Origin: an uncultured Alphaproteobacteria bacterium | Lineage (GTDB): Bacteria; Pseudomonadota; Alphaproteobacteria; Methylaequorales; Methylaequoraceae | Assembly: GCA_902590895.1 (NCBI GenBank) | Contig: CACIYM010000005.1 | Location: 1 to 52,618, forward strand | DNA: 52,618 nucleotides | Direction of reading: 5' to 3' | Shown here: one piece after another, positions 1 through 52,618 of the stretch | Layout: every line of letters begins with the position of its first letter | Position numbering within the stretch: position 1 is the stretch's first letter | Translations under genes and position numbers: made by a program | Notes under the pieces: generated by a model | Seen by the model: only the letters and a program-made list of their open reading frames with translations | What the model was told of the DNA's origin: nothing | Databases searched by the model: none

Positions 1-22
1 AGTAAAAAGTTTTGAAGATAAA

Positions 23-613
23 TTGCTTAAAGAGATAAGTCTTGACAAATCAATCTTTGGGTTGGAGCCAAAAGACACAATAATACATAGAATGATTCGC
101 TATCAACTATCAAAAAAACGGTCGGGAAATCATAAAACAAAAGGCATCTCTGAAATTTCAGGGACTACAAAAAAACCTTTTAAACAAAAAGGAACAGGTA
201 ATGCTAGACAAGGAAGTAGGCGTTCTCCTCAAATGAGAGGTGGGGCAGTTATTTTTGGGCCACAGGTAAGATCACATTCTCACAAATTGCCAAAAAAAAT
301 CAGATCTCTAGCTTTAAAAATGGTTTTATCTAGTAAATTAAGAGACGGAAAATTGAAAATTATAGAAGATTTTAAACTGAGCAAACCAAAAACATCTTTA
401 CTTAAGAGTAAACTAGATAAGCTAAAAATACACTCTGCTCTTTTTATTGGAGGAAACACATTAGAAAAAAACTTTTCTTTTGCAGTTAGAAACGTACCAA
501 AAATAGATTTTTTACCAGCAGTAGGAATTAATGTTTATGATATTGTAAAAAGGGATCAATTGGTTTTATCTGTTGACGCCATAAATAGTTTAAACGAAAG
601 GTTCGCTAAATGA
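23..613 (+). CDS. rplD: 50S ribosomal protein L4 (5' start may be alternative or near the window edge)
   Basis: Protein motifs KQKGTGNARQGSRRSPQMRGGAVIFGP typical of L4; position before rplW. Confidence 0.95.
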   Translation: MLKEISLDKSIFGLEPKDTIIHRMIRYQLSKKRSGNHKTKGISEISGTTKKPFKQKGTGNARQGSRRSPQMRGGAVIFGPQVRSHSHKLPKKIRSLALKMVLSSKLRDGKLKIIEDFKLSKPKTSLLKSKLDKLKIHSALFIGGNTLEKNFSFAVRNVPKIDFLPAVGINVYDIVKRDQLVLSVDAINSLNERFAK

Positions 614-915
614 AAAAAATTTCAAAGGAACGAACATTTGAAGTGATAAGGTCACCGTTGATATCAGAAAAATCAACTTTTGTATCTCAATTTAATTACT
701 ATGTGTTTAAAGTTTGTAATGATTCAAATAAATCAGAGATTAAACAAGCCATTCAAAGTCTATTTAGTGTTGATGTTAAATCAGTAAATACTTTAATTCA
801 AAAAGGTAAGCAAAAAAGATTTAGAGGAAAGCTTGGCAGAAGAGTATCTTTAAAAAAAGCTTTTGTAAAACTTGCAGATGGTCAAACCATCGACACTTCA
901 GTGGAGATTAAATAG
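610..915 (+). CDS. rplW: 50S ribosomal protein L23
   Basis: [10 protein letters not shown]...YVFKV motif; operon order. Confidence 0.95.
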
Positions 916-917
916 AT

Positions 918-1742
918 ATGGCTCTAAAGACATTCAAACCAATTACATCTGCTCAAAGAGGATTAGTTTTAGTTGACAACTCTTCTCTTCACAAAGGTAA
1001 GCCTCTAAAAAAGTTAACCAAAGGTCTTAACAAAAGCGGCGGCAGAAATAATTATGGCCATTTAACAGCAAGAAGAAAAGGTGGCGGACATAAAAGAAAG
1101 TATAGAATCATAGATTTTAAAAGGTCAATAATTGATGTACCAGCTGTAGTTGAAAGGATCGAATATGACCCAAACAGGTCCGCCCATATCGCACTTATTA
1201 AGTACAAAGACGGAGATCATTCCTACATCATTTGTCCTCAAAAACTAAAAAAGGGTGACGAGGTAATCTCTTCAAAAAAAACAGAACTTAACGTTGGTAA
1301 TTGTTTAGAGCTTCGAAATATGCCAACCGATACTTTGATCCACAACATTGAACTAAAACCTGGTAAAGGAGCTCAATTATGTAGATCAGCAGGAACCTAT
1401 GGACAACTAATTGGCAAAGACTCTGAATATGCTCAAATAAAATTATCATCTGGCGAAATTAGGCTTGTAAGAGTTGAATGTAGAGCAACAATAGGCATGG
1501 TTTCTAATCCTGACAAAAAAAATATTAAACTTGGTAAAGCTGGTAGGAAAAGATGGCTAGGTATAAGACCTGTTGTGAGAGGGGTGGCTATGAACCCCGT
1601 TGATCACCCTCATGGTGGGGGAGAAGGTAGAACTTCTGGAGGCAGAAATCCTGTTTCAAGGAAAGGTATTTCAGCTAAAGGTAAAAAAACACGAAACAAC
1701 AAAAGAACCGATAAACTTATATTAAAAAGAAGGAAGAGGTAA
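918..1742 (+). CDS. rplB: 50S ribosomal protein L2
   Basis: [26 protein letters not shown] signature. Confidence 0.98.
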
Positions 1743-1746
1743 GTTA

Positions 1747-2019
1747 ATGTCTAGATCAGTATGGAAAGGACCGTTTGTCGATATGTATTTGATGAAAAAA
1801 GCTGAGACTGTTAAATCATCTGGAAGAAATGATGTAATAAAAACTTGGTCGAGAAGATCAACCATCCTTCCAGAGTTCGTTGGTCTAACATTTGGTGTTC
1901 ATAACGGAAAAAAGCATATTCCTGTTACAGTAAACGAAAATATGGTAGGACATAAATTTGGTGAGTTCTCTCCCACAAGAACGTACAAAGGACATAACGC
2001 GGATAAGAAGGCTAAGTAA
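1747..2019 (+). CDS. rpsS: 30S ribosomal protein S19
   Basis: [12 protein letters not shown]...[16 protein letters not shown]. Confidence 0.98.
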
Positions 2020-2022
2020 AAA

Positions 2023-2445
2023 ATGACACAAGAAATAAATAAAAATACTGCTCAAGCTATTGGAAAGTCACTGAAGACCAGTCCTCAAAAAGCAAATCTT
2101 GTTCTTAGTTTGATTAGAGGAAAAAAAGCTGAGGAAGCCCTAAATCTTTTAACTTTTTCTAGAAAAAGGATATCTGAACAAGTGTCAAAAATACTTAAAT
2201 CAGCCATATCAAATGCCGAAAATAATCATCAACTTGATATTGATAAGTTATATGTTAAAGAGGCTTCTGTTGGAAAGTCCATGGTATTAAAAAGATTTAG
2301 ACCGAGAGCAAGAGGAAGATCAGGAAAGATTTTAAAACCATTCTCAAGAGTAAGAATTTTAGTTGCTGAAAGACAAGAGGAAAAAGTAAAAGAAAATGTT
2401 GAAAAAAAAAATATTGATAAACAACCAAATGAGGACAAAAAGTAA
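2023..2445 (+). CDS. rplV: 50S ribosomal protein L22 with charged C-terminal tail
   Basis: [23 protein letters not shown]...[11 protein letters not shown]; operon order. Confidence 0.95.
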
Positions 2446-3134
2446 TGGGACAAAAAACTAACCCAATCGGCTTAAGGCTTGGTATAATAAAACCGTGGGA
2501 ATCCAGATGGTTTTCTGAAAAAGATTATTCAAAGCTTTTACAAGAAGATATAGATTTAAGAAAATTCTTATTCAAAAAATTATCCTCTGCAGGCATTTCA
2601 AAAATAGTAATCGAAAGACCCGCAAAACTAGCAAACGTTACACTTTACTCATCAAGACCAGGAGTGATTATTGGAAAAAAAGGGTCAGACATTGAAAAAT
2701 TGAAAAAGTCAGTTAGCAAAATTGTTTCTGGAGATGTAAACATTAATATTGTTGAAATTAAAAAGCCTGAACTGGATTCACAGCTTGTTGCCGATAATAT
2801 TGCTCAGCAACTTGAGAGAAGAGTTGCATTTAGAAGAGCGATGAAAAGAGCAGTACAATCAGCTATGAGGCTTGGAGCATTAGGAATCAGGGTTAATTGT
2901 AGTGGAAGACTTGGTGGAGCGGAGATAGCAAGAACAGAATGGTATAGGGAGGGAAGAGTTCCTTTGCATACATTAAGAGCAGAAATTGATTATGGGGTTT
3001 CTCGAGCTAATACAACATATGGCATATGTGGAGTTAAAGTCTGGATTTTCAAAGGTGAAAAATTTGATAAAGATCTGACAGATAATTCTGATAACCTAAA
3101 ATCAACTGATGAACTGAATAAAACAAAGGATTAA
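2445..3134 (+). CDS. rpsC: 30S ribosomal protein S3
   Basis: [14 protein letters not shown]...KH-like domain...[25 protein letters not shown]. Confidence 0.98.
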
Positions 3135-3139
3135 ATAAA

Positions 3140-3553
3140 ATGTTGCAACCAAAAAAACCAAAATTTAGAAAACAATTCAAAGGCAGGATGCATGGTAACT
3201 CAAAGGGAGGAAATCTCCTTAACTTTGGAGCTTTTGGGCTTAAAGCTTTAACACCGGCTAGAATTACTTCTAGACAGATTGAATCTGCAAGAAGATGTAT
3301 TTCAAGGCATTTAAAAAGATCTGGTCGTGTTTGGATCAGAATCTTTCCAGATGTACCTGTAACTAAGAAACCTGCAGAGGTTAGACAAGGTAAAGGAAAA
3401 GGAGCGGTTGAGTTCTGGGCAGCAAGAGTGAAGCCTGGAAAAATACTATTTGAAATAGACGGTGTTCCAAAAGATTTAGCTGAAGAAGCTTTTTCCTTAG
3501 CATCAGCAAAGCTTCCTAACAAGAATAAATTTGTTAAAAGGTTAGGTGCGTAA
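3140..3553 (+). CDS. rplP: 50S ribosomal protein L16
   Basis: [16 protein letters not shown]...[22 protein letters not shown]. Confidence 0.98.
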
Positions 3554-3753
3554 TGGAAAAATTTTCAGAATTGAAGAAATTAGAAAAAAAAGAGCTTTTG
3601 GAAAAAGTTTCTGTTCTCAGAAAAGAATCATTGAATCTTAGATTTCAAAAAAGCTCTGGGCAACTTGAAAAAACCGCAAGAGTAAGACAGGTAAAGAAAC
3701 AAATTGCTAGATTAAAGACCGCAATTGCCGTGAAAGGTAAAAACAATGCCTAA
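3553..3753 (+). CDS. rpmC: 50S ribosomal protein L29
   Basis: Short helical protein in L16-S17 interval; [27 protein letters not shown]. Confidence 0.95.
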
Positions 3754-3973
3754 AAGAATTTTAAGAGGAGTTGTTGTCTCCGATAAATCGGATAAAACCA
3801 TTACTGTTCTTGTGAGTAGAAAAGTTATGCATCCTGTTTATAAAAAATACATAAAAAGGTCAAAAAAATATTCTGCACACGATGAAAGTAATAAATTCAA
3901 GGTTGGTGAATCAGTTACTATACAAGAAAACAAACCAATATCCAGAACAAAAAAATGGATAGTTGTTAATTAG
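3746..3973 (+). CDS. rpsQ: 30S ribosomal protein S17
   Basis: [34 protein letters not shown]. Confidence 0.97.
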
Positions 3974-3982
3974 GAAAAAAAT

Positions 3983-4351
3983 ATGATACAGATGCAATCA
4001 ACATTACTAGTAGCAGATAACTCAGGTGCCAAAAAAATTCAGTGTATAAAGGTACTTGGAGGTTCAAAACGAAGGTTTGCCTCAATTGGCGATGTAATTG
4101 TCATAACTGTAAAGGATGCTATCCCAAGGGGAAAAGTAAAAAAAGGGGAGGTTCATAAAGCTGTTATTGTAAGAACTGCGAAAGAGGTATTTAGACAAGA
4201 TGGGTCGTCAATAAGATTCGATAGAAATGCAGCAGTGCTTATAAATAATAACGGTGAACCCATCGGTACAAGAATATTTGGTCCTGTGACAAGAGAGTTA
4301 AGAGCAAAAAAATACATGAAAATAATTTCTTTAGCACCGGAGGTTTTGTAG
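3983..4351 (+). CDS. rplN: 50S ribosomal protein L14
   Basis: [28 protein letters not shown]. Confidence 0.98.
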
Positions 4352-4678
4352 ATGACCGCAAAAATTAAAAAAGGTGATAATGTAGTAGTTTTGTCAGGAA
4401 AAGACAAAGGTAAAAATGGTAAAGTTTTGAAAATAATAAAATCAAAAACTGATTTTAGAATCAAAGCAATTGTTGAGGGAGTTAATGTGGTAAAAAAGCA
4501 TACTAAACAATCAGCAACCTCCAAAGGAGGTATTGAGAGTAAAGAATTACCAGTTTATTTATGCAAATTATCAATTGTAGACCCCAAAACATCAAAACCA
4601 ACAAGAGTTGGTATAAAAACATTGGAAGATGGAAAAAAGGTTAGATATGCAAAAAAATCTGGAGAAACTTTAAATTAG
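4352..4678 (+). CDS. rplX: 50S ribosomal protein L24
   Basis: [26 protein letters not shown] motif. Confidence 0.97.
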
Positions 4679-4685
4679 GTTAGTT

Positions 4686-5225
4686 ATGGCAAGACTGAAA
4701 AATTTTTATTTTAAAGAATTAAGGGAAAAACTTAAGGGTAAATTTGAGTTAAAAAATATTTTTGAGGTACCTAAATTAGAAAAAATTGTTGTAAATATTG
4801 GAGTTGGTGAGGCAACTGTCGATTCTAAAAAAATAAACTCAGCAATTGAAGATTTAGCTCTAATAACTGGACAAAAACCTCAAAAAACCCAAGCTAAAAA
4901 GTCAATCGCTGGTTTTAAACTAAGGAAAGGTTTAACTATTGGGTGCAAGGTTACGCTGCGAAAAAATAGAATGTACGAGTTTCTGGATAGATTAATTTAC
5001 ATAGCTTTACCAAGAGTACGAGATTTCAAAGGTCTTTCTAAAAAGTCTTTTGATGGTAATGGTAATTACTCTATCGGTATTAAAGAACAGATAATCTTTC
5101 CCGAAATTAACTATGATAAAATCGATAAAATTAGAGGCATGGATATTTGTATCGTAACGAGTACTTGTAATGAAGATCAAGCATATGAACTATTAAAAGG
5201 ATTTAATTTACCATTTAAAAATTAA
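4686..5225 (+). CDS. rplE: 50S ribosomal protein L5
   Basis: [15 protein letters not shown]...[21 protein letters not shown]. Confidence 0.98.
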
Positions 5226-5237
5226 AAAGGAGGGTTA

Positions 5238-5543
5238 ATGTCTAAATTGAGTCTAGTAGAAAGAAATAAAAAAAGAATAAAGCTTTATAATAAGTATAAA
5301 GCAAAACATGACAAACTTTTGAAGCAGGCTAATAATAAAAAGCTTAGTCCCGAAGAGCAATTTCAAGCAAGGTTAAAGTTATCAAAAATACCAAGAAATG
5401 CCTCTAAAGGTAGAATTAGAAATAGATGTGCTGTGACTGGAAGAGCCAGAGGTGTTTATAGAAAATTTAAACTGTCAAGAATAGCATTTCGTGAATTGGC
5501 GTCGATTGGACATGTGCCAGGTATTACGAAATCGAGTTGGTAA
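5238..5543 (+). CDS. rpsN: 30S ribosomal protein S14
   Basis: [28 protein letters not shown]. Confidence 0.98.
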
Positions 5544-5557
5544 GGAAGGATTACGTT

Positions 5558-5956
5558 ATGAGTTTATCAGACCCACTTGGAGATATGTTAGCTAGAATTA
5601 AAAATGGACAACTTAGAAAAAAAGTGTCTGTTGTTATGCCAGCATCAAGATTTAGAGGTAATGTTCTTGATGTATTGCATAGAGAGGGGTATATAAGAGG
5701 TTTTAAAAAAGTTGAAATTGAAAATAACAAAAATGAATTTGAAATTGAGCTTAAATATGTTGATGGAGAACCGGTTATCAAAAATATTTCGAGAGTTTCA
5801 ACTCCTGGTCGAAGAGTTTACTCAAAAATTAAAGATTTACAAAGAAACTTTGATGGATTGGGTATATCAATATTATCAACCTCTAAAGGTGTTTTGTCAG
5901 ATAATGAAGCGAGAACTGAAAAGGTTGGTGGTGAAATTTTGTGTAAGGTTTTTTAA
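5558..5956 (+). CDS. rpsH: 30S ribosomal protein S8 (start moved to internal ATG, MSLSDPLGDML)
   Basis: MSLSDPLGDMLARIKNGQ...TSKGVLSDNEARTEKVGGEILC. Confidence 0.95.
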   Translation: MSLSDPLGDMLARIKNGQLRKKVSVVMPASRFRGNVLDVLHREGYIRGFKKVEIENNKNEFEIELKYVDGEPVIKNISRVSTPGRRVYSKIKDLQRNFDGLGISILSTSKGVLSDNEARTEKVGGEILCKVF

Positions 5957-5969
5957 TTATAGGTAACTT

Positions 5970-6503
5970 ATGTCAAGAAACGGTCGAATACCAATAAGCA
6001 TCCCAGAGAACACACAAGTCAGAATAGACAACGGGATCATTTTTGCCAAAGGAAAACTTGGAGAGTTGTCATTTAATTTTAAAAATGATGCTAAAGTAGA
6101 GTTAAGCGACAACAGCGTGATTGTTCAAAAAGGTGGGGACTCTCGTTATTTTGCCCAAATGTGGGGAACAGTTAGATCTAGAATTAATAATATAATTGAA
6201 GGTGTTTCTGTTGGATATGTTAAAGAACTAGTTTTGAATGGTGTTGGATATAAAGCTGCTCAAAAAGGAAAAATTTTGGAATTGTTGTTAGGTTATTCTC
6301 ATCCAATTAATTTTGAAATTCCTGAGGGTCTTAAAGTTGAAGTTCCTAAACCAACAGAAATAAAAATTTCTGGAATTGACAAGCAAAAAGTCGGGCAGAT
6401 TGCTGCTAACATTAGATCCTACAGAAAACCAGAACCTTACAAAGGCAAGGGGATAAAATATAAAGATGAAATAATCAGAAGAAAAGAAGGAAAGAAAAAG
6501 TAA
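5970..6503 (+). CDS. rplF: 50S ribosomal protein L6
   Basis: MSRNGRIPISIPENTQV...EPYKGKGIKYKDEIIRRKEGKK. Confidence 0.98.
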   Translation: MSRNGRIPISIPENTQVRIDNGIIFAKGKLGELSFNFKNDAKVELSDNSVIVQKGGDSRYFAQMWGTVRSRINNIIEGVSVGYVKELVLNGVGYKAAQKGKILELLLGYSHPINFEIPEGLKVEVPKPTEIKISGIDKQKVGQIAANIRSYRKPEPYKGKGIKYKDEIIRRKEGKKK

Positions 6504-6853
6504 TGATGAATAAAAGTAAAAAGATAAGAAGAACTAATAGAATTCGTTACAAGTTAAAACGTAAGAATAATCTACGGTTGTCATTATTTAGATCAAATAA
6601 TCATATTTATGTCCAACTGATTGATGATGAAAAAAAAATTACAGTTATATCTGCATCCTCAGCTGAAAAAAAAATGCGTGATATTAAATCCTCTCCCAAA
6701 GAAATAGCATTCAAAGTAGGTGAAATTATAGGAGATAGGATTTCAGAAAAGAAGATTAAACAAAAAATAAGTTTTGACAGAGGTCCATATCTTTATCACG
6801 GTAGGGTTGAGGAGCTTGCTAAAGGTGTTAGATCAAAAGGTATAAAGTTTTAG
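6503..6853 (+). CDS. rplR: 50S ribosomal protein L18
   Basis: [25 protein letters not shown]-terminus; operon order. Confidence 0.97.
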
Positions 6854-6863
6854 GGAAAATAAT

Positions 6864-7727
6864 ATGACTGAAGAGAAAAAAGAAGTTATTAAAAATCAAT
6901 CAAAAACTGAAGTATCTAAAAAAGTTGAAGATGCCAAGTCAAGTGCAGAATCTAGCTCATCAAATGAAAAGATTTTAACAACTAAAAACACTGAAGAAAA
7001 AAAATCTAAAAAAACAAATGACACCTCAAATTTATCCAACAATAAGGTTGATAGAAAGGGTTCAGAAAAATTAACATCCTCAAAACCTATTGCAAGTTCC
7101 GATAAAAAAAAAGATAAATTATCAGTAAAACTCAATAAACCCACTGATACAAAAGATAAAAATACGAGTCGAAAAGAAAATGAAAGTAGTGAGTTAATTG
7201 AACAAAATGAGCTTCTGGAAAAGTTGGTAAGTATTAACAGGGTAGCTAAAGTAGTAAAAGGTGGAAGAAGATTTAGTTTTGCTGCATTAGTTGTTGTAGG
7301 TGATGGTAATGGAATGGTTGGTCATGGTAAAGGTAAAGCTAAAGAGGTTCCTGAAGCTATAAAAAAAGCAACCGACGAAGCAAAAAATAACATGATAAGA
7401 GTTCCCTTGAGACAAGGTAGAACTTTACATCACGATATAAAAGGAAGATATGATGCTGGTAAAGTTTATTTAAGATCTGCTCCTTCAGGAACTGGAGTAA
7501 TTGCGGGTGGACCTATGAGAGCCGTCTTTGAAGCTTTAGGAATACAAGATATTGTTGCAAAATCTGTTGGGACATCAAACCCTCACAATATGGTAAGGGC
7601 AACGTTTGAGGCTTTGAAATCAGCTTCATCTCCAAAGATAATCGCAATGCGACGCGGTTTAAAAATTAACGATATTACAAAACGAAGAAAAATTAATCAA
7701 TCGGGTTTAGATAATGGCAAAAATTAG
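6864..7727 (+). CDS. rpsE: 30S ribosomal protein S5 with long low-complexity N-terminal extension
   Basis: S5 core [46 protein letters not shown]; ~110 aa K/S/E-rich N-terminus. Confidence 0.96.
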
Positions 7728-7899
7728 AGTTAAACAAGTAAAAAGTCCAATTGGAAGAAAAGGTGTTCAAAGAAAAATATTAATATCTCTCGGGTTAAAT
7801 AAAATGAATAGAGAAAATATTTTAGATGAGAACCCTGCCGTTATTGGCATGATAAATAAAGTCAAACATTTAGTTAAATTTGAGAAGGTGCAAAAATGA
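7714..7899 (+). CDS. rpmD: 50S ribosomal protein L30
   Basis: [33 protein letters not shown]. Confidence 0.96.
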
Positions 7900-8531
7900 A
7901 ATTAAATAATTTCAATCTAAGCGAACAAGTCAATAAAAAAAGAAAAAGAATATGCAGAGGTATTGGATCTGGCAAAGGTAAGACTGGGGGTAGAGGCTTG
8001 AAAGGTCAAAAATCTAGAAGTGGCGTTTCTATAAACGGTTTTGAAGGTGGACAAATGCCTCTTCACATGAGAATGCCTAAACATGGTTTTAAGTCGAGAT
8101 CAAAAATGAAAAAAACTATATTGAAAACTGATTTTCTAAATTTTTGTTTTGAAAGAAATTTGATTGGTAAAAAAAATACACTTAAAATTGAAGACATAGA
8201 ATCTCTATCTAATACAAAAAAAAATACACATATTAAATTTCTCATGGGAAATAAATTGTCTAATGCCATAAATGTTGAAGCCCATTCGGCCTCTGAAAGT
8301 GTAGTTAAGGAGTTCAAAAGGTTAGGTGCCGAAATAAAAATTGTTAAGTTTTCAAAAAAATCTGCTAAAGTAAACAATGAAAAATCATCTTCTAAAGTAA
8401 AATCTGAAAAGACACCTATATCTAAAAAGAATAAAGTCGAGTCAAAAATAGTGGATAACAAAAAGAAAACTTTACAATCAACAACCGATAAAAAAAACAA
8501 AAATAATAAAAACAAAGAAAAAAATAAGTAA
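7896..8531 (+). CDS. rplO: 50S ribosomal protein L15 with lysine-rich C-terminal extension
   Basis: [23 protein letters not shown]...[17 protein letters not shown]. Confidence 0.96.
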
Positions 8532-9877
8532 TGGCCTCTGTCTCTGAACAAATTGCATCCAGAATTAATCTAGGTTCTATAGCAAAAGCTGAAGATCTGA
8601 AGAAAAGAATAATTTTTACTCTCCTCGGCCTTATAGTCTATAGAATTGGATCATATATCCCTTTACCGGGGATCGATCCAGTTGCGTTGGAAAAAGTTTT
8701 TAGTGCCAATGTTGGAGGTATTTTAGGAATGTTTGACATGTTTGCAGGGGGTGCGTTAGGTCGGATGACAGTCTTTGCGCTAAACATCATGCCTTATATT
8801 TCAGCAAGCATAATCATGCAACTCTTAACAGTTATATCTCCCCAACTCGAGCAACTTAAAAAAGAAGGTGAAATAGGTAGAAAAAAAATAAATCAATACG
8901 CTCGTTATGGTACAGTTTTTCTTGCGACAGTTCAAGGTTATGGTGTAGCTGTAGGTATAGAAAATATGTCAAATAGTCAGGGTGTTCAAGCTGTAATGGA
9001 CCCTGGTATGTTCTTTAGATTTACTACAGTTATAACTTTAGTTTCAGGAACCATCTTTCTTGTTTGGCTTGGAGAACAAATTACCCAAAGGGGAATTGGA
9101 AACGGAATTTCACTGATAATTTTTACAGGAATTGTTGCGCAATTACCTGTTGCACTAAGCACAACATTTGAACTTGGAAGAACTGGAGCATTATCAACAC
9201 TTTTTATTGTTTTTTTGATAGTCATGTCAATTGCAGTGATAGCTTTTATGGTATTTATTGAAAGAGCTCAAAGAAGAATAACAATACAATATCCAAAGAG
9301 GCAACAACAAGGAGCTGGAAGTAGTGTTGCTAGTTCTTCACATTTACCATTAAAGATTAATACAGCTGGTGTGATCCCTCCAATATTTGCAAGTTCACTT
9401 TTGCTGTTGCCGATCACTTTTGTAAGTTTTAATGCCGGTGGTGGTCCGGAATGGCTTAATACAATTAGTCAATTTTTAAGTAGAGGTCATCCAGTTTATC
9501 TCTCACTATATACTGCAATGATAGTTTTTTTCGCATTTTTTTACACAGCAATAGTTTTTAACCCCAAAGATACTGCTGATAATCTCAAAAAATATGGTGG
9601 TTTTGTCCCAGGTATAAGACCAGGAGAAAATACTGCGAATTATTTAGATTATATTCTAACTCGTTTGACGGTACTTGGTGCTATTTATTTGTCTTTCATT
9701 TGCCTACTACCTGAGTTGTTAATTTCAAAGTATCAGGTTCCTTTCTACTTTGGTGGTACTAGCCTTTTGATTGTTGTTAGTGTGACAATGGATACAGTTA
9801 CTCAAATACAGTCTTACTTGCTAGCACATCAGTATGAGGGTCTAATTAAAAAATCTAATCTTAGAAGAGGTAGGTGA
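8531..9877 (+). CDS. secY: Preprotein translocase subunit SecY
   Basis: Multi-TM; GGALGRMTVFALNIMPYISASIIMQLL; ERAQRRITIQYPKRQQ; FVPGIRPGENTANYLD. Confidence 0.98.
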   Translation: MASVSEQIASRINLGSIAKAEDLKKRIIFTLLGLIVYRIGSYIPLPGIDPVALEKVFSANVGGILGMFDMFAGGALGRMTVFALNIMPYISASIIMQLLTVISPQLEQLKKEGEIGRKKINQYARYGTVFLATVQGYGVAVGIENMSNSQGVQAVMDPGMFFRFTTVITLVSGTIFLVWLGEQITQRGIGNGISLIIFTGIVAQLPVALSTTFELGRTGALSTLFIVFLIVMSIAVIAFMVFIERAQRRITIQYPKRQQQGAGSSVASSSHLPLKINTAGVIPPIFASSLLLLPITFVSFNAGGGPEWLNTISQFLSRGHPVYLSLYTAMIVFFAFFYTAIVFNPKDTADNLKKYGGFVPGIRPGENTANYLDYILTRLTVLGAIYLSFICLLPELLISKYQVPFYFGGTSLLIVVSVTMDTVTQIQSYLLAHQYEGLIKKSNLRRGR

Positions 9878-10449
9878 TGAAGGTTGTATTGCTTGGTCCA
9901 CCTGGAAGTGGAAAAGGAACACAATCGAAATTTTTAGTAGATAAGCATCAGTTTGTACAACTTTCTACTGGAGATTTGTTGAGGGAAAAGGTGGCAAGTA
10001 AAGATTCCTCTTTAGGTCAAGAAATCAGTAAAATAATGAATAATGGTGATTTAGTACCAGACGATATTGTGATTCAGTTAATTGTAGAAAAAATATCAGA
10101 ACTAAAAAATAGAAATATTATATTTGACGGATTTCCAAGAAATTTAAATCAAGCAACTGTACTTGATCACTCATTAAAAGAAATTTTAGTATCTCTTGAT
10201 AAAGCGATTTTTATTGATGTAAATCATGAAATTTTAAAGGATAGAATCTTAACAAGAATTAATGAAACGAATATTGAGGATAGAAGGCCTGATGATAATA
10301 TTGATACCCTATTGAAGAGAATTGAAGTTTATAAATCTAACACTTTTCCAATTGTTGAGTATTATAAAAAAAAAGGAATTCTTAAAGAGGTTAATGGTAT
10401 GTCTTCAATTGAAAATGTGAGTCAACAAATATTAAAGATAATTAGCTAG
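9877..10449 (+). CDS. adk: Adenylate kinase
   Basis: MKVVLLGPPGSGKGTQ P-loop; FDGFPRNLNQA; short (lidless type). Confidence 0.96.
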   Translation: MKVVLLGPPGSGKGTQSKFLVDKHQFVQLSTGDLLREKVASKDSSLGQEISKIMNNGDLVPDDIVIQLIVEKISELKNRNIIFDGFPRNLNQATVLDHSLKEILVSLDKAIFIDVNHEILKDRILTRINETNIEDRRPDDNIDTLLKRIEVYKSNTFPIVEYYKKKGILKEVNGMSSIENVSQQILKIIS

Positions 10450-10455
10450 ATAGTG

Positions 10456-10483
10456 TTGACTTAAAAAAAAAAGAAAATATAAT
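10456..10483 (+). promoter_or_regulatory. Sigma70-type promoter (TTGACT-16 bp-TATAAT) for the rpsM-rpsK-rpoA-rplQ group
   Basis: TTGACT at 10456-10461 and TATAAT at 10478-10483 in the only sizeable gap of the cluster. Confidence 0.7.
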
Positions 10484-10512
10484 CCAAATCTGTATTTACT
10501 GAGGTTTTTAAA

Positions 10513-10887
10513 GTGGCAAGATTAGCAGGAGTTAACGTTCCAAGTAACAAAAGATTAGTAATAGCTCTAAGCTATATCTTCGGTATCGGCAAAAAATTTT
10601 CTAATGACATATGTGAGTCTGTTAACATTGATAAAAACAAAAGGGTAAACTCCCTAACGGAAGATGAAATAATTAAAATCAGAGAATGCATAGATAAAAA
10701 TTATGTTGTCGAGGGTGATCTAAGAAGGTCTGTTTCGTCAAACATAAAAAGACTAACTGACCTGGGCTGCTACAGGGGTCTAAGGCATAGAAATAAGCTT
10801 CCAGTTAGAGGCCAGCGTACCCATACAAATGCCAGAACAAGAAAAGGTAAAGCAATTCCCATAGCTGGTAAAAAGAAGGCAGTGTAG
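10513..10887 (+). CDS. rpsM: 30S ribosomal protein S13
   Basis: [14 protein letters not shown]...[27 protein letters not shown]. Confidence 0.98.
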
Positions 10888-10892
10888 AGTAA

Positions 10893-11282
10893 ATGGTTTC
10901 TAAGAGCTCAAAAACAAAAAAGAAAGTAAAAAAAAATATACCGTTCGGAGTAGCTCACATAAACTCAACTTTTAACAACACCATAATTACAATTACTGAT
11001 ACAACTGGTAACACTGTTTCCTGGTCATCATCTGGTAACAAAGGATTTAAAGGTTCTAGAAAATCCACTCCTTTTGCTGCTCAGCTTGCAGCAGAAGAAG
11101 CTGGAAAAAAAGCTATTGAGCATGGAATGAAAAATATTGAAATTATAATAAAAGGCCCTGGTAATGGACGAGAGTCTGCGATTAGAGCTTTAGGCTCCAC
11201 TGGATTAAATATAACCGTTATTAAGGATGTAACTCCTATCCCTCATAACGGATGCAGACCTTCAAAAAAAAGAAGAGTTTAA
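10893..11282 (+). CDS. rpsK: 30S ribosomal protein S11
   Basis: [18 protein letters not shown]...[16 protein letters not shown]. Confidence 0.98.
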
Positions 11283-11305
11283 TAAAAATTAATGAGGTAA
11301 TTATA

Positions 11306-12325
11306 GTGATTAATAAAAACTGGAAAGAACTTATTAAACCAAGAAAAATTGAATTTGTTAAAGATAAAGATAATTTTACAAATGCAGAGTTAGTTGCTGA
11401 GCCACTTGAAAGTGGATATGGCCAAACTCTAGGTAATATGCTAAGAAGAGTTTTGTTATCTTCAATTAGAGGAGCAGCTGTTACATCTATAAAGATAGAA
11501 GGTATTACTCATGAGTTTTCATCAATACCCGGTGTTATTGAAGATGTTACTGAAATTATTTTGAACATTAAGCAGTTAGCCCTAAAATTAAGTGATGTTG
11601 AAAGCACAAAAATACTAATTAATGCTAAAGGACCAAAAGAAATAAAAGCAGCTGATATCGATTGTGGCGCGCACGTTGAAGTTTTGAATAAAGATTTACA
11701 TATTTGTACATTAGACTCTAAAGCTAATGTTAACATATCATTAACTGTTGAAGAGGGTAAAGGTTACGTGCCTGCAGTCAAACACAACAACAGCGGAGAC
11801 GCACCGCTTGGAACGATTTTTATCGATTCATTTTTCTCTCCTGTTAGACGTGTGTCATTCAGGGTTGAGAATTCAAGAGTAGGCCAGGTTACAGATTACG
11901 ACAAGTTGATAATGAATATAGAAACTAATGGATCGGTTGTGCCTGAAGATTCTGTAGCTTTTGCAGCAAGAATTATTGATGAACAACTTAAAATGTTTAT
12001 AAATTTTGAAGAGCCAGTAGATGAAGTTTCAGCACCTGCTGTTGAAGAACCAACATTAAATGTTAATTTGTTGAGAAAAGTAGAAGAATTAGAATTATCA
12101 GTGAGATCAGCAAATTGTCTAAAAAATGATGAAATAATATATATAGGTGATTTAGTCCAAAAAACTGAATCTGAAATGTTAAGGACACCAAACTTCGGTA
12201 GGAAATCTTTAAATGAAATCAAAGAGATCCTTACAACTATGAATCTTGAACTAGGTATGAAGATTGAGGGCTGGCCTCCAGAAAATATAGACGAAATTAG
12301 AAGAAAGTTAGATGACCCTTACTAA
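11306..12325 (+). CDS. rpoA: DNA-directed RNA polymerase subunit alpha (GTG start preferred over 11252)
   Basis: [16 protein letters not shown]...[23 protein letters not shown]; alpha-[19 protein letters not shown]. Confidence 0.97.
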
Positions 12326-12342
12326 AGGTTAAAGGAAGATAA

Positions 12343-12876
12343 ATGAGACATAAAATTTCAGGAAGAAAACTCAATAGAAAATCGAGCCACAGAATTTCTT
12401 TACTTAAAAACTTATCGAAATCTTTGATAAGAAATGAACAAATCGAAACAACCTTACCAAAGGCTAAAGATTTGAGACCATTTGTTGAAAAGCTTCTTCA
12501 CAAAGGCAAAACTAATAATCTTCATTCTAGAAGAAAAGTATATGACTATTTAAGAGACATGACATTAGTAAGCAAAGTTTTTGATACATTGGCAAAAAGA
12601 TACAGTAAGAGAAATGGAGGATATGTTAGAATCTTAAAGTCTGGTTATCGGTATGGCGATTCTGCACCTAAAGCTATAATAGAGCTTGTTGATAGAGATG
12701 AAAATGCTAAGGGACTTCAAGACAAACTTAGACTAAAAAATAAAGAAAAATCCGAGGTTAATTCTAAAGACCTTCCTGAAAATACCGAAAAATCTGTTAA
12801 ACCAGAAAAGGTTGAGAAGAAAAACCCAAAGCCTGAACTGCCCGAAAATAACCAAAAAACTGAAACAAAAAAATAA
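12343..12876 (+). CDS. rplQ: 50S ribosomal protein L17 with charged C-terminal tail
   Basis: MRHKISGRKLNRKSSHR...RNEQIETTLPKAKDLRPFVEKL. Confidence 0.97.
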   Translation: MRHKISGRKLNRKSSHRISLLKNLSKSLIRNEQIETTLPKAKDLRPFVEKLLHKGKTNNLHSRRKVYDYLRDMTLVSKVFDTLAKRYSKRNGGYVRILKSGYRYGDSAPKAIIELVDRDENAKGLQDKLRLKNKEKSEVNSKDLPENTEKSVKPEKVEKKNPKPELPENNQKTETKK

Positions 12877-12896
12877 TTTTTTTTTTATTCATTTTT

Positions 12897-13817
12897 ATGA
12901 TAAAAAATTCTGAAAATGAGTGGATCATAGATAAGGATTTCGATGGTCATAGAATTGATTATTGGTTAAAAAAAATAAAACCTAACCTGAGTTATCCTAT
13001 TATTTGTAAAATAATTAGAAAAGGGCTAATAAAGGTTAATAAAAGAAAAGTAAAAAATTCTTTTGTTGTTCATGCTGGAGATAGAGTTAATTTATATATA
13101 CTAATAAATAATGAAAAAGAAAAAAACCTAAATATTAGATTAAAACTTAAGTTATCTGAGGAAATAAAAAAATGGATTATTTTCAAAAATGATGAATTTA
13201 TCGCATTAAATAAACCTAGTGGAATAGCAGTTCAAGGGGGTACAAATATTAAACTAAACATTGACATGCTTCTTGACTCTCTAAAGTATGAATTAGAGGA
13301 AAGACCAAAGCTTATTCACAGAATTGATAAAAACACCTCTGGTTTGTTATTGATTGCAAGAAGCCTAAAATCTGCAAAATTTTTTGGAGAAATCTTTAGA
13401 GAAAGAAAAATTAAAAAAAAATATTTATTATTAGTTAAAGGCTTAGTAAAAAATAAAACCGGAGAGATTAAGATACCCATTATCACAAATAAAAAAGAAA
13501 GCTCTGCAACTACTAAGTATACTTTAATAACTTATTTAAATAAAATTTCTCTCATTTTGGCATCTCCATTGACTGGACGAAAACATCAAATTAGAAAACA
13601 TTTCAGTACGATTGGCCATCCAATATTAGGAGATGAGAGATTCGGACTTAAAGACAACAGTAATTTTTTTTTGCATTCCTATTATACTGAATTCCAAAAT
13701 GAGAAAAAAAGATTAGTGAAATTAATAGCTCCAATACCTGATTATTTTAAAGAAGAAATTTCGAGAATGAATTTAAATTTTGAAAAAATTGAAGACAAAA
13801 TAAAAGTATTATTATGA
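12897..13817 (+). CDS. RluC/RluD-family 23S rRNA pseudouridine synthase
   Basis: S4-like N-terminus; RPKLIHRIDKNTSGLLLIARS catalytic motif; GRKHQIRKHFSTIGHPILGDERFG. Confidence 0.93.
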   Translation: MIKNSENEWIIDKDFDGHRIDYWLKKIKPNLSYPIICKIIRKGLIKVNKRKVKNSFVVHAGDRVNLYILINNEKEKNLNIRLKLKLSEEIKKWIIFKNDEFIALNKPSGIAVQGGTNIKLNIDMLLDSLKYELEERPKLIHRIDKNTSGLLLIARSLKSAKFFGEIFRERKIKKKYLLLVKGLVKNKTGEIKIPIITNKKESSATTKYTLITYLNKISLILASPLTGRKHQIRKHFSTIGHPILGDERFGLKDNSNFFLHSYYTEFQNEKKRLVKLIAPIPDYFKEEISRMNLNFEKIEDKIKVLL

Positions 13818-14476
13818 GAACTTTTTTAAAAAAAAATGATAAGTATTTATTTTATATTAAAGAAAAACAAATATTTGTTGGAAAAAATAAACCCTTATTT
13901 GTTTATAATAAAAAACATGCAAACTCTTTGATTAAAAATGTTGTTATAACTCAAGACAAAAACGAATATTCCCTTGTTAATTTGACATTTTTTTCCTGTG
14001 CTTTGGATGAAAATGATAAAAAACAAATGGTGAATATATTATTAGATTATTTGAAAAATGATTTAATACTCTACAGATATTTTGAAGATGAAAAACTTCG
14101 AATATTAATAAATAACAAACTTAATTTATATGTAGAAGAATTTTCAAAAAAATTTCGAATTAAGCTTTACCTAGTAAATAATCTTAGCTTAAATACTAAA
14201 AAATTGAATGATGTTTGTTTTAAAGAATATTTATTAAATTTAAATGTTTTTTTGCTTTCTTGTATTTATAAACTCACATGTTTAACCAAATCTGTTATAC
14301 TAAGTTATTTTTTTATTGTAAGACGTTTTAATTATAATAAGCTTTTCGAATTGACAAATATTGAAAATAATTTTCAACAAAAAATTTGGGGGTATGTGGA
14401 TGAACAAAAAAAAATTGATGTGCAGAGTGTTAAAATCTTAAAAAATATTTCAATTTTTTTTAAAAATATAAATTAA
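13814..14476 (+). CDS. ATP12-like F1-ATPase assembly chaperone (divergent)
   Basis: Downstream of the rluC-like gene; DYLKNDLILYRY...LRILINNKLNLYVEEFSKKFRIKLYLVNNL resembles ATP12 'DLLcYR..L...Q...W.p' pattern. Confidence 0.55.
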   Translation: MRTFLKKNDKYLFYIKEKQIFVGKNKPLFVYNKKHANSLIKNVVITQDKNEYSLVNLTFFSCALDENDKKQMVNILLDYLKNDLILYRYFEDEKLRILINNKLNLYVEEFSKKFRIKLYLVNNLSLNTKKLNDVCFKEYLLNLNVFLLSCIYKLTCLTKSVILSYFFIVRRFNYNKLFELTNIENNFQQKIWGYVDEQKKIDVQSVKILKNISIFFKNIN

Positions 14477-14510
14477 TTCGTATATATTAGTTTGATATAG
14501 TTTTATTGAT

Positions 14511-16043
14511 ATGAAGGAAATTTTAAAAAAGTTAAATCAAAAAAGAGACCTCGCAATAGTTGGTGGAGGTAAAAAAAGGCAGGAGAGTCAACATAAAAAG
14601 GGTAAATTAACTGCTAGAGAAAGAATTGAAATTCTGCTTGACGAAGGTACATTTGAGGAATGGGATATGTTTGTTGAGCATAGATGCTCGGAGTTTGATA
14701 TGGACAAACAAAAAATTCCTGGCGATGGTGTTGTTACTGGTTACGGTACAATAAACGGTAGATTGACTTTTGTTTTCAGTCAAGATTTTACAGTTTTTGG
14801 TGGATCGTTATCAGAGTCTCATGCCGAAAAAATTTGTAAAATAATGGACAAGGCATTGCAGGTAGGTGCACCTGTGATAGGTTTGAACGATTCTGGTGGA
14901 GCAAGAATACAAGAGGGTGTGGCATCATTGGCAGGTTATGCTGAGGTTTTTCAAAGAAATGTATTGTCGTCTGGCGTCATCCCTCAAATTTCTGTAATTA
15001 TGGGTCCATGCGCGGGTGGGGCCGTTTATAGTCCTGCCATGACGGATTTTATTTTTATGGTTCGTGATACATCATATATGTTTGTAACAGGCCCTGATGT
15101 CCTAAAAACAGTGACTCACGAGGAAGTGAGTCATGAAGAACTAGGAGGTGCATCTACTCATACAAAAAAATCTGGTGTGTCTGATTTGGCTTTTGAAAAT
15201 GATGTTGAGGCTTTATTCCAGTTAAGGAGGTTTATGGGCTTTCTTCCATCCTCAAATAAAGAATTACCCCCCTTAAGGAAATCTGAAGATCCTGCAGATA
15301 GAATAGAATTTTCACTGGATACATTAATTCCAGATAACCCAAATAAACCCTATGATATGAAGGAATTAATAACAAAAGTTGTAGATGATAGGGACTTTTT
15401 TGAGACTCAACCAGATTATGCAGCTAACATAATCACTGGTTTTGCAAGAATGACTGGATCGCCTATTGGTATTGTAGCTAATCAACCAATGGTACTTGCA
15501 GGTTGCTTAGATAACAATTCAGCAAGAAAAGCTGCAAGATTTGTGCGTTTTTGTGACTGTTTCAACATACCGATAATTACTTTTGTTGATGTTCCGGGAT
15601 TTTTGCCAGGAACATCTCAAGAATACAACGGTATTATAAAACACGGAGCTAAACTTTTGTTTGCTTTTGCAGAAGCTACTGTTCCAAAGATTACCGTAAT
15701 AACAAGGAAAGCTTATGGGGGAGCTTATGATGTTATGAGTTCAAAGCACCTAAGAGGAGATGTAAATTATGCTTGGCCACAAGCAGAGATTGCTGTTATG
15801 GGACCGAAGGGTGCAGTTGAAATTATTTTCAGAGGAGAGATTGGTAATAAAGATAAAATTGAACAAAAAACGAATGAGTATAGAGAAAAGTTAGCTAACC
15901 CGTTTGTTGCAGGTAGTAGAGGCTTTATAGATGATGTAATTATGCCCAATACCACAAGAAAGAGGATATGTAGATCATTGGAAATGTTAAAAAATAAAAA
16001 ATTAACTAACCCTTGGAAAAAACATGACAATATTCCTTTGTAA
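14511..16043 (+). CDS. pccB: Acyl-CoA (probably propionyl-CoA) carboxylase beta subunit
   Basis: Carboxyltransferase domain: [59 protein letters not shown]. Confidence 0.93.
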
Positions 16044-16052
16044 ATTTTAAAG

Positions 16053-18041
16053 ATGTTTAAAAAAATTTTAATAGCTAATAGAGGGGAGATTGCTTGTAGA
16101 GTAATCAAAACCGCAAAAAAAATGGGTATTAAAACAGTAGCAATCTGTTCAGACCCAGATCTTAACTCACCACATGTAAACTTGGCTGATGAATTTGTAA
16201 ATATTGGTGGAAACACATCAGCTGAAAGCTATCTTGTTGTTGAAAAGATTATTAAAGCAATTGAAAATTCAAATGCAGATGCTGTTCATCCTGGTTATGG
16301 TTTTTTATCTGAAAATGTTATGTTTCGAGATGAAATCAACAAAATTGGAAAAATTTTTATTGGTCCGCCTAGTCAAGCAATTTCCTTGATGGGTGATAAA
16401 ATTGAATCAAAAAAAATTGCTAAAGAGGCGGGTGTTTCAATTGTGCCTGGAGGATTAGATGTTATAGAAGATATAAAAAAAGCAATGTCTGAAGCAGAAA
16501 AAATTGGCTACCCACTGATGGTTAAAGCTTCAGCTGGAGGGGGCGGGAAAGGGATGCGAATTGCATTTAACGAAAAAGAATTAAAAGAAAACTTTAATTC
16601 TGCCGTTAACGAAGCAAAATCTAGCTTTGGTGATGATAGAGTTTTTATGGAAAAGTTTATTGAATTTCCCAAACATATTGAAATTCAAGTTTTAGGCGAT
16701 CAATTTGGAAATTTTATTCATTTAGGTGAAAGGGAATGTTCGATTCAAAGAAGACACCAAAAGGTTATAGAAGAGGCACCAAGTTCATTTGTTGATGAAG
16801 CTTTAAGAGACGAAATGGTTAATCAAGCCATTAAACTTGCTAAAGCAGTTGGTTACTATTCTGCTGGTACGGTTGAGTTCGTTGTTGATAAAAATAAAAA
16901 CTTTTATTTTTTAGAGATGAACACCCGACTTCAAGTTGAGCATCCTGTTACGGAGCTTATAACAGGAATAGATTTAGTTGAGCAAATGATCAAAGTTGCA
17001 TATGGAGAAAAGTTAGAAATTCAGCAAAATGAAATTAAATTTAATGGAAGTGCTATAGAGTGCAGAATTTATGCAGAGGACTCCTCAAAAAACTTTTTAC
17101 CATCAATAGGAAGGTTAACTAGATATATTGAACCAAAAGGTAAGAATGTAAGGATTGACTCTGGTGTAGTTGAAGGTTCTGAGATAAGTATGTTTTATGA
17201 TCCAATGATTTCAAAATTATGCACTTATTCCGAAACAAGAGACTCTTCAATTAACGAAATGATAAATGCTCTTGATAGATATTATATTGAGGGTGTAAAA
17301 ACAAACAGGGACTTTCTTTCAAATATTCTGCAAAAGAAAAACTTTCATTCAGGTCTTTACTCAACATCGTTTATATCAGAAGAATATCCTGATGGGTATA
17401 ATTCTTATAACATTGAGATTAAAAATAAAGAGATACTTTACTGTGTAGCAACATTTGTTAATTTTCAATACTTGCTTAGGGCAGCTTCAATTTCAAATCA
17501 ATTAAAAGGTTTTAATAAGACTGTTGGAAACCTCTGGAGAGTTGTTGATAGAGAACAAAATATAGATGTTAAAATAAATTTTAATAATTTTAACAATAAT
17601 TACGATGTTTATTTACTTAACAAACATTTTAGTATTAAAAGTAATTGGAAAATTGGTTATCCTTTGTTTTCTGCGATAATTGATAATAAACTGCACTACT
17701 TTGCAATTAATAGAGATGGTCCTAAATTTAAGATAAATCATAAAGGTGCCATTATGGATTTAATTGTTCTCTCTAACAGACACTCAGAATTGAATAAAAT
17801 AATGATACCTAGAAAGGAAGAGGACAAGTCAAGATTATTGCTAGCCCCGATGCCAGGATTGTTAGTTTCACTTTTAGTTAAAGAGGGTCAAGTTGTTGAT
17901 GAAAATGAACCTTTAGCAATTATTGAGGCAATGAAAATGGAAAATATAATTAAATCAGAGAAAAAAGTTACCATAAAAAAAATAAATTGTAAGGAGGGTG
18001 ATAGTCTTGAGGTTGATCAAGTTATACTTGAATTTGATTAA
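16053..18041 (+). CDS. pccA: Acyl-CoA carboxylase alpha subunit (biotin carboxylase + BCCP)
   Basis: MFKKILIANRGEIACRVIKTAK; MVKASAGGGGKGMRIA; biotinyl EAMKMEN. Confidence 0.94.
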   Translation: MFKKILIANRGEIACRVIKTAKKMGIKTVAICSDPDLNSPHVNLADEFVNIGGNTSAESYLVVEKIIKAIENSNADAVHPGYGFLSENVMFRDEINKIGKIFIGPPSQAISLMGDKIESKKIAKEAGVSIVPGGLDVIEDIKKAMSEAEKIGYPLMVKASAGGGGKGMRIAFNEKELKENFNSAVNEAKSSFGDDRVFMEKFIEFPKHIEIQVLGDQFGNFIHLGERECSIQRRHQKVIEEAPSSFVDEALRDEMVNQAIKLAKAVGYYSAGTVEFVVDKNKNFYFLEMNTRLQVEHPVTELITGIDLVEQMIKVAYGEKLEIQQNEIKFNGSAIECRIYAEDSSKNFLPSIGRLTRYIEPKGKNVRIDSGVVEGSEISMFYDPMISKLCTYSETRDSSINEMINALDRYYIEGVKTNRDFLSNILQKKNFHSGLYSTSFISEEYPDGYNSYNIEIKNKEILYCVATFVNFQYLLRAASISNQLKGFNKTVGNLWRVVDREQNIDVKINFNNFNNNYDVYLLNKHFSIKSNWKIGYPLFSAIIDNKLHYFAINRDGPKFKINHKGAIMDLIVLSNRHSELNKIMIPRKEEDKSRLLLAPMPGLLVSLLVKEGQVVDENEPLAIIEAMKMENIIKSEKKVTIKKINCKEGDSLEVDQVILEFD

Positions 18042-18049
18042 AGCTTTGA

Positions 18050-18137
18050 GCGGCCGTGGCGGAACTGGTAGACGCGCAACGTTGAGGTCGTTGTAGGAGT
18101 TATTCCTGTGGAAGTTCGAGTCTTCTCGGCCGCACCA
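18050..18137 (+). tRNA. tRNA-Leu (GAG), CCA encoded
   Basis: GCGGCCG/CGGCCGC acceptor stem, anticodon stem CAACG-TTGAGGT-CGTTG, long variable arm, terminal ACCA. Confidence 0.96.
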
Positions 18138-18184
18138 ACTACAAATAAAGTTGATAATTTGTGGTAGAAATGTAGTATTTAAAT

Positions 18185-19423
18185 GTGAAATACATTTATA
18201 AACATGGGAATCAATTTTGGTATCAGAGAGCAGTTCCGTTAAAAATACAAAAAATAATTGGAAAGACTAATATTAAGGTTTGTTTGAAAACCAATAAAAT
18301 TTCCACTGCTGTTCAAAGATCGAAGTTGCAAGCCCTTGAACACAAAAAGTTGTTTCAATATGTAATTAAACAAAACTATTTGTCCAAGGTCTTCTATAAA
18401 AAAGCTATTAATATAAAAAAATATCAATTAACATTTTTTGACGACTATGAGGATTATGTAACAAATATTTTTTTTTCAAAAACGAAGATTTATGAGAATA
18501 TAAAAAATAGGATCAACTTAAACATTAATTCAAGTCAAAAAAAGAAAAATAATAAAACAATTGAGAGTTTTCTTTTCAATATTCAAAGTAAATATTCATT
18601 ATTTTCAGTTATTTTAAAAAACATTTCTCAAGATAAAAAAAAACTTGGTTCGTTAGTTGAGAAAAAAAATTTAAAATTGTTCGTTGATATTTGTGGTGAT
18701 AAACCTGTATACGAATACAACTCAGACGATTACGATAAGTTTCAACTTTTTTTATTCAAAAATAACCTTAATGCTAAACTTATTTTGAAAGCTGTAGTTG
18801 ATGTTATTATCATAGGTTATGCAAACCTAAATATTAAAGAAAAAATAAATTTTAAAAAAAAAATAAAAATTCGAAACACTGGTTCTACTATAGAATTTAA
18901 TGATGATGAGTTATCTTTAATAGAGAGTAAATGTAAAGAATCTTTAGATCTTGAGTCCTTAGTAATTTTATTATTGATGGATACTGGTTGCACTATTAAA
19001 GAAGTTGTTGGGATTACTGCTGATGACATTTATTTAGATAGCTATTTACCTTTTGTAATCATTAGGTCAAATAGATTTAGAAAAATCCATAACGTAAATA
19101 AATTAAGAACGGTCCCTTTAGTAGGGTTGGCTTTATGGGCCTTGGAAAAAATAAAAAGTAATGCAAAATATAATGATTTTTTTACATCTAAAAAAAAGAA
19201 AACTCTTTTAATTAACAAATTAAATTTTAAATTTAAAAAGATTATTTCCAATAAAAATCTGACATCTTTTAGAAAATCATTTATAAAAAGATTAATCAGT
19301 ATAAATTGTCCTGAAAGAGTTATATTAGATATAATCGGACAATCAAAGAAAAATAGATTCTACAGTGATGAAATTAGTCTCGAAATCAAAGCGAGTTGGT
19401 TAAAACAGATTACTAAATATTGA
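18185..19423 (+). CDS. Tyrosine recombinase/integrase-like protein, active site apparently degenerate
   Basis: N-terminal KYIYKHGNQFWYQRAVPLKIQKIIGKTNIKVCLKT (DUF6538-like); C-terminal LLLMDTGCTIKEVVGI and SFRKSFIKRLI...IIGQSKKNRFY match recombinase boxes; sits after tRNA-Leu. Confidence 0.75.
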   Translation: MKYIYKHGNQFWYQRAVPLKIQKIIGKTNIKVCLKTNKISTAVQRSKLQALEHKKLFQYVIKQNYLSKVFYKKAINIKKYQLTFFDDYEDYVTNIFFSKTKIYENIKNRINLNINSSQKKKNNKTIESFLFNIQSKYSLFSVILKNISQDKKKLGSLVEKKNLKLFVDICGDKPVYEYNSDDYDKFQLFLFKNNLNAKLILKAVVDVIIIGYANLNIKEKINFKKKIKIRNTGSTIEFNDDELSLIESKCKESLDLESLVILLLMDTGCTIKEVVGITADDIYLDSYLPFVIIRSNRFRKIHNVNKLRTVPLVGLALWALEKIKSNAKYNDFFTSKKKKTLLINKLNFKFKKIISNKNLTSFRKSFIKRLISINCPERVILDIIGQSKKNRFYSDEISLEIKASWLKQITKY

Positions 19424-19426
19424 GGT

Positions 19427-19846
19427 TTAATTGGCCTCTACTTCAGAAACGGTTATCGAAACATTAGTACCAAAGAAAGTGTTATCAGAAATTTGGATTG
19501 AAGCAATTCTGCTTTGATTTTGATAATTTAAAAGACTGGTATCTGATGAAACCTCCGATAACTTTTCCCAACCAAACTTAGGTAATTCATTCCTAAAGAA
19601 ATCGAACACTTTAATTTGAGACTCAGATGTGTCGAAAGTTAATCTTCCAAGCCAACCTTTACTTTTTGAAATGATAATTGATCTTTCTTTATCCAACTTT
19701 GAATTAAGTGGTATAGGGATGTCTTCAAATTCGGCTAAATTAAGTTCAGAACCTGGGTCTCCTACAGGACCTTTAACTGGTAATAAAGATTCTCCTGCAC
19801 ATGAATATAAAAAAATTAATAATAAAAAATATTTTATTGACTTCAT
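19427..19846 (-). CDS. Putative lipoprotein
   Basis: MKSIKYFLLLIFLYSCAGES lipobox-like signal sequence. Confidence 0.7.
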   Translation of the reverse strand: MKSIKYFLLLIFLYSCAGESLLPVKGPVGDPGSELNLAEFEDIPIPLNSKLDKERSIIISKSKGWLGRLTFDTSESQIKVFDFFRNELPKFGWEKLSEVSSDTSLLNYQNQSRIASIQISDNTFFGTNVSITVSEVEAN

Positions 19847-19905
19847 AAATGTATAATTAAAAATAAATCCTTTTAATTTAAATGTAAATGATTAAATTAG
19901 TATTA

Positions 19906-20445
19906 ATGCGTATATTTATTACTTTACTTGCTTTAATGTTCTTTTCTTCAAGTTCCAATTCGTCCGAAGGTAGTTTCTACGACTTTAACATAAAATCTAT
20001 AACTGGTGAAGAGATTAAATTGTCTGACTACAAAGATAAGGTAGTTTTACTTGTAAACACAGCGTCTCAATGTGGTTTTACCCCACAATATTCTGGCCTT
20101 CAAAAGATTTATGATAGGTATAAAAACGACGACTTCATTGTTTTGGGTGTACCATCAGATGATTTTAATCAAGAGCTATCCAATGATTCTGATGTTAAGA
20201 AATTTTGCGAAATAAGATACGGGGTAAATTTTCCAATGACATCTATACAAAAGATAAAAGGAGACAATGCTCATCCATTATACAAATGGATTGCGAGCAA
20301 CGTTTCGGTAATAGCACAGCCAAGGTGGAATTTCCATAAATACTTAATCAGTAAGGATGGTCAAATTTTGAATTGGTATTCATCTATGACAAGCCCTACA
20401 TCGGATGGATTAACCAAACAGATAGAAGAAGCACTTTACAATTAA
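19906..20445 (+). CDS. Glutathione peroxidase-family protein with signal peptide (alternative start 19888)
   Basis: FYDFNIKSITGEEIKLSDYKDKVVLLVNTASQCGFTPQYSGLQKIYDRY; WNFHKYLI. Confidence 0.92.
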   Translation: MRIFITLLALMFFSSSSNSSEGSFYDFNIKSITGEEIKLSDYKDKVVLLVNTASQCGFTPQYSGLQKIYDRYKNDDFIVLGVPSDDFNQELSNDSDVKKFCEIRYGVNFPMTSIQKIKGDNAHPLYKWIASNVSVIAQPRWNFHKYLISKDGQILNWYSSMTSPTSDGLTKQIEEALYN

Positions 20446-20996
20446 TGAGAATCAAAACCGAAGAGTGTTGCCTTCTTCTCATTGATATTCAAGAAAAATT
20501 AATACCTCTTATCAATAATAATGATGATATAGTTAGTAATTCTTTGAACTTAATTGACATAGCTAGCAGCCTAAAGATTCCAATAATTTTAACGGAGCAG
20601 TATCCGAAAGGATTAGGTAATACAAAAAAAATCATTAAGGATAGTTTAATTGGCAAAGATTTTTTTATGATTCAAAAAACCAGTTTTTCTTGTTTCGATT
20701 CTACAGATTTTAAAAAACAATTAAGTTCTTTAGGAAAAAAACAAATAATTATCGCTGGTATTGAATCTCATATTTGTGTTATGCAGACTGTGTTAGATCT
20801 CCAAGCTAATGGTTATGAAATCTTCCTAGTTGAAAAAGCGATAGGCTCGAGAAAAAATTCTGATCATATACTTGGGCTTAACAGGATGATGAATTTAAAA
20901 GTATGTCTGACTAACATAGAAATGTTAATTTTTGAGTTAGTCAGAGATTCAAAGCATACTTTGTTTAAATATTTTTCAAAAAAATATATTAAATAA
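20445..20996 (+). CDS. Isochorismatase-family hydrolase
   Basis: LLLIDIQEKLIPLI; IIAGIESHICVMQTVLDL. Confidence 0.9.
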   Translation: MRIKTEECCLLLIDIQEKLIPLINNNDDIVSNSLNLIDIASSLKIPIILTEQYPKGLGNTKKIIKDSLIGKDFFMIQKTSFSCFDSTDFKKQLSSLGKKQIIIAGIESHICVMQTVLDLQANGYEIFLVEKAIGSRKNSDHILGLNRMMNLKVCLTNIEMLIFELVRDSKHTLFKYFSKKYIK

Positions 20997-20999
20997 TTC

Positions 21000-22409
21000 T
21001 TAAACTGAATAATACATCTTAAATTCAACAGGATGCGGAGTATGTTCAAATTGAAGAACCTCGTCCATTTTAAGTGATATGTAAGCATCAATTAGATTAT
21101 CTGTAAAAACCCCTCCTGTTTTGAGAAATTCCCTGTCTTTATCTAATGAATTTAAAGATTCTCTTAGACTTGCTGAAACAGTGGGTATACCCTTTAATTT
21201 GCTTTCTGGAAGATCATATAAATCTTTGTCCATAGCCTCACCAGGATGTATTTTGTTTTTTATTCCATCGATACCAGCCATCAACATTGCAGCAAAAGTA
21301 AAATAAGGGTTACCAGATGCATCCCCAAATCTAACTTCAACTCTTTTACCATTTGCACTATTTGCATACGGTATTCTGCAAGAGGCAGATCTATTCCTTG
21401 CTGAGTATGCCAGTATAACAGGAGCTTCGAACCCTGGCACTAATCTTTTATAACTATTTGTAGTTGCGTTAGAAAAAGCATTAATAGCTTTAGCATGCTT
21501 TATTATCCCACCAATATAGTGTAGACACATATCCGATAAACCTGCGTATCCTTCTCCAGCAAATAGAGAACTGCTCTTAGACCAAATTGATTGATGAACA
21601 TGCATGCCTGAGCCATTATCATTATAAACTGGTTTTGGCATAAATGTAGCTGTTTTTCCATAAGCCTGTGCAACCATGTGAACACAATACTTGTATTTTT
21701 GAAGGTTATCTGCACTATCAATTAATGAACCAAACTTGAAGCCAAGTTCGTGTTGAGATGGTGCAACCTCGTGGTGATGTTTTTCCATTTCAATACCCAT
21801 TTCTGTCATTGTTGATACCATTTCAGCTCTTATGTCTGTGGCAGAATCAACAGGTGGGACAGGAAAATATCCGCCTTTATCTTTTGGCCTGTGTCCCATA
21901 TTTCCACCTTCCATTTCAGTTCCAGTGTTGTATGCACCTTCTTCTGAATCGATGCTAAAGAATGTATATTCTTGATCAGTAGCCCATTTAACATCATCAA
22001 AAATGAAAAACTCAGCTTCTGGTCCGAAGAAACATTTTTCTCCAATTCCAGATGATTTTAGATAAGCTTCTGCTTTTTTACCAGTACTACGAGGATCTAA
22101 CTCGTATGGCTTGCCATCAGCAGGCTCAATTACGTCACAAAACAGTATAAGGGAGGGTTGAGCGGTAAAGGGATCTAAGACGGCAGTAGATGGATCAGGC
22201 ATTAAAATCATGTCGGACTCATTAATATTTTTCCACCCAGCAATTGATGAGCCGTCAAACATTATTCCATCTTTGAAAGTTTTTTCATCAATTGTTGATG
22301 ATGTTTGTGCTGTATGTTGCCACTTTCCTTTCGTATCTGTGAATCTCAAATCAACAAACTTGATTTCTTTATCTTTTATTGTTTTTAAGACTTTAGCTAT
22401 GTTACTCAT
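21000..22409 (-). CDS. glnA: Glutamine synthetase type I
   Basis: [48 protein letters not shown]. Confidence 0.98.
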
Positions 22410-22433
22410 ATTTCCTCCTTTAAAGTTTTATTG

Positions 22434-22853
<420 letters not shown>

Positions 22854-22908
22854 TTAAAAATATTTTAATTGTAAGTGTTTAAATATTAGACAAAAATCAG
22901 ACTAATTT

Positions 22909-24078
22909 CTACTCATTAATAAATTCTTTAATATAAAGAACCGACTTTTTTAGGTTTGTAATATTACTTGCGTATGAAATCCTTAAAAAACCCTCTCCAT
23001 TTTTGCCAAAGGATGATCCCGGAACAGTTGCAACGTATTTATTTTCTAACAAATAATTTGATATGCTTTTTGAGGATAGTCCACTTTTTTTGATTTTAGG
23101 AAATACATAAAATGCTCCTCCAGGCAAAACACAATTAATTTCTTCGATTAGATTTAATTCACTAACCAAGAATTTTCTTCTCTTATCAAATTCTTTAATC
23201 ATATTGTCAACCTCTATTTGGCTTCCATTAAGCGCTTCAATCCCAGCGTATTGAGAGGCAACATTTACACAAGAATGACAGTTAATAGCCAATTTTTCAG
23301 CATAGTTAAATATTCTGTTAGGGAAAATGCCATAACCTAATCGCCAACCAGTCATTGCATAAGTTTTTGACCATCCATCTAAAACTATAACTCTATCGCT
23401 AATTGCAGGAAAAGACTTTAAACTTATGTGTTTGTGTTTATCGAATAGGATTCTGCTATATATTTCGTCTGAAAGTATAAACAGATTAGGATATTTCTCT
23501 AAGCCATTAGCAAGTTTTTCAAGTTCTTTAAATGGAACTACCCCACCAGTTGGGTTGGCTGGCGAATTGAGAATTATGAGTTTTGTTTTATCTGTAATAA
23601 GAGAAAGAAGTTCATCTGCATCAAATGAAAAGTTGTTTTCCATTCTATGAGGTAATGGAACTATTTTTGCTCCCATATAATCTATCATTGACTTGTACGC
23701 AATGAAACCAGGGTCTGGAGTAATTATTTCTGCTTCAGGTTGACCGAACATTAGTAGTGTATAAAAAATTACCGCTTTACCTCCAGGTGTAACCAAAATT
23801 TCGTTTGGATCAATATTAACCTTATTTCTTTTGTAAAAGTCTGATGCTATTGCTTCTCTCAGTTCTAGAATACCGTTAGAAGAGGTATAACCGTGGTGTC
23901 CATCTTTAAGTGCTTTAATTGCTGCTTCGACTATATTTTTAGGAGTAGGAAAATCGGGTTGGCCAATTCCTAAATTTATGACTTCTTTACCTTCTTTAAT
24001 TAATTGGTTACTTCTAGCCATAATTGAGAAGGCACTGTCACTTCCAATTTCGTAAATTGATTTATTTAAACCATCCAT
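22909..24078 (-). CDS. Pyridoxal-phosphate aminotransferase class I (aspartate aminotransferase-like)
   Basis: LGIGQPDFPTPKNI; NSPANPTGGV; LDGWSKTYAMTGWRLGYG (PLP lysine). Confidence 0.94.
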   Translation of the reverse strand: MDGLNKSIYEIGSDSAFSIMARSNQLIKEGKEVINLGIGQPDFPTPKNIVEAAIKALKDGHHGYTSSNGILELREAIASDFYKRNKVNIDPNEILVTPGGKAVIFYTLLMFGQPEAEIITPDPGFIAYKSMIDYMGAKIVPLPHRMENNFSFDADELLSLITDKTKLIILNSPANPTGGVVPFKELEKLANGLEKYPNLFILSDEIYSRILFDKHKHISLKSFPAISDRVIVLDGWSKTYAMTGWRLGYGIFPNRIFNYAEKLAINCHSCVNVASQYAGIEALNGSQIEVDNMIKEFDKRRKFLVSELNLIEEINCVLPGGAFYVFPKIKKSGLSSKSISNYLLENKYVATVPGSSFGKNGEGFLRISYASNITNLKKSVLYIKEFINE

Positions 24079-24234
24079 AGCAAGAATATATATTATTAAA
24101 GCAGATAATCAATTAGCATTAAAATACAATGACTAAAGACTGACATTGGGTTTTGAAGTTTTTTTAAATTTCATACTTGATGAAAAACCTGTAACTTTTA
24201 AGAAAAATATTATATAAATTAATTTTAATTATAT

Positions 24235-24312
24235 GGTGGCTGTAGCTCAGTTGGTTAGAGCGTCGGTTTGTGGTACCGAAGGCCGGGGGTTCAAATCCCC
24301 TCAGCCACCCCA
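24235..24312 (+). tRNA. tRNA-His (GTG), G-1 and CCA encoded
   Basis: GTGGCTG/CAGCCAC acceptor, anticodon loop TTGTGGT, T arm GGTTCAAATCC, 3' CCCA. Confidence 0.97.
24263..24312 (+). repeat. tRNA-His 3'-end direct repeat, copy 1 (within intact tRNA; att-like)
   Basis: tcggtttgtggtaccgaaggccgggggttcaaatcccctcagccacccca. Confidence 0.97.
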
Positions 24313-24672
24313 TTTTATTTCTTGTAATCTTACAACTTTTTGTTTTCGTCTTCTTACAGTTCTTTTTTCTTTATTTCTAATAAAACCTATTTCCTGATTG
24401 ATTATATCAAGAGCTAAGTTGTCATATCCATAAGAATAACCATAAAGCAGATTAATAATCATATTAGAAACTGAATTAAATTCTTCTTCATTTAATTTTT
24501 TGGCTAGTATTTTAATACAATATTCAAAGTCTTGATCTATACGACCATCTAAAATCTTATATTTCTTATTAATTAAAATTTTAGGTTTTTTTGATGGCGG
24601 TTTTTTGAATTTATTAAAAAGTAAGCCAAGAATAGAGAATATTTTATTTTTAATTTTTGATACAAAAAACAT
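24301..24672 (-). CDS. Hypothetical protein, C-terminus encoded antisense to the tRNA-His 3' end
   Basis: 123 aa ORF; resembles the 25417-25671 product (KILAKKL..EEFNSV...GYSYGYD). Confidence 0.65.
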   Translation of the reverse strand: MFFVSKIKNKIFSILGLLFNKFKKPPSKKPKILINKKYKILDGRIDQDFEYCIKILAKKLNEEEFNSVSNMIINLLYGYSYGYDNLALDIINQEIGFIRNKEKRTVRRRKQKVVRLQEIKWGG

Positions 24673-24679
24673 AAAAATA

Positions 24680-25327
24680 TTAATTATCTAAGCTGGAATA
24701 AACTTGATTTAAGTTTTCCCAGTCTAAAAAATTATTTGAGCCACCATATAAGATAGAGTCAAGACTATCTGATCTATCATTGTGTATTTTAAATATTTTC
24801 CTAACACCATCAATTAAGAATCTAGTTATTTTTTTATTTTCTTTTTCTAAAACAACATTATTTTCAACTTGATGATTAATAAGATATAATATTACTCCGA
24901 TATATTTGAATGCATTATATAAATTAATCTCAAAGAAAAATTTCTTAAGATCAGTTTTCAAAACCTGATTTTGTAACAAAATAGCTTCATTTTTCGAAAT
25001 TAATTTATCTCGACCAAGATAACAGATTTTATCATCCGTTATAAATTGACTGTTGAAATGTAATTTTTCTTCTATAAGTTTCTTATAAATCAATACAAAA
25101 AACGCATTTGTAAGACCCTCACAGCAACAAGTTCCATGACATAAATGATTGCGCCAGTTATTAATATCTGCAATTTTGCAAACTTCAAAAAATGACAAGT
25201 TTTTTATCATGTAAGGTGTGGCAATATAATACATTATATTATTAAGATTAGAATTTTGAGTAATTTCAAAACCTTGAGATTGTAATAATAATTTTTTTAC
25301 TTCTTGTAATTTGTTAGATTCGACCAT
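24680..25327 (-). CDS. Hypothetical protein with CHGTCCC cysteine cluster
   Basis: 215 aa ORF; no family recognised. Confidence 0.6.
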   Translation of the reverse strand: MVESNKLQEVKKLLLQSQGFEITQNSNLNNIMYYIATPYMIKNLSFFEVCKIADINNWRNHLCHGTCCCEGLTNAFFVLIYKKLIEEKLHFNSQFITDDKICYLGRDKLISKNEAILLQNQVLKTDLKKFFFEINLYNAFKYIGVILYLINHQVENNVVLEKENKKITRFLIDGVRKIFKIHNDRSDSLDSILYGGSNNFLDWENLNQVYSSLDN

Positions 25328-25416
25328 TAAAATAATAACTCCAAAGCTTTAACTATACCTAGTAAAATTAAAACGTTTTTTAAAACCCAACACATTACTT
25401 AAAATCAAACAAATTA

Positions 25417-25671
25417 TTACTTTTTAATCAGACTAAATATCTTTTTATTATTCTTAATTAGATTTTGTCGTTCTTCTTTAGATTCATCTTTTGCTACTGT
25501 GTAGGCCTTACGAGCATCTGCTAATATTCCATTAATATCACCCTCATCGTAACCAACATCACATCCCATATAGAGTTTATAAATAAAATCTTCAACTTCC
25601 TTAAACTCTTTATGAGATAAGTGCTTTGCAATGATCTTAAGTTTTCCAAATGCATAATCATTTATAGCCAT
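25417..25671 (-). CDS. Hypothetical small protein, paralogous in part to the 24301-24672 product
   Basis: LKIIAKHLSHKEFKEVEDFIYKLYMGCDVGYD. Confidence 0.6.
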   Translation of the reverse strand: MAINDYAFGKLKIIAKHLSHKEFKEVEDFIYKLYMGCDVGYDEGDINGILADARKAYTVAKDESKEERQNLIKNNKKIFSLIKK

Positions 25672-25692
25672 AGTTATCCTTTTAAAAATTAA

Positions 25693-25764
25693 TAGGAAAG
25701 GGATATGTACCGAGAAAGGTCGCCTTACTGTGTTAACGTTGAAACTAATACAATCCCTTACCTA
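25693..25764. other. Interrupted inverted repeat between divergent islet genes (possible structured RNA or operator)
   Basis: taggaaaggga (25693-25703) / tcccttaccta (25754-25764), 10 of 11 positions complementary. Confidence 0.4.
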
Positions 25765-25829
25765 TAAACATCATAATAAAAAAAAAAATTGTGTCAACCA
25801 AAAATATAACATAAATAAATAATTGTATG

Positions 25830-25857
25830 TTGACATATAAATATGACAATATATGAT
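25830..25857 (+). promoter_or_regulatory. Sigma70-like promoter TTGACA-16 bp-TATGAT
   Basis: TTGACA 25830-25835; TATGAT 25852-25857. Confidence 0.5.
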
Positions 25858-26304
25858 ATATATATGAATGAAAAAAAATATGATTTTAAAATTGGAAAAA
25901 ACTTATTTGAAATTAAAAGCTTTAATCTTGAAACTGAAAAAGAAATTTTAATTTCACTTAAGAAAATAGAAAAGAATAATAGGACTAAGGAAGAAACTAA
26001 AAAAATTAAAGCAAGTAATTTTAAAGTTATTATTCATAGACGTATGCAAAAGTTGATTGACCTATTAAATGGTCTTTCAAAACTTTCTAACAAATCTCAT
26101 TACAAAGTTGATCATGAGATACTTTTGGAGTGTGAAAATAAGTTAAACGAAGAAATCAGAAAAGTTTTTTCTAAATTTAGATCTTATCAAAAAGAAAAAA
26201 AAATTAGATCTGAATCACAAACAAAAGCTTTGAGAAAGCAATTTGAAGAATTACGCTTATTGATCGATGAGCAAGAAAGCAAAATTAACAATGAAAAAAA
26301 TTGA
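25843..26304 (+). CDS. Hypothetical helical protein (start may be 25864)
   Basis: 153 aa K/E-rich ORF directly upstream of and overlapping the HNH-HIT ORF. Confidence 0.6.
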   Translation: MTIYDIYMNEKKYDFKIGKNLFEIKSFNLETEKEILISLKKIEKNNRTKEETKKIKASNFKVIIHRRMQKLIDLLNGLSKLSNKSHYKVDHEILLECENKLNEEIRKVFSKFRSYQKEKKIRSESQTKALRKQFEELRLLIDEQESKINNEKN

Positions 26305-27352
26305 AAAGATGAAGAATCTTATAAGAAAAATTTTAAGAATAAAAAAAAATAAAAAAAGTATAAGTCCTAATATTTTTCTTAAACTACATAATTATATTTT
26401 ATCTAAGATGCAAATGTCACATATTTATCAACCTTTAATGTTAATTGAGTTGATAAAAGGAGATGGAAAAGCGAATAGAAGAGATATAGCGAAATCTATT
26501 TTAAGCTTTGACGAAGCACAAATTGATTATTACAAAAAAATTATTCAGTCAATGCCATTCAAATATTTGTCTAAACATCTAGATGAAATAAAAAAAAAAA
26601 AGGACGAGTATTACATTAAAGATTTTAATTTAAATGGAAATCAAAAAGAAGAATTGATTAGACTATGTAAAAAAAAATTAAATGAATTCATAAAAGAAAG
26701 AGGTATTAAAAATATTTTTCATCATAGAATATTAGCAACTGGTATTGTTTCCGGCAGTATGAGATATAAGGTTTTATTAAGAGCAAAAAATAGATGTGAG
26801 AGTTGTGGGATATCTAATGAAAAAAAACAATTAGAAGTAGATCATATCATTCCTAAAAGTAAAGGTGGAAAAGATGAGTTTAGTAACTTCCAGGCGTTGT
26901 GCTATACTTGTAACTCTCAAAAAAGTAATAAAGATAATACAAATTTTAAAAAAGTGCTAGAAAGTTATGAACTCAGAAAAAAAGGTTGTATTTTTTGTGA
27001 TTTATCAAAAGATAGAATAATAAATTCAAACGAGCTTGCTGTAGTTATTGAAGATAACTATCCTGTTACCAAATATCATTGTTTAATTATTCCTAAAAGA
27101 CATTGTGAGGATTACTTCGATTTATATCAACCAGAAATAAATGCTGTTTCACAATTGATTAATGAAACAAAAAAAGTCTTAATGAAAAAGGATAAATCAA
27201 TAAAAGGATTTAACATCGGAAGTAATTGTGGTGAGGTTGCAGGTCAGACTATTAATCATTGTCATATACATTTAATTCCAAGAAGAAAAGGTGACTCAAA
27301 AGCCCCGGAAGGTGGTGTGAGAGGAGTGATTCCAGATAAACAAAAATATTAA
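26267..27352 (+). CDS. HNH endonuclease-HIT domain fusion protein
   Basis: HNH: CESCGISNEKKQLEVDHIIPKSKGGKDEFSNFQALCYTCNSQK; HIT: CIFCDLS...HCLIIPKRH...INHCHIHLIPRR. Confidence 0.88.
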   Translation: MSKKAKLTMKKIEKMKNLIRKILRIKKNKKSISPNIFLKLHNYILSKMQMSHIYQPLMLIELIKGDGKANRRDIAKSILSFDEAQIDYYKKIIQSMPFKYLSKHLDEIKKKKDEYYIKDFNLNGNQKEELIRLCKKKLNEFIKERGIKNIFHHRILATGIVSGSMRYKVLLRAKNRCESCGISNEKKQLEVDHIIPKSKGGKDEFSNFQALCYTCNSQKSNKDNTNFKKVLESYELRKKGCIFCDLSKDRIINSNELAVVIEDNYPVTKYHCLIIPKRHCEDYFDLYQPEINAVSQLINETKKVLMKKDKSIKGFNIGSNCGEVAGQTINHCHIHLIPRRKGDSKAPEGGVRGVIPDKQKY

Positions 27353-27363
27353 ATATTCTTGCA

Positions 27364-27413
27364 TCGGTTTGTGGTACCGAAGGCCGGGGGTTCAAATCCC
27401 CTCAGCCACCCCA
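27364..27413 (+). repeat. tRNA-His 3'-end direct repeat, copy 2
   Basis: 50 bp identical to 24263-24312. Confidence 0.97.
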
Positions 27414-27459
27414 TATAAAAAAGTTTAACTCAAAAAAATTTTATGATATTAATTACATT

Positions 27460-27924
27460 ATGTTAAATATTTTTTTAGCGATTGTATCATTAATTTTTTT
27501 TACGACAAGTTGCCAAACAATGAGAGGAGACAAACCTCTTGCAGAAAAAGTAATTAAGTCTGATCCAAGCACAAATTTAACTTTGGGTTTGGTTCAGATG
27601 ACCGTAAGAGAAGGTGCAAGTAAAAATGATATTATTTCATCACTGGGTTCACCTAATATGGTAACAAGTTCAGGTTCTAAAAATGAAACCTGGATTTATG
27701 ATAGAGTCTCTACTGACATTCAAAGAGAAAATGAGTCTGGTTCAGCAGGCTTGGAGGTTGGTTTTGGAGGTTCAGGTGATGTGGTGGGAGGTAATATAGG
27801 GGCTGGAGCCTCGTCTAAATCTTCTGGAGAAGTAGTTGTTCGAACACAAAGGACTTTAACAGTAATAATAAAATTTGTTGATGGAATAGTTTCCTCTTAT
27901 CAGACTAGAGCCACAAGTTTTTAA
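27460..27924 (+). CDS. Putative lipoprotein, SmpA/BamE-like fold possible
   Basis: FFTTSCQTM lipobox; VREGASKNDIISSLGSPNMV...ETWIYD resembles SmpA/OmlA pattern. Confidence 0.65.
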   Translation: MLNIFLAIVSLIFFTTSCQTMRGDKPLAEKVIKSDPSTNLTLGLVQMTVREGASKNDIISSLGSPNMVTSSGSKNETWIYDRVSTDIQRENESGSAGLEVGFGGSGDVVGGNIGAGASSKSSGEVVVRTQRTLTVIIKFVDGIVSSYQTRATSF

Positions 27925-28523
27925 TGTTTTTTTTTTTTCTTATTATATTTACTTTGTTTTTTATTGATTTGGGGAATACACAAGTTATAAACCAATCAAA
28001 TCAACAAAGTACAAAAGTTGAACAAAAGGTTCCAAAAAAAACTTCAGTAGAGATACAAGCAATTCAAACTCGTACATTTGAAACAACAGAGAAGAAATTA
28101 TTTAGAGCAACTCTTAAAGTACTTCAAAACAATAGTTACAAAGATATTATTTCCGATTTTAATGGAGGACTTATAACAGCAAAGTTACCATCTGTTGATG
28201 CTAGTGACTCAGCCGGAACACAAGTTGGCAAGGCTCTTGGTGGATTAATTGTTGGTGCAGTAATTCCTTTTGGAGGGTTATTAGTACCTGGCAAAAAAGT
28301 TGGTCAATTAGATAGAAGTGTGAATATTACTCTTGATCCAATCAAAGATAATTTAATTGAGATAAGAGTTGCATTCCAAATCACTGAAATGACAACCCAG
28401 AGCAATTCTTTTGTATCAACCAACGAAACAATTGAAGATGACCTTACAGATCAACCAGAAATTTACCAAGCATTTTTTGAACAAATTGATAAAGAACTTT
28501 TTGTAAGGGAGAATAAGTATTAG
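27924..28523 (+). CDS. Hypothetical exported/membrane-associated protein
   Basis: Hydrophobic N-terminus; GKALGGLIVGAVIPFGGLLVPGKK; start codon overlaps the preceding stop. Confidence 0.65.
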   Translation: MFFFFLIIFTLFFIDLGNTQVINQSNQQSTKVEQKVPKKTSVEIQAIQTRTFETTEKKLFRATLKVLQNNSYKDIISDFNGGLITAKLPSVDASDSAGTQVGKALGGLIVGAVIPFGGLLVPGKKVGQLDRSVNITLDPIKDNLIEIRVAFQITEMTTQSNSFVSTNETIEDDLTDQPEIYQAFFEQIDKELFVRENKY

Positions 28524-28545
28524 GTAAGATAATCTTATAAAGTAA

Positions 28546-28592
28546 GTTTGTGGTACCGAAGGCCGGGGGTTCAAATCCCCTCAGCCACCCCA
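28546..28592 (+). repeat. tRNA-His 3'-end direct repeat, copy 3
   Basis: 47 bp identical to the tRNA-His 3' end. Confidence 0.97.
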
Positions 28593-28596
28593 TAAT

Positions 28597-29451
28597 TTAA
28601 ATTTCAAAAAAAGTGTAATCACTTTCTCGATTAGCCAATTCATTTAGATTCTTATCAAAGAGATAGAAATTTTCATGAAGATTAATATACAAACCTATAC
28701 CTTTTTTATTATAGTTTTTTGGAGGGTTGAATATTAGTCCAACTTTTTCATTTCCATTTTCATCTAAAGAAAAGTCATCAATATGAACTTTGAAAACTTT
28801 ACAATTATTTAAATATAGACTTGATGGTCTTACTTCAAAACCTGCTGTCAGTTCAATAGGTGAACGTTCTCGGTGTTTATCAGTCCATTTATATCCTGTA
28901 TCATTTCTTTCCCTTATTAAAAAGTTTTTTGATTTTTTTACTATAAAGGAATTTTCAATCCCACCAAGTGACATCATCTTTCCTTTTTTACAATCAAAGC
29001 CAGCATAAATTAAAAGTTGAAGAAAAACTGGAAGAATAGTGGTTGAAATATGTCCCTCCAAAAATCTCTCAGCTGGATGTTTAGGGCCTGAAATAACTAA
29101 ATCTCCATCCTCATTTAGTAAGTCATAAATTTTATCTAGAAAAAAACCTTGATTTCTCTGATGCTCTATTACGTGCGAACAATAAATCATATCATACTGT
29201 GTTTTAAAGTTATATTTATTGAAATCACCGATAAACTCAGCTTTCTTTTCATATTTGTCAATTGAATCAACTAAAAGACCAAAACTTCTCATTATTTTGC
29301 AATGTGCACCTAAAGCACCACCAATATCCAAAACTTTAAATCCTTTTTTAAATTTATTTTTAGATAGTAAGTATTCTATTAATGAGAATCCTCCATAATC
29401 TAATTTAGGTATCTGATCTAACATATAAATATTGAGCAATTTAAATGCCAA
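28597..29451 (-). CDS. SAM-dependent methyltransferase
   Basis: FKVLDIGGALGAHCKIM motif I; YDMIYCSHVIEHQRN...LLNEDGDLVISGP. Confidence 0.8.
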   Translation of the reverse strand: MAFKLLNIYMLDQIPKLDYGGFSLIEYLLSKNKFKKGFKVLDIGGALGAHCKIMRSFGLLVDSIDKYEKKAEFIGDFNKYNFKTQYDMIYCSHVIEHQRNQGFFLDKIYDLLNEDGDLVISGPKHPAERFLEGHISTTILPVFLQLLIYAGFDCKKGKMMSLGGIENSFIVKKSKNFLIRERNDTGYKWTDKHRERSPIELTAGFEVRPSSLYLNNCKVFKVHIDDFSLDENGNEKVGLIFNPPKNYNKKGIGLYINLHENFYLFDKNLNELANRESDYTFFEI

Positions 29452-29574
29452 ATTTTTTAATCAGAAAAATTAATTTATAAATTCAAAAAAATATTTCTAA
29501 AGGTTGGTATTTCATAATTTGGGAGCAATTAAATATGTATGTTTAAAAACATTTTCAGTGATTTTACACGGTGA

Positions 29575-29772
29575 TTAGTATCCATATCCCATTAAGAATT
29601 TTAATCTTTCTGCCTCATCTGCAAGTTTGGTCAATGATCTGGCTGCATCTGAGTTACTCAATGAAATATTATCTTCTTTTGAAACATTTCCGAGGAATGT
29701 AATTAATTCTGGAAGCATTGTTATAGCTCTTTGGTTCTTATTTGCGTCTTTATATTTAGGATCAATTTTCAT
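29575..29772 (-). CDS. Hypothetical small protein
   Basis: 65 aa ORF, non-repetitive composition. Confidence 0.45.
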   Translation of the reverse strand: MKIDPKYKDANKNQRAITMLPELITFLGNVSKEDNISLSNSDAARSLTKLADEAERLKFLMGYGY

Positions 29773-29913
29773 AAATTCATATTATCATAATATGCTTTAA
29801 ATCTAAAAATTTTTGTTTTGTGAAATTTTTATTTCTTGAACAGATTGTAGGAGATTAAATCCACCAAACAAACTCGATAAAATTTAAAAGTATTTAAATT
29901 TTGATGTTATGAT

Positions 29914-30810
29914 TTATAAGGAGACCCATCTTCTGATATTTTGATTTGCGGGAAAGATATCGGGGTGTATAATCTCCGCTAATATTCTTGTGCTTTCAAG
30001 AATATCAGGACCTGGTCTATTAAAGTATTTATTACCATCAACTAGAAATTTTTTTTTATCTTTTAAAACATTAAAATAATCAATATTTGATTTAAATATT
30101 TCTTTTTTTGATCTATTAATATCGAAGCCACAAGGCATAAAAATTACAATATCAACTTCTTGGAAGTTTATATCTTCGAGTTTTATAAAATTAGAATTTT
30201 TTCCAGACTTGGCCAAAACACTTTTACCTCCAGCAAATTTTACGAGTTGAGGAATCCAATTTCCCGCAGTCATTATTGGTTCAATCCATTCAATGCAAAG
30301 AACATTTTTAATTTTAGAGTTTAAAGTTTTTGCCTTAATTTTATTTATTTCTTTTTTAATGTTTTTAACTAAAAAATTTGATTCCTCTTCTTTATCTAAT
30401 TTTTTACCAACTAGCTTTATATCCTTGAGTACATCTTCAAATGTATTGGGTTTTAAATCAATTAGAACAGGCTTTTTATCTATAAAATCTCCTAAACACT
30501 TCTCTACATCTTTTAAAGAAACCGCACAAACTGAGCATTGTGATTGTGTTATTATTACATCTGGATCTAATTTTTTGAGCAAATTAGATTTTACTTCGTA
30601 TACAGACAAACTTTGTTCTAAAATTTCTCTGATATCATAATCGATTTTTAATGAAACTTGTTTCGTTTTTATTCTGCTAGTTGTAAGTTTTGGAAGTTTT
30701 AAAGCTTTTTTTGGATAATCACATTCGTGAGAAACTCCAACTAAATTATCGTATAAATTTAATGCAGAAATAATTTCTGTAGCGCTTGGTATGAGACTTA
30801 CAATTTTCAC
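29914..30810 (-). CDS. BtuF-like cobalamin-binding / ABC substrate-binding family protein without obvious signal peptide
   Basis: MKIVSLIPSATEIISALNLYDNLVGVSHECDYP; DPDVIITQSQCSVCAVS. Confidence 0.85.
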   Translation of the reverse strand: MKIVSLIPSATEIISALNLYDNLVGVSHECDYPKKALKLPKLTTSRIKTKQVSLKIDYDIREILEQSLSVYEVKSNLLKKLDPDVIITQSQCSVCAVSLKDVEKCLGDFIDKKPVLIDLKPNTFEDVLKDIKLVGKKLDKEEESNFLVKNIKKEINKIKAKTLNSKIKNVLCIEWIEPIMTAGNWIPQLVKFAGGKSVLAKSGKNSNFIKLEDINFQEVDIVIFMPCGFDINRSKKEIFKSNIDYFNVLKDKKKFLVDGNKYFNRPGPDILESTRILAEIIHPDIFPANQNIRRWVSL

Positions 30811-30852
30811 AGTAATTTTTTATGATTTAAAATCTAAACAATTTATAATTTT

Positions 30853-31434
30853 TTATACACCCGTTCCTTCAAAACACTTTCCTTCAAAATAAAAAATCTC
30901 CCATGGTTCTAAAGAAAAACTTTTAATGGTCTTTAGGGATAATTTTCCTTTTTTGTTAAACAACGGACGGTCGGTAGAAGCATTTTCTTGTAGTTTTCTT
31001 AAATTAAAAAAAAAATCAGGATCGTCAAATCTGTAGATTGTTCTTTGTGTTTTTCCGGTAACTCTATCAATATCGTATGAATCTAAAAAATACGCCTGCG
31101 AAACAAATGTATTGATGGTGATTTTATTTTCTGTCATCAAAAAATCATCAAGAAGTATTCCTTGATGATCAAACCAAGAGTTTCTTAAACGATATTCAGT
31201 TTCGCCATTGTTATTATCATGCATATTAACCTCAACTATGTCATTGCAACCAAAAGATTTGCAAATTATAGAACTATTTATTTTTTGATCATCATTTGTG
31301 CTTGGGACATTAGACTCTTTTTTTATTAATTTGGGATCATATTCACAGGATAACTTTAATATGTTAGAAGTTTTACCATCTACATTAAAAGACCATAAGA
31401 GCAGAAGTATAAAGTAAAACTTTTTGAACGGCAT
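30853..31434 (-). CDS. Hypothetical exported protein
   Basis: N-terminal hydrophobic signal MPFKKFYFILLLLWSFNVDGKT. Confidence 0.6.
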   Translation of the reverse strand: MPFKKFYFILLLLWSFNVDGKTSNILKLSCEYDPKLIKKESNVPSTNDDQKINSSIICKSFGCNDIVEVNMHDNNNGETEYRLRNSWFDHQGILLDDFLMTENKITINTFVSQAYFLDSYDIDRVTGKTQRTIYRFDDPDFFFNLRKLQENASTDRPLFNKKGKLSLKTIKSFSLEPWEIFYFEGKCFEGTGV

Positions 31435-31643
31435 GTAATTTATCTAATCGATTTTATTTAACTTACAAATAAAAAATTTAGTTTTTAATAGAAAAAAATG
31501 AAGAAGCATAAGTTAAATAAATAATCTTTTTTTTTTTATTTTTTTATACATAATGTATATTTAGAAATATGCACAAATTTTTTAACTACTTGTTATGTAT
31601 AATGGTTACTATGTAAGTTGTAAGTTGTAATACTACAAAACAA

Positions 31644-32891
31644 ATGGTTATACCAGAATTGAATCAAACTGAGGGATTTAAGAATATTCCTGAATCAAAA
31701 AGATCTTCAACTTTTGCTTTAGCTAAACTAATAAACGACATTCCTAGAGGAGAACCACTTTTTGCATTTCCTCCAAAGGTTGAAACTGATGGCTGGTATT
31801 GTAATTATTCATATAGCGGTGATAACACCGTTACATCAGAGGGTAGTAGACAATACCTTGGAGATTGGTCAAGTGAAATTGGTGTTGGTTTTTATGAAAC
31901 TCTTTCAAAGAAGGGTTATTCAGTGGTTGGGGATCCCAGTGATTTATTTAATCAAAAAAAATTTGCAAATTCCGCAGAATTTTTGATAGGTGGTAGGATT
32001 GTGAAAATGAGCGGAAATTTCTGTGAGGAACACCATTGGTGGGATGGACGCCCTTTAAACAGGTTCAGTGGAGAAATTTATACTGAGATCGAATGGTCAG
32101 TGCTTAATTCTTTAACTAAAAATATCGTAATTAAAAAAACAGTTCAAGGTTATTATAAACAAAAAAAGCCTGTTAAAGATGGGGTAATACTTACATTCAA
32201 GAATGCAATTCTAAATTCTGCCGATAATTTTGCATCAGCAAAAAATCTTAGAAAAATTGCTTTAGGAGAAAAAATAGACAATCTCCAGTCGGTAAAAAAT
32301 ACTAACAAAAATTTTATTGAAAATGGAAATTCATCTAGGTTTAATTTTGATAATCTAAAATCTAAAATTGTTACGATTAGAGTTGGAACAGGCCATGGAT
32401 CTGGTTTTTTTATAGGTTCAAAAGGACTTATTTTGACAAATGCTCATGTGATTGGTTCTGCAAAAAAAGTACAGATTATTTCTAACTCTGGTATTGAATT
32501 CCAAGCGGAAACTTTTTTTATTAATGAGACAAGAGATATAGCTTTATTGAAATCTAACGTTAATTTTTCTGATCCTATCGATATTAGTTTAGAAAAGCCT
32601 AAAGTTACCACAGACGTTTATGCGGTTGGGACGCCAATTTCTGAAAGTTTAAAAACAACAGTCACAAAGGGAATAATTAGCGCGATAAGAACTGATAAGA
32701 CCAGTGAGCTAGAATTTATTCAAGCTGATGTTTCAATTTCACCAGGAAACAGTGGTGGTCCTTTATTTAATGCAAAAGGAGAAGTTATTGGTATTTCCGC
32801 AGCTAAATATTTAGGAGATGGTGTTGAAGGCTTAGGGCTATTTATACCAATAAAAGAAGCATTGGAGATTTTAAATATTGAAATACTTTAG
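31644..32891 (+). CDS. Trypsin-like serine protease with ~220 aa N-terminal domain
   Basis: His (LTNAHVIGSAK), Asp (RDIALLKS), Ser (SPGNSGGPLFN) triad motifs. Confidence 0.85.
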   Translation: MVIPELNQTEGFKNIPESKRSSTFALAKLINDIPRGEPLFAFPPKVETDGWYCNYSYSGDNTVTSEGSRQYLGDWSSEIGVGFYETLSKKGYSVVGDPSDLFNQKKFANSAEFLIGGRIVKMSGNFCEEHHWWDGRPLNRFSGEIYTEIEWSVLNSLTKNIVIKKTVQGYYKQKKPVKDGVILTFKNAILNSADNFASAKNLRKIALGEKIDNLQSVKNTNKNFIENGNSSRFNFDNLKSKIVTIRVGTGHGSGFFIGSKGLILTNAHVIGSAKKVQIISNSGIEFQAETFFINETRDIALLKSNVNFSDPIDISLEKPKVTTDVYAVGTPISESLKTTVTKGIISAIRTDKTSELEFIQADVSISPGNSGGPLFNAKGEVIGISAAKYLGDGVEGLGLFIPIKEALEILNIEIL

Positions 32892-33034
32892 TATTTTTTG
32901 ATTTATCTATAACCATTTTGGATAATTTTGAGCCATAGGCAAAAAAAGTTTCAACAGTTAAATAATGGAGAATCAATATAGGTGATTAATTATTAAAATA
33001 TGGTTTTTTTTCTAGAAATTATTATGTGTTATCA

Positions 33035-33208
33035 ATGGTGAGACGCACTTATGAAAGAGATGCAGTTTTTATTGAAAAAGCCTGCGATTTAGAAGATCTT
33101 GTAAAAGACAAAAGAGTTGATTGGAGGTCCAATCCCTCAAAAGCCACCAGAAGACAAAGAAGATACAAGAAAAGACTAATTAATGAGTTGTTCAAGTACA
33201 ATGAGTGA
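33035..33208 (+). CDS. Small basic hypothetical protein
   Basis: VRRTYERDAVFIEKACDLEDLVKDKRVDWRSNPSKATRRQRRYKKRL; directly upstream of photolyase. Confidence 0.55.
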   Translation: MVRRTYERDAVFIEKACDLEDLVKDKRVDWRSNPSKATRRQRRYKKRLINELFKYNE

Positions 33209-33217
33209 GAACAAAAC

Positions 33218-34651
33218 ATGAAAAATTCATTGATGTGGTTTAGATATGACCTGAGAATAGAGGATAATGAAGCTTTTTTTGCTGCATGCAGTAAAAAAAT
33301 CTGTTTACCAGTTTTTATACTAGATGAAGGTTACTTAAAACTTAAAACTACAAGTGATTTTCATTTAAACTTTTTGAAGAACTCTTTAATTGATTTAGAC
33401 AATAGATTGAATGAAAGGTTTAATACAAGACTCAGCTTCTACAGCGGCAATACAATTCAGATTTTGCAATATTTAATAAATAAGCATAACATTGAAGAGA
33501 TTTACTCAAATAGAATATTTAAAGGAAATTATTTTAAGATTCTTGACAGAAACATAAATGTATTTCTCAAAGAAAAAGGGGTGGAATGGAATCAAAAGAA
33601 TCAATTTGGAATACAACTTGATAAAAGAATAAGAGGAAAATGGTCATCGGATTGGAATAAGTTTGTAACTAGTCCATTGTCCAAAAAAATTGTAGATAAA
33701 AACTTTATAAAAGATGATGTTGGAGAGTTAGTTTTCAAAACAACTAACTCAAATGGTCAGATAGGAGGGGAAAGTAATGCCTGTATTAATTTTAATTCTT
33801 TTTTAAAAGAAAGACACAAAGGATATTCAAAGAAAATGTCCAGCCCACTGACTGCAGAAAACTCTTGTTCTAGACTTAGCCCACACATAAGCTTTGGTAC
33901 AATTTCCATAAGATCTATAGTTCATAGAGTTGAAAAATATATTGATAAAAAAAAAATTGAAAAAACTTCCATTAATTCATTCAAAAAAAGATTAGCTTGG
34001 CATTGTCATTTTATTCAAAAATTATACGATGAACCCAGAATTGAATACGAGAATCTTCATCCATTATATGATGGATTAAGAGAAAAAAGTTTTAATTTAA
34101 ACTATTATACAAGATGGAAAAATGGGATAACAGGTTTTCCATTTCTTGATGCATGTATGAGATTTTTAAACACAAAAGGGTGGTTGAATTTTAGGATGAG
34201 AGCAATGGTAGTTTCATTTGCCTCATACCAGCTTTGGTTAGACTGGAAAAAAACATCAAAGTATCTTGCAAATTGTTTTACAGATTATGAACCGGGTATC
34301 CATTACCCACAAATACAAATGCAATCTGGTACAACTGGAATAAATACCATTCGGATATATAATGTTATTAAACAATCATATGATCAAGATCCTGATGGTG
34401 TTTTTGTTCGAAAATGGGTTCCAGAATTAAAAAATCTTCCTAACTATCTTATTCACGAACCGTGGAAAATTAATTTTTTAGAGGAAAAAGAGTTTAATTT
34501 TAAATTAGAAAAAAATTACTTTAAACCTGTTGTTGACAATGCGACTAGAACTAAATTTGCAAAAGACATGATTTGGTCAGTTAGAAAAAAACCAGAGGCT
34601 AAAGAAATTTCTGAGACCATAGTTTTAAAACATGCCAGCATGAAAAGGTAA
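33218..34651 (+). CDS. phrB: Deoxyribodipyrimidine photolyase / cryptochrome family
   Basis: [65 protein letters not shown]. Confidence 0.92.
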
Positions 34652-34721
34652 AAAAAATTAATGTTTTTTTACCACAATTAACTGAATAAATTTTTAAATT
34701 AATTCTATTGTGATTTACATT

Positions 34722-35531
34722 TTACTGACAGTTTTCAATAGATACCATTGATTCTAACAATTCATCTCCGTCGTAATTGGTTTTTACTCCTTTTATGGTT
34801 GAAGCATCAATGAAGTCATATCCAGTACTTACTCTAACATATTTTTCATCAATACACTTTTTATGAGACGGATCAAAAGCTACCCAACCTAAATCGTTAA
34901 TAAAAATTTCTACCCATGCATGAGTGGTATTTTCACCAGAACTGGTTTCCTCTAATAAAAAACCATTTATATATCTAGCTGGAAGGTTGTTAAATCTGGC
35001 AGCACTTATTAATATGTGAGCAAAATCTTGGCATACTCCTTTTTTTTGTTTTAAAGCATCTCTAGAACTTGTAGATGTTGTTGTCGAACCAGTAACGTAA
35101 TTAATAGAGTTTGAGACTGTTAAATTCAATTTGTGAGCAAATTCGATTAAGTTTTTATTATTTTTTTTTGCTTGGTCTGAAATCTTTTCTATTCTTTTAC
35201 AAGGTTTTGTTAAATGTGTTTCTCTTAAAAAACAAAGTGGGTTAACTTTCTCTTTTAACCCCTTTACGACTCCAGATAGATCCTTTGTTTTTAATATCCC
35301 CTTAGAAGTTATTTTGAGTTGTCCACTAAAATTTTTAATAAAAATATTCTGTACTCTGTGTCCTAACCCATCAAAGTGAGATTCAATTATTTTTCCGTTG
35401 CTGGTAGATGTTTCCCAATTTAATATTTCTTGATTATCACAGATTGATGGATAGAGTTTTAGACATTGTATAAGCCTTGGGACTGTTGAACTGTATTTAT
35501 AAGTTGTTGAGTGTGTTATTTTAATTTTCAT
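34722..35531 (-). CDS. Transglutaminase-like cysteine peptidase domain protein
   Basis: KQKKGVCQDFAHILISAARFNNLPARYINGFL; THAWVEIFINDLGWVAFDP. Confidence 0.93.
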   Translation of the reverse strand: MKIKITHSTTYKYSSTVPRLIQCLKLYPSICDNQEILNWETSTSNGKIIESHFDGLGHRVQNIFIKNFSGQLKITSKGILKTKDLSGVVKGLKEKVNPLCFLRETHLTKPCKRIEKISDQAKKNNKNLIEFAHKLNLTVSNSINYVTGSTTTSTSSRDALKQKKGVCQDFAHILISAARFNNLPARYINGFLLEETSSGENTTHAWVEIFINDLGWVAFDPSHKKCIDEKYVRVSTGYDFIDASTIKGVKTNYDGDELLESMVSIENCQ

Positions 35532-36487
35532 GTTTCTACACCGAAAAAGTATTTCTGTTCAAATTTTTTATAAACATAATTAATTTCCTCAATAAAGGAT
35601 TTTAAAAACTCATGTAAACCAATTTCAGTAATTTTATTGGCATTTAAATTTTTTATTTTTTTATACATTAGGCCTATTTTTTTATTTGAAGTAGAGGTTT
35701 GTTTATAAAATTTTGATAACCTTCCTAAGTGATGATTAATTTTTTCTATTGAAAAAATTAAGGACCTTGGGCAGGTCATATTCAAAATTAAAAAATCTAT
35801 AATTTTTGTGTAAGTAATTTCTTGTCCTCCATAAGCCCACTTAAAAGCTCTGAATGATGAAATTGATCGTAACATTAAACTCCATTGAAAATTATCAATA
35901 TCACTTCCAACATAATTTATACTCGGAAGTAAAATAAAATACTTAACATTAATAATTCTTGCCGTAAAATCTGCCCTTTCAAAATAAGTTCCTAATATTA
36001 AAAAATCGTATCCATCATTTATTAGTTGTGTGTTGAGTATTGTACCTCGAATTAAATTTACTTGCTTTTTTATCCATTCAATAATTTCAGGTAATTCTTT
36101 TAAGATGTTTTTAGTCTCTTTCAAATTTTTGTCTAACTCGTGATAAGAAGAGTTTACGGCATTCCAAACTTCTAATGTTACCGCAGTTCTTACCATTCTT
36201 ATATTTTCTCTTGCTGTTTTTATACAGTTTTTTACTGAAGAAGAATTTTCTGGATCAAAAAGTAGATAGAAAATAATTTTTTCTTTAGATATTGTTTTAT
36301 ACTTTTTTAAATATTCATTTTTAATTCCTGAGGTTTCTAGTATGGACTCCCACTCGTTTGTATATCCTTTTTCAGTGTTAGGAATCAATGATATTCTATA
36401 TCCAACTTCCAAAAGTCTAGCTAATGAATCGGCTCGCTCAATATATCTAGCTGACCAAAATAAATTTTCTGCGGTTCTACTCAACAT
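35528..36487 (-). CDS. Alpha-E domain protein (DUF403)
   Basis: MLSRTAENLFWSARYIERADSLARLLEV; operon context. Confidence 0.9.
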   Translation of the reverse strand: MLSRTAENLFWSARYIERADSLARLLEVGYRISLIPNTEKGYTNEWESILETSGIKNEYLKKYKTISKEKIIFYLLFDPENSSSVKNCIKTARENIRMVRTAVTLEVWNAVNSSYHELDKNLKETKNILKELPEIIEWIKKQVNLIRGTILNTQLINDGYDFLILGTYFERADFTARIINVKYFILLPSINYVGSDIDNFQWSLMLRSISSFRAFKWAYGGQEITYTKIIDFLILNMTCPRSLIFSIEKINHHLGRLSKFYKQTSTSNKKIGLMYKKIKNLNANKITEIGLHEFLKSFIEEINYVYKKFEQKYFFGVET

Positions 36488-36492
36488 ACTTA

Positions 36493-37899
36493 TTATTCAT
36501 TTAGTACCCATGTATCTTTTACTCCTCCACCTTGAGAAGAATTAACTACCAATGAACCTTGATTTAAAGCCACCCTTGTTAGTCCGCCGTCAACTAATTT
36601 TGTTTTTTTTGCTCCAACTAAGCAAAATGGTCTAAGATCAACGTGTCTTGGAGATAGTTTTTTTTTGTCAAAGATCGGTACTGAGGATAACTCAAGTATT
36701 GGTTGGGCTATATAATTTGCAGGATTTAGAAGAATTTTTTTTCTAAAAATTTCAATTTCTTTTTTTGACGATTTGCTTCCAATTAATAAACCATAACCTC
36801 CAGAGCCGTGAACCTCTTTGACAACTAATTTATTTAAATTGTTAAGAACATATTTTTTTGCATCCTCTTCGCAACATCTCCATGTTTTAACATTATCTAA
36901 TATAGGTTCTTCACCTAAGTAAAATTTAATGATTTCAGGTATGTAAGAATAAATAGCTTTATCGTCAGCAATACCTGATCCAGGCGCAGAGCAAATATTT
37001 ACATTTCCGGATTTATATGAATCAAATAAACCAGGAATTCCAATTAGTGAAGAACTATCAAAAGTGATTGGATCAAGAAATTTATCATCAATTCTTCTAT
37101 AAATAATATCTACTTTCTCTGGGCCTCTAGTCGTTTTCATATATGTTATTGATTCATCAACAAAAAGATCTGTTCCTTGAACTAGCTCAACTCCCATAAG
37201 ATCAGCAAGAAAACTATGCTCGTAATACGCGCTATTTAAAGAGCCAGGTGTCAGAATCACAACTTTTGGTTCTTTATTACATTTTTTTGGAGCTAGACTT
37301 TTTAGAGCATCTAACAAATAACTTGGATAGTTTTCTACTGTTTCAATTTTCAATTTTTCAAATAACTCTGGAAACATTCTCATCATTATTTCTCTATTTT
37401 CAATCATGTATGAAACTCCAGACGGAGTTCGACAATTATCTTCTAGAACTTTAAAAATATTTTCATTTATTCTTACAATATCAGATCCAATTATTGGACT
37501 ATAAATTCTTTTGGGAACCTTAAAGCCAATCATTTTTATTTCATAAGCAGGGTTTTTATAAATTAAATTTTCCGGTATTAATTTTGCTTTTATAATTTCA
37601 CCAGAATTATATATATCGTTAAGAAATGCATTAATAGCTAAAGCCCTTTGAATAACTCCCTTTTTAATTTTTTTCCATTCAATGGAAGAGATTATTCTTG
37701 GAAACATGTCAAATGGAATTAAGCGTTCTGTAGAATCAAAGTTATTGTACACAGAAAATGTAATACCTATTTTTTTAAAAAGATTTTCAGCTTCATTTTT
37801 TTTTTTAACAATTACATTTTCGGGTAAAGACTTAGCCCAATCATATATTTGATTGTAAAATTTTCTTACTTTTGAATTTTTATAAACTTCGTTATACAT
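36493..37899 (-). CDS. Circularly permuted ATP-grasp protein (DUF404/DUF407)
   Basis: RIISSIEWKKIKKGVIQRALAINAFLNDIY; NICSAPGSGIADDKAIYSYIPEIIKFYLGEEPIL; HGSGGYGLLIG. Confidence 0.92.
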   Translation of the reverse strand: MYNEVYKNSKVRKFYNQIYDWAKSLPENVIVKKKNEAENLFKKIGITFSVYNNFDSTERLIPFDMFPRIISSIEWKKIKKGVIQRALAINAFLNDIYNSGEIIKAKLIPENLIYKNPAYEIKMIGFKVPKRIYSPIIGSDIVRINENIFKVLEDNCRTPSGVSYMIENREIMMRMFPELFEKLKIETVENYPSYLLDALKSLAPKKCNKEPKVVILTPGSLNSAYYEHSFLADLMGVELVQGTDLFVDESITYMKTTRGPEKVDIIYRRIDDKFLDPITFDSSSLIGIPGLFDSYKSGNVNICSAPGSGIADDKAIYSYIPEIIKFYLGEEPILDNVKTWRCCEEDAKKYVLNNLNKLVVKEVHGSGGYGLLIGSKSSKKEIEIFRKKILLNPANYIAQPILELSSVPIFDKKKLSPRHVDLRPFCLVGAKKTKLVDGGLTRVALNQGSLVVNSSQGGGVKDTWVLNE

Positions 37900-37933
37900 C
37901 TTTCATTATTACCGAAGCAGAAAGAGACAGAGG

Positions 37934-37984
37934 GATGCGTTCCTTCGGTTTCAAACCTACTTCCGACCAAAAAAGGTTGAACGT
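37934..37984 (-). ncRNA. Glutamine riboswitch aptamer (glnA RNA-type), 5' of the ATP-grasp operon
   Basis: Minus strand ACGTTCAACCTTTTTTGGTCGGAAGTAGGTTTGAAACCGAAGGAACGCATCCC; CGTTC/GAACG P1, GGTTT-GAAACC hairpin, conserved CGGAAGUAGG and GAAGGAACGCA segments. Confidence 0.85.
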
Positions 37985-38124
37985 TTGTTTAAGGTTATAT
38001 CTTATATTTTTTTAAATCAAGAATTAAATTGATTGTAGTAATGAATTTAAAAGTAAAAGTTCCTTTAAAGTATTTATTAATAAATTTTTCTTTTAATAAT
38101 TCATTTGAAGATTAAATAGTAATA

Positions 38125-39141
38125 ATGGCAAATATAAAAGGTTTAAGCTCTGTTTTTCCAAAAAATAAGGTCTTTCAAGAAGAGATCAAAGAAATAGGCA
38201 GAAAATTATTTTCTTCAAAAATTCAATTTAAAAAAATGGAAAAAGTTTATGATAATTCGGGAGTTAAAACTAGGTATCTTACTGAAAAACTAGATTGGTA
38301 TTTAGACGAACATAATTGGTCTGAAAGAAATTTTCTTTTTAAAAAAAATGCACTCAATCTTTTAAAAGAATCAATTAATGAGACCATTGAAAAAACAAAT
38401 ACCAAACCAGAGAAAATAGGTGCAATTGTGTTGGTCAATAGTACAGGTATTTCTACCCCGACTATTGATGCTGAAATTTTTAACCTATTTAATTTTAATA
38501 ACGAAATTGTCAGGTTGCCAATTTTTGGATATGGGTGTGCAGGAGGAGTTTTAGGGCTTAATAGAGCTATTGAGATTTTTAAAAGTTTGAACAAAACTAT
38601 TCTTGTCTGTAATGTTGAGCTTTGTAGTCTGACATTTAGACCTCAAATTTTTAGTAAAGAAAATGTAGTTAGTACGGCTTTATTTGGAGATGGATGCGCG
38701 TCATATTTAATTGAGGAAGAGGGACATTGTCAAATATTAAAATCAACTGAGCACACTTGGAAAAACTCTCTGTCACTAATGGGGTGGGGTGTAGAAGATG
38801 ATGGGTTGTCCGTAATTTTTGATAAAGTTATCCCAGATTTTATTACAAAAAAATTACCAGATGTTTTAAATAAATTTTCTTTTAACAATTTAGACGGTTA
38901 TGTACTTCACTCAGGTGGAATGAAAATTATTCAAGCTTACAGACAAATATTGAATAATGATAAAACCATTTCAGAATCTGAGGCAATACTATCAAAGTTT
39001 GGAAACGTTTCCTCTGTATCTGTATTACTAACATTAAAGGAGATGATAAAAAAAAATTACAACGGAGTATATTTGATGAGTGCTTTAGGACCAGGTTTTA
39101 CTGCAGGTTTATCAGCAATAAAAATGAGTAAAAATGGTTGA
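38125..39141 (+). CDS. Type III polyketide synthase (chalcone/stilbene synthase family)
   Basis: LVNSTGISTPTIDA; Cys motif FGYGCAGGVLGLNRA; ALFGDGCASYL; HSGGMKII. Confidence 0.88.
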   Translation: MANIKGLSSVFPKNKVFQEEIKEIGRKLFSSKIQFKKMEKVYDNSGVKTRYLTEKLDWYLDEHNWSERNFLFKKNALNLLKESINETIEKTNTKPEKIGAIVLVNSTGISTPTIDAEIFNLFNFNNEIVRLPIFGYGCAGGVLGLNRAIEIFKSLNKTILVCNVELCSLTFRPQIFSKENVVSTALFGDGCASYLIEEEGHCQILKSTEHTWKNSLSLMGWGVEDDGLSVIFDKVIPDFITKKLPDVLNKFSFNNLDGYVLHSGGMKIIQAYRQILNNDKTISESEAILSKFGNVSSVSVLLTLKEMIKKNYNGVYLMSALGPGFTAGLSAIKMSKNG

Positions 39142-39628
39142 TACCTACTTAATGATTTATCTTGTTTTAAGTAGATTGTTTGAACTTTTCTTAAGTAAAA
39201 AAAACACGAATAGATTATTGAAAGAAGGTGCCGTTGAGCATTATAGTTTTCATTATAAATTTATCGTTTTATTTCACATCATTTTTATTACTTTTTTTTT
39301 CATAAAATCCTTTTCAAACACTTTTTATAACCTTCAATATCTTTATGTTTTTTCTATAGTTCAAATTTTAAGATACAAAATAATTTATGATCTTGGTAAG
39401 TTTTGGACAACAAGAATTCTGGTTGTAAAAAAACCATTAGTTAAAACATGGTTTTTTCGCCATTTTAGGCATCCAAATTATATGATTGTTTTTTTGGAAG
39501 TAATATTAGTTTGCTTATTTTTTAACGATATCAATTCTTTGATTTTCTTTACCGTTATCAATTCAATTTTACTTGGCATAAGAATCTTCTATGAAGAGAA
39601 AGCGAACAAATTCAGACGTAAATTATAA
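39134..39628 (+). CDS. Isoprenylcysteine carboxyl methyltransferase-like membrane protein (BpsB-like)
   Basis: LSRLFELFLSKKNTNRLLKEGAVE...FRHFRHPNYMIVFLEV; coupled to type III PKS. Confidence 0.82.
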   Translation: MVDTYLMIYLVLSRLFELFLSKKNTNRLLKEGAVEHYSFHYKFIVLFHIIFITFFFIKSFSNTFYNLQYLYVFSIVQILRYKIIYDLGKFWTTRILVVKKPLVKTWFFRHFRHPNYMIVFLEVILVCLFFNDINSLIFFTVINSILLGIRIFYEEKANKFRRKL

Positions 39629-39670
39629 GATTATTTTTATGATTAATTATAGAAAACCTACCTCTGAAAT

Positions 39671-40081
39671 TTATTTTGAAATTTTCTTTAGAACATCGAG
39701 GTAACTGTTAATTAAGATTTTGCCTTTTGTGTTGGACTCTCTCCATGTAGGCAATGTTTCTTTTAACTTTTTGTATCCTTTTTCAGTCAATTTTAGAAGG
39801 TTTCCATTAATGTCTCTTTTAACAATCCTGATCAATTTCTTTTTTATTAAAAGAGATGAGTTTCTTCTAATTGTTGAAGATTCTAAATTTAATAGGTTAG
39901 CAATTTTTGTGGTTTCTATTTGATCATAAATATTAATTAGTGCCAAAATTGGAATCTGTGTTGAATTTATGCCGCTGATTTTTAGAGCACCATTGTAATC
40001 GTTAGTAAGTCGCCTTGCCATTGTCCTAAGATTGAAACAAGGACATTGTTGTAACTCATTAACTTTAATAAGCTTCTTCAT
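39671..40081 (-). CDS. MarR-family transcriptional regulator
   Basis: CPCFNLRTMARRLTNDYNGALKISGINSTQIPILALI...LNLESSTIRRNSSLLIKKKLI. Confidence 0.85.
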   Translation of the reverse strand: MKKLIKVNELQQCPCFNLRTMARRLTNDYNGALKISGINSTQIPILALINIYDQIETTKIANLLNLESSTIRRNSSLLIKKKLIRIVKRDINGNLLKLTEKGYKKLKETLPTWRESNTKGKILINSYLDVLKKISK

Positions 40082-40131
40082 GGTAATTAATTTTATACTT
40101 TACAAATTTAAAAAAAAAAGTAAACATAAAA

Positions 40132-40153
40132 GTGTATATACTCGTGTATATAC
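40132..40153. promoter_or_regulatory. Candidate operator GTGTATATACTCGTGTATATAC between divergent MarR and hydrolase genes
   Basis: Two palindromic GTATATAC elements 4 bp apart in the divergent intergenic region. Confidence 0.55.
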
Positions 40154-40188
40154 ATTATATAAAAATTTTATATTTTTTGAGGAATTTT

Positions 40189-41016
40189 ATGAAAATAGAA
40201 AAATTTAACTTAGACGATGGAACTTACATTAGGTATAAAAAGATAGGTAAGGGGGCACCTATATTGTTACTTCACACTTTTAGAAATAGATTGGAATACT
40301 CTGATAAACTAGGCAAATTACTAGAAAATAAGTTTACCGTATATTCAATTGACCTACCTGGCTTCGGTGATTCCCCTATTAATTTGAATACCAATTACAA
40401 TCTTGATTTTTTTACTAAATCTATAGTTAGTTTTATAAAAAAATTACGAATCAAAAATTTAACTATTGCTGGAGAATCCATTGGTGCAACTTTAGCAGCA
40501 AGTGTATCAGTTGAACTTCCTAAAATTGTTAAAAAAATTCTAATGTTTAATACGTATGATTACGATTCATATTTTGGTGAAGGTATTCAGAGAGGAAACT
40601 TCTTTGCAAAATTTATATTGTTTCATGTAAGTCTTCCTTTCGTTGGGGCATTATTCTCTAGTTTGGAAAATAAATTTATACTCAAGAATATTATGAGTGG
40701 TGGTTTTTTTGATAAAACGAAGTTACCTGACAGTTATTTAAACTTATTATGCACTTCTTTAAAAAAGAAAGGATATGTTTATCATTTTAGAAATGTGCTT
40801 TCACAGTTTAATAAAAATAATGGAATTAAAGAGTTGTATAAAAAGGTTGGTGTGCCGGTTAAACTTTTCTATGGAAGTCATGATTGGGCTAAAGAATCTG
40901 ATAAATTGGAAACGCAAAAGTTATTAAATTTAGATAAGTTTCATACTATAGAAAAATCGAATCACTTTTCTTTTTTAGAAAATACCGATGAGGTATCGAA
41001 GCTCATCAAACTTTAA
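40189..41016 (+). CDS. Alpha/beta hydrolase (start at internal ATG preferred)
   Basis: APILLLHTFRNRLEYS; YSIDLPGFGDSP; IAGESIGATLAASVSVELP. Confidence 0.88.
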   Translation: MKIEKFNLDDGTYIRYKKIGKGAPILLLHTFRNRLEYSDKLGKLLENKFTVYSIDLPGFGDSPINLNTNYNLDFFTKSIVSFIKKLRIKNLTIAGESIGATLAASVSVELPKIVKKILMFNTYDYDSYFGEGIQRGNFFAKFILFHVSLPFVGALFSSLENKFILKNIMSGGFFDKTKLPDSYLNLLCTSLKKKGYVYHFRNVLSQFNKNNGIKELYKKVGVPVKLFYGSHDWAKESDKLETQKLLNLDKFHTIEKSNHFSFLENTDEVSKLIKL

Positions 41017-41047
41017 CTAACAAATTATTTTAAAAAAGGAGATAGCA

Positions 41048-41779
41048 ATGGACAAAGTAGCGTTTATTTCAGGAGCAAACAGAGGGATAGGATTCGAAAC
41101 CTCTAAACAATTAGCTCAAACTGGGGTGAAAGTAATTTTAGGTTCTAGAGATTTAGATAAAGGAAAAGATGCTCTAGAAAAATTAAAATCGAATGGAATT
41201 GAAGCTGATTTAGCAAAGTATGACGCATTCGATCCTGATGCTCCTCAAAAAGTTTTTGATCATGTTTCTAATAAATATGGAAAGTTGGATATATTAATTA
41301 ATAATGCAGGAGTTCTTCTTACGGGTAATTTATTTGTTACAAACAGCTCTACAGTGAGTGACAAAGATATTAAAGATACATTTCAAACTAATCTATTTTC
41401 TGTTATTTCTTTAACTCAAAAATTACTTCCATTGATTAAGAAATCTGATGCTGGACGAATTGTCAATGTTTCCACTATCCTAAGTTCCTTAACACTTCAT
41501 TCAGCAAAGGACTCTCCGATTTCGCCTGCGAAAGAATTTGCATATAATGCCTCAAAAACTGCACTTAATGCTTTTACAATTCATCTAGCAAACGAATTAA
41601 AAGATACAAATATTAAAGTTAACTCAGGTCATCCAGGTTGGGTAAAAACCGAATTAGGAGGTCCAAACGCGCCGATTGAGGTTGAAGATAGTTATAAAAC
41701 TTCATTACGTTTAGCCACATTGGATGATGATGGTCCAAGTGGGGGATTATTTCACGAAGAAGAAATATTACCTTGGTAA
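41048..41779 (+). CDS. Short-chain dehydrogenase/reductase
   Basis: VAFISGANRGIGFETSKQLA; LINNAGVL; YNASKTALNAF. Confidence 0.94.
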   Translation: MDKVAFISGANRGIGFETSKQLAQTGVKVILGSRDLDKGKDALEKLKSNGIEADLAKYDAFDPDAPQKVFDHVSNKYGKLDILINNAGVLLTGNLFVTNSSTVSDKDIKDTFQTNLFSVISLTQKLLPLIKKSDAGRIVNVSTILSSLTLHSAKDSPISPAKEFAYNASKTALNAFTIHLANELKDTNIKVNSGHPGWVKTELGGPNAPIEVEDSYKTSLRLATLDDDGPSGGLFHEEEILPW

Positions 41780-41809
41780 ACCGTAGAATTTTTTTATAAG
41801 ATACCAAAA

Positions 41810-42646
41810 ATGGAATTTTCTGGTACAAAAGAATACATTTCTACCTCGGACTTAACTGTTGCTGTGAACGCATCAATTGCTCTTGAAAAACCGTTGTTAG
41901 TTAAAGGTGAACCTGGAACTGGAAAAACTGAATTAGCTAAGCAAATTGCAACTAGCTTAGATTTGGAGATCATTGAATGGAGTATTAAGTCAACAACTAA
42001 AGCTCAGCAGGGGTTATATGAATACGATGCTGTGAGTAGATTAAGGGATAGTCAGCTGGGAAATACAGTAAAAAAAGTAGAAAAGTATATTAAAAAGGGC
42101 AAGTTGTGGACATCGTTTGAAACCAAAAATAAATCTGTACTTTTAATAGACGAAATAGATAAAGCTGACATTGAATTCCCAAATGATCTTTTACAGGAGT
42201 TAGATAAAATGGAGTTTCATGTTTATGAAACAGGTCAATTAGTAAAAGCAAAAAACCGACCAATCGTAATAATTACTTCTAATAATGAAAAGGAATTACC
42301 GGAAGCATTTCTAAGAAGATGTTTTTTTCATTACATCCAATTCCCAGAGCTAGAAACATTAAAGAAAATTGTGAAAGTACATTTCCCTGAAATTAAAAAA
42401 TCTTTATTAAACTCTGCTCTTCAAACTTTTTTTGAAATAAGAGAGACTCCTGGTTTAAAAAAAAAACCTTCAACCTCTGAGGCTTTAGATTGGATTAAGC
42501 TTCTTTTAATCGAGGATTTAGATCCTTCGGATTTAAAAAGTAATAATAAAGATTTACTACCCAAACTGCATGGAGCATTAATAAAAAATGAGCAAGACAT
42601 TCAACTTTTTGAGCAATTGGCCTTTATGTCCAGGAATGCAAGATAG
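41810..42646 (+). CDS. MoxR-type AAA ATPase
   Basis: LLVKGEPGTGKTELAKQIA Walker A; VLLIDEIDKADIEFPNDLLQELD Walker B; SNNEKELPEAFLRRC. Confidence 0.93.
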   Translation: MEFSGTKEYISTSDLTVAVNASIALEKPLLVKGEPGTGKTELAKQIATSLDLEIIEWSIKSTTKAQQGLYEYDAVSRLRDSQLGNTVKKVEKYIKKGKLWTSFETKNKSVLLIDEIDKADIEFPNDLLQELDKMEFHVYETGQLVKAKNRPIVIITSNNEKELPEAFLRRCFFHYIQFPELETLKKIVKVHFPEIKKSLLNSALQTFFEIRETPGLKKKPSTSEALDWIKLLLIEDLDPSDLKSNNKDLLPKLHGALIKNEQDIQLFEQLAFMSRNAR

Positions 42647-42648
42647 GA

Positions 42649-43836
42649 ATGTTTCTAGATTTTTTTTTAAAACTTAAAGACTCAAAAATTCCGGTTTCTT
42701 TAAACGAATTTTTAACATTTTTACAGGCCCTTAAGTTTAATTTTACCCAGTTTGATGTAAATAAGTTTTATTATCTTGCCAGAGCTAGTTTGGTCAAAGA
42801 CGAAAAATTAATTGATAAATTTGATATTATCTTCGGAGAGTACTTTAATTCAATTGAGAGAATTGATATTGATGATGTTATTAAGTTTTTAAATATTCCA
42901 CAAGATTGGCTTAAAAAACTATCTTCAAAAAACTTCTCAAATGAAGAAATTGAAAAAATTAAATCTCTAGGTAGCTTTGAAAAGTTAATTGAAACTCTAA
43001 AAAAAAGATTGTTGGAACAGAAAAAACGTCATCAGGGAGGTAATAAATGGATAGGTACATCTGGAACCTCACCATTTGGAGCTTATGGTTATAATCCTGA
43101 AGGAATAAGAATTGGACAGCACGAAAGTAGATATAGAAAAGCAATAAAAGTTTGGGATAAACGTATTTTTAAAGATTTTGATGAAACAAACGAATTAGAT
43201 AACAGAGGTTTTCAAGTTGCTCTTAAGAGGTTAAGAATCTGGGCAAGAACTGGTATAGAGGATGAGTTGGACATTGAGAGTACAATCAGAGAAACAGCAA
43301 AAAATGGTTATTTAGATATAAAAACTAGGAAAGAAAGGGAGAATTCCATAAAAATACTCCTGTTTTTAGACGTCGGAGGATCAATGGACGATTATATAGA
43401 GTTAACTGAAAGGTTATTTTCAGCTGCACAAAATGTATTTAAAAATCTCAAATATTTTTATTTTCATAATTGCCTGTACGAGGGTGTTTGGAAAAATAAC
43501 AAGAGAAGATGGGAGGAAAGATTCCTAACTTCAGATATCTTTAGAACCTTTGGAAAAGAATACAAATGTATTTTTGTTGGCGATGCTCAAATGAGTCCAT
43601 ATGAAATTCTTTCACCTGGTGGAGGAAACGAGCATTTTAACGATGAACCTGGGAGTGTATGGTTGGAGAGGGCTGTTGAACAGTGGCCATCAAATTTGTG
43701 GATTAATCCAACGCCCAAAAATGAATGGGAATTTTCACATTCAACCAGTTTGATAAAAGAAATTTTTATGAACAGGATGGTACCTTTGACAATCCAAGGA
43801 ATTGAGGAGGGTACCAAAATTCTCTCAAAAAAATAA
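42649..43836 (+). CDS. VWA domain protein, CoxE-like
   Basis: ILLFLDVGGSMDDYIE MIDAS-like; pairs with MoxR ATPase. Confidence 0.88.
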   Translation: MFLDFFLKLKDSKIPVSLNEFLTFLQALKFNFTQFDVNKFYYLARASLVKDEKLIDKFDIIFGEYFNSIERIDIDDVIKFLNIPQDWLKKLSSKNFSNEEIEKIKSLGSFEKLIETLKKRLLEQKKRHQGGNKWIGTSGTSPFGAYGYNPEGIRIGQHESRYRKAIKVWDKRIFKDFDETNELDNRGFQVALKRLRIWARTGIEDELDIESTIRETAKNGYLDIKTRKERENSIKILLFLDVGGSMDDYIELTERLFSAAQNVFKNLKYFYFHNCLYEGVWKNNKRRWEERFLTSDIFRTFGKEYKCIFVGDAQMSPYEILSPGGGNEHFNDEPGSVWLERAVEQWPSNLWINPTPKNEWEFSHSTSLIKEIFMNRMVPLTIQGIEEGTKILSKK

Positions 43837-43887
43837 AATATTCAAATTTTAATGATTTTGAGATTTGTATAGCTATAATTTAAAATT

Positions 43888-44328
43888 ATGTTTTTAAAAC
43901 GAGTAGACAGCATAATACAAAATTACTTAATGAAATTTCGGTTTTTATCTGTTTTGTCTATGAGAATAATCTTAGGAACGGCCTTTATTATCCATGGTAA
44001 GAGTAAATTTCCTCTACCACCCCAAAAATTAATGGAATATTTTGGTTTTAGTCCTTTTTTTGCAAGTTTTATTGCATTATCTGAAGTTTTGGCAGGTTTA
44101 ATGTTAATTATTTCATTTTTTCTAAAAAGCTTTATTGGCAATTTATTAACCAGAGTCTCTGCACTAACAATAGTTGTGATAATGATTTTTGCATTCTACC
44201 TAGCCCATAAAGATTGGTTTATAAACGAAAAACTTTTCACCAGTGAACAAATTTTTTTGTTTGTTGTAGGGATATATTTCTTAGTTAATGGAAATGAAGA
44301 TTTTAAGAAAAAAGTATTTAAAAATTAA
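43888..44328 (+). CDS. DoxX-family membrane protein
   Basis: MRIILGTAFIIHGKSKFPLPPQKLMEYFGFSPFFASFIALSEVLAGLMLII. Confidence 0.85.
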   Translation: MFLKRVDSIIQNYLMKFRFLSVLSMRIILGTAFIIHGKSKFPLPPQKLMEYFGFSPFFASFIALSEVLAGLMLIISFFLKSFIGNLLTRVSALTIVVIMIFAFYLAHKDWFINEKLFTSEQIFLFVVGIYFLVNGNEDFKKKVFKN

Positions 44329-44355
44329 TTAAAGAATTGCTTGAAATAAATTTTT

Positions 44356-44412
44356 TTTCTTTTACCTTAAGATTAACACTTTTCGCATTATTATGGGGTT
44401 CGACTTATCTTA
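44356..44412 (+). pseudogene. Possible remnant of an EamA/DMT transporter N-terminus
   Basis: One frame reads FFSFTLRLTLFALLWGSTYL, like the first TM segment of DMT exporters, and is not continued. Confidence 0.3.
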
Positions 44413-44445
44413 AATCTAACCCTATTTTTTTGGATATGGAGGAAT

Positions 44446-44772
44446 ATGCGTAATTTTGTTAATCTTTTTACTTTTGCACTTTTTCTAGTGCTCTCAAACG
44501 TGGCCGTTAGTGGTGACGTAGGTGAGGGTGAAAAAAGATATGCAGTAAATTGTGGTAATTGTCACGGTCCAGGGGGTATGGGTTTAGCTAGCTATCCCAA
44601 AATTTCTGGTAAAGAAGTTGATTACCTAATTGACAGATTAAACACCTACAGATCCGGTAAAAAAATAGGTCCAAACTCTGATTTGATGATTATGATGGCG
44701 AAGCCCTTAACCGATGTCGAAATAGATAACTTAGCTGCTTACTTAGCAACAGATCCTGCTGCTAAGAGGTAA
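44446..44772 (+). CDS. Periplasmic cytochrome c (class I)
   Basis: Signal peptide; YAVNCGNCHGPGGMGLASYPKISG CXXCH. Confidence 0.93.
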   Translation: MRNFVNLFTFALFLVLSNVAVSGDVGEGEKRYAVNCGNCHGPGGMGLASYPKISGKEVDYLIDRLNTYRSGKKIGPNSDLMIMMAKPLTDVEIDNLAAYLATDPAAKR

Positions 44773-44799
44773 TATAAACAATAAGGGAGGATATTTTTA

Positions 44800-46104
44800 A
44801 TGTTAAAAAAATCTAAACTACTATCTGCAGCGATTTTTTCAGCTGCTACATTATTGGCTGCTAACGGCCAAGCTGATACTATGGGAACACCAAAGATCAG
44901 TGCGATGTCAATCGTTAATGGATTAGAGAATCCATGGGATATGGCATTTACAAAAAACGGTGACATGTTTTTCACTGAAAAATGTAAAGGTTTTTCTGTA
45001 AAAACAAAGTCAGGTAAAATCAACAAACTTTATGGAATGAAAGGTACATCTGGTTACAACAGTGCTGGTGATGATCTATTCTGTGAAGGGCAAGCCGGTA
45101 TGTTAGGTATTGCTGTTGATCCAAACTTCAAAAAAAACAGAAGAATTTATGTTGCTTCAGCTTCAACTAAGCACCATGGTTCTGGTTGTAAAGACAACTT
45201 TGATGTTTGTAATGGTAACATCATTATGAGATTTGAAGTAAGTAAAGACATGAAAAGTGTTTCAAACAGAACTGATATTGTAAACGACATTCAATATAAG
45301 CCGTTTGAATCTGATCACCCATTTGGTGGTCCAGGTGCACACAATGGTAACAGACTAAGATTCGGTCCTGAAGGATATCTATGGGCAACTACTGGTGATC
45401 GTCACAAAGGCGATATCCCACAACACCCAACTCTTCTAGGCGGAAACGTACTTAGAATTGATACTGATGGTAAAGCACATCCTGGTAACAAGCCTCCAAA
45501 AGGTTTTGATAAGCGTATGTATACTTATGGACACAGAAATGTTCAAGGTATCGACTTCCGTCCATCTGACGGCAGAGCTTTCACAGCTGAACACGGTCCA
45601 TGGCATAACGACGAAATTACTGCACTAGTAAATGGTGGAAATGCCGGTTGGGATCCAAAGCAAAATGTTGCTGGTCGTGGTAAATGTCCAGATGCATATT
45701 GTGGTTACATGCCTAATCAAAAAGAAGGTATGCTTCCAGCAGCTCGTGCAGAAGCAGGTACACCAATGAGTGATGAGCGTTTCAAAGACCTAATGCCTCC
45801 AGCATGGAATAATAATGGTCTTTCTCAAGGAACTGGCTCTGCAGCGTTCCTTAAAGGTAGCCAATGGGGTTACTGGGAAGGTCGTTTAGCAGTAGGTATC
45901 ATGGGGATCGCTTTCGGTGGTACGCCATCAGGTATGAGAATTGACGTAATTGACATTACTAAAGACGGTAAAGCAATTAAAAGTGTAATTCAAATGCCAA
46001 CTGGTCTAACAAAGAGATTCAGAGGTCTAAGATTAGGCCCAGACGGAGCTCTTTATGCTGCAGTAGATGAAGGTGAAATCTACAAGATTACTGCAAGAAA
46101 GTAG
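44800..46104 (+). CDS. PQQ-dependent sugar dehydrogenase (GSDH family)
   Basis: LENPWDMAFTKNGDMFFTEK; GMLGIAVDPNFKKNRRIYV; YGHRNVQGIDFRPSDGRAFTAEHGPWHNDEI; RFRGLRLGPDGALYAAVDEGEIYKI. Confidence 0.92.
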   Translation: MLKKSKLLSAAIFSAATLLAANGQADTMGTPKISAMSIVNGLENPWDMAFTKNGDMFFTEKCKGFSVKTKSGKINKLYGMKGTSGYNSAGDDLFCEGQAGMLGIAVDPNFKKNRRIYVASASTKHHGSGCKDNFDVCNGNIIMRFEVSKDMKSVSNRTDIVNDIQYKPFESDHPFGGPGAHNGNRLRFGPEGYLWATTGDRHKGDIPQHPTLLGGNVLRIDTDGKAHPGNKPPKGFDKRMYTYGHRNVQGIDFRPSDGRAFTAEHGPWHNDEITALVNGGNAGWDPKQNVAGRGKCPDAYCGYMPNQKEGMLPAARAEAGTPMSDERFKDLMPPAWNNNGLSQGTGSAAFLKGSQWGYWEGRLAVGIMGIAFGGTPSGMRIDVIDITKDGKAIKSVIQMPTGLTKRFRGLRLGPDGALYAAVDEGEIYKITARK

Positions 46105-46113
46105 TAATTTTTA

Positions 46114-46144
46114 ATATTCGCACCACAATTAGTGGTGCGAATAT
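46114..46144. terminator. Hairpin between convergent genes (13-bp perfect stem, AATTA loop)
   Basis: atattcgcaccac-aatta-gtggtgcgaatat. Confidence 0.85.
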
Positions 46145-46171
46145 CTCTTCAAATTAAATTTTCTTAAAAAA

Positions 46172-46636
46172 TCAAGAAGCTTTCCATAAACCTTTATCTT
46201 CACAAAAGGTTGTAACCTTAAACTTTTCTATACCTTTGATCTTAATGGATTGTTCAATATCTTTACAATTTCTTTTGTCTTTGATAAATGTATTCAACTC
46301 AGTAATTTTACCTGTCTTGGTTTCATCATCTTGACTTGTCCAGTTAATTGTTTTGATATTATTTTCGTTTGTAAGTAGTTCTTGTGTTGCTTTTCCATAC
46401 TCTTTTTGTTCATTTTCTGTTAGCTGATTGGCTATTTCTCCGCCAATGAGTCCACCAATAATTGTTCCACCTGCAATTGAGAGTGCTCCACCAACTCCAG
46501 AACCAAATTGAAATCCAACTAAGGCACCAAGACCAGCTCCTAGGATATTTCCTAAGAGTGTTCCTTCATCTCTTTGACTACATGAGCTTAATGTAATAGT
46601 AATCAGTATTAAAGCAGTATACTTTTTTACATTCAT
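46172..46636 (-). CDS. Glycine-zipper surface-antigen-like lipoprotein
   Basis: LSSCSQ lipobox; GNILGAGLGALVGFQFGSGVGGALSIAGGTIIGGLIGGEIANQL. Confidence 0.82.
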   Translation of the reverse strand: MNVKKYTALILITITLSSCSQRDEGTLLGNILGAGLGALVGFQFGSGVGGALSIAGGTIIGGLIGGEIANQLTENEQKEYGKATQELLTNENNIKTINWTSQDDETKTGKITELNTFIKDKRNCKDIEQSIKIKGIEKFKVTTFCEDKGLWKAS

Positions 46637-46698
46637 AATATAATTATAATTAGTTATGCTGTGCCTATATTAATAAAAAATTGAGTTATCTAAAAGAA

Positions 46699-46893
46699 TT
46701 ATTTTGAAATTAAAAAAATTTTAAATACTCTTGTATCAATTGTTTTTTTGTTATCTTTAAACTTTATAACTTTTTTCAGTTTCCAGCCTTTTGATTTATA
46801 AGCTTTAAGAATCTCTGATGACTCTTTTCTATATTTTTTTTTTTTCCACCAAGAAGAATGATGAGTAACAAGTTTAATTTTTTTTAAAACCAT
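46699..46893 (-). CDS. Small basic hypothetical protein
   Basis: 64 aa ORF. Confidence 0.4.
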   Translation of the reverse strand: MVLKKIKLVTHHSSWWKKKKYRKESSEILKAYKSKGWKLKKVIKFKDNKKTIDTRVFKIFLISK

Positions 46894-46983
46894 AATAAAT
46901 TTTTAATTTCAAAATAAATTTAATTGTTTTTTCTTTTTAAATGCAAATTTAATAATTTGAAAATAAATTTTTAAATAATATAA

Positions 46984-47523
46984 ATGAAAAATCTTAAAGA
47001 AAACAATTTTCTTATTCCACAATATTTACTTCCTCATTTTAGAAGTAATCATGCCGGAGAAACTGGTGCTATTTATATTTATAAAGGTATATTAGCAGTG
47101 AGCAGAGATTCCGAAATTAGACAATTCTCTAGTAAACATTTAACTACAGAATCGCAACATTTAAAACTTATTGAGGAAGTTCTTGAGAAAAAAAATGTTA
47201 GTAAACTGATCACTCTATGGAAATTAGCTGGGTTTTTAACTGGTTTTATTCCAGCTCTTTTGGGGAAAAGATTTGTATACGCAACAATTTACCATGTTGA
47301 GAGTTTTGTTGAAAATCATTACCAAGAGCAGATAGATATTCTTTCAAAAAAGAATAGCCAAATTAAATTAAAAAAAATGATTACTGAGCTAATGAATGAT
47401 GAGATATCTCACAAGGAAGAATCATTGATCAATGTTTCAAAACTAAGTTTCGTTCACAAAATATGGGGAGCCATCGTTACCGCTGGGTCTAAACTAGCTG
47501 TTGGTGTATCAAAAAAAATTTAA
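46984..47523 (+). CDS. coq7: Demethoxyubiquinone hydroxylase Coq7/UbiF-type di-iron protein
   Basis: RSNHAGETGAIYIYKGILAVSRD; ESQHLKLIEEVL; DEISHKEESL. Confidence 0.92.
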   Translation: MKNLKENNFLIPQYLLPHFRSNHAGETGAIYIYKGILAVSRDSEIRQFSSKHLTTESQHLKLIEEVLEKKNVSKLITLWKLAGFLTGFIPALLGKRFVYATIYHVESFVENHYQEQIDILSKKNSQIKLKKMITELMNDEISHKEESLINVSKLSFVHKIWGAIVTAGSKLAVGVSKKI

Positions 47524-47539
47524 GAGAATATTTTAGCTT

Positions 47540-48055
47540 CTATACTAGTTTGATGGCTAGAACTGTTGTTATCAATGTGTAGACTAAGATACTAAGAATT
47601 ATTAGTACAACTTGGCTTGCCTTGAAATAACTTTCTTTTGTTAACTCCTTCACCTGATACATTAAGTTAGGCCACGTATATGATACAAAGTCACCTTGAG
47701 ACATAATATTGATTAGCTTTCCAGATTTATCCACAACAGGAACATGTCTAAATCTTTCGTTTGACATTTGTCTTAGCCAATTTACTAGGTTGTCGTCTTT
47801 ATCAGCTACTTTAACAGGTGATGTCATGATTTTACTTAATTTTGTGGTTTTAGGGTTCATTGAATTATTGAGGAGTTTCCTCATTAGATCCCTTTCGGTG
47901 ACTATTCCCGCGACTTTACCTTTGGTGTTTAATATAACTACTGACCCGAAATTATCCTTAGACATTGCTTTAACAGCGGACATTACTGAATCATTTTCTT
48001 TAAAAGTGAGTGGGGGTTTTTTACTTTTAAATTCTGGTCTATCACAAATTTTCAT
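47540..48055 (-). CDS. CBS-domain pair protein with C-terminal TM segment
   Basis: GSVVILNTKGKVAGIVTERDLMRKLL; FRHVPVVDKSGKLINIMSQGDFVSY; hydrophobic C-terminus. Confidence 0.88.
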   Translation of the reverse strand: MKICDRPEFKSKKPPLTFKENDSVMSAVKAMSKDNFGSVVILNTKGKVAGIVTERDLMRKLLNNSMNPKTTKLSKIMTSPVKVADKDDNLVNWLRQMSNERFRHVPVVDKSGKLINIMSQGDFVSYTWPNLMYQVKELTKESYFKASQVVLIILSILVYTLITTVLAIKLV

Positions 48056-48215
48056 ACTTCCTCCATTTATTAAGTTAGATATATAAGGAAAAAACCTGAA
48101 AAATCAAATCATATATAAATTTATTAATATTTTTTAAAAAAAATAAATTTTAGGAGTAATTTATAATAGATAATTAGTACTTAAACACAAAACTTGTGTA
48201 TTATTAAAATATTAA

Positions 48216-49043
48216 ATGAAGATTCTTATTTTCTCAGACCTTGACGGAACTTTTATGAATCATAATGATTATTCTTACAGTCATTTAAAAAATTTCATAT
48301 CGAAGATAAAAAAAAAGTCTGAAATTATTTTCACCTCTAGTAAAACATTCTCTGAAATGAGTAAAATTTACGAAAATTTAAATATAAGTTTTCCATTTAT
48401 TGTGGAAAATGGGGCATGCATTTATTTTCCAAAAAATTATTTCAATTTAAAAAAAATAAATCAAAAGGTTGTTGAATATGAAAATTTTCATTGTTTGAAA
48501 TTAAGCGATGACTCCTTAAAAAAATTTAAAGAATATGTTAAAAAAAAATTTAGTAAAAATTTTAAATTTTCTTTTTTTAGTGAACTAAGTAATCAAAAGA
48601 TAGCTGAACTTACAAATTTAACCCCAAATAAAATAGCAGATAGCAAGAAAAGGCAATTTAGTGATCCAATTTTCTGGAGAGATTCAAATAAAAATTTACA
48701 AGCTTTTAAAAAAAAACTTACAAAGAACGAAACTATTATTACTGAGGGCGGACGGTTTATTCACTTTAATGTTGGTTATGATAAAGGAAAAGCAGTCGCT
48801 AAATTTTTAGAAATTTATAAGAGACAAAAGTTTCAGAGTGTACTTTCTATTTCACTAGGAGATAGTGAGAATGACTTAAGTATGCTTGAATTAACAGATT
48901 ACAGTTGTTGTATTAAATCACCAAAAAAAAAAAAACTTTATTTAAAAAAAAGTTTTAACAATTATTATAGTGAGAAAGAAGCACCTTTTGGATGGAAAGA
49001 GTCTTTAGAATATGTTTTTAAAAAGGAGAATCTAAATTTCTGA
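48216..49043 (+). CDS. HAD phosphatase, mannosyl/glucosyl-3-phosphoglycerate phosphatase type
   Basis: IFSDLDGTFMNHNDYSY; FTSSKTFSEM; ISLGDSENDLSML. Confidence 0.82.
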   Translation: MKILIFSDLDGTFMNHNDYSYSHLKNFISKIKKKSEIIFTSSKTFSEMSKIYENLNISFPFIVENGACIYFPKNYFNLKKINQKVVEYENFHCLKLSDDSLKKFKEYVKKKFSKNFKFSFFSELSNQKIAELTNLTPNKIADSKKRQFSDPIFWRDSNKNLQAFKKKLTKNETIITEGGRFIHFNVGYDKGKAVAKFLEIYKRQKFQSVLSISLGDSENDLSMLELTDYSCCIKSPKKKKLYLKKSFNNYYSEKEAPFGWKESLEYVFKKENLNF

Positions 49044-50247
49044 CTTTTATCAAAATGGAATAGTTGCAACGCTGCATAACTTTTCAAGCAGAACTCATGA
49101 TGATTTGGAGAGAGATTTAGTTGAATTTAGTAAATTCAGACCGATCACTCTTATTCTTCCCTCTTTGTTTTCAGAGTTAACAGGCAAAGCTCTACCAAAT
49201 ATTATAAGTGAAATTAGTAAAGTAAAATACATTAAAAATATTGTAATTGGACTTGATAGAGCTAATGAAAAAGAATTTAAAAAAGCAAAATCTTTTTTTT
49301 CAAAACTACCACAAAAGCATGAAATTTTATGGCATGACGGTCCAAATTTAAAGAAACTTGATAAACAGTTAAAAAAACATAATTTAGCACCACAACAAAT
49401 GGGTAAGGGGAGAAATGTTTGGTATTGTATGGGATATATTTTATCTATTGGTGAATCTGAAGCAGTTGCGTTGCATGATTGTGATATATTAACATATGAC
49501 AGAAGTTTACTAGCAAGATTGGTTTATCCTGTAGCTAACCCAAAATTTAATTTTGACTTTTGTAAGGGATACTACCCAAGAGTATCTGAAGGAAAAGTAA
49601 AGGGAAGAGTTGCAAGATTATTAGTAACTCCACTTTTAAGAGCATTGGAAAAGACTATTGGTAATAATGAATTCATCTCATTTGTTGATTCCTTTAGATA
49701 TCCTTTAGCAGGAGAGTTTTCATTTAGAAGGAGAGTCTTAAAGGATATTAGAATTCCTTATGATTGGGGGTTGGAAATTGGAGTTTTATCTGAGATGTTT
49801 AGGAATTATGCTAGTAATAGGGTGTGCCAGGCTGATATAGCAGAAAACTATGATCACAAGCATCAAGTTGTTTCTTTTAATGACGATTCAACGGGTTTAT
49901 CGAAAATGTCTATAGATATAACAAAAGTTCTTATTAGAAAACTTGCGTCTCAAGGGGAAAAGTTTTCAATGTCAATTTTTAGATCTTTAAAAGCAACTTA
50001 CTACAGAGAGGCTTTAGATTTTGTCCAAATATATAAAAAAGATGCAATGATGAATTCTTTTGAAATAGATGTACATGAGGAAGAAACAGCTGTTGAATTA
50101 TTTGCTAAAAATATTATGACTGCAGGTCAAATTTTCTTAGAATCTCCGATGGAGTCTCCAAATATTCCTACTTGGAATAGAATTGACACTGCTTTGCCAT
50201 CCTTTTTGTCCGATCTAAAAAAAGCAGTTGCTAACGATAACTTCTAA
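49036..50247 (+). CDS. gpgS: Glucosyl-3-phosphoglycerate synthase-like glycosyltransferase, probable ATT start (ORF track starts at TTG 49105)
   Basis: Frame open from 49036: ISDFYQNGIVATLHNFSSRTHDDLERDLVEFSKFRPITLILPSLFSEL; AGGAG at 49024-49028; VALHDCDILTYDRSLLARLVYP. Confidence 0.8.
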   Translation: MSDFYQNGIVATLHNFSSRTHDDLERDLVEFSKFRPITLILPSLFSELTGKALPNIISEISKVKYIKNIVIGLDRANEKEFKKAKSFFSKLPQKHEILWHDGPNLKKLDKQLKKHNLAPQQMGKGRNVWYCMGYILSIGESEAVALHDCDILTYDRSLLARLVYPVANPKFNFDFCKGYYPRVSEGKVKGRVARLLVTPLLRALEKTIGNNEFISFVDSFRYPLAGEFSFRRRVLKDIRIPYDWGLEIGVLSEMFRNYASNRVCQADIAENYDHKHQVVSFNDDSTGLSKMSIDITKVLIRKLASQGEKFSMSIFRSLKATYYREALDFVQIYKKDAMMNSFEIDVHEEETAVELFAKNIMTAGQIFLESPMESPNIPTWNRIDTALPSFLSDLKKAVANDNF

Positions 50248-50255
50248 TTTTTTAA

Positions 50256-51986
50256 ATGCTCAAAAAAGATTTTTCTGAAAAAGTAAAACAATATTTATTT
50301 CAAATTTATTCAAATGATTTGAGTAAAAAACAAATTAATAATCTTTTTTTTAATATTAAATCAATTTTTACTCAACAAATGAAAAGATCAAAAAAGGATT
50401 TGTGGAATGAAAAAGATTTTTTGTTGATCACATATGCTGATTCAATAAAGAAAAATAATCAAAAAAATTTAATAACATTGAACAATTTTTTAAAAAAATA
50501 TTGTAAAGAATTTAATTACATACATATCCTACCTTTTTTTCCTTTTTCATCTGATGACGGATTTGCTGTAGTGGACTATAAAAAAATAAAAATAGAACAT
50601 GGTTCTTGGAAGGATCTAAAAAAAATAACCAAAAATTTTGATATAATGGTGGATTTGGTTATAAATCACTGTTCATCAAATAATAAATTGTTTAAAAACT
50701 TTCTTGAAAATAAAAATCCTGGAAAAGACTTCTTTATAAATAGTGAAAAAAAATTTCCAAAATCAAATAAAATTGTTAGACCTAGAAGCTCTGATTTATC
50801 AAAAAAAGTTTTTGTTGATGGCAAAAATACTTACGTATGGTGTACGTTCGGACATGATCAAGTGGATTTTGATTTTAGAAACCCAAATGTTTTATTATAC
50901 TTCTTTGAGATTATTAAATTTTATCTTGATCAAGATATTAAGGCTTTGAGATTGGATGCTGTAGCATTTTTGTGGAAAGAACATGGCACTAGTTGTATTA
51001 ACCTTCCGCAAACTCATAATATAATCAGATTAATAAGGCTTATAATTGATCGTTTTTATAACAAAACACTTGTAATTACTGAAACTAATATTCCGAGTCA
51101 TGAAAACCTAACCTATTTTGGGAATAACAATGAAGCTCATTGTATTTATAATTTTTCTTTAGCACCTTTGTTAATACATGCAGTTGTTTCAGGAAATAGT
51201 TTTTATTTAAAAAAATGGTCTAGAGGAATGCCGCCCGCACAAGAAAATAATTCTTATTTAAACTTTCTCTCAACACACGACGGTATAGGCATGAGACCTG
51301 TAGAGGGAATTTTACCGGAAAATGAGATTCAAAAATATTTTAATTTTTTTAAAAAACAAGGAGGTTTATTCTCTTACAGAACTAACGCGGGTAAGAAATC
51401 TGTTTATGAGGTAAATATAACTTTATTAGAGGCATTTAAAGAGTGTTACAACGGAAAGGATAAATTAGGTTTTGAAAGATTTATCCTGGCTCATACAATT
51501 TTATTTTCTATGGAAGGAATTCCAGCAATTTATATTCAGAATTTTTTAGGATCAAAAAACGATAACTCTAAAGTAAAAAAAACTAACAGTTATAGGTCTA
51601 TTAATAGAAGAAATTGGAATTTTGATAGTTTAGTTAAGATCTTTCAAAATAAATCAAATATAAACAGTAAAATTTTGCATTCACTCAACAGACTTATGAT
51701 TTTAAGAAAAAAGCAAATTGCATTTCATCCTAATGCTACTCAATTTACTCTTCAACTAGGCGACATTTTTTTTGGTATTTGGAGGCAAAGTATTGATAGA
51801 AGCCAAAGTATTTTTTGTATAAGTAATCTGACAAATAAAAAACAAAAGATCTCTTTATTGGACATCAATTTGATCAGTACTAATAATTGGTTTGATATAT
51901 TATCAAATAAAAAAATAAAAAATATTGGAGATGAGTTAATGTTTAGACCTTATCAAACTTTTTGGATAACTAATAAAAAAATTTAG
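50256..51986 (+). CDS. GH13 sucrose phosphorylase-family enzyme (possibly glucosylglycerate phosphorylase)
   Basis: IHILPFFPFSSDDGFAVVDYK; MVDLVINHCSSNN; IKALRLDAVAFLWKE; LNFLSTHDGIGMRP. Confidence 0.85.
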   Translation: MLKKDFSEKVKQYLFQIYSNDLSKKQINNLFFNIKSIFTQQMKRSKKDLWNEKDFLLITYADSIKKNNQKNLITLNNFLKKYCKEFNYIHILPFFPFSSDDGFAVVDYKKIKIEHGSWKDLKKITKNFDIMVDLVINHCSSNNKLFKNFLENKNPGKDFFINSEKKFPKSNKIVRPRSSDLSKKVFVDGKNTYVWCTFGHDQVDFDFRNPNVLLYFFEIIKFYLDQDIKALRLDAVAFLWKEHGTSCINLPQTHNIIRLIRLIIDRFYNKTLVITETNIPSHENLTYFGNNNEAHCIYNFSLAPLLIHAVVSGNSFYLKKWSRGMPPAQENNSYLNFLSTHDGIGMRPVEGILPENEIQKYFNFFKKQGGLFSYRTNAGKKSVYEVNITLLEAFKECYNGKDKLGFERFILAHTILFSMEGIPAIYIQNFLGSKNDNSKVKKTNSYRSINRRNWNFDSLVKIFQNKSNINSKILHSLNRLMILRKKQIAFHPNATQFTLQLGDIFFGIWRQSIDRSQSIFCISNLTNKKQKISLLDINLISTNNWFDILSNKKIKNIGDELMFRPYQTFWITNKKI

Positions 51987-52184
51987 ATTATGATGAATAT
52001 ATTAAGAATAGTATTAAAAGAATTATTATAACTAAAATAATTTTACTAAGGCTCTACAAGCAGCATCAATTTAACTGTTTTCAGGTTTTGATTCAAATGA
52101 AAGCCCTGAAGTATGACAGTAGTTTTTCATTCTTTAATGGTTATTAATTTACTTTAAATTAAAGTAGTTTAAAATTAAATGAGT

Positions 52185-52469
52185 TTAAGATTTTTCTACG
52201 ATAAATAATCTTTCACCTTCAAAAATTTCTACTCTTATATTTGGATTTTTCTTCATATTGTCAATGTAAACAACCTTAGACTTTTCAGCAGATTCTTTAG
52301 AGTCAAACTTTAGTATTCCAATGCTATGCAATTCACTAACTTGAAATGTTTCTATAGATAAAATACCAGGTAGGTTATTAATCATTTCATGCTTTGCTAA
52401 TGCTTGCATTGCGTCTGAATCAATTTTAGATGAAAACTTTAGGTTTACTACTCTTATATACATGTTCAA
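52185..52469 (-). CDS. Hypothetical protein, possible dimeric alpha/beta-barrel (ABM-like)
   Basis: 94 aa ORF; MYIRVVNLKF...LPGILSIETFQ... Confidence 0.55.
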   Translation of the reverse strand: MNMYIRVVNLKFSSKIDSDAMQALAKHEMINNLPGILSIETFQVSELHSIGILKFDSKESAEKSKVVYIDNMKKNPNIRVEIFEGERLFIVEKS

Positions 52470-52618
52470 AAGATAAGTTAAAAAAATTAAAATTTAAAGT
52501 GTTATTAAAATTTTCCTAGTAAACCAGAAATCAGAAAGTGAATTGTAATTTAATAGAAAAAAATTGCACTTAATATTTATAATACGACTTTTTTAAATAT
52601 TGTTAAAATAAGTATATC

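What the first reader, a model, noticed from the sequence alone, without database searches (positions are those of the whole stretch)
24235..28592. Three copies of the tRNA-His 3' end define two tandem integrase-less islets
Seen: intact tRNA-His at 24235-24312, then exact copies of its 3' 50 bp at 27364-27413 and 47 bp at 28546-28592, all in the same orientation. This is the signature of sequential site-specific integration at a tRNA att site. The resulting units are ~3.1 kb and ~1.2 kb with no recombinase inside, so they look like satellite-type islets mobilised in trans, or remnants.
Basis: seen in the sequence. Interest (0 to 1): 0.78.

Follow-up and report, generated by a model that had tools for sequence, protein, structure and literature searches.

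The report
Integrase-less gene cassettes behind tRNA-His
In a marine bacterium, small groups of genes lie in a row behind one tRNA gene, each ending in a copy of that tRNA's tail, which shows that they were inserted one after another by an enzyme they do not carry; a virus with the matching insertion site and enzyme was found, so it may be what moves them.

Summary
In detail: an intact tRNA-His (24235-24312) and exact same-strand copies of its 3' end at 27364-27413 and 28546-28592 bound units of 3.1 and 1.2 kb with no recombinase. The site is an insertion hotspot across the alphaproteobacterial family: 11 of 21 readable tRNA-His loci carry one to four downstream copies (one of them weak), arrangements differ between genomes, and the islet-B genes occur alone behind tRNA-His in another genus (G026). 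Islet A's HNH-HIT gene was found in no relative. A third, older islet (28593 to about 29877) with an eroded boundary follows in the window. No site-specific recombinase lies at any of these loci. A temperate phage in IMG/VR carries this family's exact 47-bp tRNA-His tail as attP beside its own integrase. One relative's islet (G024) also shares about 105 bp of that phage's attP arm, but islets A and B do not. Best reading: att-flanked, non-autonomous cassettes moved by a phage integrase in trans or through prophage accretion, a phage analogue of CIMEs and tRNA-anchored additive islands. Site-specific integration is well supported; the identity and mode of the helper are inferred.

The parts
24235..24312 (+). 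tRNA-His (GTG), the attachment site. Its 3' 47 bp (24266-24312) is the repeated core. Chimeric relative to kin: TCGG anticodon stem joined to a GAAGGCC variable-loop side
24313..27413 (.). Islet A, 3101 bp, 22-30% GC, no recombinase; its HNH-HIT gene was not found in any other sampled family genome
24301..24672 (-). Islet A ORF, 123 aa; its stop codon lies inside the tRNA/att core; related to the 84-aa ORF (44% over 32 aa)
24680..25327 (-). Islet A ORF, 215 aa, unknown; distant homologue (29%) near a DISARM-like, integrase-bearing island in G002
25417..25671 (-). Islet A ORF, 84 aa small protein
25843..26304 (+). Islet A ORF, 153 aa, unknown
26267..27352 (+). Islet A HNH-nuclease/HIT-hydrolase fusion, 361 aa (HNH 177-222, HIT 248-341; motifs intact by eye)
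27364..27413 (+). tRNA-His 3' copy 2 (50/50 identical): right end of islet A
27414..28592 (.). Islet B, 1179 bp; gene content found also in G026 (another genus) directly behind tRNA-His
27460..27924 (+). Islet B lipoprotein-like ORF, 154 aa (weak BamE-like; phrog_3135)
27924..28523 (+). Islet B secreted/membrane-type ORF, 199 aa; 67% identical to the G026 homologue, absent from the other 30 family genomes
28546..28592 (+). tRNA-His 3' copy 3 (47/47 identical): right end of islet B
28593..29877 (.). Inferred older islet C: methyltransferase (28597-29451 -) and 65-aa ORF (29575-29772 -); relatives of each abut tRNA-His copies in G005, G020 and G029
29831..29877 (+). Eroded tRNA-His 3' copy, recognised by alignment to the intact junction in G020

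Best explanation
The tRNA-His gene is a site-specific integration hotspot. Islets A and B, and an older islet C, are non-autonomous, att-flanked gene cassettes inserted one after another behind it (well supported). They have no integrase, so insertion and any excision must use one supplied from elsewhere. The best candidate is the tyrosine integrase of a temperate phage that uses the same tRNA-His tail as its attP (phage, integrase and attP shown in sequence; its action on these islets inferred). Movement would be either in trans on the islet's att sites, or by accretion: a prophage inserts next to an islet and excises from the tRNA to the distal copy, taking the cassette with it (inferred). 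Islet A probably confers a nuclease-based, defence-like function (HNH-HIT fusion; inferred); islet B encodes two envelope-type proteins of unknown role.
For: Exact repeats. Eleven of 21 readable family loci have 1-4 downstream copies, nearly all starting at the same anticodon-loop edge (one of the 11 at E=0.07), with islets of 0.35-6.6 kb, median 1.36 kb. Arrangements differ: islet B alone in G026, genus-mate G002 without B's second gene, and A's HNH-HIT gene in no relative sampled. Att|methyltransferase junction shared with G005, plus an eroded fourth copy. Copies of different allele within one locus (G024, G005). G000 tRNA is chimeric while 21 relatives show strict stem/variable-loop linkage. 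No tyrosine or serine recombinase at any tRNA-His locus, while integrase-bearing islands sit at tRNA-Ser and tRNA-Thr. Phage with the exact 47-bp core beside an integrase, in three IMG/VR records, with portal, terminase, head and repressor genes; among 84,980 species that core occurs only in this family. G024's islet shares about 105 bp of the phage attP arm (arm-only score 110, shuffle maximum 42).
Against: Islets A and B show no similarity to the phage arm, and islet B has almost no room for arm sites. G024's other end does not match the phage's second arm. The phage integrase was found in none of 32 host genomes and no phage contig carries an islet. No excised circle or within-species empty site was seen. 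The crossover point is inconsistent: G024 suggests the T-arm side, G000's chimeric tRNA the anticodon side. Ten of 21 loci show no copy.
Confidence: 0.6

Rival explanations
1. Remnants: each islet is what is left of a once complete integrative element or prophage (with integrase) that inserted at tRNA-His and lost its mobility genes. The copies are scars and nothing is mobile now.
For: No integrase in any islet. G024's islet shares only one of the two phage arms. Integrase-bearing islands exist at other tRNAs of the family. Eroded copies are common.
Against: About two dozen units, most under 2 kb, bounded precisely by the core and none with even a partial integrase, imply repeated deletion to just cargo plus core. 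The three copies in the window are still identical. Compact islets with short non-coding edges look like units rather than debris.
Confidence: 0.25
2. Cassettes spread mainly by homologous recombination between tRNA-His loci of related cells (flanks and 47-bp copies as homology), after a rare founding integration.
For: Whole arrays with pseudo-tRNA copies occur at ectopic sites (G002:C1, G020:C29). Flanking genes are shared. Homologous exchange was proposed for other islands of HIMB59, the order suspected here (PMC10734472).
Against: Islet boundaries sit exactly at the core in many genera with unrelated neighbours on the right, which homologous exchange alone does not create. The islet-B cargo is only 74% identical in DNA between its two hosts.
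Confidence: 0.1
3. The repeats arose by local duplication of the tRNA 3' end, or are assembly artefacts, with no integration.
For: None found beyond the repeats themselves.
Against: Different cargo per genome, same left edge of the copies across genera, a phage carrying the same core as attP, shared junctions in independent assemblies (G026, G005).
Confidence: 0.02

Closest known systems
CIMEs (cis-mobilisable elements; Streptococcus, PMC7563491)
   Same: att-flanked, no recombination genes, 1.2-13 kb cargo units in tandem at one target, moved by accretion of a helper at a flanking att site
   Different: The helper candidate here is a temperate phage, not an ICE or IME; no tandem helper has been seen in place; derivation from a larger element is not shown
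Additive flexible genomic islands with repeated tRNA-Lys 3' ends (Methylopumilus, PMC10872708)
   Same: Variable cargo marked by repeats of the last bases of a tRNA in a streamlined aquatic bacterium, from 330 bp upward
   Different: Here the core is 47 bp of tRNA-His, islets are mostly 0.6-4 kb, and a phage with the matching attP is identified
Tycheposons (Prochlorococcus; read here through PMC10872708 and PMC11389934, original paper not held)
   Same: Cargo islands anchored at a tRNA in marine bacteria
   Different: Tycheposons are described with a tyrosine recombinase and 4-200 kb; none of these islets has one
Phage satellites (PICI, P4-like, PICMI)
   Same: Small chromosomal islands dependent on a phage
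   Different: Known satellites normally encode an integrase and genes that act on the helper (own knowledge); neither was found here, and dependence on a phage is proposed for integration only, not shown for packaging

Membership tests
CIME-like element | Flanked by att sites | tested here: met
CIME-like element | Lacks recombination and conjugation/mobilisation genes | tested here: met
   No recombinase or other mobility gene among the islet ORFs
CIME-like element | Derived from a larger ICE or IME; moved by accretion with one | tested here: inconclusive
   No ICE or IME found at the site; a phage arm is shared in G024 only
Additive flexible genomic island at a tRNA | Variable cargo between relatives at one tRNA, with repeats of the tRNA 3' end | tested here: met
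Tycheposon | Tyrosine recombinase within the island | tested here: not met
   no PF00589 hit at any tRNA-His locus
Phage satellite (PICI/PICMI/P4) | Own integrase or helper-interfering/packaging genes | tested here: not met
   for islets A and B; DruA, methylase and GIY-YIG-like genes but no packaging gene in relatives' islets
Phage satellite (PICI/PICMI/P4) | Packaged into helper particles | not testable with these tools
   Needs induction and particle DNA
Integron gene cassette | attC hairpin sites and an integron integrase | tested here: not met
   The repeated site is the tRNA-His 3' end; the tyrosine-recombinase search finds none at the locus

The most novel reading that the evidence does not exclude
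A phage-driven gene-cassette system: in this marine family a temperate-phage integrase shuffles one- to few-gene cassettes (defence, phosphatase, envelope and even conserved operons) in and out of a growing array whose recombination site is the tRNA-His tail, an integron-like array without an integron integrase.
Probability: 0.25. Interest if true: 0.75.

Novelty: new member of a known kind. Interest (0 to 1): 0.5.

Why it matters
Abundant streamlined marine bacteria keep a large flexible gene pool, but how small gene sets without mobility genes move is mostly unknown. Here the att core, the array strata and a candidate helper phage are all in hand for one site, so mobilisation of integrase-less islets can be tested directly. 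The cargo (restriction-modification, Druantia-type and Pycsar-effector-like genes, an HNH-HIT fusion, phosphatases) links the site to phage defence and nutrient adaptation.

Tried and rejected
Phage integrase homologues in host genomes: none in 32. HNH-HIT relatives in viral contigs: none confirmed; in the annotated phage collection only partial matches, the listed ones covering the HIT part. Looser att pattern in viral contigs: the same three records only. Phage-arm motif in other family genomes: only G024, plus one 3-mismatch match elsewhere in G002. Degenerate tyrosine recombinase at tRNA-Leu (18185-19423) considered as helper and rejected: it sits at another tRNA, has lost Arg-I and the box-II His, and no tRNA-Leu repeat was found. 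Integrase-bearing islands at tRNA-Ser and tRNA-Thr considered as donors: different att sites. Serine recombinases: two in the family, neither on a tRNA-His contig. SAG names in the literature to fix the taxonomy: no paper names them.

Full report
What is there. The window is one contig (C5) of a 1.07-Mb, 71%-complete alphaproteobacterial assembly. tRNA-His lies at 24235-24312. Exact copies of its 3' end follow on the same strand at 27364-27413 and 28546-28592. The units between them are 3101 bp (islet A) and 1179 bp (islet B). Profile libraries find no recombinase in either.

Cargo. Islet A is 22-30% GC, below its surroundings. It encodes three leftward ORFs (123, 215 and 84 aa) and two rightward ones (153 aa and a 361-aa HNH nuclease-HIT hydrolase fusion). 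The stop codon of the 123-aa ORF lies inside the tRNA/att core. Islet B encodes a lipoprotein-like ORF and a second secreted or membrane-type ORF. The non-coding edges are short: 11 bp at A's right end, and 46 and 22 bp around B.

Relatives. Thirty-two genomes of the family were searched. All the named relatives but one are 'uncultured Alphaproteobacteria AG-/AH-' single-cell-type records. I suspect the HIMB59/AEGEAN-169 order, but did not test this. The left side of tRNA-His is conserved (aminotransferase, GlnB, GlnA, tRNA-Leu) in most of them and the right side is hypervariable. A profile of the 47-bp core finds downstream copies in 11 of 21 readable loci, one of them weak (G030, E=0.07), all on the tRNA strand, from exact to eroded. 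The 23 bounded units measure 351-6635 bp, median 1359 bp. G012 has four copies, and G024 has three of mixed alleles. The islet-B gene pair is found alone behind tRNA-His in G026, another genus, at 67% protein identity for the second gene and 74% DNA identity; that second gene is in no other family genome. The HNH-HIT gene of islet A is in no other sampled family genome; its full-length relatives (49-52%) are in distant Alphaproteobacteria.

An older stratum. To the right of copy 3 in the window, a methyltransferase gene abuts the copy just as its homologue abuts a copy in G005 (81% over 901 bp). The next small ORF is bounded in G020 and G029 by a copy. Aligning the G020 junction to the window shows an eroded copy at about 29831-29877. 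The array therefore has at least three units, with the repeats perfect near the tRNA and decayed further away.

Who integrates. No tyrosine or serine recombinase lies at any tRNA-His locus of the family, although integrase-bearing islands with matching tRNA ends lie at tRNA-Ser and tRNA-Thr. Scanning IMG/VR for the core found one phage in three records. It has the exact 47-bp core about 0.4 kb before its integrase gene, with arm-like repeats at -110, -98, -48 and +119. It also has portal, terminase, head and CI-like repressor genes. Among 84,980 bacterial and archaeal species the core occurs only in this family, which points to the phage's host. The right end of G024's 6.6-kb islet matches about 105 bp of the phage arm plus the phage's core allele (arm-only score 110, shuffle maximum 42). 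None of the other islet ends stands out in this way, islets A and B included.

Allele evidence. In 21 relatives the anticodon stem and variable loop of tRNA-His are strictly linked: CTGG with GGAGG[CT]C, and TCGG with GGATGTC. The window's tRNA alone is mixed (TCGG with GAAGGCC), as if its 3' half had been replaced. G024 and G005 carry middle copies of the other allele. The two patterns suggest different crossover points, so that detail is unresolved.

Mechanism. Site-specific integration at tRNA-His is well supported. Because the islets lack an integrase and the minimal ones lack room for arm sites, two routes remain for a phage integrase: direct action in trans (best supported for G024), or accretion, in which a prophage inserts beside a cassette and excises with it. 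Accretion is how CIMEs are moved by ICEs (PMC7563491), and small cassettes would fit in a phage head (inference). Fossil remnants are the main rival.

Cargo function. Relatives' islets carry two C5 cytosine methylases with a GIY-YIG-like ORF (by eye), DruA with a GHKL ATPase, a Pycsar-effector-like protein, phosphatases and glycosyltransferases. Islet A's HNH-HIT protein is probably defence-like, but only by domain and by company; its PADLOC matches are partial.

Known kinds. The closest are CIMEs, additive flexible islands with tRNA-Lys repeats (PMC10872708) and tycheposons. The tycheposon test fails on the recombinase. The find is a new member of a known kind, with the candidate helper phage as its most useful addition.

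Noticed in passing
window 18185-19423 (+): Tyrosine-recombinase-like gene directly behind tRNA-Leu(gag), kept at that place in several genera but with catalytic Arg-I changed to S/T and the box-II His lost; possibly a domesticated or dead integrase under selection.
   Followed up: partly
window 37934-37985 (-): Glutamine riboswitch (RF01739) upstream of a circularly permuted ATP-grasp/alpha-E/transglutaminase operon (34722-37899) rather than glnA; in G005, G010, G012 and G027 that operon is itself bounded on its right by a tRNA-His copy.
   Followed up: partly
L039 (G002:C1) and L035 (G020:C29): Ectopic near-full-length, mutated tRNA-His copies followed by islets away from the real tRNA-His locus, as if a piece of the array had been moved.
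   Followed up: partly
L132 (G002:C3): Island with a 389-aa integrase, a C5 methylase and DISARM-like large proteins; it carries a 74-aa protein 69% identical to one in a G020 tRNA-His islet.
   Followed up: no
window 26267-27352: HNH-HIT fusion protein with full-length relatives in distant Alphaproteobacteria; one (G242, L127) lies next to a GIY-YIG/T5orf172-like gene. Function unknown.
   Followed up: partly
L049 (G024): 6.6-kb tRNA-His islet encoding DruA and a GHKL-type ATPase, whose right end shares the phage attP arm.
   Followed up: yes

Follow-up and report, generated by a model that had tools for sequence, protein, structure and literature searches.

The window analysed here is the whole 52,618-nucleotide stretch of contig CACIYM010000005.1 from an uncultured, streamlined alphaproteobacterium. 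It contains a tRNA-His gene followed by two short islets, the first of which carries a gene encoding an HNH nuclease domain and a HIT domain in one chain (HNH-HIT). The features of the locus are as follows (+ or − gives the strand).

24236-24312, +: tRNA-His (gtg), the insertion site and left boundary of the islet (ARAGORN; Rfam RF00005)
24260-24313, +: direct repeat copy 1, the 3' part of tRNA-His (repeat search)
24314-27360: islet 1, 3.05 kb, carrying HNH-HIT; 25 % G+C versus 30 % in the window; no integrase inside
24301-24672, −: 123-aa ORF without family, its 3' end overlapping tRNA-His
24680-25327, −: 215-aa ORF without Pfam family
25417-25671, −: 84-aa ORF
25672-25842: divergent intergenic region with two inverted-repeat stems (folding versus shuffles)
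25843-26304, +: 153-aa ORF without family, directly 5' of HNH-HIT
26267-27352, +: HNH-HIT fusion protein, 361 aa (open frame; conserved part from about 26375)
26375-26761, +: conserved N-terminal module, residues 37-165, without Pfam or PDB relative
26795-26932, +: HNH nuclease domain, residues 177-222 (Pfam)
27008-27289, +: HIT domain, residues 248-341, followed by the conserved GGVRGVIPDKQKY tail (Pfam and alignment)
27361-27414, +: direct repeat copy 2, the tRNA-His 3' end and right boundary of islet 1 (54 nt, 98 %, one mismatch)
27415-28545, +: islet 2, with a lipoprotein-like ORF (154 aa) and a 199-aa ORF
28546-28593, +: direct repeat copy 3, the tRNA-His 3' end and right boundary of islet 2 (48 nt, 100 %)

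Since the 3' end of tRNA-His is repeated twice downstream of the gene, islets 1 and 2 constitute two tandem cassettes. The repeats at 27361-27414 and 28546-28593 are the sole copies of the tRNA-His 3' end in the genome, whose assembly is 71 % complete and comprises 43 contigs. The first-pass annotation had placed the fusion gene on a tRNA islet, which was correct and can now be put more sharply, as the islet is bounded by tRNA-His and its 3'-end repeats.

Besides HNH-HIT, islet 1 encodes four ORFs that could not be assigned to a family. The 84-aa and 123-aa ORFs are partial paralogues with 44 % identity along a stretch of 32 aa (E 1.5e-5), the 215-aa ORF had no relative among the compared loci, and the companion genes of islet 1 were not conserved with HNH-HIT at the other loci compared. 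The intergenic region at 25672-25842 folded better than 200 of 200 shuffled sequences (z −3.1) and gave no match in Rfam; it is possibly an operator, an RNA element or a small RNA.

No PF00589 match was found inside either tRNA-His cassette. The nearest recombinase-like gene lies at 18185-19423 (+), adjoining tRNA-Leu: this 412-aa ORF starts about 48 bases past the tRNA gene (18050-18137) and gives DUF6538 and a weak phage-integrase match. It may belong to a second, integrase-bearing element, or the remnant of one, in the window.

The tRNA-His site in the family

At the threshold applied, a tRNA-His query gave matches in 31 of the 32 family genomes, other tRNA genes accounting for some of them. 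Partial copies of tRNA-His were found downstream of the gene in about a dozen family genomes, with segments of varied content. The gene pair of islet 2 recurs at the tRNA-His of a sister genome, G026 (81 % and 64 %). Two cassettes at tRNA-His (L063 in G009 and L064 in G006) carry a C5-cytosine methylase pair alongside a third gene that Pfam does not match and that perhaps encodes an unassigned restriction enzyme, and two others (L060 and L065) carry T5orf172 GIY-YIG nucleases. Further bounded segments at tRNA-His hold apparently core genes or uncharacterised genes, hence the site is not used solely for defence. In the congener G002 no tRNA-fragment repeat was present within the 8 kb read behind tRNA-His; the cassettes therefore differ among members of the genus. 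Downstream of the cassettes in the window, a 65-aa ORF (29575-29772) has counterparts (88 %) in G020 and G029, within stretches bounded by tRNA fragments and bearing T5orf172 genes as well.

Recurring 3'-tRNA repeats and cassettes of variable content at one tRNA gene are the features of an additive tRNA-repeat genomic island, and the tRNA-His site shows both. Additive flexible genomic islands of this kind have been described at tRNA-Lys repeats of Methylophilaceae (PMC10872708). The two share recurring 3'-tRNA repeats as bounds and mostly uncharacterised genes, and differ in the tRNA gene used, tRNA-His in the window and tRNA-Lys in Methylophilaceae. Tycheposons, likewise anchored at tRNA genes, carry their own tyrosine recombinase, in contrast to the cassettes of the window, and membership in that group was rejected as neither cassette gave a PF00589 match.

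Domains and conserved residues of HNH-HIT

The domain search proposed by the first-pass annotation recovered both enzymatic domains in one open frame, far above the curated cut-offs of Pfam. The HNH profile (PF01844) matched residues 177-222 with E 2.5e-15 and 56.8 bits against a cut-off of 21.4, and the HIT profile (PF01230) matched residues 248-341 with E 2.9e-18 and 66.8 bits against 21.5. The motifs read from the sequence earlier were all present, i.e. CESCG, VDHIIPKSKGG and CYTCN for HNH, and CIFC and HxHxH (HCHIHLIPRR) for a complete HIT domain. By its profile score, zinc cysteines and catalytic residues the protein belongs to the HNH family, and by its profile score and HxHxH motif to the HIT superfamily. 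Across ten aligned full-length proteins, HNH kept both CxxC pairs, the DH, the N and the CN-K without exception, and HIT its three HxHxH histidines. This invariance and the recurrence of the fusion at more than 20 further loci rule out a chance composite.

The N-terminal region fared less well. It had been described as about 150 aa long and resembling DNA-associated modules. The length holds in part: a module of about 130 residues is conserved, whereas residues 1-35, which overlap the upstream ORF 25843-26304, are not. Since the shared part begins near residue 36, residues 1-35 may represent an over-extended start. The likeness to DNA-associated modules was not borne out, as the module had no match in Pfam and a PDB profile search gave nothing above chance; the pattern of helices suggests a winged helix, a name that was withheld. 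A relative from Maribacter spongiicola aligned pairwise at 51 % identity across the N-terminal module, HNH, HIT and the tail of the GGVRxVIPxKxxY type.

No NCBIfam family matched the whole protein above cut-off, PADLOC matched single domains only, and none of the models searched in Pfam, NCBIfam, PHROGs and PADLOC covered the three-part architecture. The literature searched contained no description of an HNH-HIT fusion, and ThsC was the only HIT defence protein found there. Each domain is common alone; the fused three-part form is probably so far unnamed.

The individual domains do resemble known proteins. The HIT domain is 42-56 % identical to standalone HIT hydrolases of the 'diadenosine polyphosphate hydrolase' branch ending in GGVRxVIPxKxxY (PHROG 19494). 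These occur on plasmids, on phages and in sister genomes and mostly have the same C-terminal tail; in HNH-HIT the domain is joined to an N-terminal module and an HNH nuclease. The HIT protein ThsC has a defence setting in Thoeris type II (PMC8565338), and the PADLOC ThsC2 model matches HNH-HIT residues 238-336 with E 7.9e-11; a nuclease fusion like that of HNH-HIT is not described for ThsC. Membership in Thoeris was rejected, as Pfam and PADLOC revealed neither ThsA nor ThsB in the islet. The HNH domain is of the zinc type seen in type IV/McrA-like enzymes and in PtuB of Septu. The corresponding PADLOC matches (mREase_IV, 1.6e-5; PtuB, 6.9e-7) span this domain only, to which HNH-HIT adds a C-terminal HIT. 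Neither a modification-reading domain nor a PtuA partner was found for HNH-HIT, and the ORF list and Pfam gave no ATPase gene in the islet, so Septu membership was rejected as well.

Distribution and neighbourhoods of the relatives

Full-length relatives, 42-52 % identical, were found in Alphaproteobacteria, other Pseudomonadota, Bacteroidota and prophages; the fusion is thus kept across phyla. It is nevertheless rare. Outside the window, and leaving the variants aside, it was present at ten loci in nine of approximately 1,170 genomes sampled. A model of the N-terminal module matched 1 of 32 genomes in the window's own family, 5 of 385 in the class, 5 of 398 in the phylum and 6 of 395 in the phylum of Maribacter, the query genomes being counted in. 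Such a rare, patchy distribution is as expected for transferred cargo. Another 15 full-length copies were recovered from viral and prophage contigs of IMG/VR by profile queries, after a first protein scan of the viral contigs had given none; these contigs are mobile by selection.

Several copies depart from the full architecture. The second copy of G814 (L109), counted among the ten loci, has a TGA in its N-terminal part. L099 and L100 keep the N-terminal module and HIT and have lost HNH, whereas L103 (8375-9283) and L104 (7835-8737) keep the module and HNH and have a different C-terminus in place of HIT. An apparent likeness of this C-terminus to all-alpha NTP pyrophosphohydrolases found no support in phmmer against PDB or in Pfam and was set aside. 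SIR2 genes lie near the L103 gene, and a DpdF-like helicase gene and an HNH_2 gene near that of L104. In a tree of HIT domains, whose resolution was weak, three standalone proteins were placed among the fused ones and a single origin of the fused HIT was not rejected (p-AU 0.22).

The HNH-only and HIT-only variants argue against a strict dependence of either domain on the other, and they could be taken to mean that the fusion is fortuitous or decaying, with uncoupled functions. The catalytic residues of both domains, however, are intact and invariant in proteins that are 42-52 % identical and come from more than one phylum, and this conservation makes a decaying fusion very improbable.

The neighbourhoods of the relatives were read from mechanical ORF calls and selected family searches. 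Known defence genes, among them restriction genes of types I, II and IV, were found near HNH-HIT at several loci. L110 holds a phosphorothioate (Pbe/Dnd) system, with PbeA (7e-195), Orf5 (5e-212), PbeC and DndA; PbeA is divergent and its called start lies two bases from the start of HNH-HIT. PD-Lambda-4 A (5e-265) was present at L124, HsdM at L098, C5-methylases and Vsr at L122, a C5-methylase and T5orf172 at L097, a tyrosine integrase and an HNH_2 enzyme at L106, and a type IV-like SRA/HNH enzyme in the prophage L084. A 240-aa protein was observed close to HNH-HIT at two separate loci (L098:1960-2682 and L121:8889-9620, 49 % identical). At four of the ten genome loci (L023, L101, L102 and L107) no neighbour was clearly of a defence or mobile type; L107 sits among def/fmt-like housekeeping genes.

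To set these neighbourhoods against a background, a control of 124 proteins was taken from twelve 12-kb stretches elsewhere on contigs of six of the genomes, with PADLOC at E 1e-12. Among the 90 proteins neighbouring HNH-HIT at nine genome loci, 109 PADLOC models were matched, versus 7 among the controls; counted as PADLOC-positive proteins, the figures were at least 6 of 90 versus at most 10 of 124, which in so small a sample is not decisive. The control matches were mostly to general proteins, e.g. RtcR/PspF-like regulators, and the contrast between neighbours and controls is one of the kind of match, not of number. The neighbourhood survey suggested by the first-pass annotation thus yielded known defence genes near several relatives and little difference in the count of PADLOC-positive proteins. 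Homologues residing mainly in housekeeping settings would have spoken against a defence role; instead, they were often found in prophages, beside recombinases or beside defence genes.

Some of these neighbours allow other readings. L108, L109, L120 and L123 are prophage loci where HNH-HIT has phage genes, in some cases that of the terminase large subunit, and a prophage ParB/DNA-methylase gene as neighbours; a terminase gene is nearby in L108 and L120. HNH proteins adjoining terminase can act in packaging, as does gp74 of HK97. HNH-HIT could accordingly be an accessory nuclease of phage DNA packaging or recombination in which HNH assists terminase while HIT is merely carried along, and the copy in the window would then be a stray phage gene within a cassette. 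The four loci, however, represent one element type, and most copies lie elsewhere in prophages, beside recombinases or beside non-phage defence genes; moreover, no phage structural gene could be recognised in islet 1 and the HIT active site is intact. A packaging role is therefore rather unlikely.

A selfish nuclease of the homing or mobility type, spreading itself and protected or regulated by HIT, would fit the patchy distribution and the presence of GIY-YIG genes beside HNH-HIT in several lineages. In L097 and L116 the next gene, within approximately 10 bases, is of this type (Pfam), and in L118 the gene directly after HNH-HIT has a GIY-YIG-like motif and no Pfam match. In one group (L112 and L114-L118) a serine recombinase lies just upstream, as assigned by Pfam on the L115 copy. 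On the other hand, neither an intron or intein nor a conserved site of insertion was seen around the gene, and cassettes of very different content occupy the tRNA-His site, which means that the HNH-HIT nuclease does not determine where insertion takes place. Self-spreading of this type is considered quite unlikely.

The chemistry of the HIT superfamily, known from FHIT, HINT and aprataxin, points to yet another role, that of a general repair or nucleotide-stress enzyme whose aprataxin-like or Ap4A hydrolase-like HIT repairs adenylated ends or clears dinucleotides while HNH trims DNA. Some copies do lie amid housekeeping genes (L107 and L099/L100). The rarity, patchiness and mobile context of the gene argue against a general function, as does the occurrence of close standalone HIT relatives on plasmids and phages, and a repair role thus appears unlikely.

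Proposed role of HNH-HIT

Judged by its genomic context, HNH-HIT seems on balance to be a horizontally moved defence-type nuclease, the cargo of a small tRNA-His cassette, a reading towards which we lean with guarded confidence. The earlier proposal of a defence or anti-mobile-element effector gains from the prophage, recombinase, GIY-YIG and defence-gene context of the relatives and from the methyltransferase and GIY-YIG cassettes at tRNA-His within the family. It is weakened by the HIT-only and HNH-only variants, by the four of ten loci lacking such a neighbour and by the one element type found beside terminase.

Bacterial immune systems are known to employ nucleases as well as nucleotide-processing enzymes, for the most part as distinct proteins. 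In a defence nuclease built like HNH-HIT, the N-terminal module would bind or read DNA, the zinc-type HNH domain would cut or nick the target DNA, and HIT would hydrolyse a nucleotidyl-phosphate bond appearing during attack or infection. The HIT substrate might be an adenylated DNA end, a signalling nucleotide or a nucleotide bearing a modification, and the outcome would be protection against phage or other elements.

A more specific variant, a 'nick and block repair' mechanism, is decidedly speculative and improbable as it stands. HNH would nick the invading DNA and HIT, acting like aprataxin, would strip the 5' AMP made by ligase so that the nick could not be sealed; alternatively, HIT might act on an adenylated intermediate of DNA modification, as might be hinted at by its place beside Pbe/Dnd in L110.

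As one chain conserved across phyla, HNH-HIT would offer a compact test of whether nucleotide hydrolysis and DNA cleavage are coupled in defence. Its position at tRNA-His suggests further that very small, integrase-less tRNA cassettes of streamlined bacteria can carry defence-type cargo.

Follow-up and report, generated by a model that had tools for sequence, protein, structure and literature searches.

Glutamine riboswitches were described in a 2018 review as restricted to cyanobacteria, and their association with glnA, PII and ammonium-transporter genes was known only from environmental DNA (PMC6316151). The cyanobacterial representatives that have been tested, the type 1 riboswitch of gifB and a type 2 riboswitch of Prochlorococcus, are ON switches (PMC6316151), and phage-borne copies have been described since that review (PMC9004378). 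The genes for ATP-grasp, Alpha-E and transglutaminase proteins form, together with the gene for the protease Anbu, the Anbu operon, whose function is not established (PMC5666114, PMC6376114). During growth of Pseudomonas putida on nitrate in comparison with ammonium this operon is induced, with log2 changes of 4.0-4.4 for PP_2688 and PP_2685 (PMC8050072), and its induction under nitrogen limitation in the same species is mentioned in PMC5666114 with reference to Hervas 2008. In an ntrC mutant of Burkholderia cenocepacia the operon genes are down 6- to 9-fold and expression is also sigma54-dependent (PMC5491218), while in marine metagenomes the domains of the operon correlate with urea-metabolism domains (PMC3597751). 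A first-pass annotation of the DNA studied here had placed a glutamine riboswitch before such an operon and regarded the operon as one not usually described as nitrogen-assimilatory, a view that needs revision in light of these published inductions and of the NtrC/sigma54 dependence. The pairing of riboswitch and operon is functionally coherent, since the operon is nitrogen-responsive in both P. putida and B. cenocepacia.

The window, which is the entire analyzed stretch of 52,618 nucleotides, belongs to an uncultured marine alphaproteobacterium. A cmscan search with all 4227 Rfam families identified a Glutamine riboswitch (RF01739) at 37985-37934(-) with 59.5 bits (E 1.1e-10; Rfam gathering score 35 bits), and the only other Rfam match in the window is a tRNA. 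The match covers model positions 1-53 of 53 and is not truncated. It agrees in class and strand, and within one base in position, with the glnA RNA that had been annotated at 37934-37984. The type 2 or Downstream-peptide class (RF01704) was ruled out, as RF01739 alone is returned at this site. The minus strand reads ACGTTCAACC...GGTCGGAAGTAGGTTTGAAACCGAAGGAACGCATC over these positions, and the P1 helix and the hairpin that had been quoted from it are present in the sequence and in the Rfam alignment (Table 1). The last base of the aptamer lies 34 nt upstream of the A of the ATG at 37899, close to the roughly 35 nt estimated before, and the covariance-model match includes the CGGAAGUAGG and CCGAAGGAACGCAUC segments of the type 1 class. 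Comparison of 62 distinct aptamers verified that P2 and P3, the helices for which covariation was counted as P1 was set by the search pattern, do covary. P2 pairs 1-3 are kept in 62/62 aptamers (as A-U or U-A; C-G or U-A; C-G, U-A or A-U) and P3 pairs 1-3 in 60-62 of 61-62 (G-C, A-U or G-U; G-C or A-U; U-A or C-G). Judged by its sequence, the window RNA is a genuine type 1 glutamine riboswitch, which would be expected to bind glutamine.

Pfam matches to all three downstream genes confirmed the annotated operon. The genes are adjacent and arranged in the order of the Anbu operon, with the start of the transglutaminase-like gene overlapping the Alpha-E stop; NCBIfam offers no model for these three proteins. 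On the plus strand, at 38125-39628 and pointing away from the riboswitch, a gene for a chalcone/stilbene synthase-like protein (type III PKS) precedes one for an ICMT-type methyltransferase, and the two may make up a small polyketide cluster.

Table 1. Features of the riboswitch locus, with positions in the window.
Feature	Position	Strand	Basis
Likely sigma70-type promoter (CTTGAT ... TATAAC); would start the transcript just before P1	37994..38021	-	conserved blocks in relatives
Glutamine riboswitch aptamer (RF01739), full length	37934..37985	-	cmscan
P1 helix: CGUUC 37983-37979 with GAACG 37942-37938	37938..37983	-	sequence; Rfam alignment
P2 hairpin: ACC 37977-37975 with GGU 37968-37966	37966..37977	-	Rfam alignment
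P3 hairpin: GGUU with AACC, loop UGA	37947..37957	-	Rfam alignment
Predicted anti-aptamer segment CUGCUUC, pairs with aptamer GAAGUAG 37963-37957	37914..37920	-	duplex -10.5 kcal/mol, p 0.05 vs shuffled spacers
Predicted Shine-Dalgarno-masking hairpin: CUUUC 37924-37920 with GAAAG 37904-37900	37900..37924	-	spacer fold -4.3 kcal/mol
Circularly permuted ATP-grasp protein, 468 aa, operon gene 1	36493..37899	-	PF14403 (CP_ATPgrasp_2) 1e-152, PF04174 1e-133
Alpha-E protein, 319 aa	35528..36487	-	PF04168 1.4e-79
Transglutaminase-like protein, 269 aa, last operon gene	34722..35531	-	PF01841 (Transglut_core) 1.1e-22, PF08379 (Bact_transglu_N) 2.2e-10

Related genomes were searched for the riboswitch and, separately, for the ATP-grasp protein. 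The window's genome (1.07 Mb assembly, 71% complete) contains one glutamine riboswitch. The riboswitch is present in 23/32 genomes of its family (f1) and in 0/28 genomes of other families in the same search. The protein search returned the ATP-grasp gene in the same 23 f1 genomes and in genome G191 of a second family (f142), so that gene set and riboswitch set comprise the same 24 of 33 genomes; these are related and incomplete and do not amount to 33 independent tests, and one of the nine negatives (G019) is 93% complete. In all 23 f1 genomes with the gene the aptamer is found directly upstream of it, which bears out the expected conservation before the same operon, and the nine f1 genomes lacking the gene also lack the aptamer. 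The RF01739 aptamer is thus located in the leader of a gene related to nitrogen, being kept before the ATP-grasp gene of an operon that is nitrogen-responsive in published work. Relatives keep the aptamer at this position even when the protein encoded by the next gene is only 70% identical, as is the ATP-grasp protein of a Rhizobiales TMED25 locus (L063) with the same arrangement. Elsewhere the riboswitch is rare: a class-wide sample gave matches in 6/387 genomes, all belonging to f1 or being G191 of f142, and a phylum sample gave a match in 1/399 genomes, namely the window's own.

Among the 27 riboswitch matches in f1, 23 directly precede the ATP-grasp gene, and only one (L002, G014:C1:3262-3312) is located at another chromosomal site, where it precedes an outer-membrane-type gene and amtB and is divergent from glutamate-synthase-like genes. 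Three identical riboswitches of 50 bits (L025, L026 and L027) were found on phage-like contigs of one assembly (G006 contigs C2, C10 and C26); they adjoin long repetitive structural-type genes, precede a short ORF and resemble the phage riboswitches of PMC9004378. At four f1 loci (L033, L034, L037 and L043) glnB-glnA or glnB alone is found past the transglutaminase gene, at a distance of 2-3 kb. The protein tree does not support a single origin of the pairing between riboswitch and operon. Three or more gains or losses of the riboswitch are needed to explain this tree, and with f142 placed far from f1 the pairing probably arose more than once.

In f142, 24/25 genomes carry 2-8 aptamers each, mostly as closely spaced pairs, while the riboswitch was found in 0/16 genomes of family f30, sampled as relatives. 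All 37 f142 loci examined are located upstream of one of three targets, as assigned by NCBIfam: amtB, the ATP-grasp gene or a glnA that is itself directly preceded by glnB. L113 and L115 precede the second amtB copy, as read from L141. The operon thus keeps company with core nitrogen-assimilation genes. As f142 aptamers precede the ATP-grasp operon as well as glnA and amtB, the operon belongs to a glutamine/nitrogen regulon. A weaker glutamine riboswitch (43.8 bits) is located between glnB and glnA at a TMED62 locus (L052), where the ATP-grasp operon begins next to glnB on the opposite strand, divergent from the riboswitch. A AUUUCCAUAGCUAAGCAUGA-like block is conserved after the second aptamer and before ATP-grasp and amtB in G191 (L108-L115, L139-L142) and relatives. 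The GCAUG within this block could form pairs with the linker GCAUGC that separates the two aptamers, and the block is possibly part of a two-aptamer expression platform.

Analysis of upstream regions revealed what appears to be a common sigma70-type promoter in f1 leaders, which consists of CTTGATTT and TATAAY-like boxes and whose end is immediately upstream of P1. CTTG[AC]TTT and TATAAY-like blocks are kept at constant distance in the f1 relatives and in L063; the conserved CTTGAT/TATAAC pair was not among the calls of a generic promoter scan. Sigma54-like sites were detected upstream of 0/20 riboswitch loci in contrast to 5/14 riboswitch-less marine loci, with a shuffled rate of 0.003-0.004, and besides these five L066 also contains one. 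In the protein tree the riboswitch-bearing L063 has L062 and L066 as its closest relatives. The sites of the riboswitch-less loci L048, L050, L053, L054, L062 and L066 are TGGCAT-N5-TTGCA-like and lie at about -43 or at -116 to -119 upstream of ATP-grasp. With sigma70-type promoters in the riboswitch carriers and sigma54-type sites in several riboswitch-less marine relatives, the RNA appears to substitute for NtrC/sigma54. The f1 genomes retain a full-length NtrC-like protein (509-529 bits; curated cut-off 558.6), and NtrC control could therefore coexist with the riboswitch in this family. In G191 the only full-length NtrC-class match scores 181 bits, like the f1 NtrX-type proteins, and these scores suggest that it and its f1 counterparts are NtrX.

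The leaders provide clues to the direction of control. In one subclade (L017, L022 and L047) only 3 nt lie between the end of P1 and the ATG, and the sole Shine-Dalgarno sequence, GAAGGA, is a segment of the aptamer; because of this location the folded aptamer should hide the Shine-Dalgarno. This subclade is the strongest hint at OFF polarity that the sequences offer. Leaders outside it contain a 38-50 nt spacer with a segment complementary to the GUCGGAAGUAGG strand of the aptamer (CUACUCCGAU, CUGCUUC, CUCUUCUGAU and others), and segments matching that of the window were found in most relatives. The complementarity reaches a nominal p of 0.002-0.1 in 13/18 distinct leaders, which are related, so that their p-values are not independent. 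As the aptamer strand is invariant, this pairing shows one-sided changes only. In L044, L045 and L063 an alternative pairing of GUCUCUACC with the P3 strand GGUAAAGAC is seen (p 0.005-0.013). Just before the anti-aptamer segment a pyrimidine tract is predicted to be able to pair with the Shine-Dalgarno. The resulting spacer hairpin beats shuffled sequences at p <0.1 in about half of the leaders; it is not significant in the window (p 0.37), and several relatives have stronger versions (p 0.014-0.06). Competing anti-aptamer and Shine-Dalgarno helices are thus predicted to give a consistent OFF logic, that of a translational OFF switch. Compared with its near-identical sister L028, the window is missing three bases (AAG) immediately upstream of the ATG, at 37899-37910, which gives it a shorter Shine-Dalgarno region.

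We consider it probable that this RNA is a type 1 riboswitch leader exerting glutamine-OFF translational control over a nitrogen-starvation operon, in place of NtrC/sigma54. The riboswitch would be the 5' leader of the ATP-grasp/Alpha-E/transglutaminase mRNA, made from the sigma70-type promoter. When glutamine is high and the cell is nitrogen-replete, the aptamer would fold and translation of the first gene would be turned off, either through the freed pyrimidine tract, which would pair with the Shine-Dalgarno, or through the position of the Shine-Dalgarno inside the aptamer in the L047 subclade. When glutamine is low under nitrogen starvation, the CGGAAGUAGG strand of the aptamer would pair with the downstream spacer, the Shine-Dalgarno would be released and the operon would be made. 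The operon would thereby serve nitrogen starvation, with the riboswitch filling the role that NtrC/sigma54 has in other proteobacteria. Its products most likely form a system for amide ligation and cleavage on peptides or proteins that salvages nitrogen.

An ON switch as in cyanobacteria, in which glutamine would expose the ribosome site and the operon would be made when nitrogen is plentiful, e.g. for storage or recycling, is judged unlikely. It would accord with the tested glutamine riboswitches of both types, which activate on binding (PMC6316151), and with folding models in which binding does not make the ribosome site less accessible in the window and some relatives (window accessibility 0.62 free vs 0.67 bound); for the f142 leaders these models give no separation of the free and bound states. 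It is, however, opposed by the Shine-Dalgarno inside the aptamer of the L047 subclade, by the same RNA preceding glnA and amtB in f142, genes expected to be repressed by glutamine, and by the nitrogen-limitation induction and NtrC dependence of the operon in P. putida and B. cenocepacia. Less likely still is an aptamer that mainly controls transcription, through early termination (Rho-dependent or otherwise), and not translation initiation. Such a mechanism would suit the shortness of the leader and the fact that not every relative has a classic anti-Shine-Dalgarno hairpin as its platform (e.g. L046), but a terminator scan of the window detected no intrinsic terminator on the minus strand, which makes translation the likelier level of control, and in the leaders compared only 3-50 nt separate the aptamer from the start codon, with no U run before the gene. 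That the aptamer is a functionless chance or degenerate look-alike is highly improbable given an E value of 1e-10, helices covarying in 62 distinct aptamers, a conserved position before the same gene and the rarity of the riboswitch in the wider samples, where every match falls in f1 or f142; no evidence in favour of such a look-alike was found. Returning to glutamine-OFF control, we lean towards the broader reading that the f1 and f142 RNAs are switches of this kind for a nitrogen regulon, which comprises the ATP-grasp operon and, in f142, glnA and amtB as well. These RNAs would then be the first OFF-type glutamine riboswitches and a source of the 'environmental' glnA RNAs, with the operon being a core nitrogen-starvation system and an RNA replacing NtrC/sigma54.

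The locus resembles the Anbu operon in containing the same three genes, which are nitrogen-responsive in other proteobacteria. It differs in that no Anbu gene is found in or adjoining the operon; a single proteasome-family match per genome was obtained in the 18 genomes tested, and that of the window's genome reads as HslV and sits on another contig. It also differs in its predicted control by a riboswitch and a sigma70-type promoter instead of NtrC/sigma54. With a dedicated glutamine sensor fixed before it in two families that are far apart, the old and widespread Anbu operon is linked directly to nitrogen status, and the sensor offers an easy means of testing when the operon is active. The paired f142 aptamers before glnA and amtB resemble the tandem glnA RNAs of marine metagenomes (PMC2864571); here, the genomes that carry them belong to one alphaproteobacterial family and the ATP-grasp operon is a further target, whereas f1 has single aptamers. 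No paper combining 'glutamine riboswitch' and 'transglutaminase' was found in a search that did not extend to supplementary tables, where an earlier mention is possible. Within the literature that could be searched, novelty lies in the host group, the operon and the likely polarity, the RNA class itself being known. With type 1 glutamine riboswitches (glnA RNA, RF01739) the window RNA shares the full-length model match with P1, P2 and P3, and the f142 copies share the position before glnA and amtB known from environmental sequences (PMC2864571, PMC6316151). In contrast, the host is an alphaproteobacterial family and not a cyanobacterium, and the target is the ATP-grasp/Alpha-E/transglutaminase operon. 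The glnA- and amtB-type associations are now placed in alphaproteobacterial families, and the polarity predicted for them, OFF, is the opposite of that of the tested cyanobacterial ON switches.
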